Below are positions 1-64,000 of a stretch of DNA of 64,000 bases, piece by piece. The notes beneath the pieces were generated by a model. It ran no database searches and was not told the origin of the DNA. It worked only from the letters and a program-made list of their open reading frames with translations. The first letter of the stretch is position 1. Each line of letters opens with the position of its first letter. Source of the DNA: Apostichopus japonicus (taxonomy: Eukaryota; Echinodermata; Holothuroidea; Aspidochirotida; Stichopodidae); assembly GCF_037975245.1 (NCBI RefSeq), contig NC_092580.1, forward strand, positions 23,267,001 through 23,331,000. The letters are read 5' to 3'. The position numbers and the translations under genes were made by a program.

Positions 1-1311
1 GGGGAAGTGAGAAGGTCAGAATTATTTTGTTCACTGTAAGCCAACGATCTTATGCAGCTTTGTCTGTGATCCAAAGGTTTGTTGTGTCTTGTGTTTTGTC
101 TTGTTTTCCTTAATTTGCTTTCTGTCTCTAAACAAAGAAATGTTTTTGCAAATTCTCTTCCAGAATTTGTGAAAGATCTACTGTACTTGATTGCTTTTTG
201 TGTTTTTAAGTAGCTTTTACAAGCATAGGGTTTTGATTTGCTTCCTCGCTAACCTGTCTCCTCACAGCATCATCACTGTTTGCTCTAGCATGTCTAGAGT
301 GAAGTGAAGTAACCTTCTTAGCACTGCACGACCCTAGGGACAGGTCACTGCCTGTCGATGGGTATCCACCCTCCCCCCCACCCCTCATTCCTTCACCCAA
401 CTTGTTTGTTTTCTATGTTAGCTTTGTCATTAAACTGTTTGAATCTGCTTTCAGACCAGTATCCATCAAGAGACATCTCTCAGTGTTCACCGTCTTACTA
501 TTTAGTCTCATACTAAGTAGCTCAATATGGTATCCTAACTTCTCCCCCACCCCCCCCCCCGCCCTCACCCCCAACCAAATCTCAAAAAAGGCCAGTTCAG
601 GTTTTAGGGTAAGCCGCTACTACCTTCTTTGCTTCCTACAGATAGTACTAGATTTATATTTTGCACTATATTATCAGTGCTGCAATACTATATTATCAGT
701 GCTGCAATTCTTTTAACATCCGTTGTTGCTGTTTCACCGACATGTTTGTAACAGTAATGGCGGTTTTCGTATTAGACAAAACTTTCAGTATAATATGTGT
801 CTTGGTTACCAATCACCAATCTTTACCTCACGGTGACAGGCTCTTCAAGAGCTTTAGATGGGATTGGATGACATATGAGATCTTGGCAAAATGTAGGGGT
901 TGTGGAGAGTTCACAGGAGTTCGTGGGAGTGAGTAATAATTCAAGGAGATACTTTGCATCAACTCTGCAGTGATTTTAGAGAACATAAACAGAAATACTG
1001 TATATTAAGTCTGGGGGGACGGGGGGATTGATCGCTGTTCTGCATGAGGGTTGGGTCTATTTAAATTGATTGGGTTTCCAATATAAATGAATGCAAAAAA
1101 ATGCTCAAGTGGTGAGAAACATTTCTTACATTGTGTTACGTGCAAGATGTTGAAACCTATGCCCCTCTAGGAACCCATTTGAAAATGCTCTTAGATTGAA
1201 ATTGATATTTTAACCCAAAGCCACCTGTTGAAGCTTTACTGTACGTACAGTTCTGTACAGTATTGTACTTAAAGAGTATAATCATCTCATTCTGTGAAAT
1301 GTACTTGTACG

Positions 1312-3227
1312 CAGTGTTCGACTTATGGCCAAAAAATTGCATAGCAACAAATTTCGACAATTGCTATACAATATTTTTGTTGCATAGCAGTACCCCAAAA
1401 TTGAATAGCAGTTTTGAAATTACCACAAAATGGACCAAATGTTGGCGATCAATGTATTAACTAGAAAATGTTTGTGTATTATTATTATTTATACTAGTGT
1501 TGCTACGATAATCGTTTTCAATATCAGTATCGGCCGATATTTGCAAGATCGGCAGCATATCGGTATCGGTAAAATTTTGCCTAATTGTCTATAACAGCAA
1601 ACCGATATTGAACTTTTCTTTTTAACAGCAGAGCTACCTGTACTTATTTATACTTGCAATGATTTGTTAATCTGCCCAAGACGATCCATTTCTTTAGCGT
1701 CAGTTAAAGTCAGATTCATTTTCGATTAATATCCATGGAAACCTGACTCTCCGTAACATCTAAAAACACGTCTACGGCGCGCGAATATAACCAATGACCT
1801 TCGTGAACCTTGGCCTACACACAGCATTAGTGCAGCATATATACACTGTACTAACCATTCATTTCCTCAAAGGCCTCCTTGAAAACCTTGAACATGATGC
1901 ATTCAGTAACTGCACAGTTCAGCAGTGTTGGAAAACCTTGTTCAATTTCCCGCGAACACACTGCCGATTTCCCGCCGGTGTTCGCCTGCCTAGCACGCGT
2001 AACGTGCTAGCATAAAGGCGTGGTGTCCAGGGGCCCGTCTTAGGGCTATGGTGGGGTCATGGGGTAGAACCCCTCGTGGGGATCCTGGGGGAGAAAGCCC
2101 CCGAAAATTCTTGTCATTTTTTGCGATGTCTGGCGATGAAAAAATTTGCAGTTGAGGATGCAAAATACTGACAACTTTTTTTATTTAAATTGTCACGAAA
2201 CTGATGAAAATTTTAAAATGACAAGTTAAAGTAGCTATATTATGAAAAGAGATTTAATCTGTCTTTCAATCTTTAAAAAGTGCAACTTACAAAACTTCCG
2301 ATATTATGAAACAAACAACGTTCAGCAAAGCCCCGTTTCTAGACTGCCTAACAATGAATAGCGTGCACTATGCGTACATTTTACCAGTGGCGTAGGAAGG
2401 TACTTTTGAGTGGGGGGGCTGAAGACTGATGGCCAGCCTGGGGGAGGGGTCTAAGGGGAGGGGGTTTCCCCCTCCCCTTTGGATTTTTTTTGCATTTCCA
2501 GGTGGCTTCAGATGCAATTTGGTGCAATATAGCACACTTCAACACCCACTCCATTTTGTAAACTTAATTTTGTATTTTCACCTGGCCTTAGATGCAATTT
2601 GGTGCTCCAAATGAGATTTTTTTTCTCATTTGGAAATGAAAAAGGGGTTTTCTGACTTGCGAAGTGGGGGGGGGGCGGAATGATACTTCCGCCCCTCCAC
2701 ATTTTTCACTGGGGGGGCTGGCCCCCCCCAGCCCCCCCGGTTCCTACGCCCTTGCATTTTACAACTGCAGTTTTTAACCCTATACCCAACTACTGTACCA
2801 CGGTACATGTGCTGCGAATTTGCCCAGGTACCTTCCCAAGCAACTGTGAGCTCATCCCCTGTGTAACACCTGTTTGTTAACATTTTTTGGGCACGTTGCC
2901 AGGGAACCTCTTAGTTACGTGAGATCCGTAACCGCCGAGGTGGTTTGGCTATTTGCTTTACACTTAACTATTGTAGGATATTATTTTTTCAGGTTTTTTT
3001 TTTCGCTATACGGTCAAGTGAATTAGTTGTACATTGAGTATAAACTCAATAAATTATAACTTCTACATTGTGATCGTAAGTTAAGGTTTGAGTGTTTGCT
3101 CCCAAATCTGACTAGGAATTTGTATCGCACAAATCGGCACAATGTGCGATGCTGATTTGGAAACGTCTCGCAAGTTTGTCGTTTTGGATCGCATTTTGCG
3201 ATGCGATACCGGAAAAATCGAACACTG
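1312..3227. mobile_element. hAT-type non-autonomous DNA transposon, 1.9 kb
   Basis: The element starts CAGTGTTCGA and ends TCGAACACTG, a perfect 10-bp terminal inverted repeat, flanked by a perfect 8-bp target duplication CTTGTACG (1304-1311 and 3228-3235). An 8-bp TSD and CAGTG-type ends are hAT features. No transposase reading frame is present. It carries the nested element at 2385-2754 and, near 1497-1580, a hAT-like end fragment rich in ATCGGCCGAT motifs. It lies in an ST7 intron. Confidence 0.88.
2385..2754. mobile_element. 370-bp MITE with CAGTGGCGTAGG-type ends, nested
   Basis: Ends CAGTGGCGTAGGAAG and GGTTCCTACGCCCTTG are imperfect inverted repeats, with a perfect 8-bp target duplication CATTTTAC (2377-2384 and 2755-2762). 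The subterminal regions are G-rich on the left and C-rich on the right, so the ends could fold together. The hAT superfamily is likely from the TSD length. It inserted into the 1312-3227 element and is therefore younger. Confidence 0.88.
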
Positions 3228-3320
3228 CTTGTACGCTGTATTAATATGTAACAAATACTCCACTCTACATGCGCACTTAAATCTTTAGTCCATAGTCTTA
3301 GAAGCTACAGCTTTCATGTT

Positions 3321-3555
3321 GGTGGGTCTACCATACATACACAATGTGAGGGGAAAGGGTTTGGTGGGTCTGCCATACATACTGTATACAATGTGAGGGG
3401 AAAGGGTTTGGTGGGTCTGCCATACATACAGTATGTTACGATGGAGAACGAGTCTGGTGGGTCTGCCATACATACAGAGGGGGGGTGGAGAGTCTGGTGG
3501 GTCTGACACACTGTACATAAACATTGCGAGGTGAAAGGGTGGTAGGTCTGTTAAA
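3321..3555. repeat. Tandem array, ~45-bp units, six copies
   Basis: Units beginning GGTGGGTCTGCCATACATAC start at 3321, 3363, 3410, 3456, 3496 and 3541 (spacing 42, 47, 46, 40, 45). The first three also share AATGTGAGGGGAAAGGGTTT or close variants. It lies in an ST7 intron, just 3' of a hAT-type element. Confidence 0.9.
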
Positions 3556-4982
3556 GTGTTAGGACACCTCTCAAAGTGGGTTGCAAAATTATTTAAGTGG
3601 TTAGTGGGAATTATCAGGTGTCGGAAAATCTACAATTTTTCGCAGCTAGCTGACTGCGATCAATAACTTATATTGTTTTGAAATTTATCCCGTAGTCCAG
3701 TCAGATACATATATATTATGACAGGTGAGGGTCTGGTGGGTGAGGTTTAGTCCTCATGGATGATACTGGGTCATGGGGCCTAAAAGGTTTGCGGACCGCT
3801 GCAAAATTCCAGCCAAAAAGGTGAAAGAGAGAATGATTGTACAGCCCCTTTCCTATTGTTACATGACATGCACTGTCAGCATTGTTACAGCCTATTCCAT
3901 CCTATGCTGTACACATATATATGGTTATATATTCAAATGGGGAAAACATTCTATAAGCATTGTCCTTCGTTTTCTTTTTTTCTCCATTTCCAAGCATTTC
4001 TATAGCTTAAGTATTGTATATAAATTATCATGATGAATGTTTTTTTTTCCTCTCTTTGTACCGTCTTCTAGTTTGTAATGTAACTCAAACATATTTGTTG
4101 ATGCATTGTTAAATATTCATGTATTTTAAAAAGTTGCGGGAAATCAAGTTTTTGTCGTTGTTACTATACTAAACACAGTAAGAGAATTTTTCTACATATA
4201 GCATATCTATCCTACAGTACCTGAAACCTCAAATGACAGACATCTGCAGTACTTTTGCTATAGCCGAGAGACAATCATTTGCACACGATTGTAATATCTG
4301 CAAATGTGAAAGTGTTTTAAGTTCTTACTGTTCACATATTAATTGGGGGTTTAATGGAGGTTACTAAAATGAAATCATTCCTTGTGCGTCAATCATTTAA
4401 TAGTTGTGAGATTCTTGTGCTTTCGCACGCTGTAAATATCTCTGCACAGAAGGTCATGGCCAATCTTCCGGTGAAGAGGTACTTTCTTATCGTGCATGCA
4501 GGTTTTATATGAAAGTGTGAGGAGCCTGGGAATTTTAAAATTCAAATTTTTATTTGCCAAAAATTGGTTTTGTTTCCACTTATAGTACTTTGCCTCGACA
4601 AATCATACTTTGGTCCCTTATAGATCAGGAATCCTTCAGAAGTGTCCGATTTTTACTGAGACTTTTTGTGAGAATTCTGTTCGGAATAATTTGCATACAA
4701 CACTGTCACACTGATACAAAGTATTATTTAAGATTTTGAAAATATTCATTAAATTGTGTCATGGAAACCTCAAGTGTAGTTTGGCTTTTTTTAATTTATT
4801 TTTTATGATTTTTTCATTACCCTCTTTGATTTTGTTTTGGCCCTTGCTCTCATCCACTTTTCAAATCGTTCCTGCCTACGTTCAATTTCAATATTTCATT
4901 CAATGATAAATATTATATTCTTGTTCAACTCTCTTTTCATCAAGTTTGGCTCAAAACTTCATTCTCTTTTATTTTGTTTCAG

Positions 4983-5062
4983 CCATGTTCCTGAACACAT
5001 TAACACCAAAGTTCTATGTGGCACTGACAGGGACATCCTCACTCATATCTGGGCTGATTTTA
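4983..5062 (+). CDS. ST7: ST7 exon, first in window
   Basis: The acceptor TTTGTTTCAG ends at 4982 and the donor GTAAGT starts at 5063. The exon encodes [19 protein letters not shown] and onward to GLIL, ending in phase 0. The ATG at 4985 may be an internal Met, because vertebrate ST7 reads through this position from an upstream exon. Confidence 0.93.
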
Positions 5063-8000
5063 GTAAGTACTTCTTGTCAGAATTTTTTCAGAATTTACTT
5101 AACAACCCTGGATCTCTTGGCTGTTCCTCGTCAACATGTGATATCCCAATTCACCTAACCTACAAAAAAAAAAAAAAAATTATAAGATTTAATAAGGCAT
5201 CTGGCAGTACTCCTTGGAATTTTAGTTTTGATATACTGTACAGTGTTGGAACTTCAGACACTTAAATGCCAATGGGATCATATTATAGTTCACTGTTCTA
5301 AACAAACTGATTCAATTTCTTTGTGCTATATCATCTATATCTAACCCGATACCTATCCCAAGGGTCCTAAATCCGGTCTTTTAATTATGGACAGTTAGGA
5401 TATATTTTCACCAAGTTGTCACGACAGAGTACTTTAAAATAATGGGATGCATAAATTGAATTCATAAAACAAGCATTCTGGCATGAATTTGGTCAAATGC
5501 TAAAAGACGGATTCTGTCTGACTTGAAAACATCTAGCGAATTTAGTTCCTTTGTGCTTGACTATGTATTAAATGAAGAGAGAGAGAGCCAAATATTTTTG
5601 AAAGTGCCTTGACTTTCTCCCCCCCCCCACCTTACTCCTCTTCTTAAAAGGAGGGTGGACATGAATCATACTGTACCTGTTAACATAAATATTTGTAGTC
5701 TGTAGTTCCTGTATGATAGTTCCTGTATATGTTTATTAGTTTGTCTGGGGAACACGTTTGTTTGAAATGAATGTATGACATTCCAGCTGTGGATAACTTC
5801 CTGGTTTCATATTTACCTCACTTGTTTATGATTAAGTGCAAGTCAATTCTGTAACAACAAATGTTTCACTTGACCTTGGCAAGTACAAATCTCCATTTGA
5901 ACGACACTTCCTTATTCATTTCCTGCTTTTCACGATAGATCTTCGAATGGTGGTACTTTCGAAAGTATGGTACTTCCTTCATCGAACAAGTCTCCTTAAA
6001 TCATCTCTCGCCATGGCTTGGTGGATCAGAAAATGGCAGTAGCACCAGTAACAACCAGCAGACAACATCTGGTGAGGAGTTAGTAGAAGCGAGTAGTTGG
6101 ATGATGATAGTGTTTTTTTAGATGCAGATGACCTTTCCCTCCCTCCTCCTCCCTCCTTCTCAACCCATTAGTAACGGTCAGCTTCTCAGACGTAACAAAG
6201 ACAGAAATACGGGAGACAAACTGTTAATGAATAGAAAATTGCAATTTATTGCTCAGTAAAGGATAAAAAAGAAATATGTATATATGTATTGGGTTTTATA
6301 AACACAAAATAATCCAAAACCAGAGTGTCTTAAATCTGTTTTAGCAAAGTGGCTAAAGAGCAGTGTGTATTATTATGTTATGTATATTCTTTCCACATTG
6401 TTTGAAACAAAGACCTCTCCTCTCCTCACAAAATCTCGGGACCAAAAAACGGACCTTTTAAAGTAGTCACCTAGCTTTCATTACTCTCTAGTAGTTACTA
6501 GACGTTTGCTGAATGAATGTCTTAAATCTGTTTGAGCAAACTGGCTAAACAGCCATATGGTATGTTTGTATTATTATGTTATACATATTCTTTTCACATT
6601 GTTTAAAACAAAGACCTCACAAGAACTCGGTAACAACAGACGTTGTTAATTAGTCACCTAGCTTTTGTATCTATCTAGTAGCGTTCGCTGAATAAATGCA
6701 AAAAGGATGTGACTTTACAGTCAGATGTGACTGAAAAGTACTTAAGTTCTGTGAACACATACATGTAAGAACTGCTACGGTATGATATCCTTGCATTTGT
6801 GTAGCCATTTTTGCTACGGAATAATAAAAAAGCATCCTTTTCTCTCAGTTGTTAACATTAGTGCAACTCACAGGACTGGTGTTGTTAATATTGTCATCAT
6901 CAACTGATTTATATGTTAATAATGTGCTGATCACACCATCCTGATGAATAGAAGAAATACTTATAAAAAATATATATAATTAAAAATAAAACTTATAAAA
7001 ATAAAGGAACAGGGAGCCCCTTACTTCAGGATCTGATAAGATATACCCAATGGTTTATGGTTTCGTATATAGTGAAAACCACCAGGTGCCTAAAAATATA
7101 ATCAACTATGCAAAATATGCATCTGAGGTGTACCTTAACCTGTTGTTGTGGAAAGATATATAAAAGCGAACCATCAGTCAGGGAGCAATTCCTCTTGTGT
7201 GTCAATATCACATTCACAGATTGACATGATTTCTTAGACATTTGTTAAATACATAGCTGGTCAACATATTTTGCCAACATGAAGATGATTTTGTCCTGGA
7301 AATTTAATATGACTCTTGGCAACACTTTGTATAAATAATCTATGGAGTCTTACAGCTACTGCAGGTATGAAGCTGGTCTCAAATGAAAATTTGTATGCGA
7401 ATATATATATTTATATGCCAGGACCTTGACTTGTGCCACAGTTTTCCTTTTAACCTGAACAATGTATCTTTCATCATTTCTTTTTAACAGAGTGTAAGAC
7501 ATGGCGAAACCCGCTGAACCTATTCCGAGGGTCAGAGTACAATCGATATACGTGGGCGACTGGCAAGGACCCTCTGACATACTACGATATGAATCAGTCG
7601 GCCCAGGACCATCAGACGCTGTTTACCTGTGACTCTGACAGCACCAGACCGTCTGACGAAAGTAAGTCAGTTGAGAGGTTAAAGCCGGTTACGCTCTAGA
7701 ATGGTATGAATTTATGGGCCAGAAAATTGCCCTTGGATGACAGCGCCCTCTATCGCTGTCAAAACCAATTTTTTGTATCATTTCGTATTTTTAGAAGATT
7801 GAAACAGGAACTGAAAAGACCTACATGGTGCACAAACTCACAAAAATTCCACATTTAATTCTGGTGGTAGCCTAGTCCTGTAAAGTAGGCTATAGGGGGA
7901 CTCTCAAGCTAGGCAGGAATTTCATTATGTTCATACTCCTGTGACATACCCTGTTAATGGTTAAGTCACTTCAGTGTAGCTTGCCGGAGATCCAAAAGAG

Positions 8001-11000
8001 GGGTTAGGGAGATTCCTTATTATCCATATCAAGCCACTAGATCCTTGGATCCCAAGAGATGGCAATAAGCTGCTATCTAGTCCAGTCATAGGCTTCCTGA
8101 TGGGGATATGGCGGTAGTATTGGCCTCAATAGCAATCAGAACCTTTTGAGTGCATGAACTGTTGCCTCTTCTGAGCCTATCTGTGTAGAGAACCACCATC
8201 TTGACATCCATGGCCTTGATAAGTCTTCAGTGTTTGATCTTCACCTGTTAGAATGTACCTGTGATGTAGGTACACCCCCTACTCCCCTCCCCCCCCCCCC
8301 CATACACACACATATCAGTGGAACTACTAACAAAAGAAATGGTTCATTATTTTGAGTAAATCACTTTGTAAGCAGTTGGTGAAGTTAAGTGGCCACTAAT
8401 TACAACAGATTGCTTAAATTATTTCCTTTCTGTGAATGCTTCAGAACTATTTGAAGTTCTTCTGAATGAAGGGATAAAGGGTTTGCTTTACACGAAAGAA
8501 AGAAAGAAAGAAAGAAAAAGTCAGTTTGCTATTGGATTCTGTCTAGTCGATAACACATTAACAGTTCAGTTCCAGACAAGGTGTCACATTTTTTTATATA
8601 TGAAAACATGGTACAATATTGCGGAAATACATAGAGGTCTGCATCTTAAAGCTGGTCATGAAACATGCCTATATTTTGTTTGTATTCCTTTTAGTCATGT
8701 TGAGAGCCTGGAGGGAGAGAAATCCACAGAATAGAATCAAGGCTGCACGAGAAGCTTACGAAACTAACGCTGAGTGAGTAGTCAGATAAAATCCAATAAT
8801 TTTAAAGAGTAATTTGGCAGGTCTTGAGTTTGAAGTCTCACATTTCAAGTTTTCGGGGGGAAATATGTGCTTGAGCAGATTTTTGTGCCAAATATTATGG
8901 GACCATTTGGGCGGAAAATTTTTATTGGGCCCAATTTATTGGGGAAGGGTCAAAATTGTAAACTTGCAATAGCTCCACAGCTTTTAATCAGTTAACCAAA
9001 CTTGGAATACAGTTGTTGGTTAGTAGCTGGTACATTAAGGCATACATTTTTTGGGACCACCTGGGCCCCAATGAAATTCTGGGCACATTTTTAGGCTGGG
9101 TGGGCCCGAATTTTATTCCCACCTCAAATGCATTTTGGGACACATTCTTTGGGCCCAAATATGTGGGACCATCGTGTTTTGGCCCATTTGAGCTTACATT
9201 TTTGGGATTCAATTTTGAGTCACTTTGTTTGGGCCGAATATTTTAAGACCATTTAGGCACAACATTTCATTATACAATGTCACTAAAAAGACTTTGTCAA
9301 CATGATAACTGATTCCTGGTACCTTCCTTTATATCTTGCCACATTAGTCAACAGTTGATCCCTCTTCATTTTGATGTGCACAAGTGCATGAATATTAACA
9401 TGTTTTAGCCTACCACACTATGAATATGTAAATGTTTTCGTATTCTGATATATTTTTTTTTTTTTTTTGGGGTCAGATGTTCTACCGCTGCCATCCTCTT
9501 GGGAGAAGAAGAAAAGACAACCATTGTCGAGGCTGAGAGAATGTTTCGCATCGCTGTGAAATCGGCTGAAATTAACCACAAGAAGAGTCAAGCTCTACAA
9601 CATCATAGCCCTACACATGAAAAGATCCATAGTAAGTCGCTGTCTTGGTGTCTGGATGAGCCAAAAATATACCGAATCACAGATAGGTACTGGTACAATT
9701 GAAATAGACGCTCTTCCAGGGGAAGTAGATACATGGAGGAGGAGGGAGGGGGCTTAACTGCCTGCAAAAAGAAACCATAGCAGGTTGATTTGTTGTGGCT
9801 ATCAGAAGGTGGCAATAAAGAGGGGATTCATGTGTTAACTATGTGTAGGACCTGCCTCATGGTGGGGATAATGTATCCAACCAATGCAGGTTAGGTTCAT
9901 AGTGAGGCTGATTAACAAACCGTCTAGATTTCACAAGAAAGAAACAACTTTAAAATACCACTGGAAAGTAATATAGTTTTTATATTAGTTTTAAATACTA
10001 TAAATGTGTGGTTAGAATGTGCATTCATAGGACAACTTCAACTATCAGTAACATGTAAATTGCAATGAGTAAGAGTTGGATCTCTACTTGAGTGATGCCA
10101 TCTTGATTCCCAAAGTGTTTCGAATAACAACGATTAGAAACCAGACTGTGAGCTTTATCCAGATTATATAAACAGCAGTATTCTATATCGAGAGCATGTA
10201 ACTGAGCTGCAAATATGGTAAGTTAGAGGTGAGGCACAGTGGGTAGGTGGCAGGGTAAAATGAAGATTGTATTAGGTCATTCTATGTGCTGTTTCTCTGT
10301 GGGATATATCATCAGGTCTCGATCCCACAGAACTGTGGAGTGTCTTGTGAACGCTAGTGAGTTATGTGTGATGTTCCAAAGTGCTCAGGTCTTTGTTTAC
10401 TGCATTCAGAACTCAAGTGACTGATAATGTTAGGCACCAGTCTCTTTGTAATTTGTCAGTCAAGTATTAGCTCAAAATGTCTTGGTGAAACATAGGTGGA
10501 GATAATAAAGACCAAAAATTTGCACTTTATATTGCTGTAGTAGTTCTACCATATATATACCTATGGTATCTTTGAGCAATCCATTTCTAGTATTAAGAAA
10601 AAGGGACATTTGGGGGTTAGAATTAATCTCTCTCTCTCTCTATCCATTTGACACAGTATGGTTTTAATCCATGTTTTCTCTCTATTCTGTGACTTTCTAC
10701 AGGGAGGGATCTGAACACGTTGGTCTATGTGAAAAGAAGATTAGCGATGGTCATGAGAAAGTTAGGAAGAACGAAGGAAGCAGTTAAAATGATGAGAGAT
10801 GTAAGTAGTAGTAGTAGTAGTGTTACACTGTATGAAGGTGTCCTTAGAACGGGTGTGTAGGAGTAGTAGCATATGACACCATTGCTACATATGTAATTGT
10901 GTGTCTGTTTACTTTAAGTTGCATTCCGTTGTGTGTTCCATCAGGTGCTACAGCGCACCATAACCGTGTAATTAAAGTCAGACAATAGTCAGCCAGATTA

Positions 11001-14000
11001 TTATTAACATTGTCCTGTTCTCCTGAGCATTTGGATCAGTTTCGAGAGAAAGTTAGACTGGTCCAGGAAGGTGATGAAGATAGGTTACTCAGATTAAGAG
11101 TGACATTTCTGACTTTTGGTTTTGAACGTCTCATAGTTGCTGATAGATATGATATATGCCACAGTTTTTCCATCTGAGGAAATGGTTTTGGTTTTTCTAA
11201 CAAACTTTAAGTCAGTGGTAATGACTGTGGAAATCACTTGTAATCCTCAGAGTAGATGGTTCCCTAATATCCAAGACCCCTGATTTCACTTCACTAGCAA
11301 AACACCCAAGAGCAATTTTTGACACGAGGATAATCTGATTCTAAATATATTGAGAAATAAACATCAGCATAAAAAAAATAAGTGGACTTGCCCATGAGGT
11401 ACGAGGAATATTTCCAGTGCGCGATGAATCCCTGTAGTGGTCATACTAATTAAAGCTCTAGGTAACGTCTGCCTTCTTTGAATTTTATATTTCTGCTGAT
11501 GCATGGTTTCTGCCATTTCTACTTCATTCATTCATTCATTTATTTGTTCATTCATTTACTTATTTTCTATATTGTCTTGTAATTAGTGAGAAATTTGTGA
11601 AAGAAGGTGAAGATATGGTTGAATTAGAGGTCAAACACATCTTTTTTCCATCTTCCTCATCTGTTAGCTCTCTTTCGTCTCCGCAGCTAATTAAAGAGTT
11701 TCCAGTCGTCAGTATGTTCCAAATTCACGAGAACCTCATTGAAGCCCTCCTCGAGATGCAGTTGTACGCTGATGTACAGGCACTGCTCGCCAGATACGAC
11801 GACATCAGCTTGCCAAAGTCAGCGACAATTTGTTACACAGCAGCACTGCTTAAAGCCAGAGCCGTTTGTGACAAGTGAGTACAAACATGTTACTGTAGTC
11901 GAGATGTGCCAAAATTAAAAAGAGGAAGTGTTTTATATTTTATCTGCAAAAGGACATTAAGTGTGTCATGGAAATTGAAGCCAAGGCCAAAAAACAATAC
12001 TGGTGGTGTTCCATTATTGTATTCACAGTCGTTGTATGCTAATTGCCAAAAAAAATGGCATCTGAGTCTGGTAAAGATGGTTGTTTTTCAGTACAGGCAT
12101 GAGAATTCATTTACTTATTTTGTAATGCCTGCCCAGTTTTCTTGTAGTATCTTTATATAATGTAAGAATAATATGTGAATGTCTCTGTTACATAAAATCC
12201 TCATCCTACTACCAAAGTATTGGTTTGGATTGATTTCATTCCCATAAGCTCTCATGAAGTCCCTCCAAATCTTTATTTTTGTCAATTTGTCAGTCCAACT
12301 ATCCAGTTGCTGTTTCTCAATTGTAAACAAACCCTTTTCTCATCCTAGATTTTCTCCAGAGATAGCTTCTAAACGTGGTCTCACAACAGCTGAAATGAAT
12401 GCGGTGGAGGCGATACACAGAGCAGTAGAATTCAATCCCCATGTACCTAAAGTGAGTTGTAGTAAGATTATTATGATTGTGACACCTCTGTCACAAGGCT
12501 CATAAAAGCAATCGTGCTGGGGTTGACCGTGCAGGTCATACAATGTCGATAATAATGATGATAATGATCCAAGTGGACAATCAAGTATGGCAGTACTTGT
12601 ATAGAACAGTGATTGTCTTTAATAAGCATAAACGGATGTTTCGTTACGGATCTGTAAGATCATGATCGGTTGTTCATCGGTTGTTCATCGGTTGTTCTCC
12701 TGCCCGTAACATATATACTTTTACGTAGCAGTTACAAGCTTAACCCTCATGAACAATCAGTCTCTTCGAATTAGCTGTCTTTGATAAGTGACACTAGTCT
12801 ATAATACATCCCTTTAGCACTTCGTTAAGGCAGTTTGACCTTCAGTACATTTGTGCTGTAGGATGGGTGGGGGAGGCAGGGCATTGGCTGTTGGGGGCAT
12901 GACATGAGGGTGGAAGGGTACTGAGCAATCTTTTCAATCAATGCTGTTACTTTGCCTCATTTCTTTGACTTTCAAATCTTGTACTCTTTTCTCTTTGGTT
13001 TCCTAAGAGCCCTCTGGTGTTGCTTTACCAGTGGTTTTGGTAGACAAGATAAAAATGGAAATTGGATCCTAATCCAGATTTCGCTCTGGAAAGTTCATCC
13101 CTTTGATATGATTAAAGAAAGAAGTTGGGCATTGTATATGAAATGACAAGATTTCACAAAACACGGTAGAATTGGACACCATCATTTTGCCATCCTGTAA
13201 TTCCTCCAGACTAAAACTTTAATTTTTGTTCTTTGTTGAGATGGAGCTTCATACAATGGGGGCACTTTACCGTTCACAAAAACCAAAACATCTCTCCTTC
13301 CAATCCATAAAAGCCATATTTGCCATCGACTAAAGATTATTTCAGCTCCGTAGTAATACATACTCTGTATCTCTTTTTTCATCCTTTCCTGAGCTTCATT
13401 CAGTAGGGGGCACTTTACTGTCCACAAAAACCAAACATCTCTCTTTCCAATCCATAAAAGCTGTATCAATTTGCCATCGACTAAACATTATTTCAGCTCA
13501 GTAGTAATTCATACTCTGTATCTCTTTGTTCATCCTTCCCTCCTCTCACAGTATTTATTGGAAATGAAAGGCCTCATCTTGCCGCCAGAGCACATCCTTA
13601 AACGAGGAGACAGCGAGGCCATTGCCTACAGTTTCTTCCACCTTCCACATTGGAAGAGAGTAGAGGGAGCGCTTCAGCTTCTCCATTGTACGTGGGAGGG
13701 CACGTTCAGAATGATCCCGTACCCCTTGGAGAAAGGTCACCTATTTTATCCGTATCCAAGTTGTACTGAAAGTGTAGATAGGGAACTACTGCCAAGTAAG
13801 TCCTACTTTGTCTGTTTATTTGTTTGTTGTCATTGTTGTTGTTTTTTTTTATTATAGAAAGTCTTATATAATGATAAATTTATTGTAAGAGAAAGAGAGC
13901 CAAAGAAAAACATGTTTGGAAAATGTTTGAAAGCATTCAGGGGGAACTATTTGCCCTGATATTTATTTTCTCATTTTTTTTTTTTGACTTTCAAGAACAA

Positions 14001-16610
14001 GTGGTTATAGTTTGGTTTAATAAATACAGACTAACTTGTGCTCAACATATCAATTTGAAACTCTATTCATGCACTGACAGGATACTGATGTTTTCCATTG
14101 CACAATCGTTTAGTTGAATCAGGCTCGTGTTGCCTGTCAACCATCAAATTAATGACATGGTCTGTTTATTTTTCCTTATTATGTTTAAGGATGGTGGGGG
14201 AGGAATGGGTATTTTTTATTTTTTTATTTTTCATTTGTCAATACCTTGGGATTTATCAGAAACAGTGAAAAGGGTTAACATCTAGTAGGTTGTGGGTTTG
14301 AAGCATGATTGACCGTCAGAGCAAAATATTGTTTTTTGCTTCAATGAAACAATTCATGATTAAGTCCAACTCTGTTCATTAGTGTTAATAGTTGTATACT
14401 GAATCCCTACAAGCGTTTGCCGTATGAATATTTGGCTGAGCTATATCGACATGGAACAGTCTTCCTCTGCCAGGTCCGTGTCGTTGTCATTCCTTGTCGG
14501 AGAATACTCCTACTTTTATTTACTCATCTTTAGCTATTTTTTAACTTTGCAGGCTTCCATGAAGTTTCAGTCTACCCTAAGAAGGAGCTTCCTTTCTTCA
14601 TCTTATTTACGGCTGGGTTATGTACCTTCACAGCTAGTCTGGCGCTATTGACCCACCAGTTTCCAGAACCAATGGGTGCTGTTGCTAAAGTGGTATGTAG
14701 TTATAACGGTGCCAATTACTCTTGTAGAGCCGTTTTTGAGATATTTATGCGTTACTGTTTATTTCAAACTGTTGGTATACTGATTTCTATTCTTAGTACA
14801 TGATTTATTGGTTCTTATTTAATGTTTTTCTTTGTGTTGGGTTTGTTTCCTGTGATTCGATTAGAAAGCATCGTCTGGGGGGTGGGGGGCTAAAGTTGAT
14901 GGCTGAACGAAACTGCTGATCTGAAAACTACATCCTCATAGCAATTTGTATTGCGAAGGTATGAAGTTTAAAAATATAGTGATATTTTGTTTAGTGTTTG
15001 CACGGGTTATCCGGGTACCCGCCCGACGTGATACTACCCGGTTCCTTATTTATTACCCGAATCCTAAGCAAAGTGTGATTTAAAAAAAAAAAAAAAAATG
15101 GCAAACCGACGGTTAAGCAGATTTCCCATTGACTTAGTGTGGTGTTAGGCTACAATGTGGTCGAAGATAACAGCAATAACGAAGGAGCCCGTTCGACGCG
15201 ATACTGCCCGGTTCCTAATTTATTACCCGAATCATACGCAAAGTGTGATTGTTTAAAAAAAAAATATTTCAAACCGATGGTTAGGCTGATTTCCCATTGA
15301 CTTAGTTTGTTGTTAGGCTACCATGTGTTCGAAGATAACAGCAATAACGAAAGCTTTCCATAGATATCTTATAACTGCGTCACAATTTCAGCTAATAAAC
15401 AGATGACTAGGCTAGACTACCCCCATTGGTGGGGGTTAGGGTTAGGGTTAGGACCAAATAAACAGATGGTTAGGCTTAGCTAGATTTCTCATTGACTTAG
15501 TGTGGTGTTAGGCTACCATGTGGAAGAAATGATTATTTATTCATTCGTTTATTTCAAAGAAGGAAAGGCTGACAAGGAATTTTACGCGATGTTTATGGAT
15601 TATAGACGGGATAACTAAAAAATAGTAATCGCAAGTGGCTTTTCACTAATCGTTTATTCCAAATGCGATCAAATTGCGCGAATCGCGCAATCTCGCGGCT
15701 AATGCGAACCCTGGGCCTGCATAATAGATAGTAGTAGTAGTATCAAAAACTGTTTAAGAGCTAAATTGGATATTTATATGGTTTGATCCAATAGACGTGC
15801 ACGAGCTAGCATAAGCAGCGGCGGCAGTGCGATGTTAGTAGTAATGCTAATTATAATTAAATAATTAATTTATTAACAAGTTAATGAAAGAAACAGAAGC
15901 AAATTATTGAGGGAGGTTTAATACCTTATCTTACACCTACGTATTTGAACATGAAAACATTGTCAGTAGAGAATATAATGCATTTATTACAGCATCCAAT
16001 ATGTAATTTCTTGAAAATCGTGATACACGAGGGTAAACAAAAAAATTCCGGGTACCCGGATACCCGACGGGTAACGGCCCTCGGGTACCCGGTTCCCGAT
16101 TTTTGGACCCGTGTAAACACTAATTTTGTTTTACTGTCATCTTTTTTTATATTGATTGATTGATCTTTTGAAAGGTTGATTTTGCAAGAATCTTTCATGT
16201 TTTTTTTTTTCAAAATTGTACTTATATGACGACAATCACATTAGACAAGAACAGACGATAGAGAAACAAAGACCATTTGGTGTGCTAGTCAGCACATGAC
16301 ATGTTGTCTCATTGCAAAGTCCTGTCTTTCTTAAATAAGGATAAATAGAAATCTTAATTCATTCTTGCCTCACACCATATTATTCAGAAAAGTTCCTACT
16401 GCTTTCTTAGTGTATGCTTTGTTATGTACATGAGTAGTGTAAAAGGTAACATTACTGTAAACAAACTCCATTGGTACATAATATGATCTCTCCTCTCTCT
16501 CTCTCTCCCTACAGTTTTTGGCTTCTCTTTCTGCACCGTTTAGCTTTCTGATGGAGAAGTTAGAGAGCGTGATACCCAGCAGTCTGTGGCATCAGCTAAC
16601 CAGACTCTAG
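4983..16610 (+). CDS. ST7: ST7 (suppression of tumorigenicity 7) family membrane protein, 5'-partial, 11 exons
   Basis: Eleven exons (4983-5062, 5939-6071, 7491-7661, 8695-8773, 9477-9631, 10703-10800, 11687-11874, 12349-12451, 13552-13795, 14553-14692, 16515-16610) join in one frame with GT-AG junctions and give 494 residues from the first ATG (4985). Against ST7 as I remember it, similarity runs the whole length: [19 protein letters not shown] at the start, [19 protein letters not shown] in the middle and [15 protein letters not shown] at the end, the last matching the vertebrate isoform that ends LWHQLTRI. A hydrophobic segment lies at residues ~10-28 and another at ~429-451. Vertebrate ST7 has an upstream exon encoding an extra membrane segment. 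The two bases before the ATG (CC) would complete a serine codon from it, so that exon should lie left of the window. ST7 is a conserved multi-pass membrane protein whose molecular role is poorly defined. Confidence 0.96.
5939..6071 (+). CDS. ST7: ST7 exon
   Basis: The exon follows CACGATAG and ends before GTGAGG. It encodes [20 protein letters not shown], a highly conserved ST7 block, then a Ser/Asn-rich linker ([13 protein letters not shown]) as in vertebrate ST7. It ends in phase 1. Confidence 0.95.
6327..6699. repeat. Tandem direct duplication, ~190 bp x 2
   Basis: Copies at 6327-6518 and 6519-6699 both begin GTCTTAAATCTGTTT and share TATTATTATGTTAT, TTTGAAACAAAGACCT-like and TAGTCACCTAGCTTT segments. 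They are diverged by substitutions and small indels. Lies in the ST7 intron between the exons ending 6071 and starting 7491. Confidence 0.85.
7491..7661 (+). CDS. ST7: ST7 exon
   Basis: The acceptor TTTTTAACAG ends at 7490 and the donor GTAAGT starts at 7662. The exon encodes [20 protein letters not shown], then [20 protein letters not shown], both ST7 signature blocks. It ends in phase 1. Confidence 0.96.
8492..8518. repeat. (GAAA)n microsatellite
   Basis: Six or so GAAA units in the ST7 intron upstream of the exon at 8695. Confidence 0.9.
8695..8773 (+). CDS. ST7: ST7 exon
   Basis: The acceptor TTCCTTTTAG ends at 8694 and the donor GTGAGT starts at 8774. The exon encodes [20 protein letters not shown], matching the ST7 block that contains [10 protein letters not shown]. 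It ends in phase 2. Confidence 0.94.
8897..9260. repeat. Degenerate GGGACCATTTGGGCC array
   Basis: Repeated words GGGACCA(T/C)(T/C)TGGGC, TTTTGGGAC, GGGCCCAA and CATTTTTGGG recur about every 30-45 bp across ~360 bp of ST7 intron. It looks like a decayed minisatellite. The open frames across it on both strands are a by-product of the periodicity. Confidence 0.7.
9477..9631 (+). CDS. ST7: ST7 exon
   Basis: A long T-tract precedes GGGGTCAG (ends 9476) and the donor GTAAGT starts at 9632. The exon encodes [20 protein letters not shown] and [15 protein letters not shown], aligned to the CATAYILLAEEE...EAEKLF region of ST7. It ends in phase 1. Confidence 0.94.
10703..10800 (+). CDS. ST7: ST7 exon
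   Basis: The acceptor TTTCTACAG ends at 10702. The exon encodes [20 protein letters not shown] then [12 protein letters not shown], ending in phase 0. Its donor GTAAGT (10801) runs directly into an AGT-repeat microsatellite. Confidence 0.95.
10803..10821. repeat. (AGT)n microsatellite overlapping an ST7 splice donor
   Basis: The donor GTAAGT at 10801 continues straight into five AGT units, so intron position +3 onwards is a trinucleotide repeat. Confidence 0.85.
11687..11874 (+). CDS. ST7: ST7 exon
   Basis: The acceptor CGTCTCCGCAG ends at 11686 and the donor GTGAGT starts at 11875. The exon encodes [20 protein letters not shown] and [20 protein letters not shown], among the most conserved parts of the family. 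It ends in phase 2. Confidence 0.97.
12349..12451 (+). CDS. ST7: ST7 exon
   Basis: The acceptor CATCCTAG ends at 12348 and the donor GTGAGT starts at 12452. The exon encodes [20 protein letters not shown] then HVPK, ending in phase 0, nearly identical to vertebrate ST7. Confidence 0.97.
12662..12697. repeat. Short tandem repeat, CGGTTGTTCAT x 3
   Basis: Three near-identical 11-bp units in the ST7 intron after the exon ending 12451. Confidence 0.85.
13244..13540. repeat. Tandem direct duplication, 147-bp period, abutting an ST7 acceptor
   Basis: Copies at ~13244-13390 and ~13391-13540 share GAGCTTCAT, GGGGGCACTTTAC, ACATCTCTC, TTCCAATCCATAAAAGC and CATACTCTGTATCTCTTT. The second copy's end supplies the polypyrimidine tract of the exon starting 13552. 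Confidence 0.88.
13552..13795 (+). CDS. ST7: ST7 exon
   Basis: The acceptor CCTCTCACAG ends at 13551 and the donor GTAAGT starts at 13796. The exon encodes [20 protein letters not shown] and [20 protein letters not shown], diagnostic for ST7. It ends in phase 1. A 147-bp tandem duplication ends right at its polypyrimidine tract. Confidence 0.97.
14553..14692 (+). CDS. ST7: ST7 exon with C-terminal membrane segment
   Basis: The acceptor ACTTTGCAG ends at 14552 and the donor GTATGT starts at 14693. The exon encodes [19 protein letters not shown], then a hydrophobic stretch ending [11 protein letters not shown], a likely membrane helix conserved in ST7. It ends in phase 0. Confidence 0.96.
14992..16122. 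mobile_element. hAT-type MITE, copy 1 (1131 bp)
   Basis: Starts TAGTGTTTGCACGGGT and ends ACCCGTGTAAACACTA (inverted repeat, 15/16 matched), with a perfect 8-bp target duplication ATTTTGTT (14984-14991 and 16123-16130). Subterminal runs of CGGGTACCCG-type palindromes occur at both ends. Inside are repeated blocks containing CCCATTGACTTAGTGTGGTG and TTAGGCTACCATGTGG, and a telomere-like (TTAGGG)3. There is no coding capacity. It sits in the last ST7 intron. Copy 2 is at 48098-49121. Confidence 0.93.
15433..15452 (+). repeat. Interstitial (TTAGGG)3 telomere-like repeat
   Basis: Three tandem GGGTTA units inside MITE copy 1. The corresponding part of copy 2 lacks them, so they arose or were inserted in this copy. 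Confidence 0.85.
16515..16610 (+). CDS. ST7: ST7 terminal exon
   Basis: A CT-rich tract and CCTACAG (ends 16514) precede the exon. It encodes [20 protein letters not shown] then LTRL and a TAG stop at 16608-16610. This corresponds to the vertebrate ST7 isoform C-terminus of the [12 protein letters not shown] type. Confidence 0.95.
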   Translation, partial: FLASLSAPFSFLMEKLESVIPSSLWHQLTRL

Positions 16611-17068
16611 CGCCTACCTACCTACCGTTATCCAACCCATTTAACTCTAGAAGACTATGCTTGACAATGCAAAAAGTGATGATACCAGCTTTCCATTCTA
16701 CATCAGCACAAAAGGGGGCTTTGGGGTACTCGTTTTTTCTTTTTTCTCCTCTCACGGATGAGAGCATATTTTCCATTAAGGGAAACTTACAAAAATTCAA
16801 ACAGTAGCAAATCTTTTGACAAAGTCAGGTTTGATATGAAAACTAGCTATCATTAAGGTCAACACATACTTTACAGCACTCTTATAATTAACCTGTTTGT
16901 CATAGTGACAATATTACTCATCACGTAGTCTTGCTACTCTGCAATGTGAAAGATCATAAAATAATGCCTTGAGGATGCACATCACCAGTTGCCATGCGAC
17001 ACTTGTTTCTTGTTTGTGTTGATATGCAGAGTTATGCGATGCATGTTAAAACAAGAATGTGTGACATG

Positions 17069-17257
17069 TGTCACCATGTGACAGGAGTACGGCTCTAGCC
17101 AGTTGTGTCACAATGTGACCAGGACCCAAGCTTTAGCCGTCACTGTCGCGATGTCACAGATATCCTGGTCCAGCTCATCTATGTCAAGATGTGACTGGAC
17201 ACCAGCTCTGGCATATCTTTGTCACGGTGTGACTGGACTCAACCTTCAGCAAGTTCC
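17069..17257 (+). repeat. Regular 38-bp tandem repeat with hyphenated palindrome, 3' of ST7
   Basis: Five units start at 17069, 17106, 17144, 17182 and 17220 (spacing 37, 38, 38, 38). Each opens with a TGTCACNNTGTGAC-like palindrome followed by GGAC and a CAGCTCTGGC-like half. It lies ~460 nt after the ST7 stop and before the candidate polyadenylation signal, so it is probably transcribed in the 3' UTR. Confidence 0.85.
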
Positions 17258-17718
17258 AAGTATGAGTAACTGTGTGCTGTGTACCACCCACATAGTATAT
17301 AGTCCGAGATGTTAGTGTGGTATCTGTCCTTGTAATGCTTTCGTTCTATATCATAGTTTTGTAGTTACTTTATTTGTCACACAGATGTCTAATTTTGTTG
17401 GCAAATTGCAATGGTTCTATTTTCCTTTTTTTCAATATGTCAGGCTTCTTTTTGTAATCTTTGTGACAGTTGAGGTTTTAAACCATTTCAAGTATGAAAT
17501 TAGTAGTCAAAACTGGTTTCTGAGAGCCAAAGAAAAAAAAAACAACAACAAATGTGTTAAAATTCACTCACCCATTCAACAGTTGTGCAATTGACGGTAC
17601 TATTTATGAAAAAAATATTCTTTAAAAAAAAAAAGAGCGTCCACAGTAGTCTTGATCTGGTTATCTCAGACCAGGTCCTTTCCCTGTGAGGGATAAACAT
17701 TGTAAAACTTACAACACG

Positions 17719-17724
17719 AATAAA
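17719..17724 (+). promoter_or_regulatory. Candidate ST7 polyadenylation signal
   Basis: AATAAA about 1.1 kb after the ST7 stop codon. It is the first canonical hexamer I noted on this strand after the stop. The assignment rests on position only. Confidence 0.35.
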
Positions 17725-20587
17725 AAAGAAATTAGGTATTCTTCATATAAAGAAAAATCCCAAAGTTTGAAAGAATGTCTATTGTTTACCACATGTTCAG
17801 CAGATTATCAAAACTGTTAATATAATTTAATAACATATCAGTCATCCATTGGAAGTATCCTGGTTTACTGAAACCAGCTGCAGGCACATCTATTATTCCT
17901 AGGCGAGGAGAGCTAGGGTGTTCCCCATGGACAGTTATGTCACCAGACCCAATTTATCCAGAGGATATATTATGCGAATAAGAATATATTATTCTTTCGT
18001 TCAACAATTCCCTAGGCCCCAAATTAACAGCTAACCAAGGGGTGGGTGGGGGGGAGAGGGGGACTGAGGCATAAATTGGTACTGGCTCAGTCATCTTATG
18101 GGTATCACTAGGGTCTTTGAAGCACCTTTGGCAACCATGAGGAATCATGGCCTTTGGTACCTCAACCCGGCGTCGCCTGAGGGACCTGGGAGACTGTGGC
18201 TTTAATATTCCGAGCCAGTAAGCTGGTAGACCAGTCCACTCCTTGCTTGACCCCAGAGCGGGTGGCCCCCAGAGCTGTAGCCCCCAGAGCCCACTCTCTC
18301 TCTCGTCAGGAATGCATTAAGTATTTATCTTTTTGGGTATTAATCTGGTAGGTGTGTTTGCACACACACATGGTCTACCCTGTAAATGGATTTACAGCAT
18401 TGATTTTTGTAATAGGGTCACAACGTACTTTTCATTCTGCCAAGCAGATGTTACTTAATAATAACAGGTATGAATGACTTTGTCTACACAGTGGATGTAT
18501 AGCTTCAGCCAAGAGAAAATTGGTCTGATGACATCAGTTGTGAGAAAGTTTGGTAAGTGGGCGGGAGGGGGATTTCTTGAGCACCCAAAGGCTTGAGAAA
18601 TAGGCATTGTCGCAACACAGTATATGTCTTCTATATCCTATGATAGTCAGCAAATTTGTAATAATACGGAAACAAAAGTGAATCTGTGGCATGAAATCCA
18701 CGATTGTACTATATCATTTTGGTGATGATCTGTGAGCAAACCTTATTTTTCTTTCAACCTGTAAACTATCGTCACCAGCGTTTGGTTGTAATATTGGTAT
18801 GTACTTTGGGGGGTAAATATTTAAAAGGAAAAATAAGGGAAAAATTTGAAAGTGTCAAAGGTATTTGGAATATTCTTTTAAAGAAAGTCACATTATCGAC
18901 TCTCTTGTGATTTTTCGAATCGACTTAAAACCTCTAGATTTGATAAATTGACCTTATTTTGGCAGCTCTCCAAACAAAACAAAATTGTCCATTTCGGAGA
19001 TGGTTTGGTGCAGGGTTTAGCTGGGGGGGAAAAAAATGCAATAGTGTCAAAAAATGGCGATGAAACATTTCGTCACAAACGTTGGTCATTCTGCCAAACT
19101 ATATACTACTGTGCCAGGAAGTCTTTCAAAAGTGTTTAATTTTAACACAATTTTCAACCCAATTCCAAAAGCTGAAAACTTATCACAAGTTATCCTTCAA
19201 TGTTTAGTAAATTTGTTCTTATTTTTAGTGAGTTCCAGTCGGCCATCTGCCTGATTTGCACACATTGGGCTATGCTACTACGTTCTATGTATGTATGTAT
19301 TTTAGATCCTCCTGCAAGCAGGAACTGGCGAAGAAGCCTCATTGGCTTATCAAAGCCGCAAGCTGACCGAAGTCAGTCTCTTAGATTCATATTTAACGTC
19401 CATGATTATGAATTGTTAACAACTCTGTAACTGGACTACATACATTAATCTTGGACTTCCTCCACAGCTTTGCTATATTATCTTGTTCAGTATCCGACTG
19501 TGAGAAGCTTCTTCATTCGTCAATCCCCCCCCATGCACCATTCGTATTGTCTAGTGGCACAGAAGGGACAATAGAAATAAGTCGAATATTCATCTATTTT
19601 GTTTATCTTGAAAAATGTCGACATTTCAGAAACTAATAAGTTCAAAATTTCGACTTTGTTACTTTTTACTTCTAATGTCCATTCTAAGCCATCGTAGTAT
19701 TTGGTACTTGATTAAATGTAGTTTAAAAAAAGTTTAAATGTAGCATCGAAAAAACAAAAAAGTGGGCACCTCGTTGTCCTCTGTTCTGTCATAGGGCCAG
19801 TGGGGTATGTTAAAGTCAGGTAAACAGATCATGGGAGTATTTACGGGAAGGAACATAGTTGGGACATTTTGGTGGAAGATAGTGGTGCGAAAACAAGAAA
19901 AGTTGTTAGCGTTGCTCGAAAATGTTAGTCGGGCTGTAGGGTTAATCTAGTGCATTTATTTAATAACCTGTTTACTATGTTGCACATCACAGTTATGAGG
20001 TTGAAAGAGTTGCATAATCATCCGACAAGACAAGTTCAGTTTGAAAGCCATATTCCAACAATCTTTCTTGAAGCATTTGGAATGATAATGTTTTTGTTAA
20101 ACTTATTAAACAAGGTACTGCATTTTGAGATAAAGAAAAAACACAACTAAAAGAGAAGAAAATAACTTTCTTGGTGCTTTTGTCATTTTTCAACTATACA
20201 TCTTCAAAAATTATACATCAAGTACACATCAGATTTAATGGAGGAGTTACAATGGGATTACTTCTCTGATGAACAATTAGGCTCCTCCCTCCCACCCCCC
20301 CCCCCACCCCACCTCAATCCGTATTTAGCTATTCTGTTTGAACAAAAGCCGCCATATTCACCCTGGTGTTGTTCTCTTCCCATTGTCAAACTATCATGTG
20401 GCACATACCTCACTCTCCCCGTCACAATAGTATGAATTAGTCAAGATATTTAGTGAAATGGAGGGAGATCTTATCAAACTTCTGCAAAGTACTTTTGGTC
20501 AGGATCAATTCCGGTGTTAGAGACAATACGATGCTCTTCTTATCATCATTCTTAAATAAAATCCGTAATACAACCAGCTGTCTTAAG

Positions 20588-21295
20588 TGACGACTACTAC
20601 CAAACCACGTGACAGTTCATAGGTTGCAGAGATGAGTCAATGTAGATACCTAGGTCTCTTTCAAGTGGCGGAGCTAGGGGTATTGGTCGGGGGACGAGAA
20701 TGGTCTGTAGGGGCGCTTTCGACACTATCAAAGCGGAACGCCACCGCAGGTTGGTGCGAAGCGTACAGATATTTTAGAGTAAAGATACTCCCTAGATCGC
20801 CGGAAATGACCCTTTCCGGGCCTTGCTAATTTGCAGATAATGTGACAAATGTCAATAAGTAGATGAGAGCGCAATAATCGCGAATAAGTAAAAAGTGGTA
20901 AAAGGCTGAAAGGGGCGCCAGCAGTCCATTTGAGTCCGTCAGGGGGCATCCGCCCCCACCCCTGACTGTATGGACGCTCCGCCACTGTCTCTTCAACAAA
21001 GACCTCCTGTAACTCCACACCATTAAAATTGTAGGTATACTTTTGGTTACTTTACTACCAATGTGCATTGCCTTGCATTTATCAATATTAAAAAGCATTT
21101 GCCATCCCTGAGACCAGGAAAAAACCTTATCCAATTCCGTTTGAAACTTCTCAGAATCGCTTTTGGAAGAGACCTCAGAATACAATTTGGTATCATCAGC
21201 AAACTTCTTAGCTGTACACAAAATATCTCCGGTTACCAACAAGGGACCCAAAACAGACCCTTGTGGAACCCACTAGTAACGTCCTGTCAAGAAGA
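20588..21295 (-). pseudogene. Non-LTR retrotransposon reverse-transcriptase relic, interrupted
   Basis: On the - strand the relic reads VPQGSVLGPLL near 21255-21285, then FADDTKLYSEV (the FADD catalytic box) and WSQGWQMLFNIDKCKAMHIG. After the insertion at 20663-20987 it resumes as ERDLGIYIDSSLQP at ~20610-20660. The sequence between PQGSVLGPLL and FADD is shortened relative to intact elements. The wording resembles CR1/L2-like LINEs. It is dead: truncated, frameshifted and split. Confidence 0.85.
20663..20987. mobile_element. 325-bp G/C-ended transposon inserted in the LINE relic
   Basis: Ends AAGTGGCGGAGC and GCTCCGCCACTG are inverted repeats apart from the first base. TCTCTT sits immediately before and after, an imperfect target duplication (TCTCTTTC against TCTCTTCA). 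Removing it rejoins the reverse-transcriptase frame. Inside, in reverse orientation, is the ~105-bp module shared with the elements at 50466-52268 and 59570-60837. Confidence 0.8.
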
Positions 21296-23814
21296 AGCAC
21301 AGCCTTTAATAATAATGCTCCCCCCCCCCCACATCCACCCCATCCAATTTAAATAAGCAACAGGTATAAAACTTTGTTCTTCAGATGATGGAAATTATAC
21401 AGCATGCAGCCTACTTACAGTGTAGAAAGTTCAGTTAAAGCAAACCCAATATATGAGACGGATGGTTTGTCTAGGCTTCCGTCAAATTTACGAATTTAGC
21501 AAAATGTTGCAGAAATTTATCATTTTTATGCTATTCGAAGGCTTCATTATGATAAGAAACGTTGTAGCAAGAGCACTGGATCATTTTATATTATACATAA
21601 GCCTTCATGAAAACGTACAGGACCAAACCATTTTAGCAACATATAGCGTGATAGGCCTCTTTCTTAGTTTACATGGTAAATTATAACATTAGGTCCACAA
21701 AAGGCTGTCAGATCAAGAGTTGACGATTTAGTCGGATGACTAAAACCGATTCGATGTACATCGAAATTCTAATTATATCCTTAAAAAATCGTTACAATTT
21801 GAGGAAGACGGTAAATTGTCTTTCCGATATTCTTCTTGAACTGTTACTGTCGGAAACAAGTCCGATTCTTTCATATATCTTGTCTGTTCATGATATTTTG
21901 GGCTACAAATGTGTGTGATCTAGTAGGACTAACTTTCTTCGGGGCTTGGCCCTATAGTATATATAATTTTCTGGGAAGTTAATCTGAGTCCAAAAATAAC
22001 TGGCAAACTTTGTGAGTTTTCTAGATGAAAGAGATTAAAAGTGCGGTTTGAAACTTATATTACATTACCAATTGTCGCGGAGGTGCGATTTTTTCCCCGA
22101 CGGTTCCGCAGTGCATTTGACAGAAACCAGAACTTGTCTACGGATGCAAATTCGTGCCATCATTTTTATGCATTGCTTTTTGCCATAGTGGGATTCGGAG
22201 CTTGTATTTGCTTACCCGTGAATATGACGACCAATTCACTTGACTTTAATCCTGAGGAACGCTATTTGTCTGATAACGAAATATAGCAACAATATGACGT
22301 AATTTTTTAACAAAGAGAACATGAGGGGAGGGGGGGGGGGGGGCATCTAATTGACTATTAGGTTGGGAGGTCAGGAAATTCATAATGCTTCTACCACCTC
22401 TCCTTAGATATCGAGATATGACAGTTAATTAACTGAAAAATATATTTAAAAATAAAATCTCCTACGGCTTGTTTCTTTTTACATTTCTTTTTCTTTTCAT
22501 TCGTGGTTGTTTCTTTTTTTTTCCTTTTCTTTTTCTCTTTCTTCTTCTAAGTTACAGACTCCTGGTGGCCTACACTCATTTGAGCAACAACTTCTTTTCA
22601 TCTGAGCACGTTCATGTTGCCTGATGTCGTTTCTTAAAATTGTTTTATTTTCGTCCGTAAACTTTGACTGCTACATTACTATAACCAATATCACACGTGT
22701 TACCTTTGTTAATTTCTCTTGTGACATGGACCTATTCAATAATATTTATGACGAACCAATTTGTTATCGAATATGATGGCTTGGCTTTGTGTTAATTATA
22801 ACTATATATTATAGTTTATTTCTGTTGTGGACAGGAAAACTGCCGTTTTGATTTTGTCTCTTGCCCCAATGATTAAGCAGACACATTAGCGGTTGTTTCC
22901 ACACAGTGGTAAATGCATAGGAAGGCTCCACATTAATAGTATAATGTTTGTTTGCCTGTTGTTGCATTATGGGCGCATTTGCAACATTTAATCATCCTCG
23001 AGTAACCATTAATGAGTAACCAGGAATGATATTCATGTGATGAAAACAAGAAAGAAATTAATTTAGAAGTGTATGGTCGGTTTGGGCATTAGGAAGATTT
23101 GAATTGGGTTTGGAGGCGTGCGGGGGTGGGGGGGGGGGGTAGGGGATAGAACCGCTTCGTGACATATCGGAAAGGTGGCGATTTGGAGGTAATACGATAG
23201 TGTATATTAAATAGGTTATAATAGGTGTTACAACATAGGTAGTCCATCCAGATATCCGTATAGGTTATTACCCCAGTGAGGGAATATGAGGGTAAAGTTA
23301 AAGGAGTGCAAAACTTCTATCTTAGGGACATTACGTTTATTCCTTTAGCATACATTGGTGGGGGGGGGGGAACACATATTGAGAGACATAATGGGGACTA
23401 ATATTGAAGAACATATTTTCGGGCACACTTATCTGTATGAGGACACATAATTGGGCTCAATAGTGATTCAAGTTTTGACTGGACACGAATAAAAGAAGAA
23501 AAAAACACAGCCCATGCCAAGTGCGATATTATTATTCTTATTATAAAAAATTAGTTTATTAAGACTTTATAATGCTTTACAATATTTACAAAATGAACCG
23601 AAACTTTTGTTTCACTGCTTAATCATAACCAGAAGGAAACTCCTCCCAGCAGTTACTTGCCTTACAATACATAATTCATATGTAGCACAAGAGTAGTTTG
23701 CAAGCTAATAACCCTGGCTGTAAGTTAATACTGCAGATGGAGGGCACCAAATCGTGTAAAAATTAATATTGCATAAGGCTTTCCTACCATGTATATATAT
23801 GAGCTCATTCGATG

Positions 23815-24060
23815 ATCAGGTTCTAGAGATTTTAAAATGTTGCCCTCTGCTGACCCATGACCTTTGACTCACCCCCCCCCCCAAACAATCAGGGTTCTTG
23901 TACTTATTACAGGAAAGCCACATGCCAAATATGAGAACTATTGATGATACCTTTCTTGAGAATATCGTGTTTAAAAGATAATGCGTCACATACATACACA
24001 CACCCACTCACCCCGACGTGACTGCATAGTTTACTTGCAAGCCTACGGCAAAACGTACCA
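23815..24060. repeat. Dispersed repeat family R1, copy a
   Basis: Contains ACCTTTGACTCACC, CCAAATATGAGAA, CTTGAGAATATCGTGTTTA and GCGTCACATACATACACACA. The same series of words occurs at ~25180-25640 and ~39800-40110. The copies are strongly diverged. Confidence 0.6.
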
Positions 24061-24770
24061 AAACAATGGCAGACGTTTAAACTAGAAAGAAGTTTTTCCC
24101 CGCTCGAGATCTGTGTCAGCCTTAGAAATAAAACTACTTCAATTTCTATGGTGTCAACACTCCTTTATCAGACACATTTACCTTAATAGCGCCACCACTT
24201 TCAAAGGGCTGCTCCTTTGTCAGCGGAAAATTGCTGTTTTGGAATTGAGTAAGCTATTATATATAATATATATTATGTTTTGGGGCAATTTTGGCTCCTT
24301 TTCATCCGACACCAAAATATAATGATGGATAGAGGGAAAAGCCATGTGGAATATCGGTCCCATTATGTGTACTCAACTCTCTTATTGTGTATCATGTTAA
24401 CAGAAACCTTTGTTTACGCCATAGATTTGCTGATATTAAATATGGATGCTGGAAGCGAGTTTTTAAATAATAATACTGATCCTATCCGACACCGACTGTG
24501 TTACCGTTGCCATGGTTTTGTTAACGAGCCACGAAAGTAGTCAAAAAGAGATTGATTTAAAAACCTTCAGATGAAGGAGTTGTTCCAGAAAAGTTTTTGG
24601 TTAAAGAATACGATTGTAAAATTATAACTTATGTAAATTGTACTTCGAAAATGAGACATTATTTTTCAAGTGGCGTAAGTGGGAAGTCTGATATTATGCA
24701 ATGGGTTGTTGAAGCACATGCTTCTAACCAGCAAACGAAAACGTTTAGTGGTTCCGATGACCAAACATAT

Positions 24771-24980
24771 TGTGGTAAGCCATGCATGTTAATATTCATG
24801 AACTTTGTATTGACTAATGCGGCAACATGTAAAGGAAGGAACCATGAATCAGTTATCATGTTGACAAAGTCTATTTAGTGACATCGTATCAAAACAGATA
24901 CTTACTTGAATATTCACGAGGTCAAGTTTTATGATCTCGTAAGCATGTACTGTATCTATATACTGTACTTATATTTGTAC
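24771..24980. repeat. Dispersed repeat family R2, copy a
   Basis: Shares long matches with 37794-38010: TGTGGTAAGC, ATTGACTAATGCGGCAACAT, GTGACATCGTATCAAAACAG and GAGGTCAAGTTTTATGATCT. Same orientation, near-identical in blocks. Confidence 0.85.
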
Positions 24981-25179
24981 ATATGTATAAAGCTAATTAT
25001 AAATGCTATTTCAGAGATATCTGATTAAGAATTTTATATTCACTGAAAAATATTCATAATATGCAAGCATAAAACAAACGGTTGATTGTATGAATGTAGT
25101 GTGACAAACCTTTTATGCCAAGGATAAAAACAATGCAACATTTGGTTCTTGTCTTGTGTTTAAAAGCTATTTCTTGCTA

Positions 25180-25640
25180 CTTGATGAATATTAATGACAT
25201 AAAGATGGAAAATGTGCTTATTATGTACCAACATCACCATACCAGTATGAACAGAATTTTCCATTAGGCCCCGCCCATTCATTAATATTCATGGCGTTGG
25301 AACAAAAAAAAACAATCTACTCATCACAGTACATCTACCTACTAAGTATGACATTGATTCAACTTGTGTTTGTGGAGATACCATGTTTACAAGCTGTTTT
25401 TGACAATTTCCCATTAAGCCTAATACACTCATAAATATTAATGAAGTAAATTTGTTGTAGCAAAGAATGTGTTATTACTATGTAGTTACATCACCTTACC
25501 CAGTATGAACATATATACCAAGTATGACATCAGTCACATTACTTCCCTCTTGATATACCATGTGTACAAGCTAGGGCGTCACATACACACTTACACACAC
25601 ACGCCAACTCGACTGCATAAGTTCCGATGGATCCCAAAGC
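25180..25640. repeat. Dispersed repeat family R1, copy b (internally repeated)
   Basis: Two or three internal units each run CAGTATGAACA...ACCAAGTATGACATT...GATACCATGTTTACAAGCT, then GCGTCACATACAC. The last unit matches ~39880-40085, which has ACCAAGTATGACGTTAATCC and TGTTTACAAGCTAAG. Confidence 0.65.
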
Positions 25641-26772
25641 AGCGGAACCAAAGCACTTCTATAAAGCAATATCTGTTGAGCGTCAAGCATCCAGTTGGGA
25701 CCGTTTTTTTTCTACACTGTAGTGTCATGTCCCGCTTCAGAGCACTCGTATGGTCAGTATGAGCGGTATGAATATCATGTTTCTATATCAGATCAAGGTT
25801 AGGAACTGTTTGTACTGACAATACCAGTGCTTTGAGAGCATGATATTGGAGTACAGTTTAGAGAGGTACTATCATTAGGAAATTGTCCCAACTGGCTGCG
25901 TCAAGGTAACTGCTGTTGGATATGTCGAGTGGTAGCTATGACGTCACACATTATCACCCGAGAGCCCCAAGTCTCTGATCACGTGACCGTTCCTGGCCTA
26001 ATGTAACTCTGACTAAATATAACCATGAGTCCCTTATTGTTAATTTTCTCAGGTCTTTCCCAGTTCAGCCTATTCTCATTGATACGGTAGGCTATGTTTC
26101 AGCCGTCTTAGATTCTAATTTCTTCCCAACTTCCGTCAGTGGTCACATGTCAGGTTTACCGGAAGTACACGACGTTTTCTAGTAATCCGTCTTTAGTTTA
26201 TGTTGGAAAAAATGATACAGATGATCCGATATCATCATTGATATAGATCTGAGCAGTACTGCCGTGCAGTAGGTTGTTAGCATTAATGAAAAAAACAAAG
26301 AGCAAAGCCATATTTATCAAACGGACAAATTCTTTTCGGAATTGTTTATACCTTGTTCTAGAAATATTTGACTAGAACGTTACGTGTTTTCTGTATTGCT
26401 TTGTTGTGTGGGTCGGAAGAAGGCATTGTCAGCTGGATGAAGTTCTTGGGCGTCTTAAACATGTTTGACACCTTCACAGAACAAATCTCGGCAAAGAAGG
26501 GGTGTGCTGTATGCGCCTCCTCTTTCCCTGTGAAGTAACATTTACACGCCTCTTGTCGGGATGAGTAGCTTCAACGATAGACTCATAATCTCAAAGTTGA
26601 TAACATTTCGTTGTTGATGACCTAAATCAATAAACACTCTAGTTTTCCGTGTTCTGAGGCATACATGAGCATCTTTTCAGTTTCTCGTCAGAATTGAGTT
26701 CCCTATGTATTCCGTAAACTCTTCCTTCGCGGTGACGGAGAGTAATGGATGGGGGGATTCGGCCCAACACCT

Positions 26773-27137
26773 TCAAACTCGGAGGAATCTAGACCATCTT
26801 TTGGATCTCTCGGGAGGTTCTGGTTGTGTCTGTCTTCCTGCTATTGGTGCTTGCGTTATTATCTGAAAGTCACGATCTTCGATCAAAGGCTGGTCTGGGA
26901 TCGGTCGTTGCCGACTATCTGTGTCTCTCTCGGCGGCTGAATGTTTGCACGTATGGACATCTACGACTTCCGTACATTCCTGACATTCTACGACGCAGCA
27001 CCAATGAAATTTACATTCGCATTGAGAGGTTTGCCTGACTCTCATAGTATTGTAACCACGCCCACAGCACATGACGTCACAGCCATCTGGCCCTGTCGAT
27101 GTTCTGTTACAGAATCTCCCGCCAGTGCCCAATGAAC
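26773..27137 (-). CDS. Wnt2: Wnt2 terminal exon with long C-terminal tail
   Basis: The acceptor TTTTCTGTCGCAG ends at 27138. The exon encodes [19 protein letters not shown], the cysteine-dense domain [12 protein letters not shown] and VDVHTCK, then a charged, Gln/Pro/Arg-rich tail ending [11 protein letters not shown], with a TGA stop at 26775-26773. NRT is an N-glycosylation sequon at the position where human WNT2 has NLT. The tail is open and in frame with no alternative splice needed. Confidence 0.96.
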
Positions 27138-30100
27138 CTGCGACAGAAAAAATTATAAAAAATAATAATATGAAAACAGATAAAGAATAAAGTTTCTTTA
27201 AGAGTGTTGTAGGTAACACGAATGACTTTAAGCACTTAATAATATTCCCTTTCAAATCACTTTTTTTTCTTCTATAAAGTATCCCGTACAAAAATCTGTT
27301 ACATTCAAGAAGCACTTTAGTATCATTGTACTTATATATCACTTTATTAATTTAAGGTCTGCAAACACAGTCACCTGTAGTATGTGTTCCCTTTCCACGA
27401 GAACCGTGATATACACTTGACTTGACATGGTCATAACCATAGTGTTACCAGTGAGTTGTTAGGGAAGACAACTCCCTGGTGTTACAGTCTCGATGTAAGG
27501 GCACTGGGGTTGTGATTGGATTAAGTTGTTTTGTTTTCGTGGCCAGGTTCTATCTTGGGTGACTTTAATTGTAATTTCTACAATATCTTCTTATTCATTT
27601 TTCCGTCCTAAGGTAATCTTTAATAACTGTCGTCATGACAACAGTCCAGATATGTTGGACTGAAGATCAATTCGACGAATGGTTGACGGAATGATTTGGT
27701 ACAAGCCCCCCCCCCCCCTCCACCAGCGCTCCCCTTCCCTCCTACCCATAAAATGTTTCACTCCTTGTGACTTTACTTAAACAAAAGGTCTGATGTACAA
27801 ATTTATCTACGTATGAGCCATCTTAGGGGGTCTATCAAACTTTGCCCGTGTGTAAGCGGGGCTCCTTTATTGCCCCGATTATCATAAATTCGGAATGAAT
27901 GATGATGCTTGGTGTGTGGTTCACCGAAGCTGCATAAATACACTAATTCCAGCCTATTTGTTGCGTCATTGTCTACGGGTGATATACTGTAAATTGTGCG
28001 ATGTTTAATCAATATGACGATGCATATAAAAATAATGTATGCGAGTCAACGCTATATATAACAGTTTTCTGGGCTTTCTTAAAACGAAGGATTTATCACC
28101 TTTTGAAGTGTGTTGATGAATTCTAAATGAGACGAGACGACGTTCTTTTGAAAACAGGCAGGCTGGTATTATGACCAATAAATCATGGCAGACATTACTC
28201 AGTCTGACAGTTTCTGGTGAGGGCTTCTAACAATTTACACAAATGAACTTTGGCCACTGTAAAGACCGAAAGTGTTCTCTGTGTACAGGTACATCAGTCA
28301 AAATATACAGAGAAATCTGTATTTTTAACAGTTTATATTCTTAATCATCTATCTTACATCTATCTCTTTGTGTTCACCATGCTCATTTACCAATCTGTAT
28401 TCTGTGTGTGTTTTTGTCCCTTCTGTTACTGTTACTTGTCATTCAGCCTCTGAAGAAGATCCTGCTAGGATCGAAACGTCAGGCCAACTTACTTTTACAC
28501 AGTTTATATTTTTCACAGAGGAATGAGCTTTTTCAAGCAGGGATCTCCAACGCAAGCATCTAGGGGAAACGTCACCATCTGGGAGGGACGGCGTCATCGA
28601 GGGGATTTTCATTGTCTAAGAGGAACGTCATCATGTAGTGGGAACGTCACCATCTGGGAGGGGACGCCATTATGGGACGGCATCATCAAAGGGGGGGGGG
28701 GATGTTATCGTCCAAGAGCGGGTTTTATTGTCTAGGAGGGAAGTCACCATGTAGGTGGAACGTCACCATCTTGGAAGGGACGTCATTATCTAATCGGAAC
28801 GGCATTGTCAAGGGAGGGGGGGGGGGGAGGCGTCATCATCTGAGATGAGCCGTCGTTATCTAAGAGGAACTTCATCATGTAGTGGGGGCGGCATCACCTA
28901 GGAGGTGACATCATCGTCTAGGTAGAACACCATGGTCTGAGAGGGGGACGTCAATATCTATGGGGCATTCCATCCTCTATGGGGAATATCGTCATCTGGG
29001 AGGGGAAGGGTACGGCATCACCTTCTGGGAACATAAACACTTAGATGGGACGCCATCATGTGGGAGATGACGTCATTGTCCAAGAGAAAACGTCATTATC
29101 TGTGCGAATCACCATCAATGGAGATTTGAACTTACATCACATTTTCTGAACGATGTGTAAAGTACAAAGATAGCTGACGATTTAGTTACACCAAAACTCC
29201 TTTCACTTCCCTAACTGTTCCTCTCCCCCTCCTCCAACCCCCCCCCCCATCCCTCTCCTCACACCCCTCCCTTCCCCTCCCTTTACACCTGTGTTAGTAC
29301 ATTGGCTGCAAGTCTAACTTGACGTACCTGTTTCTGGATTCATGGAGCAGTAATCGGGTGATCTCTCAAAATAAACCAGGTTGGACTTAGACGGTTTCCT
29401 TCGCCTTCTCTTAGATGAAACGAGTAATCCATTTCCATCTCTGTTCATTGTGACTTCTGTGGCTGCATCGTACATAGTTCTGAGATATTGTCCAACCTGA
29501 GGAAGAAAAACAACAACAATGAATGTCATTGTATGACACTACATGTCTTCGCACAGCAAAGAAGGAAATACCAATGTAGTCATGTCTCGACACCCCCACA
29601 AACGAAAGTATTCCCCTCGAAATATTGTGCTTGAGAAAACAATTATCATAAACTAAAAAGAAAAGAGAAATTATCATTGAACAGAAGTAACTAGAAGACG
29701 ATAAATTCATATCAGGTCTGCGACGATACGGCGTCTGGAATAAGACGTTCAATTTGTAAATGACTTTGTATTATTTTCCTTTGAACTCAAGAAATCAGAC
29801 TCTAACGTCGCCAAAGTATTAAGATTCCGTATCACACCAAAACGGTATACCAAAAGAAAAGGAAAACAATAACAAAATAAAACATTGACACATGTGAATC
29901 ATTAATTAACGGAATGGGTGAAGTTTGTACTTGTCGTCGAATATATAAAACACAGTCCAGATGAATATTTAGTTTTGTCGTCAAATTTGAAATCGATTTG
30001 AAGTTAACATGTTTGTACCACGAGTAAAATTGAAGCACACAGGTGTCATGTAATTGATGAATACTGACAAACTTGTTTTTATATATCTTTTGCAAATCTT

Positions 30101-33100
30101 CCTCCAATTTTCTTCAAATTGGGATTCTTTAACAATGTATGAATACTCTATTTTGATACAGTTGTTCGGATATTGATAACTTCACATCCCCTAAAGCAAA
30201 CTATCTCCAATTCAAGGTCAAAACAATAACGTGAAAAAATAAAGAAAACAAAACCTTTCTCCTGTCAGTTAGGAATCATGACATTTCACCTGTTTGCTTC
30301 AAGTTCACTTATGCAGGTACAAACTGTGACAATTTAAACTATCAATATATCTTGTAAACGCAAATTAGGAATTGCATGAATATTACACTAGGATGCTTAT
30401 TACATGTCCCTCTTGCAAGGTTCCTGTGGATTATCCTTTCAAAGTTCGTTAAATGTTTCATACCTCTGTAAATTCTTCCATGGCTTTCCAACACGTCCGT
30501 ATGTTGCATGCGCCACTAACACCATGGCATTTACACTCTAACTTCATTTTACGACGAACAGCCTGCAAAGAAACACACACACACAAATCAAAACTACAGA
30601 ATGTAATGTTTCACCGAATGGTAATGAGGGCGGTATTGAAGAAGCATGTATATATATGACTCGATTAATTCGCTTCGGCTTTGAGTACAACGTTTCTGTA
30701 TGATGCCGTGTTGTAATATAGTAACTACCGACTTTGCGATCCTCCCTCACAATTTGTAAGGTCGGTAAGAGTGTCTCCATAGTTTGCCCTTTCGGGGAAA
30801 CCAAACATTTAAAACGTAATGTGTGGTAGTTGAATGGGCTCCGTTAAAATATTGAAATGACAAACTTTCAGATTTCAATCAAATCGTTTAAACTTAGAAA
30901 TCAATCTATACATAGATTTAAAAACATTATGTTAATGAAGTAGCCAGACATGAATGATATATATATATATATAGGCCTTGTCGATTGTTTATGTACATGC
31001 ATGTTTTGAGGCACCATCGCATAATATTGTGATGTCATAGAAATCAACACGTTTTGCATGTAAATTTTTCAAACTACATAGAAATAAGAGTAATCAGTCT
31101 TGACCCAAATCTGCTACAACGTGTAGGTCACGTAGATCTGAATATGCAAGAAGTTTTTCAATAACAATCTTTGTATAATTAAATCTCCTCAAGGGATGGA
31201 TATAACTTAGGTAGGGGGAATTTGGCGAGAGAGAGGGGATGGGAGGGGGGGTCAGAGCATCCAGTAAAGTATAAATCAATTTTTAACCTACTTAAGTTTA
31301 GAACCAATTATTTATGACCTTTGAATGTCACAGTTGGTCTGACTGAAAAGGGTGAGATATATATCATTTTCGTTCATGCTAGTAGGCCATTAGTTGTACC
31401 ACATACAGAGTCTGCACTATACCGCTATCTGCACCGAGAGGCTTCTATGGCGATATAGGAGACTATTAAATTTACCTTTAAATGGTGTATACTCAAACGT
31501 TCACAGTAAAGTAAAACGCCGCTTGTTTTACTACCAAGAAAGACACCGAGGCCCAGGTGAGGCTAAATGGAAACAATTATGTCACCGATCCAAACTTATG
31601 CACTCACCTCCCCCACCCCCCCCCCCCCCCTCTTTAATCATTTCATGAAAATTAGATTTTGTATTCCATATAGTAGTATTCGATTGAATAAGGTATATAG
31701 GTACCATGGTTTCACTAACATTATATAGAGTTCATGGGAAGCCTTCATAGTAAAGATTGTGATTCCATTGGGTGTACATCTAGATAATGGCTCACGAGTC
31801 CTTCCAAACTTTGTGTACACTTAGTGTATATCATGTTGCCAAGCAATTTACAAAGGAGAACCTATGGGAAACACCAGTCAACTCATAAAGGAACCGCCTA
31901 CAGATATCACTTAGGTAAACATTACTTTATACCATCGAAAACTAAAGATTTTTTTTTTTCACCGCTTGTTGTATAGCCTTTTGTGTACGACTTTTGGGGG
32001 CATGGCAAAATGAACGAATTGTTATACCACCCCGAATCGGAAAATGAAAAGAAACCATTTTACAGTCTTGTGTTTGCTTCCCTCTTAAATCTGTGCTTAT
32101 TAGAGTGAATGTTAACATCCACAACCGATCGTAAAACACATTGTATACATACCCGCTGGAGTTACTTCCGGGCATTTGCATTTCAAATGTTCTTGTAGAT
32201 TTCAGGGGGTATATGAGATTTAATAGGGATTTACTAAGGTCCGATACGCTTTTCTCAGAATGAATAAGCAAAGTTTCAGGGTTGTATCTCAATCTCAAGA
32301 TTTTTGCAAGTGACAGCTCAGTTTGCGTTATAAATACACATCCACAATAAGTATTTTAAGTAGCCAATATACCAAAATGAAAATTAAACACTGTAACGAT
32401 TTTAATGGACTTTAGTCCACCAGAGCAGGGAACCGGTTGGGTTAAAATTACTTTTTGAATGAATTACCTTGTGAACATAACCAGTAGTAACCGTAATAAA
32501 AATACAACGACGGAGAAGTCACCCCCATCCCCCCCCCAAAAAAAACATAACATAACAAAGCATTTGTTCTTTTGTACTTACCCGTCTTCCGGCAGCATTG
32601 TTATGCAAATTCATGAGTGCCCTGGGATCTCTCTCCATCTTCTCAGGGGCATCAACGAATCGTCTGGCAAAGTCAAGAGCAAACTTGATGTTGTCGCTAC
32701 ATCCTCCCCAGTCGAAGGTGCCTTGCTCGTCATCACCTTTACCCTTCTTGGTAGGGTCGCAGGCACAGTCTAAGAGCTCGCCTTTACTACATGATCGTGT
32801 GATGGCGTAAACCACGCCGGCTGAAGATATGGCGTAAACGAATGCGGCCTCTCGACTCGCTTCTTGGAAAATTAAAGAGAAAGAAACAAATTAAGTAATT
32901 CAAGAAAAACAAATAAGAGAAGGTAGGAAAAATTGTTGTGCATCTTAAAAATTGCAGTGGTTTCTATAGTTTATGGTCATAACTAAGATCAAACGTGATT
33001 TGTAGTGAGCCAATACCGGATACCGCGTCCCCCACCCCCCCCCCCCCACCAAATGACACAAGACTGTCATTTAAGCAGACTGTCATTTAAGCATTTAACT

Positions 33101-36100
33101 GCATTTAGCATTTAACTGCATTTAAGCATTTAACATAGCGACTGTCATTTAAACAGACGGCGATTGTGTCATAACAATCAAGTTTAACATCAGTTAAATT
33201 TATTGTGGAACACACCAGGGTTCATATAACAACTTGAATGCTCTAAGTCCATCGGCAAGAAATGTCCCCTCCCACCTCTTCCCTCAATGAAGTTAGAATT
33301 CCCACCCCTGCTGCTCATGTGAGTCTAATAGCTATGCGACCATAATTACAAGGGTAAATAGTCAACAACGTGTTGCGAAATTAGCAATTTCCTTTACGTA
33401 TAGACTGAGTCACTGCGGCCTACACTGTCTATCAGGCTTGGCTTTTCACCTAATGTATGCACCCGATGTATTTGCTAAAGTCCACCGTATTGTGGCTTAG
33501 TCATCTAGATCATAACATAACAATTTATCTCTCTCTTTGATTTACTCAACAGATTAGAGAAAATAGATTCGTTTATTCATCTGAATCAAAGTTGTCTTCC
33601 AGAAGAATCTACTTCATCCCACCCAAAAAGCATCATAGCCACCTGCGATCGTTAAAGCGATGTATGGTACATGGATCGATCCAATCAAAGATGTATGTTG
33701 GAGAGGTATAAGGGTATAAGGGAGGTACTATCTGGAGCGATATTTGGTGGATTGCTGAGAGGATAATTATAGTCAATGGATTAAAGTACACTGCACCACT
33801 GTCCACAAACCTGTACACGGTCTCATATAGTAACCCGCCATCACAGTAACCTATGACATTAAGGCCATTAATGTATTCTTCAGATCACCAAATACGGTGC
33901 GAGGGGCCAAAACATCGCCCCCCCCCAGCGCACACACACGCCACCCCTCGTGTCATAGAAGAATGTACATTCAGCTGCTTTAAGTATTCACGCAGACTTC
34001 ACATGTCTGTTGTGAACATTGATCTCCTAGGAGGCTAAATATGCTTAGCTGGGATTTCGCGCCTTGTTCTGGTTACAAGAACTTCTGGCTGGACAATACC
34101 AGACAAATAAAGAGTTGTGTGATTTGGGGGTTGAGCGATCGATGACGTCATAGTTTCCAATCTACTTAGCCTGCAAGATTTCATGAATGAGTTATTTACT
34201 TCGGTGTCTACAAAACAACTGTCAATGAACATATCCGTTCGAGTCTCTAAATCGATGAGAGAAAAAGGTTTTCCTACTTGTTTTTGATGAGTCCCCGATA
34301 GGAGAAAGTTAAACACGTCTGACAGGAGCAACACCCACTTATGTCACTCTAATTGATCAACAAAAACCGTGAGATAAAACAACAATAAATATTAGTCTGT
34401 GGGCTATCGACTTTAACCAGCTCTTGACTTAAAACGCCCAAGGTGAATCGAATATATCCTTGTCTTTAACTGACAGCTGTGATGAGAGTCTGCAACATAG
34501 TATTTCCCCCATTGAATTAAATACGGAAGTATTCAATTAAGGAGGTATACGTGATGTATGTCTATAGAAGCTGCAAACCGTTAAGGCTGTCTCGCTTCTC
34601 TCTGCCCTACCAGAGAATCTATATAACGTACACCACATTGATACGAATATGACAAGCCTAAAAAAACATAATCCCACCACTCTCCGTCTACTTGTCTTAA
34701 ATTTGTATTTTTTTTCATCACACTTCTATAACTTTATGTGTTAACTTGCACCCAGTTAGGTTTATAAAAGGAATACTGTTAAATTGAGCTAAATCGGATG
34801 AAAGAAAAAAATGCATTGAGTATAGAATGTGGCAATTTTTTCCAGACACTTCTTCAAAACAACATATACGTCTGAAAAATCCAAGGGGAAAAATCCCTGC
34901 ACAAATAGTCGACAGTGACAGTCACGTCAGAGGCTGTAACACAAACATATGTCCTATATATTTGAGCGATACATCTTTATCATACAGTATTTTGATTTCT
35001 CACAGCAATACACCTTGCCTACAGACAATAAACGCCACGACCAGGCTGAAAACGAAACCATTCTCTATTTCAAAAACTCCAAGTTTAAGCTGTGATGTCA
35101 TGATTGTAAGTAACAACAATAGGACAAAAGCGGCATTATTTTACATCAAAACATGTTTTGAAATATTATTTCTTTGTTTTTTTTTCGTATACCTGTCGCT
35201 TAAGTTTTCACTATATACCATTTTCATTCAGCCCACCTACCGAGCTCGTTCTATTTCTCACAAGCAGTTCCGTCATTTTGCCGGTGGGGTCTTTCTTTTG
35301 TACTCCCCCCTTAACTATTATCTTAAGAAGAGTCTCAAATCTTGTATATCCCTCCGAAAGGACAAGGGAAAAAAATGTCTTTTTTCTTTTTCCACCTTCT
35401 GCTATAAAAGTTTCGATGCAATCAGTGTATTTTGACGGCTCTTGGTTAAGCTATGTTAGATTCTTATCTTTGATTTTTTTGGTATATAAAAGAGAGAGTT
35501 TGATCTAACCCTGTTTTAAGAGTCCTTACCCTGGAGGCATGGATTTCATCTTGAACTTCCAACCAGATAGTCTCTATATTGCGAGATATTGAGCAATTTG
35601 ACATAGATTCACAAGCCTCTGTTTACAACGTGGCGATGAAATGGAGGATTAAGTTATTTTATGACGAGAGAATTCAATGTTTAGAAAATAAACATACAGG
35701 AATTCAGGATTTTTTTTTGATATCATATTTTAAACCACTTTGGTATTTTTTTTTGGAATGGTTCTTTTATGTTTTAAATGGGATAGATGAATGTGGTTTC
35801 AATAACTGACTATGTTATGAGTCCATTGACCGAAGGTGTATCACCCACCAGTGATGTTGAAAGGAGCTAAAGGCTCAACGAGTAACCGAATACCCGTGGC
35901 ATAACTAACCGCATTGTGCAAGACAAATATTCAAACGGAAAACACATTCTTCTTCATAAACTATCTCCTGGATACCTGAACTATTTGATTAATTTAATTC
36001 AAGAATATATTTTAATCGATTTCAAAATGGAATCAATTTTGATCTCAGCTTCGGGATCACACTAAAGAGAATATCAGAATAAACATAAAAAGTATCATAA

Positions 36101-39100
36101 ATAAATTTTTAATAATAATAAATGAGAATAAAGATTAGCAGTACCTATAACAGGACCAAAGTTTGTAAATCAACATTAACAAAACAAAAACCGGCAAAAA
36201 ACTTGAAATTTGAAAAATGATTAATCGCGACAGACAGGGTTCGCAGGTTTCTTCCGGGGGTGGAAAAAACCGCGGAATAAACCGCGGTTTTTTCCACTCG
36301 GAAGAAATAGGTTTCTTCCAGTTTCTTCCGGACAAAATGGAAGAAACTCATTTTTTGGGGAAAAACTGTTGATAAAGTTTCATAACAATCTGCAATGATT
36401 TCTAACTATGTAATAAATGGACAAGAAGCACTATAGTGTCATCTAGGTAGTCTATATCTAGGTTTGGAGCACATGACCTGCCTCCAGCATATACTGTACA
36501 CAATATAGTACTAGGCTACTGCAGCATCGGACAATTAAGGGAACAACTATGGGCAAGCAATATTTTGCAGACCAGAATGGTCCTGATTATAGCCCAGTTC
36601 TTAGTTAAAAACTAGTTTCTGAGTGGAGGCACAAGTGTTCCCTGGAAAATAGTGTAGGCCTTCTACAATGTGTACTCATTAGTACGATTACATTGACCAC
36701 TATGACCATATTTTGTGGAGATTGAACTCAAGACATGAGGGTTACAGATTCGACTGGAAGTTGTAGTGTGAAATGAGGGCTGGCTCATGGCCAGCTGTGT
36801 TTAATTGTGGATGTTTGTTGCTTTGCTGTTGGGATGACAAGTCCTCCTATTAACTACAAGTTGTAATTTATTAATTAATGAGTTGCAGAAATTAAACTGT
36901 TGCCTAAATCTAATAGATATTGTTCGGCTATTTGCTTGGTGTTCATTGTATTAAATCCTCAGTGCATGGGCCAATCCAGGTTAATCATTCATAAAGTATG
37001 GCCAGTTATGCAATTCTGGTTGATGGGGGGATCGCGAGATGATAAGTAGTCCTTCAATATTGTGACTTATAAGGAAACATCTTTTGGTGTAGAAAAAAAC
37101 CCAAAATTTTAATCAAAACAAAAATATCATATTTTGATGGTTTCAATGGTATGCATTCAGTCAGATGGTGGTAAGCTATTTGTCTCTTTCTCATGTATGT
37201 GGGCTGTGCTGCCTATATGCCAATTTTCACAGTTTCTTCCAGTTTCTTCCGGTTTCTTCCAGTTTCTTCCGGAAGAAACTGGAAGAAACCTGGAAGAAAC
37301 AGGTTTCTTCCAGTTTCTTCCACGTCCCCGGAAGAAATAGGTTTCTTCCGGAAGAAACCGAACCCTGGCGACAGAACGAGACTTAATATTAAGTTACTAA
37401 ACTTTCATTGCTCTATCAGAAAATCCGGAATGTTAATTTTATTATTCTTATTAAAAAAAGGGGGACGGGGGGGGGGGGCGGGAATCCCAGATAAAATGTC
37501 AAACTACGAAAGCTTTTTGTCAAATAAACCGTTTGAAATATGCAGAAATGCTGTCGTCACGGGACTCATGTCATTGAGAATTGAGAAATAAATCATTACA
37601 TCAGCTGTTTATAAACTGTATTCCACATACCCCCTTTTACATGAATATTTTATGCAGTGATATATTTTAAAATCCAAAAGACTGGATTTGTGTAGCGTTA
37701 TTGAATAAAGAGTGGTTCCTTATTGGCAACTCATTGTATGACATTGTGTGACACCCCCACACCACCCCCCCCCCTCTAGCGACGTCCCTGTAGTGTGGTA
37801 AGCTATACATGTTAACATTCATGAACTTGTGCACACCAAATTATGAGGATTATCTATTGACTAATGCGGCAACATGTTACAGAAGGTACCAGGAATCAGT
37901 AATCATGATGACAAAGTCTGTTTAGTGACATCGTATCAAAACAGGCATGTATGAATATTAATGAGGTCAAGTTTTATGATCTCATAAGCATGTATACTGT
38001 GTCTATATACTTACATTGTACTATATAAGGTACATGGTACAATTATGGCATCGGCAAAACTTACTTTTAATGACTGATTTTCCGAAGACAGAAGAGTCCC
38101 CTTGTAAAGTGCTACAATTCCAACGGTTATTGCGAAAGCGGTTCTGGCATTCCTTGACGCCTTCTGTAGCGCCCTCGCCAATACTTCTCATGATGTCTGG
38201 GTTTTTCTGGCAGAGTTGTCTCTGTTTCCCGACGAGTCGAGGGACATTATCACACATGATTCGCGTATCCACAGCACTCAACTGACTTATTGACCTGCAA
38301 AATAAAAAGAGAAAGAAATCCACCTATAATTCCACACATAACTAAATACTTATATGAGAAGTTATATGCGATTTGTATTCTCGATTACCCCCCCCCCCCC
38401 CCTGCCCCATTTTGTTCCTGACATTTTTGAGATATTGTTAATTAATCATTCGGTACACTTTTAGATAAAGTCATGTTTTGGGGTAACTTTAGTTTTTGTT
38501 TCCTTGGCCAATCAGATGAATGTACTTTCATGACGTCATAAACACGTTCGTATCGACTGGTGGCCATTCTCTTATATTGTATACCGATATAGGTTTTAAA
38601 TAATCGGCATTAAATATTATATTTGATTGGTACCTTTTACATCATATATATATATACCTTTCCTATGCAGTACTTCTAGCGCCTGCAGTTGGAACAATTT
38701 TTTTAATAAACTGTACTTTCATGTAATGCTTCAAAGCACTTTCGCTGGCATTATGAGCTGTTTTATGGATATCCTGTGTATCATATCTGAGGTGACTTTG
38801 GAACTGTTTCATATTGTCAGTAGTACTATTGCTTAAGAGCGCGACCGTGTAAAGAGTACCGTAGAGTTTGGTAGTAGCAGTAGAAAACTGTCCCAACTGG
38901 CGGCACCCTAACTAATGTTTCATCTTTTACCAAATATTTACGGAGCAATTTATCATATTGGCATGTTAAACATGATTGCACCTGTCCAGATATATAGTTC
39001 TATGATCCCATCAACACGCGCAAGTATTCACCGGGCCTCCTATCGGAATGTACTGCACCTGAAAATGGTTCCCTGCTTACACACCTGAGCGCATATAAAT

Positions 39101-42100
39101 CATAAGACAATGTGTTAGCTCGAAGCAATAAAAAACATTCTTACAAACAACTTGATGTGTCTATTTACACCTCCTCCTAGACCTCTTTGATCCAGAGAAA
39201 TAAATTCTGCTCTGTTAATCCTTCGGATCGTGATGAGTATATATACACAACACCATGTATAGGTCCCATTATGAATCACTACATTTGAACGTTAGGTTTA
39301 AAGGAATACTACATTTAAAATGTCAAGTTTGTATAGATCGCGCAGATGGTGAGTTTTCCTCCGGAATTTGACTTCTGATTGGTCAATGTTTCCACGGTAT
39401 ACCTTAAAAACACAAACTTAACCATTGCTTCGCTTCCCCCCCCCCCCCTCCCTCCGTGTTTTATCATATCCTGTCATAATTTTGAATATTTTATTAACTT
39501 GTACGTATCCTTAAAGTTTAATATCTAATGGCAAATTTGGAAGATGCATATAGGTATTACTGGCCGCTGAATTGACCAGGAGGAGGGTACTGGGACAGGT
39601 ATGGGTCCTTCCGATGTTTTAATTCGAAGTTCATTGTACAAAACTGTAAAGAAATCACGCGTCAGTTGATCCTCATAGATCTTACGTAACAAGAAAGATA
39701 ACAGTCTTTGTGATTCCTTACTACGTTGTTCATGAGAACATTGAGCGTAACACTTCACACAAGTATGAATTTCACCCACGTTGTTGCTTAGTTACAGCGT
39801 TCACAAAGTCTACAGACTTTGACCCCTGGTGACCACAGACATGACGTTTTACCTATGCTCACCAAGGTGAACCTACATACCAAGTATGAAGTTCATATAT
39901 AGTATTAAGAGGGAGCTATCATGTTTACATGTTCAGATTTTGAACTCAGATGACATTGAACTCTACGATAAAACAATAAGGTACTTTTATTCACCAAAGT
40001 GAATCCACTTACCAAGTATGACGTTAATCCAGCATACCAATAGTTTAGTTAACGTGTTTACAAGCTAAGTGTGTCATATGCACACACAACATTGTATAAA
40101 TTCCTTTACCTGCAGCAATGAATCGAAAACCGAATATTTTCAAAATGTCAGAGTGGTATTAACCGGGTGTTCATTTTCAAGTTGTAAACGGTTCATAAAT
40201 AAGGGAGCGCAGAAAAGTTTGAACATTTTCCGCTCAACGTGTGACGAATATTAAATATGTAATGTTGGCTGCATGGGGGGAACAAAATCTTCAATCTATT
40301 AAGCTACTCTCTAACAAACGGTCAAAATTTTGTTGAAAATACATTGTAAGATGTCTAATTAAGCCTGATCAGTTGTTTTAATCTTATCTTGTGACAATTT
40401 TTAGAAGATATAAATATTACTTTGTTGAGCTGATTCGAAGACCATATAGACTTAATAAGAATATATGTATTATATATAAATATATAACATCGATTCACAT
40501 CCGTATATAAGGACTGTATTTTTTTTTCTTTTCTTTTGACGTTTCGGGATGATTTATTTCCCTGTCGTGTCATTGTTTATATTCACCGTTCTCAGGGATG
40601 TTTCCTTGTCAACTGAAGCGTATCAAACAGTCCATAACGCCCTAGACGCAGTGGAACATAAATTCAAAATTTGGCGACAGCCCGTTTGACGTCACTAATG
40701 ATGTATGAACGTACAGTTCCCGAGAAAAGAAAAACCCCAATTAAAGCGCGATGTTTCAACCTATAGGGGTGAAAAATTATCTCTAGCGGTCAACCCTTGT
40801 CAAAACGAAAAATATCTCATCCATCATATACGCATTTTTGAGTTCGAAGGGGTCATCCTTTCTTTAACGAAATGGGTTATAAGAAACCGTTGCATGTTTA
40901 TACCTCAAATGATATCTTGTGATGTGTTGTATACTACTCTGCATGCATGGTCCACATATAGAAACTATATTTTATATACCTGTATACCTCCGCACTGACA
41001 TGTTGGCCTATTGGTGGTTTATACAAAAAGAATTATCACAAAAGCATGAACATAATAAAATCAAATTGTTTACAAGAAGAAGAAGAAGGGGGGGATGTCG
41101 CCATTGGACGTGAAACCAAAACAAATCATACATTTAGGTTCGCAATGAAATTATTCGAAACTCAGTCTTTGAACTATCAATATAGAAACGGTTATATTTT
41201 CTCACTGAGACATTTAATTGTCCTATTGAAAACTCACCGGTGTCTATAAGAATAACTGCTGAGGAGGAGGGAGAGAGAGAGGGGGTGGGTCAGAACCTTC
41301 AGGAAGGTCCCTTTGAAAACTTTAGCACGTTTACAAAAACTATGGGGCCATTTTATTACTGAAAACTTATAAATCTGTTACATCTTATATGCTGTTCAAT
41401 ATCTGTTCCGTTCATTCATTACACTAACGTGGCGTCTTGCCTCTCAGCTTGTTAGTTAATCAGATCAGGAGGTTGCCAATTAACTCTCTTTGCGGATTAG
41501 TTTCTAATTGTTAATCAAACGCTCGCATCAAAGTTAATAAACTAGCAATCAATGGATAACTAGAGTGTTACCTATCTTTTGTTTGCCGAGTTGTTTTTGT
41601 GTTTGATAGTTGAAGTTTACCTCCTTAAATCTTCATTATAAGCTTAAGAAAACGATACTATCAAACTAAATCGATAACCGCGGTTTAGTTCAATGTTTAA
41701 TACCAACACTCCTCTCTCTCGATAAACTGTTGTTCCAAATGAAGCGACAGTCGAAATAGAATGATTTCATCCTCATGTTTACGCTGTTCGAATGCGTGAC
41801 TTCGCACAATGTTGTTGAAAGTATCATGGATAACGCAATTACTGTATGTTCCAAGCGGAGTACATTGGTACTCAGGGCTGAGTCCGCGGAGAAACTGAAT
41901 CAGATATACCGTACCGTTTCTAGGCAAGGCAAAATGGCACCTTGCTTCAATTAGTCAAGTTTGCCGGATTAACTTGCTAGACAAATCGTACATTTCTCTA
42001 ACTACTCATAAACTAGTCTCTTTTTAAAATTTACGCCATATGAAAGAGAACTTTATGGAGGGAGGGTAGTGGAGAAGGCATGTCCTAATGCACCCATGCA

Positions 42101-44328
42101 GTGGCTACTGCATTTGACATCAAGCAACTAAAAACACATAATATAACGTGTGGGTATAAATTATACGCAGTCTAATATCTCTATGTCAATCCAAATTGAG
42201 CTGTTCATGTGTGGTTTTAAAGATTACAATCAAGTTCCAAACGATGCATTGAACTTTGCCTAATATATCGCTTAAGCAGACTTTTGGGATTAGCTGTTGA
42301 AATGTGATGACATATTAAATCAGCAAATCACATAAGCAGGAGTATATACAAGTATTGAATCGAATATATACGCATATTAATTGGAATATATACACCTACT
42401 ATGTTCCTGTTAATGTGATTGACTGATTTAATACGCGTATATATTCGAGCGTGTATATATTCGAATTAATAAACGCGTAGGCCTATATATTCGATTTAAT
42501 ACAACCATATAAATCTGCCTTCCGAATTGCTGCTGTCATATTCGTGTATATTATGTTCGATTTAATACGCGTATATGATATATTTTTCCTACATGGCCTA
42601 CCATACTTTTCTGGTGTTTTCGTACTTGACTAGTAGAAAAAATGCTCTTTCAATCACGTGATTCCATATGTAAAGGTCACATTAAATAAATGAACACTAT
42701 ACTGATTCTAACGGTAGCAGTCTGTACAAAAATCTTCGACCAGACACTCCCCCTCCCCCCCCCCCCTTAAAAGAAATCGGTGACCATGGGACCTGAGCCA
42801 AATTCTTTTTTCACTCTTATTTGAAGTTGAACGTGCGAAGCTAAAAGAGGTAATTTTGGTGAATTTGTTGTATCTAACATTGCCACAATGAACGCTATTC
42901 CAAAGCCCGATTGTCACCTTCAATATGCTAGCATATATTGATGAAAGCATATACATGATATCGTTACTATCGTAAGCTCTAATCAGGTAGAGACCAAATG
43001 CAACTTTTATCAAAGTTAATCTCAGCTTTTTGAATTTGCTGGTTATCCCTTTTCAAGGTGATTATTTTTATTGTAATAATATCGCCCCTCTCTCTCCCAT
43101 TGTAGCATGACCCAAGATTATGCTTACGAACGAAAATACGCTGGTATTGTTTATTTGTAATACATATAGGTAGGCCTATGGATTCGAAACCGTTTTACTT
43201 TGACAATATAAATATGAAATTCGAAGAAATACCGAATAGCATATACAGAGATATATAGGTTAATAATGTTATTCGTGTACGAGAGGATACATGTTTATGT
43301 AAGAGTTTATGAATGATAAACGACGGTACATTGATTGACCGTGTACACGCTACAGGAGAGTAAACTAATCCTATAACACATTGTTTATTTACCGGGTGGA
43401 GGGGGGGGGGGGTTAGTGTCCGCCATGAAGATCATGGTGGGGTATGCACGTCGCTTCATAATTTGTAATCAGTGGGGGGAAAAAAGAGAAAAAAAAAGAA
43501 CTTTCCGCCGGGCGGAAAGCAACCTTTTTGTACGTCGGACGTTCCCATTTATTCTTTGTTAGGTTTCGAAGTATTCTGTATGTTTGGTGGAACGTGGTAA
43601 AGATAACCAAGACTATAACATTATTATTAGATCCAAACATATTTCTTCTTTGCCATTTGTTTGTTTTAGTTCAAAAAACTATATTCGCGAAATTGATAAA
43701 TCTTATTAGCGTAATGTATAGGGAGGGATGAAAAGATATATACGTTCCCGCTCTAAAAGGTGTGTTAGTAATAAAACAGTAATATAATTGTAACACAGTA
43801 ACAAAACAGTAATATTACTGTAATTTATCGTACTTACACAATTGCAAAGAAAATATATAAAGACACCAACAATTTATCAAAGATATAATAAAATTAATGA
43901 GTAGCCTAAATAAATATGAGGCTAACAATAATACACTCATTAATATATGCCTCGGTTACTTTGTGTTAATCGTTTACCTTACTTACATATATATGACGCA
44001 TACAATGACCGTATATATAGATATGAACACTAAAGTCATATTTATAGAATTACGAAGAATCTAGAAAACGGGATAGACTCCACCATGTAATATAATGTAT
44101 TGTTAATTCTGATTGAATTTTCATTTATTTCATACAAACTTTTTTTTTAACTAATAAGCAAATCTATGAATAAAAAATACCATTGTAATCGTTTATTTGT
44201 GTTTTTCTCATACACCGAGAAAATAATAATAAAAAAAAAAATACTTACCACCATGATGCCGATATTCCAGTTAAGTATGGAAAGACCGAGAACCAAAAGA
44301 AGAAGATATTTCTCTCAGAAGACAACAT
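26773..44328 (-). CDS. Wnt2: Wnt2 secreted signalling ligand, 6 exons
   Basis: Exons on the - strand (44328-44249, 38294-38065, 32862-32582, 30562-30464, 29496-29328, 27137-26773) join in phase to a complete 407-residue Wnt with 24 cysteines and a hydrophobic signal peptide (residues 1 to ~24). The subfamily call rests on Wnt2-type blocks: [48 protein letters not shown] and [20 protein letters not shown]. Wnt proteins are lipid-modified secreted ligands for Frizzled/LRP receptors; the loop CHGVSGAC (residues 209-216) carries the probable palmitoleoylated Ser213. Oddities are Ala215 where Wnts normally have Ser, a basic run KRRRRK (259-264), and a 56-residue tail after the last conserved Cys-Lys, against about a dozen residues in human WNT2. 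The gene lies tail to tail with ST7. Confidence 0.97.
28560..29110. repeat. GTCATC/CATCTGGGAGGGGACG minisatellite in the last Wnt2 intron
   Basis: About 550 bp built of degenerate units such as GGAACGTCACCATCTGGGAG and GGGACGCCATTATCTAAGAG, roughly 25-40 bp each, with two poly-G runs embedded. It lies between Wnt2 exons 5 and 6. No gene is visible in it. Confidence 0.8.
29328..29496 (-). CDS. Wnt2: Wnt2 exon 5
   Basis: The acceptor TTCTTCCTCAG ends at 29497 and the donor GTACGT starts at 29327. The exon encodes [20 protein letters not shown], the basic run KRRRRKPSK, and [18 protein letters not shown]. It ends in phase 1. Exons 4 and 5 together span 268 nt, close to the single vertebrate exon 4 as I remember it. 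Confidence 0.96.
30464..30562 (-). CDS. Wnt2: Wnt2 exon 4, lipidation loop
   Basis: The acceptor TTCTTTGCAG ends at 30563 and the donor GTATG starts at 30463. The exon encodes [20 protein letters not shown] then [13 protein letters not shown]. This is the palmitoleoylation hairpin with Ser213 kept and Ala at 215. The exon is exactly 33 codons in phase 0. Confidence 0.96.
30953..30973. repeat. (TA)n microsatellite
   Basis: About ten TA units in the Wnt2 intron between exons 3 and 4. Confidence 0.85.
32582..32862 (-). CDS. Wnt2: Wnt2 exon 3
   Basis: The acceptor TTTTCCAAG ends at 32863 and the donor GTAAGT starts at 32581. The exon encodes [40 protein letters not shown] and [16 protein letters not shown], the Wnt core helices. 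It ends in phase 0. Confidence 0.97.
33061..33155. repeat. Short tandem repeats GACTGTCATTTAAGCA / GCATTTAACT
   Basis: Interleaved 15- to 17-bp and ~15-bp units in the Wnt2 intron between exons 2 and 3. Confidence 0.8.
36235..37367. mobile_element. hAT-type element with GGTTTCTTCC subterminal arrays (1133 bp)
   Basis: Starts CAGGGTTCGCAGGTTTCTTC and ends GAAGAAACCGAACCCTG, with a perfect 8-bp target duplication GCGACAGA (36227-36234 and 37368-37375). Both ends carry repeated, inverted TTTCTTCCAGTTTCTTCCGG words (36249-36350 and 37229-37358). The interior is AT-rich with no transposase. It lies in the Wnt2 intron between exons 2 and 3. Confidence 0.93.
37794..38010. repeat. Dispersed repeat family R2, copy b
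   Basis: Second copy of the 24771-24980 sequence, with extra sequence (TGTGCACACCAAATTATGAG) near its left third. It ends ~55 bp downstream of the Wnt2 exon 2 donor. Confidence 0.85.
38065..38294 (-). CDS. Wnt2: Wnt2 exon 2
   Basis: The acceptor TTATTTTGCAG ends at 38295 and the donor GTAAGT starts at 38064. The exon encodes [20 protein letters not shown], then [16 protein letters not shown] (the Wnt FRxxRWNCS motif) and VFGKSVIK. It enters in phase 2 and leaves in phase 1. Confidence 0.97.
39800..40110. repeat. Dispersed repeat family R1, copy c
   Basis: Contains TTTGACCCCTGGTGACC, CTCACCAAGGTGAACCTACA, two ACCAAGTATGA(A/C)GTT words and GTGTTTACAAGCTAAG. It lies in the first Wnt2 intron. 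Confidence 0.65.
42355..42580. repeat. AT-rich palindromic array, TTCGATTTAATACGCGTATATA
   Basis: Variants of TATTCGATTTAATACGCGTA recur at about 42425, 42470, 42495 and 42550, each with the self-complementary core TACGCGTA or a relative. It lies in the first Wnt2 intron. Confidence 0.65.
44249..44328 (-). CDS. Wnt2: Wnt2 exon 1, signal peptide
   Basis: The ATG is at 44328-44326 and the donor GTAAGT starts at 44248. The exon encodes [20 protein letters not shown] then GISASW and two bases of a second Trp codon. A hydrophobic leader ending in SxWW, with a phase-2 junction after the first Trp, matches the first exon of vertebrate WNT2 as I remember it, and the phase fits the next exon exactly. 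The first intron is about 6 kb. Confidence 0.85.
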
Positions 44329-45099
44329 TGTTCTCTAGAAGCAGAGATGCGAGTACCGGTTTAACTGGGATACTCTATATGTATGAGAAAAGACACACAG
44401 AAGTGAAATCGCCGCAGAACGTGAAAAGTTTGGAAAGAGGTTTCGCAAGATATCAGACACGCCGGCGAAAACGATGAAAGTTCTTCAACCCTTCGCTTAG
44501 CGAAATGAATAACCTACTATCGCGACAGATTAGCCTATATAGGCCTATATATGTTTCTCTTCAAAATGTTGTCTAGCGTATACTGTGATTTACTGTCAAT
44601 CAAATCGAAACTCCTTGAAAAACTTGCAGATTGAAATTAATATATATGCTTTGAAATTCTCCAAAATCGTCTGCTGTTGTTGTTTTCTTTCGCTAACCCT
44701 CTCCGTAATAAATCATTCTTAATATTTTACTATCAATGCCGTCGTAGCGTTCTGAAAAAAATGTATGCATATATAGCCACAAGCAAATTTAACACATTCT
44801 TCAGGAACACAATCAAGCCATAAAGTAAAAAATATCTTCCATAAATAGATATTTCTTTCTCCAAATGGTCCTCTTCAGAAAGAAAGTAAACACATCAAAA
44901 CAAGTCCTCCACCGATTCAACGATATATCGTTCCTTTAATTTGCGATCCGTCTTTTGCTCAAACTGTTGTTACTTGTTTCTAGATACTGTTAGTACTGCA
45001 GGGGATTGAGAAGGACAGAAATCAACTTATGATCAAACCTGGCTGCTGTCTGAACAGTTTGTGAGGGATTGAGCGATGACGCGGTGTGAATGAACAATC

Positions 45100-45200
45100 C
45101 CCATTGGTTTATTCTTGATTACATCAAAGGAAAAGCCGATTCAGTCACTTGGCTCATCTTTCTAAAGTGGAATAAAGTTGTGAGACAACTTTGATTCAAT
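45100..45200 (-). promoter_or_regulatory. Candidate Wnt2 upstream regulatory patch
   Basis: About 780-870 bp upstream of the Wnt2 ATG. It holds a CCAAT box read on the - strand (ATTGG at 45103-45107), two TCF/LEF-like sites in opposite orientation (ATCAAAG at 45123-45129 and CTTTGAT at 45189-45195), and a palindrome AAAGTTGT-GAG-ACAACTTT (~45175-45193). Motifs this short occur by chance; function is inference. Confidence 0.25.
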
Positions 45201-47398
45201 CAGCTTTTCTTGAGGAAACAAATTTGTCTGAGTTGGATGAAGAAGAAACAAAATCAGACAATTATTTGCCGGAGAGATTCAGTGCATTGTTGACAAGGAA
45301 TCTTAGGAAGTTGGTTGGTCTTTTTGTGGAGTTTTCCTCAGGCCCGCCAGCCAAAGCAACCATGCATGGCTGCAACGCAAATGGGATTTCATGACTAGCC
45401 TGTGCTGTATACATCCTTTCTAGGGGGTTGCAATCGACATCCCCTTCCCATCGCCCCATGAAAAGAAGCAAATGGAGGTAAACAGCAAGGTGTATAGAAT
45501 AGTCAACTTGAATGTAAAATCACCATTATCCCACAGTAAGGTAACCCTATCGGTTCAGTCGACTTGTTAAACGTACTATATAGACAGTCCCCCTTTTTTT
45601 TTTGGGGGGGGGGTGGGTAAAAATTTATACGCTAAAAGATACAAAAAAGAATAATTTTCCTTCATGAACTGACCCTCCCCCCTCCTATTCCTCTTTTATT
45701 AAAACAACAAATTTTCATGGCAATGGCTTTTATTCACGCTTGATGATAGTATTTAATGACGTCACAATATAAAAACTACATGTATTGTTCTTATTAAGGC
45801 CTGAAAATGTCAAAATAATAATAATAATAATTATAATAATAATAAACATAATAATGAAAAGTTGAAATTCGTTGGTAGGTTACCGTATATAGCTAGAGAT
45901 ATATCCTACCTCGGCTCCATTTCCCTCATCCAATCACCCAAGGGCTGTGGCGTTGAGGGTCATACTTTTCGCGAAATTATGGCACCGTGGACCAACTTTT
46001 GAAGTTTTACGTAAGGATATTATAAAATAGCCTATAATACGGTATTCTTTATTCCACATTTCCCCTTGCCCTCAATTTAATCAGGGGCACCGAGGGTTAT
46101 ATCCTATACCCACCTCGCTATGTCTCCCAACCCCCATCACCAACCAAAAGAAGTCACGACATTAATATTGGTAATCTTACAACCGACTGATTTTTCTGCT
46201 TATAATAAATATTCATAACGACGTGAATAATTAGGAATACCATGTTACCATAACAATACTTTACGAAAAACAAGACCCTCCGCTCGAAACTATACTATTC
46301 GAGGGACATGACGGCATGACAGTCAGTCAAACTTGTTTGGTTGGGTGTTGCGCCCCCCCTCCCCCACCAAGAAAAGAAGAAGAAAAAACGGGAAAATAAA
46401 AATGGAACAAAATGTATTAAATAAAAGAGCAGGATATTTCAGGGCTTACGACTATCTCTTCTACTTCGACAATTTGCGATAAACACACACACCGTACACA
46501 CACACATACAATTTTGTTTGGTTCTGAGTTTTTTCCCCGTTTCTATTCAATATGGTACTGAGTCTATTAGAGTCCAGTCAACCACACTGTCAGATATGCA
46601 TTAAATTACTTAGCATAATAATCGTTGATAGTCACTTTAAAGTTCTTTTGTGTCATGTATGAGCCGTTTCATCGTTTATGTGTTTTCTTTAACTTCATTT
46701 CTCACAGAAGACACCTCTTCGGCCCCCTTCACATGTTGCTGTTATAGCTAAACCACAATTACCTCCATCTAGCTAATCGCATCCTACCTAATCGATTGAC
46801 CAAATAACGTCTTCTTCTTTTTTTTTTACTCTCTTTCTTTCTTCAAGGCAAATTTGTCTCCTTACAATTGTCTGTAATACCTACAATTGGCATGCGCGCT
46901 CCGTGCATTGTTGTTCGATGTGACGAATCGCTCTTTTTTAGCCAGGGAGCAATTACCTTTACTAAAGAACCCCTATACAACAAGAGGTTGTTAAGAAAAG
47001 CCTCATCTAAAGGAAACTAATTAAGAAGAAGTGTATGTATGTGTATGTGCACTCCCGTCAATGAATTCTTCTCACTAATCCGAAGTGACCTCAAATTAAA
47101 ATGAGCCGATGAACATCCCCAGCAATTGTAACAATTTGTAAAGGAAAACAACTTATTTCGGTGTTTTCTCTTATTGTGTATCGGGGAAAGAACTTTTGAG
47201 GGGCAGAAAATATACTGAGTTATTTGTTGTACACCCTCAGGAAAAAACTGGGGATTGAAAAGATTAGGTAGTATCTATTAAGCGACAAAATATACATAAC
47301 ATAGCGTTAGTCTCTGTTGCATCCTTCCTGTGAGTTTTTGAGGTTACAGCTTTAATAGGATTGGCGGTCAAATGCAATTTATCGGCTTAAATATAAGA

Positions 47399-47995
47399 GG
47401 TTTCACTCTTCACAGTTTCGAATTGAAATTACTCCCTTGATGTTGCCGGTGAAAAGAAAAGGCAGTGTTTGTACGCCCCGGATGAAAGCTGTCAAAATCT
47501 ACTATGGGGTCATAGTTTACAAGAGTCAATAAGGGTAACAGCCTACGTAAGTTAAGAGTTATGGAAAGGGGTGTGGGTGGGGGGGGAGGGAGGGTTGAGT
47601 ATGGGGGTAGCAACCCAGTCTCATTTGGGATGCAGAACACTACTTTTTATAATACTACCGGTATAAGATATAACCAAAGATGAGAGCAACCCTTACGAGA
47701 GTTTCCAGTCTTCACAGCCTCGTATTGAAATTACTCCATTGATGTTGCCGGTGACAAGAAAAGACGATGTTCAACTTCGTGATCAAATCTGTCAAAATCT
47801 ACTATGGGGACATAGTTTACTAGAGTCAGTATCTGTAATACATAGGTTGATAGAATTATGGAAATGGGGCAGGGGCGGGGGGGTGGAGTATGGGGGTAGC
47901 GATCCAGTTTTCTTTTGGACCGAGGATCACTATGATACATTATGCAGCTGGTATAGTATATGACCAATAATATGGACGAACCTGACGTGAATATG
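47399..47995. repeat. Tandem direct duplication, 302-bp period
   Basis: Two copies (~47399-47700 and ~47701-47995) share TTGAAATTACTCC, TTGATGTTGCCGGTGA, TGTCAAAATCTACTATGGGG, CATAGTTTAC and GAGTATGGGGGTAGC. They are moderately diverged. Read on the - strand both keep short open frames, but I see no gene. Confidence 0.85.
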
Positions 47996-48097
47996 GATGG
48001 AGGGGTACGGGAAGTACCACCAGCCCGGTCAATTCTGAGGTGGTCTGGGGATATATGGGAAAAGAAGTATTATCACTTTTATTAATATACTAAATTA

Positions 48098-49121
48098 TAG
48101 TGTTTGCACTGGTTATCCGGGTACCCGGGTACCCGCCCGACGTGATACTACCCGGTTCCTAATTTATTACCCGAATCCTACGCAAAGTGTGAAAAAAAAT
48201 TTAAAAAAATTGGCAAACCGACGGTTAGGCAGATTTCCCATTGACTTAGTGTATTGTTAGGCTACCATGTGGTCGAAGATAACAGCAATAACGAAAGTTT
48301 TTCCATGGATATGTTATAACTGCGTCACAATTTCAGCTAAAAAACAGATGGCTAGACTAGATTACCCCATTGACTTAGTGTGGTGTTAGGCAACCATGTG
48401 GTCGAACGTAACAGCAATAACGAAAGTATTCCATGGATGTCTTATAACTGCGTCACAACTTCAGTAAATAAACAGATGGTTAGGCTAAGCTAGATTTCTC
48501 ATTGACTTAGTGTGGTGTTAGGCCACCATGTGGAAGAAATAATTATTTACTCATTCGTTTATTTCATAGAAGGAAAGCTGACAAGGAATTTTATGACATT
48601 TTTATGGATTATAGACGGGATAACTAAAAAATAGAAATCGCAAGTGGCTTTTTACTAATCGTTTAAATCCCAAATGCGATCACTTTGCGCGAATCGCGCA
48701 ATATCGCGGCAAATGCGAACCCTGAGCCTGCATAATAGATAGTAGTAGTAGTAACAACTAAATTGGATATTTATATGGTTTGATCCAATAGACGTGCACG
48801 AGCAAGCATAGGCAGCGGCGGCAGTGCGATGTTAGTATTAATGCTAATTATAATTAAAATAATTTATTACAAGTTAATGAAAGAAACAAAAGCAAATAAA
48901 TATTATTGAGGAGGGTTTTATACCTTATCTTACACCTACGTATTTGAACATGAAAACATTGTCAGTAGAGAATATAATGCATTTATTACAGCATCCAATA
49001 CGTAATTTCTTGAAAATCGTTATACACGAGGGTAAACAATTTTTTTCCGGGTACCCGGATACCCGACGGGTAACGGCCCTCGGGTACCCGGTTCCCGATT
49101 TTTGGACCCGTGTAAACACTA
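48098..49121. mobile_element. hAT-type MITE, copy 2 (1024 bp)
   Basis: Same family as 14992-16122 and in the same orientation: starts TAGTGTTTGCACTGGT, ends ACCCGTGTAAACACTA, with a perfect 8-bp target duplication CTAAATTA (48090-48097 and 49122-49129). The two copies match closely by eye. The ~107-bp length difference lies mainly in the internal repeat blocks near the (TTAGGG)3 of copy 1. Confidence 0.95.
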
Positions 49122-49129
49122 CTAAATTA

Positions 49130-50465
49130 AAGGAGAAACTTCAAGAAGAGAGACGGGTTAAATGTTTATCCAAATGAAACGAACTGTCTCGGGACGTCAC
49201 TTATTATGAAAAACGTTTTCAGTAATATTGATTTATTCTGCGGGAGGTGTTAAATCAACTTCACTAACACACCATACAAATAGATAACTATACAGATAAA
49301 CAGAAAATTATAAATGACATGTTCATCGTGACAATAGACCGTCAAGGAATTGATAATTAATTTAAAAACAATGTTCAGCATAGTGAAGTAAGGCTTTTAA
49401 TGACAAATTTATATCATATCCCACAAGTCGACGGTTGCTTATATTTTGGACTATACCATTCGATCATAGGGTTGGCGTCGAGTTTAGCAATGGTAATATA
49501 TCGGTATAGGTTAGGGATTAATGATAAAATAATTAGTATTAATTCACTAAATTAATGGACTGTGGATGTCAAGTGTCGTTCTCAAAAATATTCTGAGAAC
49601 GACAAAACAACGACTGTTTTAGATTCTACACAAATACATAACATCTCTACTCAATAGTGGAATATACTGACCGGCGACATAAGCTACATTGGTGATGGAA
49701 TTCAAGAACCCTTAATCGCTCCATGATCACTGCGTTGCCGATTAAAGGAGTGTCACAATACCTGGCTAGCCAGTGTGCGACTATCGCCTTACTTCACCCC
49801 AAAATGGGGGAATATCCTGACATCAAATATACACGTATAGCTCAATCCGCCAGCGAGGTTTGGTTCCTCCCAGTTCAGAGGGATATGGTTATCATAACCA
49901 CTGTACTAACCAGCGGAATATGCGAATGAAAATATATTGGTATAACCACTGTACTAACCAGCGGAATATGCGAATGAAAATATATTGGTATAACCGATTT
50001 ATAACCGACAATACTTCACTCTATGACCCCCTACCCCTACTGTTTCTTTACCTCCCTTCCAATAGATAGATATTCAGCTGCTCTCATGTCGAAAACAATG
50101 AACTGTCTTCTTTCCGAAGGAACAAAAACGCAAGAAAAAGTCCGTATACAATAAAGATGGCGCTATGCAGATATGTATATGGTATACCAAGTTGAGTTCA
50201 TGTATTGTCATATCCATTAACGTTGCACTATTTTTGAATAGGTCAAGAGAATCTGTCTCCAGGTTGTTACAAATGCTTAGTACCACAACCTAATGAAACT
50301 GTTCAAATACAAAGAGATGTGACACAAGAAATACTTCGTTGAACCAGTTTTATTATGAAATAAATAGAGTTTTGATTAAGGCCTAGTTCAATCTCTGTTT
50401 TCGTTTTAATTGACCAAAAATGTCACACAGACAAACTTTCATGGAAAACAAGCTCAGTTTATTGC
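49130..50465. other. Intergenic, no gene seen
   Basis: AT-rich spacer between the MITE copy and the G/C-ended transposon. The only structure noticed is the 48-bp duplication. Confidence 0.5.
49894..49995. repeat. Exact 48-bp tandem duplication
   Basis: Two identical 48-bp units (ATAACCACTGTACTAACCAG onward) followed by six bases of a third. Having no mismatch marks it as recent or an assembly artefact. Confidence 0.9.
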
Positions 50466-50514
50466 CAGGTGCGTATCCAGGGGGGGGGGCGTTGGGGGCG
50501 CGCGCCCCCCGGGT

Positions 50515-50637
50515 AAGGAAAAGAGGAGAGAAAAAAAAGAGAAGAAAAATGGGAAAAGGAGGGGAAAAAAGAAAAGGAGGAGAGGAAGGAAGGGAAAAGA
50601 AAAAGAAAAAAGAGAGAAAAAGGAGAAAAGGGGGGAG
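50515..50637 (+). repeat. Purine-only tract (123 nt, one T)
   Basis: All A/G from 50515 to 50637 except T at 50550, so 87 uninterrupted purines. It generates long Lys/Arg or Phe/Leu/Ser open frames that are not genes. Confidence 0.95.
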
Positions 50638-51180
50638 TAGAAGATAGCCAAGACCTTGGTAAGAGAAAGATCCCTATTATATACACAGGGTAGCCAGTGA
50701 CAGATCAAGGATTACGGAGGGGGTGTGCGCCTCACCCTACCCCTTACCTCGACAACTCCATTTTTGACGTTTCCGTTTTTCCTCTCTCACTAATGTACTT
50801 GAACTCGACCGAGTCGTCGGGGAACATAACGCATTTCGGGAAGGGGGCGACCGCCCCCCCCCCCGAGCAAATTTTCTTTATGACATCGCTAGTAATTTCA
50901 AAATAGACAATGCTTAGATGCAACTTACAAGGCCTGGGAAGTGTCATTTCCAGCGATCTGGGAGGCATTTTCGGCCAAAATTTTTCTTGTATGCTTCGCG
51001 CCAACTCATGGTGGCGCTTCGCTTAGATAGTTTGCCTACAGGCTTCGCCCTCCCTTGGCAATTACTCGCTACACTCCTGTTCGAATTTGTAAAGCAAAGA
51101 GCAGATATAACATCATATCAATGAGCATTGAAATGCATGTTCCAGGATGTACAGCCTCAAAAACTGTCAATGTGTGTAGT

Positions 51181-51600
51181 CAAAGGCGTAGGAGCCAGAT
51201 TGGATTTGGGGGCTGTAATGACTTGCCCGAAAAAAAAGCCAAAATTCAACCGCATTTAACATGTCGATGCCAATATCATATAGGCAAGATCGGTCATTAC
51301 ATTGTATGGCATCGTGTACCGCACGGTCCGTCAAAGTTGCACAGTATACCGCCGGATGCTAATGTAAACAACCAAATGTCTTATGTAGATGGAGAAAAAG
51401 CATACAGATCCATTTATGTCAAAACTCTCTTTTACAGTAGTAATGTCGGCCAAGCTTACAACTTTATTTAAATTACCAAGGAGATAATTTTAAGCTATTC
51501 ATTGCTATTTATTTTTCTTTCAGTAGGTGCCCCAAAAAAATGGGAAAACAATTGGGGGGGGGGGCTGCAGCCCCCGCCTCCTACGGGACCTACGCCTATG
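51181..51600. mobile_element. 420-bp nested MITE, GGCGTAGG-type ends
   Basis: Starts CAAAGGCGTAGGAGCC and ends GGGACCTACGCCTATG, imperfect inverted repeats of the same type as the 2385-2754 element. The flanks TGTGTAGT and AGTGAAGT match at 6 of 8 positions, a decayed target duplication. It lies inside the 50466-52268 element. Confidence 0.68.
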
Positions 51601-52499
51601 AGTGAAGTGTTCGGTTTCGATATACCTGATATCGGAAATATCTGCTATTTTTCTGTTCCTTCAACCAAGTTTTGTAAAAGCCATTATAAGAGGTTGCAAT
51701 ATTTCTACACCAATAAATTAACTGTGTCGGAATTTTCCAAAATTTCCTGACCAACATTCTTCATCATACTTTCCTCTACTCGTTCAATTTTGACCTGTCT
51801 GTTAGGGGTTCAAAGAGGTTTTTCTATATTGGTTGTCTATAGATTGAATTTTCTGTAACATTATGGGTATGTTTTGAAGTGATTTTATTCACGAGAAAAG
51901 TGAATTTTCAAATTCTCAACAAGTAATGGGCTTAAAACCTTGAAAAGTGGGGCTTTCGGATATTGTGGGCCGTGACGTAGAATAACCTACAAAAGCAATG
52001 ATCCATAGGACATGCAATGAGGTCGAACATGATGTGTGACAATCTTCAAAAAGGTTATGGATGGAAAAAACTTTTGGGAAATACTTGGTTCTCAGGCAAA
52101 AGTGTACATCTGGTTGGTCATTTTCAAGCCCGAGAAGTGCCATTTCCGGTGATCTGGGGGGTATCAAAACCAGAAATTTTCTTGTACGCTCCGCGCCAAC
52201 CGATGGTGGCGCTCTGCTTAGATAGTAATTCGTGCCCCCCGGGTTAGAAAATCCTGGATACGCGCCTGATTGCCATAGCATTTCTTTAACTGCATTTAAT
52301 AAGGGAGGAGTAAATAGAAGCCATGTAGTATCGATCAGACGGCGAGACAGTTTATAAACACAAAGGCTCATTTCTTCAGTTAGTGACATCGACAACGAAA
52401 ATATGATCTTGATAATTCAAAATTCAGAAATAATGTCTTCTTTAATCAAATTGAAACATAACTATAAAAAAGAAAATGGTTCCCTAAAAAAATTTGCTG

Positions 52500-52697
52500 T
52501 CATGAATCTGTAATGTGATCTTGAGTTTGATTATTTAAAGTATTCTTAAGATCTGATAACTTTCTTGGTATCCTAGGAAACGGGGAATAATCTTTAAAAC
52601 ATCTGCTCCACACTTGGTCCACATGTTTGCTTGCAACTTCCTTGGTCAAGCCTCTAGAACACATCATCGATTCTGTCGCGTGTTTCCTAACACAATC
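52500..52697 (-). CDS. ATP23: ATP23 terminal exon
   Basis: The acceptor CTCATTCTTAG ends at 52698. It encodes DCVRKHATESMMCSRGLTKE, VASKHVDQVWSRCFKDYSPF and PRIPRKL, then a non-conserved tail and a TGA at 52502-52500. The G/C-ended transposon at 50466-52268 starts only ~230 bp downstream and may supply part of the 3' UTR. Confidence 0.94.
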   Translation of the reverse strand, partial: DCVRKHATESMMCSRGLTKEVASKHVDQVWSRCFKDYSPFPRIPRKLSDLKNTLNNQTQDHITDS

Positions 52698-55600
52698 CTA
52701 AGAATGAGAACAGATAACAGAATTCAAAGTAAAAACAAAAAACAGAAATATCATTTGTGAAAAATTAGTGTCATTTCTGTGTTTGTAAAGGAAGGCAAGT
52801 GAAGAAGAAGTGTCATTGTGATGAAGGAATAAACCCCAGTGATGATGGTAGTCTTTGCCAGCTGCTTGTTATTTATGATAAACGGCAGTGCTACCATCTT
52901 AGGGGAATGGGTGGGGGTGGGGGGTGATAGCATGAGGACAGAGGACCAGAGACAGAAAGAAAGAGAGGGAGAATTTAAAAAAAAATTAATGACAGATTTG
53001 TTACAATTGAACGTTTGGATTCTGATCTGAGGGTGATACTGTAGGGGACACGAGACAATTGATTACACAGTTGTTAATATAAAATCAGATTTTCAGATTT
53101 TCAGGAAGAAAATGGTGTTATTTTTGTACGATGGGTTCCTAGAATGTGAAGTTTGTCTTGCATCTGAAAGATATTTAATCTCGGTGACTTTTGAACAAGA
53201 GTTAAATAAGAGATCAGGGGGAAATATGGAGAACTTTTTGGGGTTTGGTTTTAATTCATTTTGGAAATGAAAAAATTAGCTATACATTCACAGTTCCCAA
53301 ATTTGTAGGGGGGTCTCAGTCTGCTGTTGATTTTGTCTACCAGTGTCTCCTACAGTCCAAGCTCAACTCCGTTTGGGACGACTGTAGTCACCCATTTCAT
53401 ATTCAACTCCATGATAGATTAATAGATAGGGGCATTGGTAGACTAAGACTTCCTCAACTTAAGACTAACCGGCACCGCAATTCATTTATCCCTCGTGTAA
53501 TAAAACTTACAACAGCAATTTGAGTCGTAAGGTGGTTGCCTAGTCCTTGGATGGGTAGGCTCTCTGTCTTTTAATATTTAACTTGATCTTACCTTCTTTA
53601 GTTATTAATTGTCATATGAATATAGTTTTATATTTATATTTGTATTTCTTATAATGTGCGAGTATCGAAATATCCGATGTATGGAGCAATAAAGTTTCAC
53701 TTACTTACTGACTCTGATAGAACCAAGATTACATTCTGTGGCATTCCAAATGATATTTCTCTCCCCCATCCACCTCCCCCTCCCCTAACCAACCTTCCCA
53801 AACTACAGGAGAGAATTTGTAGATGTCATTTGAAGCGTTAAAAGCAAAACTAACAAAAAAGAGAGAAAAGACCAAAGTCAGGAAACAATTAATCATTATA
53901 GCATAAAGAAATGCTACAAAACTTGAAGAAGTTTGCTAAAAAATTCCAAAAACTGTATGTAGAGGATATCTTGAAACAGCCTTGATATTTTCAGTAAATT
54001 TGTAACATAAAAGATTCATACACCTGATAACTACTACACAAAACCAAGGTAGACACTAAACGTTTCCTTGCAGCAAACTCTATTCCATTCATCGATACAT
54101 TTAACACTATGAACAGCACTTTTATAGTAAAACAGTGAAAAAATTGCACATTTTGAGATTTACACATTGACACATTATACATATTGTAGGCTTTCTGATT
54201 CTTTCAAAATACAAGATAATTTAATTAAATAAATGTAAGACAATGTGTGAGAAAAAACTTCAAGGTGCTCCATCACTTAGATTTCCACCAAAGGAAAACC
54301 ACTTCTTCATGAGAAAACTGTATCAAATTTACTCACAGAGGTTTCTATGTAACAGGGAAATTCAAACAGGTGTCTGGAAGATAAAATTGGCACAGCTCAT
54401 CACTAAGGGTTTACCTTACCATTGTGCTTTCTGCATCCCTTCAGACTCATACCCCTCCGCCCTCCTCCCATAAAAATAGTACTTTGCTTGAGTTTCTTAC
54501 CTGGTGGTGTCCACGGATACCAAAGCCTTTCCCGTAGAGGTTTTCTGATAGAAAAGAACATTCACCACTGAGACTTGATGCCCTTATCTGAGAAAGAATC
54601 ATTGTTTCATTTGTAATTTATCAATTGATGAAGATTCCTAAAGTCTTGTCAACCTAGTGGCTGCCTACATCCATGTCAAACGATGTCACAACAAGGCAGG
54701 AGCGATGTGTTTTTACAAAGCCACGATAAGTTAGTAGCTGCCTAAATGCAATGTTTAGGAGGTCTGAGTATGAAATCAGTCATATAGAGCTTTGTTGCCT
54801 TCCCCCTTCTCTTTGGGAGTGGGGGGGAGAGGGGGGATAATGGGGGTCTTATAACAGGTCATATCAGGAAGTGTTTAACTCAGAGCAAGATATAGCATTA
54901 AAATTTGAGGAGGAAATGTACTGATAGGTAAGTAGGTGATAACATTAAGTGGCAGGTTGTAGGATAATGAGTACCAGAGCAGATGATATGGGTACTATTA
55001 AAGGATTAATTAAAGAAAAGTGGATATGAGTGCAGCTTAATTCAGAGCAGGGGATATAGCTATAGATTACCTAAGGGATAAGTGGTATGATTAAACTTTG
55101 AGTAGAAACTATGATTATTAAGAGTAGTGAACGTGATTAAGATCAGAACAGTGGATATGATTAAAGCTTAACCTCAAAGTAGGTGATACTTTTTAAGAAA
55201 AGTCACCCTAGATACAGCCTGGGCAAGAAAACCAGAGCAACTTTATCCCCCTCTCAACCCCAGTCCCATTACATCAAGACTGTAAGCGTATGCTCAAAGT
55301 ATTGTGATGCGATTCAGTTTTACCTCACGGCAGACCAAGGAATTAAAACTTAAGCAGGATACGTGAATGTACGATTAACCTCGCACTAGAAGACCAAAGT
55401 TTGAGAAAGTATTTGCAAGAGGGTATGACCTAAAAAACAAATAACCTCAGGACAGGTGACATGACTAATATTCGAGCATTAGCTACGATTTAAGATTTAC
55501 CTCAGAGCACTCCATGGGATTATAGCTTGCATACGAGGTTTGGTTATCATTTTACATCAAAGAGTAGGAGATATTGTAAAGGTTTAACCTCCAACTAGGT

Positions 55601-58600
55601 GAAATAAATCTCTCTTTACCTAAGAGCAGGCTATAGGGCAACAATATGAGCAGGTGATATGATCAAGATTTACCTCCGAGCAAGCGATATGATTAAGGTT
55701 ATGCCAGTTGATGTCCACCCGACAGTGGTCGTATGCATGGATGAGTTCGTGGGTGAGGAGACGACTGACCACCCTTAACGAAGTTGCTTTGTTTTCACAA
55801 ATGACGATCTGATGAAGAGGAAAAAAAAACTCAATCAAAGTTCAGTATGCAAGTTAAGAAACAATATTTTTCAAGGATATGCTAGAAAGAGAATAAAACA
55901 AACTGGTAAATATCGACCAAGCATACATTATCTTGGTAACATAGAAGTAGCCTGCTCTCAACAAGGGGATGTCCTAATTTATAATTCACATTTTTTGTTA
56001 AACTTTCCCTTACCACACAATATGGATAGGCACTACTTATAATGAAAAATAATGAAAATAATGGCTGATATGTTTGCAACTACTACAAATATATATCTTG
56101 TCCTCCCTCAATCCCAACACCATGTGACACTCAGTTGCTATTAAGAAATGGTGTGTTATCTGATGCCCTTTTATATCATAAATAGTTCTAGGGAGTTCTT
56201 TATCCACTCAAATATGTAAATAAACAATGAAAAGAACATACATCTGATTACAAGTTTCAAGTTGCAGCTTGTGTTTTCAGCTAATGTATATCTGCCATGC
56301 AAAGACCAAAGCACTAAAATATATATATATTTGTTATTGTTTTCTTGTATTAGTGTCTCAACAGCTATTTTCTTCAGCTTGATGATGTCATTACACTTTG
56401 ACAGATAATATTAACTCACAGCAGATGAGATGTATCTAAGCCTAGCCTCATTTGCCTAAGACACAGTTGACAAACAGTTTACAAAAGAGGTTGTTTTTGA
56501 TGGCAAGCCATATCTATTATCTACTAACCTACTATTGTCTGCAAATTTCTCTGAATCAAGCAAACACACAAAAAAAAACCACCAATAAGTGAAAGTGTCA
56601 ATTTACTACAATATGACTGTCTGAAGGTTAGCTTTACCTGTTTAGCATCAGGGTCGAACCCTCCGCTCATTGTACTGTTGTCATCGCATGGCTCACAAAG
56701 TATTTGATTCTCCAAATCTACCTCACTGTAAATAGAAGTAATGAGAAGTATCTTATCATAGATAGAAAGACTCTCTACAAGTATGTAAAGATCGTTGTCA
56801 GCATAAGCTGGCAGATAACTCAGTAAATTTATTACCAAAAAACACAACAAACTGGAGAAAAAGTGTCATCAGCACCAGAAGTCACTCACTTGAAATAGTC
56901 AGCATACAATTAAAGACTTTTGTTGAATTGTATTAATTGTATAACTGAAGTCAACATGAATATATGATTATTGTCCCCCAAAAACATTATGGATAATGGA
57001 TCTCAAACTTGAAGAAGGTAACTGTAATATTTTTCATTTGCTTTAAACAGGAAGAGAAATAGAAACCAAGAGTTACTCAAAAGTCTTCACTTGCTTTCTT
57101 TATAACTCAATTTGTTAACCAATTTTAAAACAAAAACTATGAGTTTACAACAGAGAACCAAACATAAAAGTAAAGCATGTAAAAAATTGAACTGGTGTAA
57201 ATGTACATGTGAGGGTCATCTATTAACTACATATAGTATCAAAAAAATATAAGGAAAAGTGAGAACACCTACACGAAATATATAGGAAATCGAGAAGCCA
57301 GGGGGAAGGGCTTTGAAAGTTTTGTACAAGACACAATGAAAAATAATATTAAAATACTGTATCAATAAAGCAGAACCGTGACAACAGGAAGTAAAGTTAC
57401 CAGCCAGAAGACTTCATTGCATCCAGCATGAACTTGACGTATGCATCTGAAAAATAGAATAGACCCACTTGATGTTCCAAACGATAATACACAAAAAGCA
57501 AACAAAAAGGCAAAAAATGTCACATTCAATAGTAGCAACGCTAAAATATTCGATTGTATTTAGCCATGCTCCTTGCAGGTTTTAAAAGGGATTATATGGA
57601 AAGTATGGAAGTGGAAGTGTCAGTATACAGTATAGAGTATACAGTATATATATATGAAAAACAGAATTTTGAAAGTAAAAAAAATAATTGGCCAAAGCAT
57701 GCTTTGCTTTCCTTAGAGAAAACAAAAGAAGCAAATATGATAATTACAATAATAGACTGCGACTAAGAAGAAACATGGCTTTGGGTATCGCTACTAGATT
57801 CATTTATAGGGCCAAGAATGGTGTGATTTTCTGAACCAGATGATCATCCACGATCTGGATAAAAAAGAGGTACGAGCACAATCGAGGTCTGTTTGCAGTT
57901 GGTGAAGTGATCTGCCATGATGCTGTGCATACCTGTAGTACACAAACACAAGGTTCCAGATCATTCCTCTAAAAAGTGTCCCGTCAGAGTTTAGCATAAA
58001 CCTCCTATCCTGTCGGGTGATTTTCCTACCATTACAGCAAAAAAAAACACCCCCAATATTGTTAGTTCTGGTGTTCTTTGGAGGTTAGAATTGTTCTTGG
58101 CCCCCTGTAGTTCAGACACTAGACTCTTTGGTGTAACCATCCAGCAACTTTACCCTGTGGTCATGATTAATCTAAAAAAACTGGAAGGTGACAAGGCCTA
58201 ATTTACTACCTAGACCTACTCACCTAGGCTAGGGCCGGTATTACCATTTCATATCAGGTTTGCCATAAGGCCTATGTAGCCTAAGCACTACTAGTACTAG
58301 TAATGTTACAAAAATTATCAATCATAGAAGCATAGCTGCATTGACCTAGATCACACTGGTTTCAATATGGGCCCTAGTATTAAGTGAATGCGAAATTATA
58401 GACCTGTAAATGTAATATAGAGAACAAGGAATAAAGTAGGTATCATTTGTGTAGGCTAGGCCTGTCATTACTATAGAAGACCATGTTACTTGTTAGGCCT
58501 AGGCTAGTCTACGTGACGTTTAACGTTACTGTACGTACTGTGTTTGCAAACTTTCTGAACACGGCTCACACAAGTAGTATGTCGATAGTTCTTCCGTATG

Positions 58601-58638
58601 CTGGGCTTATTCTTCTTATCTTGATTTTGTGACGCCAT
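52500..58638 (-). CDS. ATP23: ATP23-type mitochondrial inner-membrane metalloprotease (M76 family), 6 exons
   Basis: Six - strand exons (58638-58539, 57446-57401, 56725-56638, 55808-55674, 54587-54501, 52697-52500) join in phase to 217 residues. The zinc-metalloprotease motif HELIH (residues 98-102) sits in LLTHELIHAYDHCRVDINWH, the hallmark of ATP23/XRCC6BP1. Other matching blocks are KFMLDAMKSSGC, MSGGFDPDAKQ, NHIACSE, RASSLSGECSF and RCFKDYSPFPRIP. There are twelve cysteines, consistent with an intermembrane-space protein. In yeast, ATP23 processes Atp6 and aids F1Fo assembly; vertebrate homologues (about 246 residues) have a longer N-terminus and a different tail. The final 20 or so residues (LKNTLNNQTQDHITDS region) do not resemble the human end. 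Confidence 0.95.
53290..53712 (+). pseudogene. LINE 3'-end relic
   Basis: Reads FHIQLHDRLIDRGIGRLRLP and NSFIPRVIKLTTAI then stop, resembling the C-terminal end of non-LTR retrotransposon ORF2 (arginine-rich region, NSFxPR motif). Downstream come AT-rich sequence, GCAATAAAGTTTCAC and an ACTTACTTACTG tail, typical of a LINE 3' end. It is 5'-truncated, on the strand opposite ATP23, inside the last ATP23 intron. Confidence 0.7.
54501..54587 (-). CDS. ATP23: ATP23 exon 5
   Basis: The acceptor CTTTCTCAG ends at 54588 and the donor GTAAGA starts at 54500. Encodes IRASSLSGECSFLSENLYGK then GFGIRGHHQ, aligned with VRAANLSGDCS...FGLKQHHQ of human ATP23. It is 29 codons in phase 0. Confidence 0.94.
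54880..55700 (-). repeat. Degenerate array derived from the ATP23 exon 4 / splice-donor sequence
   Basis: The intron after exon 4 is built of diverged units of the type (+ strand) TTTACCTCAGAGCAGGTGAT then ATGATTAAG. Read on the - strand this is the 3' end of exon 4 (NLNHIACSE) followed by GTAAAT. Donor-like words recur near 55068, 55169, 55320, 55376, 55443, 55498, 55585, 55616 and at the true donor (55673). The 55493-55509 copy matches the real junction at 16 of 17 positions. Confidence 0.8.
55674..55808 (-). CDS. ATP23: ATP23 exon 4, catalytic HELIH exon
   Basis: The acceptor CCTCTTCATCAG ends at 55809 and the donor GTAAAT starts at 55673. The exon is 45 codons: IVICENKATSLRVVSRLLT, HELIHAYDHCRVDINWHNL and NHIACSE. 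The zinc ligands are the two His of HELIH; Glu99 is the catalytic base. The last ~25 nt and the donor are echoed repeatedly in the following intron. Confidence 0.96.
56638..56725 (-). CDS. ATP23: ATP23 exon 3
   Basis: The acceptor CTATTTACAG ends at 56726 and the donor GTAAAG starts at 56637. The exon encodes EVDLENQILCEPCDDNSTMS then GGFDPDAKQ, equivalent to the CEDCNGNVSGGFD region of human ATP23. It ends in phase 0. Confidence 0.92.
57401..57446 (-). CDS. ATP23: ATP23 exon 2 (46 nt)
   Basis: The acceptor CTATTTTTCAG ends at 57447 and the donor GTAACT starts at 57400. It encodes AYVKFMLDAMKSSG plus two bases that complete Cys with exon 3, matching the conserved DAMKxSGC block. Confidence 0.9.
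58539..58638 (-). CDS. ATP23: ATP23 exon 1
   Basis: ATG is at 58638-58636 in the context GAAATGG and the donor GTACGT starts at 58538. The exon encodes MASQNQDKKNKPSIRKNYRH then TTCVSRVQKVCKH plus one base. Joining to exon 2 creates an Asn codon and HNAYVKFML, aligning with TNPYVKLLL of human ATP23. Start and donor are my choice by phase; no transcript evidence is visible. Confidence 0.72.
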
Positions 58639-59569
58639 TTCATTCACAAGGCATATTCAGTGTGCATACAAAGGTGGACAAAGTTAACTAATATTGATAC
58701 CGACAAACATTAGAAAATTTAACTTCGTACGTGGGCGCTGACATTTTGTTTTTGAGGTGGTACACACATAAAATACAAGTCGAAGGATAATAACTCAACG
58801 TGTACTTGACCGCGAAGTAAAACGTAATTTCTGTTCTAACTTCATCGAGAAGTGAATATCAGGCAGTTTTCTTTTACCACATTTCCCGGGACAAAAACCG
58901 TCTAAGGTATTAGGGGAGGTATTGGACGAATTTTGCACAATATGTCATTTTTTCCTTCATAATAGGAAAAAACTCCAGATTATATGCCTTGACATTCTGT
59001 CTAAAGTATCACTTATCATTCACTGGTACTGTATTAAAGGACATAAACCTTAGTGGGGTGTGGGAAGGACTACATTTGATGCTAAAAATGTGCAGAATCA
59101 AATGAAGGACAATGAGAGATGGACTTGACAGTTCATGTCATATCAACAATGCACTGATTCTGTAAAAAGGTTCCAGGAATTTGGTTTAAGAGGACTGTAA
59201 ATGCTTGTTACATCATTCACCCATCAAAGGTTACCTAGGCATAAAGCCAGGAATTATGGGATGGAGGGGTACCAACGTTTTAAGGAGGGGCACCAACGAT
59301 TGAAGGCAGGGCACACTGCTCATCTCCTGCAACTTGTGAAGATTTTGTAGACATGATGGTCATGTATGGTTGGCTTGAGGACAAAGGGTGGTGAAATCCC
59401 ACATATTTCCCCTGGTATTAGTCTGTGCAATACTTCCACATTTCAAATATTCTTAACAATGGGGAAAGCAAAGCATTTGTTAGTTTGATTAACTTTTTGT
59501 TTACAGTACAGATTGGCCTTATCTTTCTAGATCATATGTTTGTAATGTAGCATGGTTGGGGGTGGGAGG
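58639..59569. other. ATP23 upstream region, no gene seen
   Basis: Sequence 5' of ATP23. I saw neither a clear promoter motif nor a divergent gene. Confidence 0.45.
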
Positions 59570-60837
59570 CAGTGGCGTAGCCAACGGGAGGGGGGGCGAC
59601 AGCCCCCCCATGAAAGCTTGTCGCCCCCCCCCACTGGGATTTTAGGTGTCGAAAAAAATTACATGTGCGAAAAATATATCATTGGTCTGAATGGTCTCGA
59701 ATCTCCATGATGACCACTCATTAACAACCCTTCGACCGCGGACCGGCAGTAGGCTATAGTCGCTGAAAAACCGGTCGTGGCATAGCGTATAGGCCGGGTT
59801 TTCACTTCTGGGACGTACCCTGATGCTCTTAAAACCGCTAAAAAAACAAATTTTCAAGAAAGGAGACAATACTATCGCTGAGAATCAGTCTATCACCCTA
59901 ATAATGTTCAGAGGGATGTTGAGAAAACTTTAGAGCAGCTTACAAGCATGGACGTCAATCCTGGGGTGGGGGCGGGGGACACGTCCCCCCACATTTCGAT
60001 GGGTGGGGACATACTATCAAATGTCCCCCCACCCCCCCCCCCCCCACACACACACATTTTAGTGTCGTGGCTCTATATGGTTAGGGCTTACACATCTCAG
60101 GCTTCATATCATCGAATATTAGAAGTTCAGTTCTATGAAAAGTGACCGAGATTTTTCACATCGGTATGACCTGCAACTTTGTCTGTGTGTCGCGACGAGC
60201 AAAACTTGAGATTGAAACCACAAGCTGTGTGCGGATAACGATGCGGCCGGAGCCTACAACTAGTTCAAGAAGTCATGGCACTTCATAGCTAGAGCCAAAG
60301 CCTGTACATATTTGTTGTTTAGTTGTAGATGCTGTTTTCAAAGACGGTGCCCGTTCCCTTATATTGGGGAATTGAAATAGGGAGCATATTCCGTAAAAAT
60401 TAAGGCCGCATGAACTTTATTGCAGATTTCCTGAGTGACGAATTTGTAATTTTCTCTCGAAATCACGCAACTAGATGGCTGCTATCCAGCCTGGCAAGTG
60501 CCATCTCCAGCGATCTGGCAGGTATTGAAATCTGAAATTTTCTTGGTACGCTGCGCGCCAACTGATGGTGGCGCTCCGCATATATAGTACTTGCGGCCGG
60601 AATACTCGAATCGACTGCATTCCCCCACGTTCCAAATCGGATTGACGCCCCTGCTAACAAGGCCTGGGAAGTGTCATTTGCGACGATCTAGGAGGCTTTC
60701 TTAGCTAAAAATTTTCGTTTTCGGTACGCTGCGCGCCAACTCATACTCCGCTTAGATAGTAACAAGACGCCCTCCCAGGAAATGGTCAAGCCCCCCCCAG
60801 CGACCCCCCACTGAAAAAAATCCTGGCTACGCCACTG
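59570..60837. mobile_element. G/C-ended DNA transposon, 1.27 kb
   Basis: Starts CAGTGGCGTAGCCA and ends TGGCTACGCCACTG, a perfect 14-bp inverted repeat. GGGAGG flanks both sides (59564-59569 and 60838-60843), a possible 6-bp target duplication in G-rich context. The interior has a long poly-C run (~60024-60049) and two tandem copies of the ~105-bp module (~60484-60587, ~60660-60760). No transposase frame. Confidence 0.85.
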
Positions 60838-62126
60838 GGGAGGGATGATACAATCCCAAAACAGGGATAGATTCAGCAAGACAACAAAATATTTCAAAAC
60901 AAAATACTAAAATATCCAGCAAATGACAGATAAATGTTGAGCCCTGAAGTTTTTGTTTTATAAACCTACTACAGATATTACCCCCCAGTCACAACACTAC
61001 TACTTTATTTATTTTGTGTGTGTGTATTCCTATGCTGGGGTTTTCTATGGTTGGGCTTCCATGAGGCATGTGCCCTTCTCAGTCCTTCAACCTGTTATAT
61101 CATGTTACTAGTAAACCCCACTCCTAGGGAGTTCATATCCTTATCCTACCTTACTCTCGCTTGTATGCATGTGTCCACTTAGGCTTTTACTCATGACTCT
61201 GGGCATTTGGGAATCTAGTATCGGCCTAAATACTAGTGCAAAATTACGTACTTATGCTTGTGCTTCAGACCCTTACTCACAACAAGGGGATATCTACTAG
61301 TCTGTACTCTGTATAGTGCATAATGTTACAAACAAATGGTGCAACTCTTGTGCCGGTGCCTCAAAATGAACGAAGGGCAGATGGATCAACGATGGAAATG
61401 AAAACAATACATACACACAATGTAAAACAACAGATTATTTTCACTGTATTCACAAAAGAACTATATATATACTGTACACGTTTTCAAAAAAAGAACAAGA
61501 AAAAAAAAGGAAGGCGCGACATCTGTTTTTTTTTTATAATTTCCCTTTTTGTTTTTCTTTAGTTTTGCACGTTGCTTCTCTGTTGGACGATTTATTTCCT
61601 TCCTACGTATTTTTTTTTCTATTTATACATAATGAAGTATGCATTCAAAGTTCAAGGCAACCAATATTTAAATTAAAACTTATAACTGCACAATACCGTT
61701 TCAGTACATCATTTACAGTTTCTTGTTCTTTTTTATTGTTAAAGACCTGTTGCTATACATTCAACCAAATAATTGAGAGGGGAAAAAAAAAATATTAACA
61801 ATGTCATAAAAAAAATCACATTTATTTCACAATTTGTTATCATTTCACATTAAAAATACACAATATTAAAAAAAAATATCTGTCTCAAAATCTTTACAGC
61901 AATCTGTTTCTTGAGATGGAAAATAAAAGAAAAAACAAAAACAATGAAAAATCATCTTTTGCAATCAAAAACTTATTAAACCTGCTCAGAGGTTTCTTTT
62001 CTACCATTGTTGTGATCTTACTCATAATTCATAATCATCTTAAAATTACTCTGACATAGACAAAAACTTTCACGAATTACAAAAAGAAATATGTTAAAAC
62101 CTTAAATATCACTGTTAATATTATCA
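60838..62126. other. Spacer, AT-rich, no confident gene
   Basis: Contains A/T-rich tracts (61480-61560, 61780-61960). If the candidate exons at 62127-63556 are real, 61700-62126 would be 3' UTR. Confidence 0.4.
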
Positions 62127-63556
62127 TTAAAATGATTTCTCCTGGGCATGAGAAATTTGTAATACATTCCATGTGTGAGGAGTTTCCTTCCACTCAATCT
62201 GAGCATCTTCTAAAACAAAATAACAGGAATAATCAAGAGCTCTTGTTTATCTTAAGCACAGCAGGTCTCTTGTCTGTGGTTTTGCAGGCAAGGGGTACTT
62301 CTTCTGATTGAATCCATGAATGTTAGCACAGCCAGCAAGGAAGAAAGGGGGAGGGAGGATGGAGGGGGAATGAAGGGAGGGGGATGGAAGGATGAGGGGC
62401 AAATGGAATGATGAGGGGAAGGGAGGGGATAAGGGAAGCATCCTCTTGAGAAAGGAAGCTGGGAAGAAATGCAGCCAAATCAGAACCAATAAGAGGAAAG
62501 AATATATTAAGAATAACAAACACAAATTAGATCACCACCACAGCTGTTAAGGTGTAATCATCTCTATGCAGTAATGGACATGTACTGGATCAGTCTATGA
62601 CTTATGCTAAGAATCTACAATGGCAAGGAGGGGAAGGAGATATAGTGGGTGTGGGGGGGGGGGGTAAGTAGATACAAACAAAACTTATCAGATGTAAAAG
62701 AAATCCCAAACAGAGTGTACTAATATCTCCCTCCCCCTTCCCCCAACCCTCCCTTATCTTAGGGCGGTATTTCCCCCTTTCCATCCAATTATTATTCTAA
62801 TTATTTTCTAAATTATCGCTTTCACTCTAAAACGGTACTTTATTTATGTAAACTGTATTTTTTCCAAATCCCTTTTAACCAAATCCTAGAACGAACAGAA
62901 AGTACCAGATATCTGATGTAACATTACTCATTATACACAATCTGTTACTCTTTGTCAAACAGACCACCGGGAGAGGTGTGATCTTACATGCTACAGCCTA
63001 CAACTTGTGAAGAATGTTACATACTTAATACTAATACCTAACTTGATGAGGTATTAAATTATCATGCATTCAGTACATTATATTCATAAGTGTCAGCATA
63101 AGTTGTCAGAGCACTGACAACCAAATCCTTTCATTCTTGTTTTTCTCCTGGTACTTGTTTTATTCCTTTCCCATTGTAGTGGCAGGGGGGGGGGTGGTAC
63201 TTCCAGACAATATGTGATGATAATGCTCCTGTTAAATGAAATCTGAACCACAAACAACTACCAAGATTGAAATATATAGGCAAAGCAATATCTGCAACTT
63301 ATTTTGATATTTTTTAAAACCATAAGCGAACTGAATTTTCATACTCAAAAAGTCAAATATTGAAATAAATCTTATAAAAATTCACACCTCTACAATTGTT
63401 GGCCGAATACCTGTCATAAATTTGTTCGTAGCGTAAGTGGCCGTTTCGAATCTGTTGTCTCTGTCTCTTCCCATACACTCCAACTCCCATCGTGTTCGGC
63501 CCATGAAAACATCATCATTATTATTATTTTTTTGGTTAACGACATAAATAGTACTA
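62127..63556 (-). CDS. Possible last two exons of an unidentified gene
   Basis: Exon A (63556-63411) follows TTCAG and ends at the donor GTATTC, leaving one base. Exon B (62209-62127) follows a clean TTATTTTGTTTTAG acceptor and ends in TAA. The phases match, giving DDVFMGRTRWELECMGRDRD, then NRFETATYATNKFM, then EDAQIEWKETPHTWNVLQIS and HAQEKSF. I do not recognise the protein. Exon B's acceptor and hydrophilic, Trp-containing peptide look gene-like, and the AT-rich 61700-62126 stretch could be its 3' UTR. Exon A includes an (AAT)n/Asn run and a weak acceptor, so its start is unreliable. It could be chance. Confidence 0.28.
62330..62480 (+). repeat. Purine-rich GGGAGGATGGA-type simple repeat
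   Basis: About 150 bp of G/A-rich sequence with recurring GATGGAGGGG, GATGAGGGG and GGAAGGGA words. It makes Leu/Pro/Ser-rich open frames on the - strand that are not convincing genes. Confidence 0.75.
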
Positions 63557-64000
63557 CTGAAGTTCACAAATCCTTTATAAAGCTGATAATAATAGAAATA
63601 ACTCTCAAATATTCTTCCAAAATTAAAACTCTTGCACAGCAAGAATCACTTTTCATTTCCCGAGTCCTGTTGATATAAAAACGTTCACCTGATGACAAAG
63701 TTCATAACATCCTTTGTTCCTGACAAAGTTCTAGACCTCCTCTTGAAAATGCTGTGAATCACTCTATATGTTCCGCATACCACTAGTCTATGAATGCCAA
63801 AACTGCAGACCAGGCAATTCATATTTTCTCCAACCTTTCAGCAATACTGTTCTTTGGGTACACATCTAATACTGTCTTCGTTTATCCTGACAATACGAAC
63901 ATCTTGCACAGCAAGTGCTCATCCGGCTCATTTGCATATGACCATAGAAAGAATTCATTTTTGCTCGGGAATTAAAAGCCAATCTCCAGTTGCTTTCCGC

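Follow-up and report, generated by a model that had tools for sequence, protein, structure and literature searches.

Where does the sequence of an intron come from when most of it resembles the edge of the exon that precedes it, and do the splice donors copied along with that edge matter to the gene? These questions are raised by intron 4 of a predicted ATP23 gene on the minus strand of a 64-kb stretch of sea cucumber DNA, which was analyzed over its whole length and is referred to below as the window.

The gene model was predicted from the reading frame together with GT/AG boundaries. It includes the following pieces, with the exons numbered as in the first-pass annotation:

57438-57403, minus strand: exon-like piece VKFMLDAMKSSG
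56638-56725, minus strand: exon 3, EVDLENQ...DPDAKQ, start set by eye at AG|TGAGG, within the M76 match
55674-55808, minus strand: exon 4, 135 nt, IVICEN...HELIHAYDHCR...NLNHIACSE, boundaries from GT/AG and frame
54588-55673, minus strand: intron 4, 1086 nt, GT...AG
54501-54587, minus strand: exon 5, 87 nt, IRASSLSGEC...RGHHQ, within the M76 match
52691-52566, minus strand: exon-like piece VRKHATES...FPRIP

We take this gene to be ATP23; the first and the last of the listed pieces presumably correspond to the ends of the ATP23 family, and the neighboring genes, named by eye from their translations, are taken to be Wnt-type. The conceptual translation of exons 3-5 (56725-56638, 55808-55674 and 54587-54501) matches the Pfam family Peptidase_M76 (PF09768) with 117.8 bits (E 5.8e-34) and includes the HELIH zinc motif of the M76 domain. 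Pattern searches for relatives of the protein gave 6 matches in virus contigs and 78 in genome contigs of the bacterial and archaeal collection, none of which was confirmed; collections of viruses, bacteria and archaea are uninformative on animal orthologues. There was no match for the protein among solved structures, and the window contains no Rfam family at the gathering score and no tRNA.

The exon-end-like tandem array in intron 4 is genuine, and its layout is as follows:

55668-55697, minus strand: putative source unit, made of the 24 nt that end exon 4 (LNHIACSE) and the 6 nt that open the intron (GTAAAT)
55644-55667, minus strand: first intron unit, 24 nt, without six bases that include the donor GT
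54861-55667, minus strand: degenerate tandem array of about 26 units of 30 bp, some shorter, consensus CTTAATCATATCACCTGCTCTGAGGTAAAT

The copies stand head to tail in a constant register with a period of 30, some units being shorter, as in a minisatellite, whose unit is roughly 10-100 bp; 5 of the 26 units match poorly, at 13-15 letters each, and may not be true units. The first-pass annotation had the intron filled with such decaying copies, donor included, of its own exon end; the copies are real, but they occupy about 807 of the 1086 bases, around three quarters of the intron rather than all of it. Its coordinates and letters, the junction GAG|GTAAAT at 55674|55673 and a copy at 55509-55493 (minus strand) that matches 16 of 17 bases all proved correct.

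The array unit combines 24 exon nt (8 codons) with 6 intron nt that include the donor. The consensus of the intron units, fitted without the exon, is identical to the end of exon 4 plus the donor at 27 of 30 positions and translates in the exon frame as LNHITCSEVN, compared with LNHIACSEVN for the exon itself. It is 30 nt long, a multiple of three, free of stops, and contains AGGT; its GAG|GTAAAT is the 9-mer of the true donor, so that the unit spans the donor as in minisatellites of the ABCA7 or IFI6 kind. The homology sets in within exon 4, about 24 nt from its end, and the 30 nt further upstream agree with the unit at only 9 of 30 letters. No array units were detected in exon 4 upstream of the copied end (P 0.74) or in the non-array remainder of intron 4 (P 0.85).

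A chance origin of this likeness can be dismissed. When a cyclic 30-state profile, seeded with the exon-derived unit (24 exon nt and 6 intron nt), was fitted to 55667-54861, it parsed the array into the 26 complete units and converged on the above consensus. With the exon left out, the array scores 145, compared with a maximum of 31 in 200 dinucleotide shuffles given the same exon seed and of 46 in 138 other segments of the window, the best of which overlaps a degenerate array near 28.5-29.1 kb. Because this fit starts from the exon unit, the profile was refitted from 37 intron 30-mers: 22 of them lead to a consensus that resembles the exon unit more than any of 200 shuffled controls does, and 15 do not; the maximum among the 200 self-seeded shuffles was 19/30 identity to the exon unit, with scores of no more than 46 against 145. 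The last 27 nt of exon 4 have 10 non-overlapping matches in the intron at a score of at least 50, whereas 60 shuffles average 0.42 matches and never exceed 3. When 9 control 36-mers are taken in steps through exon 4, 10 matches come from the one that overlaps the copied end, 3 and 1 from those at 55808 and 55724, respectively, and none from the other six. Wrap-around alignment with the exon-derived unit yields 64, whereas 300 shuffles reach no more than 19 and 225 other segments no more than 14; under stricter scoring, the values are 38, 29 and 22.

The likeness is also specific to this place in the window. In a seed scan of 5266 30-mers, taken every 24 bases on both strands and each compared with the following 800 nt, the top three scores (63, 61 and 59) lie in the array or at its edge, and the best score outside it is 42, in a low-complexity stretch. 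Outside the array, none of the 126138 30-mers on both strands of the window exceeds 19/30 identity to the consensus. The pairs of exon 3 with intron 3 and exon 5 with intron 5 contain no exon-end copies, scoring 7 and 9 compared with 59 for exon 4 with intron 4. Tandem Repeats Finder reported no row over the array at a score of 40. The window contains a second degenerate array, at 28560-29110, in which no exon homology was noticed.

That other array lends some color to the idea that an older minisatellite or mobile repeat spread into exon 4, so that the exon match would be secondary, but the copied part of the exon encodes a conserved M76 segment, which should predate the array, and the unit is absent from the rest of the window, which makes such an origin extremely improbable. 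On the contrary, the end of exon 4 is probably the source of the intron copies, because it encodes part of the conserved M76 core and matches the consensus more closely than any full-length unit in the intron does. The mean identity of the complete units is 67.3% with the consensus (JC distance 0.43) and 51.5% among themselves; the exon copy has 3 mismatches to the consensus in its 30 bases, compared with 23/30 matches for the best full-length intron unit, and one preset unit with the mean decay (0.673) would attain 27/30 with P 0.004. Closeness to the consensus is not exclusive to the exon, given that the short first unit, with 22 of 24 aligned bases matching, is equally near per aligned base. 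The proposed exon-to-intron direction leans on protein constraint. With NLNHIACSE masked, the M76 match drops from 117.8 bits to 92.4 (loss 25.4), compared with 82.5 bits (loss 35.3) for the zinc motif and 90.7 bits (loss 27.1) for IRASSLSGE; three other 9-residue masks leave 98.4, 106.1 and 113.1 bits, and the four masks outside the zinc motif and NLNHIACSE cost 4.7 to 27.1 bits. Judging by this cost, the exon end is part of the conserved core.

Similarity does not change with distance from the exon along the array (Spearman -0.19, P 0.36), so that any outward growth from the exon is invisible. By the divergence of its units, the array is old; the usual neutral rates would date it to the order of 100 million years, a rough figure obtained from an alignment fitted to the consensus.

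The explanation that we consider likely is a donor-spanning minisatellite that grew by slippage and/or unequal exchange, lengthened intron 4 and then decayed neutrally, with its exon copy held in place by selection on the protein. A 30-bp segment astride the exon 4/intron 4 junction, with 24 nt on the exon side and 6 nt on the intron side, would have been tandemly duplicated many times, by replication slippage and/or unequal exchange, to give a minisatellite of about 26 units that makes up some three quarters of the present intron. The acceptor and the genuine donor, the first in the series, would have stayed where they were. The early copies could have been tolerable whichever donor was in use because the consensus unit is stop-free and a multiple of three. 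Homogenization of the array would then have ceased and drift set in, with the exon copy kept near the founder by selection on the protease. The present array most likely has no role beyond lengthening the intron. If so, the origin of most of the sequence of intron 4, namely, its own exon edge, would still be legible despite heavy decay because the founder has been preserved by protein selection. Should such arrays be common, duplication of exon edges would be one way for introns to grow, and one that can escape standard repeat finders.

A more radical possibility is that the array is the body of an intron that was itself born from tandem copies of a coding AG|GT segment, as in the Rogers model. 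Human introns have reportedly been traced to tandem arrays by Zhuo and colleagues in 2007. Published work describes intron gain by tandem duplication of an AGGT segment, in an exon or across an intron boundary (PMC4974935, PMC2891723), including a 24-bp exonic AGGT tandem duplication in fission yeast with introns across the copies (PMC4974935). The consensus unit, open in the exon frame, 30 nt long and with an AGGT, would suit this scheme, and an alignment of the unit with the first 48 nt of exon 5 has P 0.043. This alignment, however, comes from one of four tests and has a register without an AG at the junction. The acceptor junction contains no clear unit (score P 0.27; 12/30 when aligned on the AG), the start of exon 5 agrees with the donor side at 3 of 12 positions, the last 6 nt of the unit resemble the donor and not exon 5, and between the array and exon 5 lie 273 nt of intron without detectable units. 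Thus, the two ends of the intron do not both lie in unit copies, as gain by tandem duplication would have it, and we rejected this candidate as very unlikely. Duplications of the published kind (PMC4974935, PMC2891723) create a new intron, whereas the evidence on ATP23 favors growth of a pre-existing one.

The true donor and four of its decoys are the following, with scores from a human weight matrix applied to the sea cucumber sequence:

55674|55673, minus strand: true donor junction GAG|GTAAAT, score 7.48
55614-55622, minus strand: nearest well-scoring decoy TAG|GTAAAG, score 5.64, offset 54, preceded by the in-frame stop TAG
55495-55503, minus strand: strongest decoy GAG|GTAAAT, first intron base 55500, score 7.48 (that of the true donor), offset 173, downstream of the stop and out of frame
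55318-55326, minus strand: decoy GAG|GTAAAA, score 5.90, offset 350
55065-55073, minus strand: decoy TAG|GTAATC, score 5.31, offset 603

One of the 51 GT sites in the intron equals the true donor, compared with 0.57 expected in shuffles and 0.90 at the density of the window. Five sites, including 55500, score within 2 bits of the true donor, all of them in the array, compared with 1.80 in shuffles and 2.58 at window density; five or more such sites are attained by 4.7% of 300 shuffles, a marginal excess, and two of the five (55206 and 55328) lie outside the donor register of the unit. By these counts, the gain in strong donors brought by the array is mild at most, and the 'field of decoy donors' of the first-pass annotation is too strong a description. 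That skipping the true donor adds VNLDHITCSYCCPIACS and then a stop, at offset 51, is correct, and all 18 best-scoring decoys lie behind this in-frame stop (codon 18 of the extension).

Of the two roles that had been offered for the array, neutral slippage and a splicing regulator, the former fares better. A regulator would have the array donors compete with the true one, so that a premature-stop isoform is formed and less ATP23 is produced. Such an effect is compatible with the decoy that is identical to the true donor over 9 nt, with other decoys within 2.2 bits of it, and with the stop that use of any of the 18 best decoys would include at codon 18 of the extension. The human ABCA7 gene may provide an analogy: its intron 18 contains a VNTR with a 25-bp unit, 23.7 units in the reference, that starts with the donor of exon 18, and a copied donor is used, with one unit retained (2 +/- 1%, going by the 'respectively' of the source) and a frameshift that leads to a premature stop; longer alleles accompany lower expression (PMC5954066). 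Still, unit retention in ABCA7 was unchanged with array length, and it was skipping of exon 19 that rose (PMC5954066). In the ATP23 intron, strong donors are not clearly above the background frequency, and the first unit has no donor. The donor GT is retained in 10 of the 26 complete units, no better than other bases: among the 29 adjacent base pairs, five others share this count and 18 exceed it. Nothing therefore suggests that the decoys were preserved for splicing regulation, a role that we consider quite unlikely.

The ATP23 array is probably an old, neutral relative of the splice-site-spanning repeats known in human genes. The IFI6 (6-16) minisatellite is said to carry several splice donors (Turri, Cuin and Porter, 1995), reportedly in 12-bp units at an exon end with the decoys in use; by comparison, the good decoys of the ATP23 array lie behind a stop. 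Since ABCA7 and, by the title of that article, IFI6 carry such minisatellites, the ATP23 array is a further case of a known kind of repeat. What sets it apart is its age and the inclusion of 24 coding bases. The ABCA7 VNTR (PMC5954066) is likewise a tandem array that directly flanks an exon and includes the donor, but its repeat starts at the donor GT, whereas the ATP23 unit adds the 24 coding nt; the ABCA7 units differ slightly in an array that is highly polymorphic, whereas the ATP23 units, represented by one sequence, are about 52% alike. Internal tandem repeats at exon-intron boundaries alter the intron structure of human duplicated genes (PMC2812944), which places them close to the ATP23 array, although those repeats are recent and variable and belong to primate-specific paralogues, in contrast to an old, decayed array in a conserved family. 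The repeats in intron 1 of seabream myostatin-2, 150-bp blocks in one or two copies, are also located at the 5' end of the intron, and the available portion of that paper does not mention exon sequence in them (PMC3045353). A search of open-licence papers gave none on ATP23 with an intron tandem repeat, and in a separate search with XRCC6BP1 this name was absent from the 10 listed of 18 matching papers.

The exon copy also provides a reference for comparing, inside the same intron, how donor and non-donor bases have decayed. The fitted path contains 10 deletions of at least 3 nt, 8 of which take a base out of the donor GT (P 0.00018 for random placement); under four other gap settings, the proportions are 5/6, 3/5, 8/10 and 10/12. 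Seven units are short (20-26 nt, mostly near 24) and have no donor. Neutrality with independent deletions would not yield this excess of short, donor-less units. Conceivably, if improbably, selection stripped the decoys: copies mildly harmful as donors would have favored donor-removing deletions and hence short units, and the array would be a fossil record of selection for splice fidelity in which the other bases drifted. The cost of decoy donors would then be measurable within a single intron. The excess of GT-removing deletions and the position of a donor-less short unit nearest to the true donor agree with such stripping, but retention of the GT bases is otherwise ordinary, and the short units are more alike among themselves than the 30-bp units (0.616 vs 0.528; label-shuffle P 0.028, a weak test on 22 of the 26 units), as expected from one copied deletion. 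Given this slight mutual likeness, one copied deletion is the sparing explanation, and shared descent of the short units may account for the excess.

Within the array of decayed 30-bp units in ATP23 intron 4 (55667-54861, minus strand), the seven short units of 20-26 nt, which lack the donor-carrying bases, are over-represented. The window holds several other features.

Further features of the window
28560-29110: second, strongly degenerate tandem array, unit of ~20 bp
37230-37322: short repeats, with GTTTCTTCC adjoining its reverse complement
38323-38024, 32890-32522, 29538-29317, 27351-26776, minus strand: exon-like reading frames (translations, by eye)
11462-13854, plus strand: ST7-like exons (translations)
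15888-16160 and 48881-49174, plus-strand reading: two near-identical stretches, translations sharing 26 protein letters

The second array, with a unit that, read by eye, is built around GGAACGTCATCATCTAAGAGG, scores in both the seed scan of window 30-mers against the following 800 nt and the cyclic 30-state profile fit; inspection of this array by eye revealed no exon likeness. By eye, the minus-strand frames, located between the ST7-like exons and ATP23, resemble a Wnt gene of Wnt2-like type; in human, ST7 and WNT2 are neighbors. The near-identical pair looks like a dispersed repeat. Letters similar to the short adjoining repeats seem to be present again in translations near 36.1-36.4 kb.
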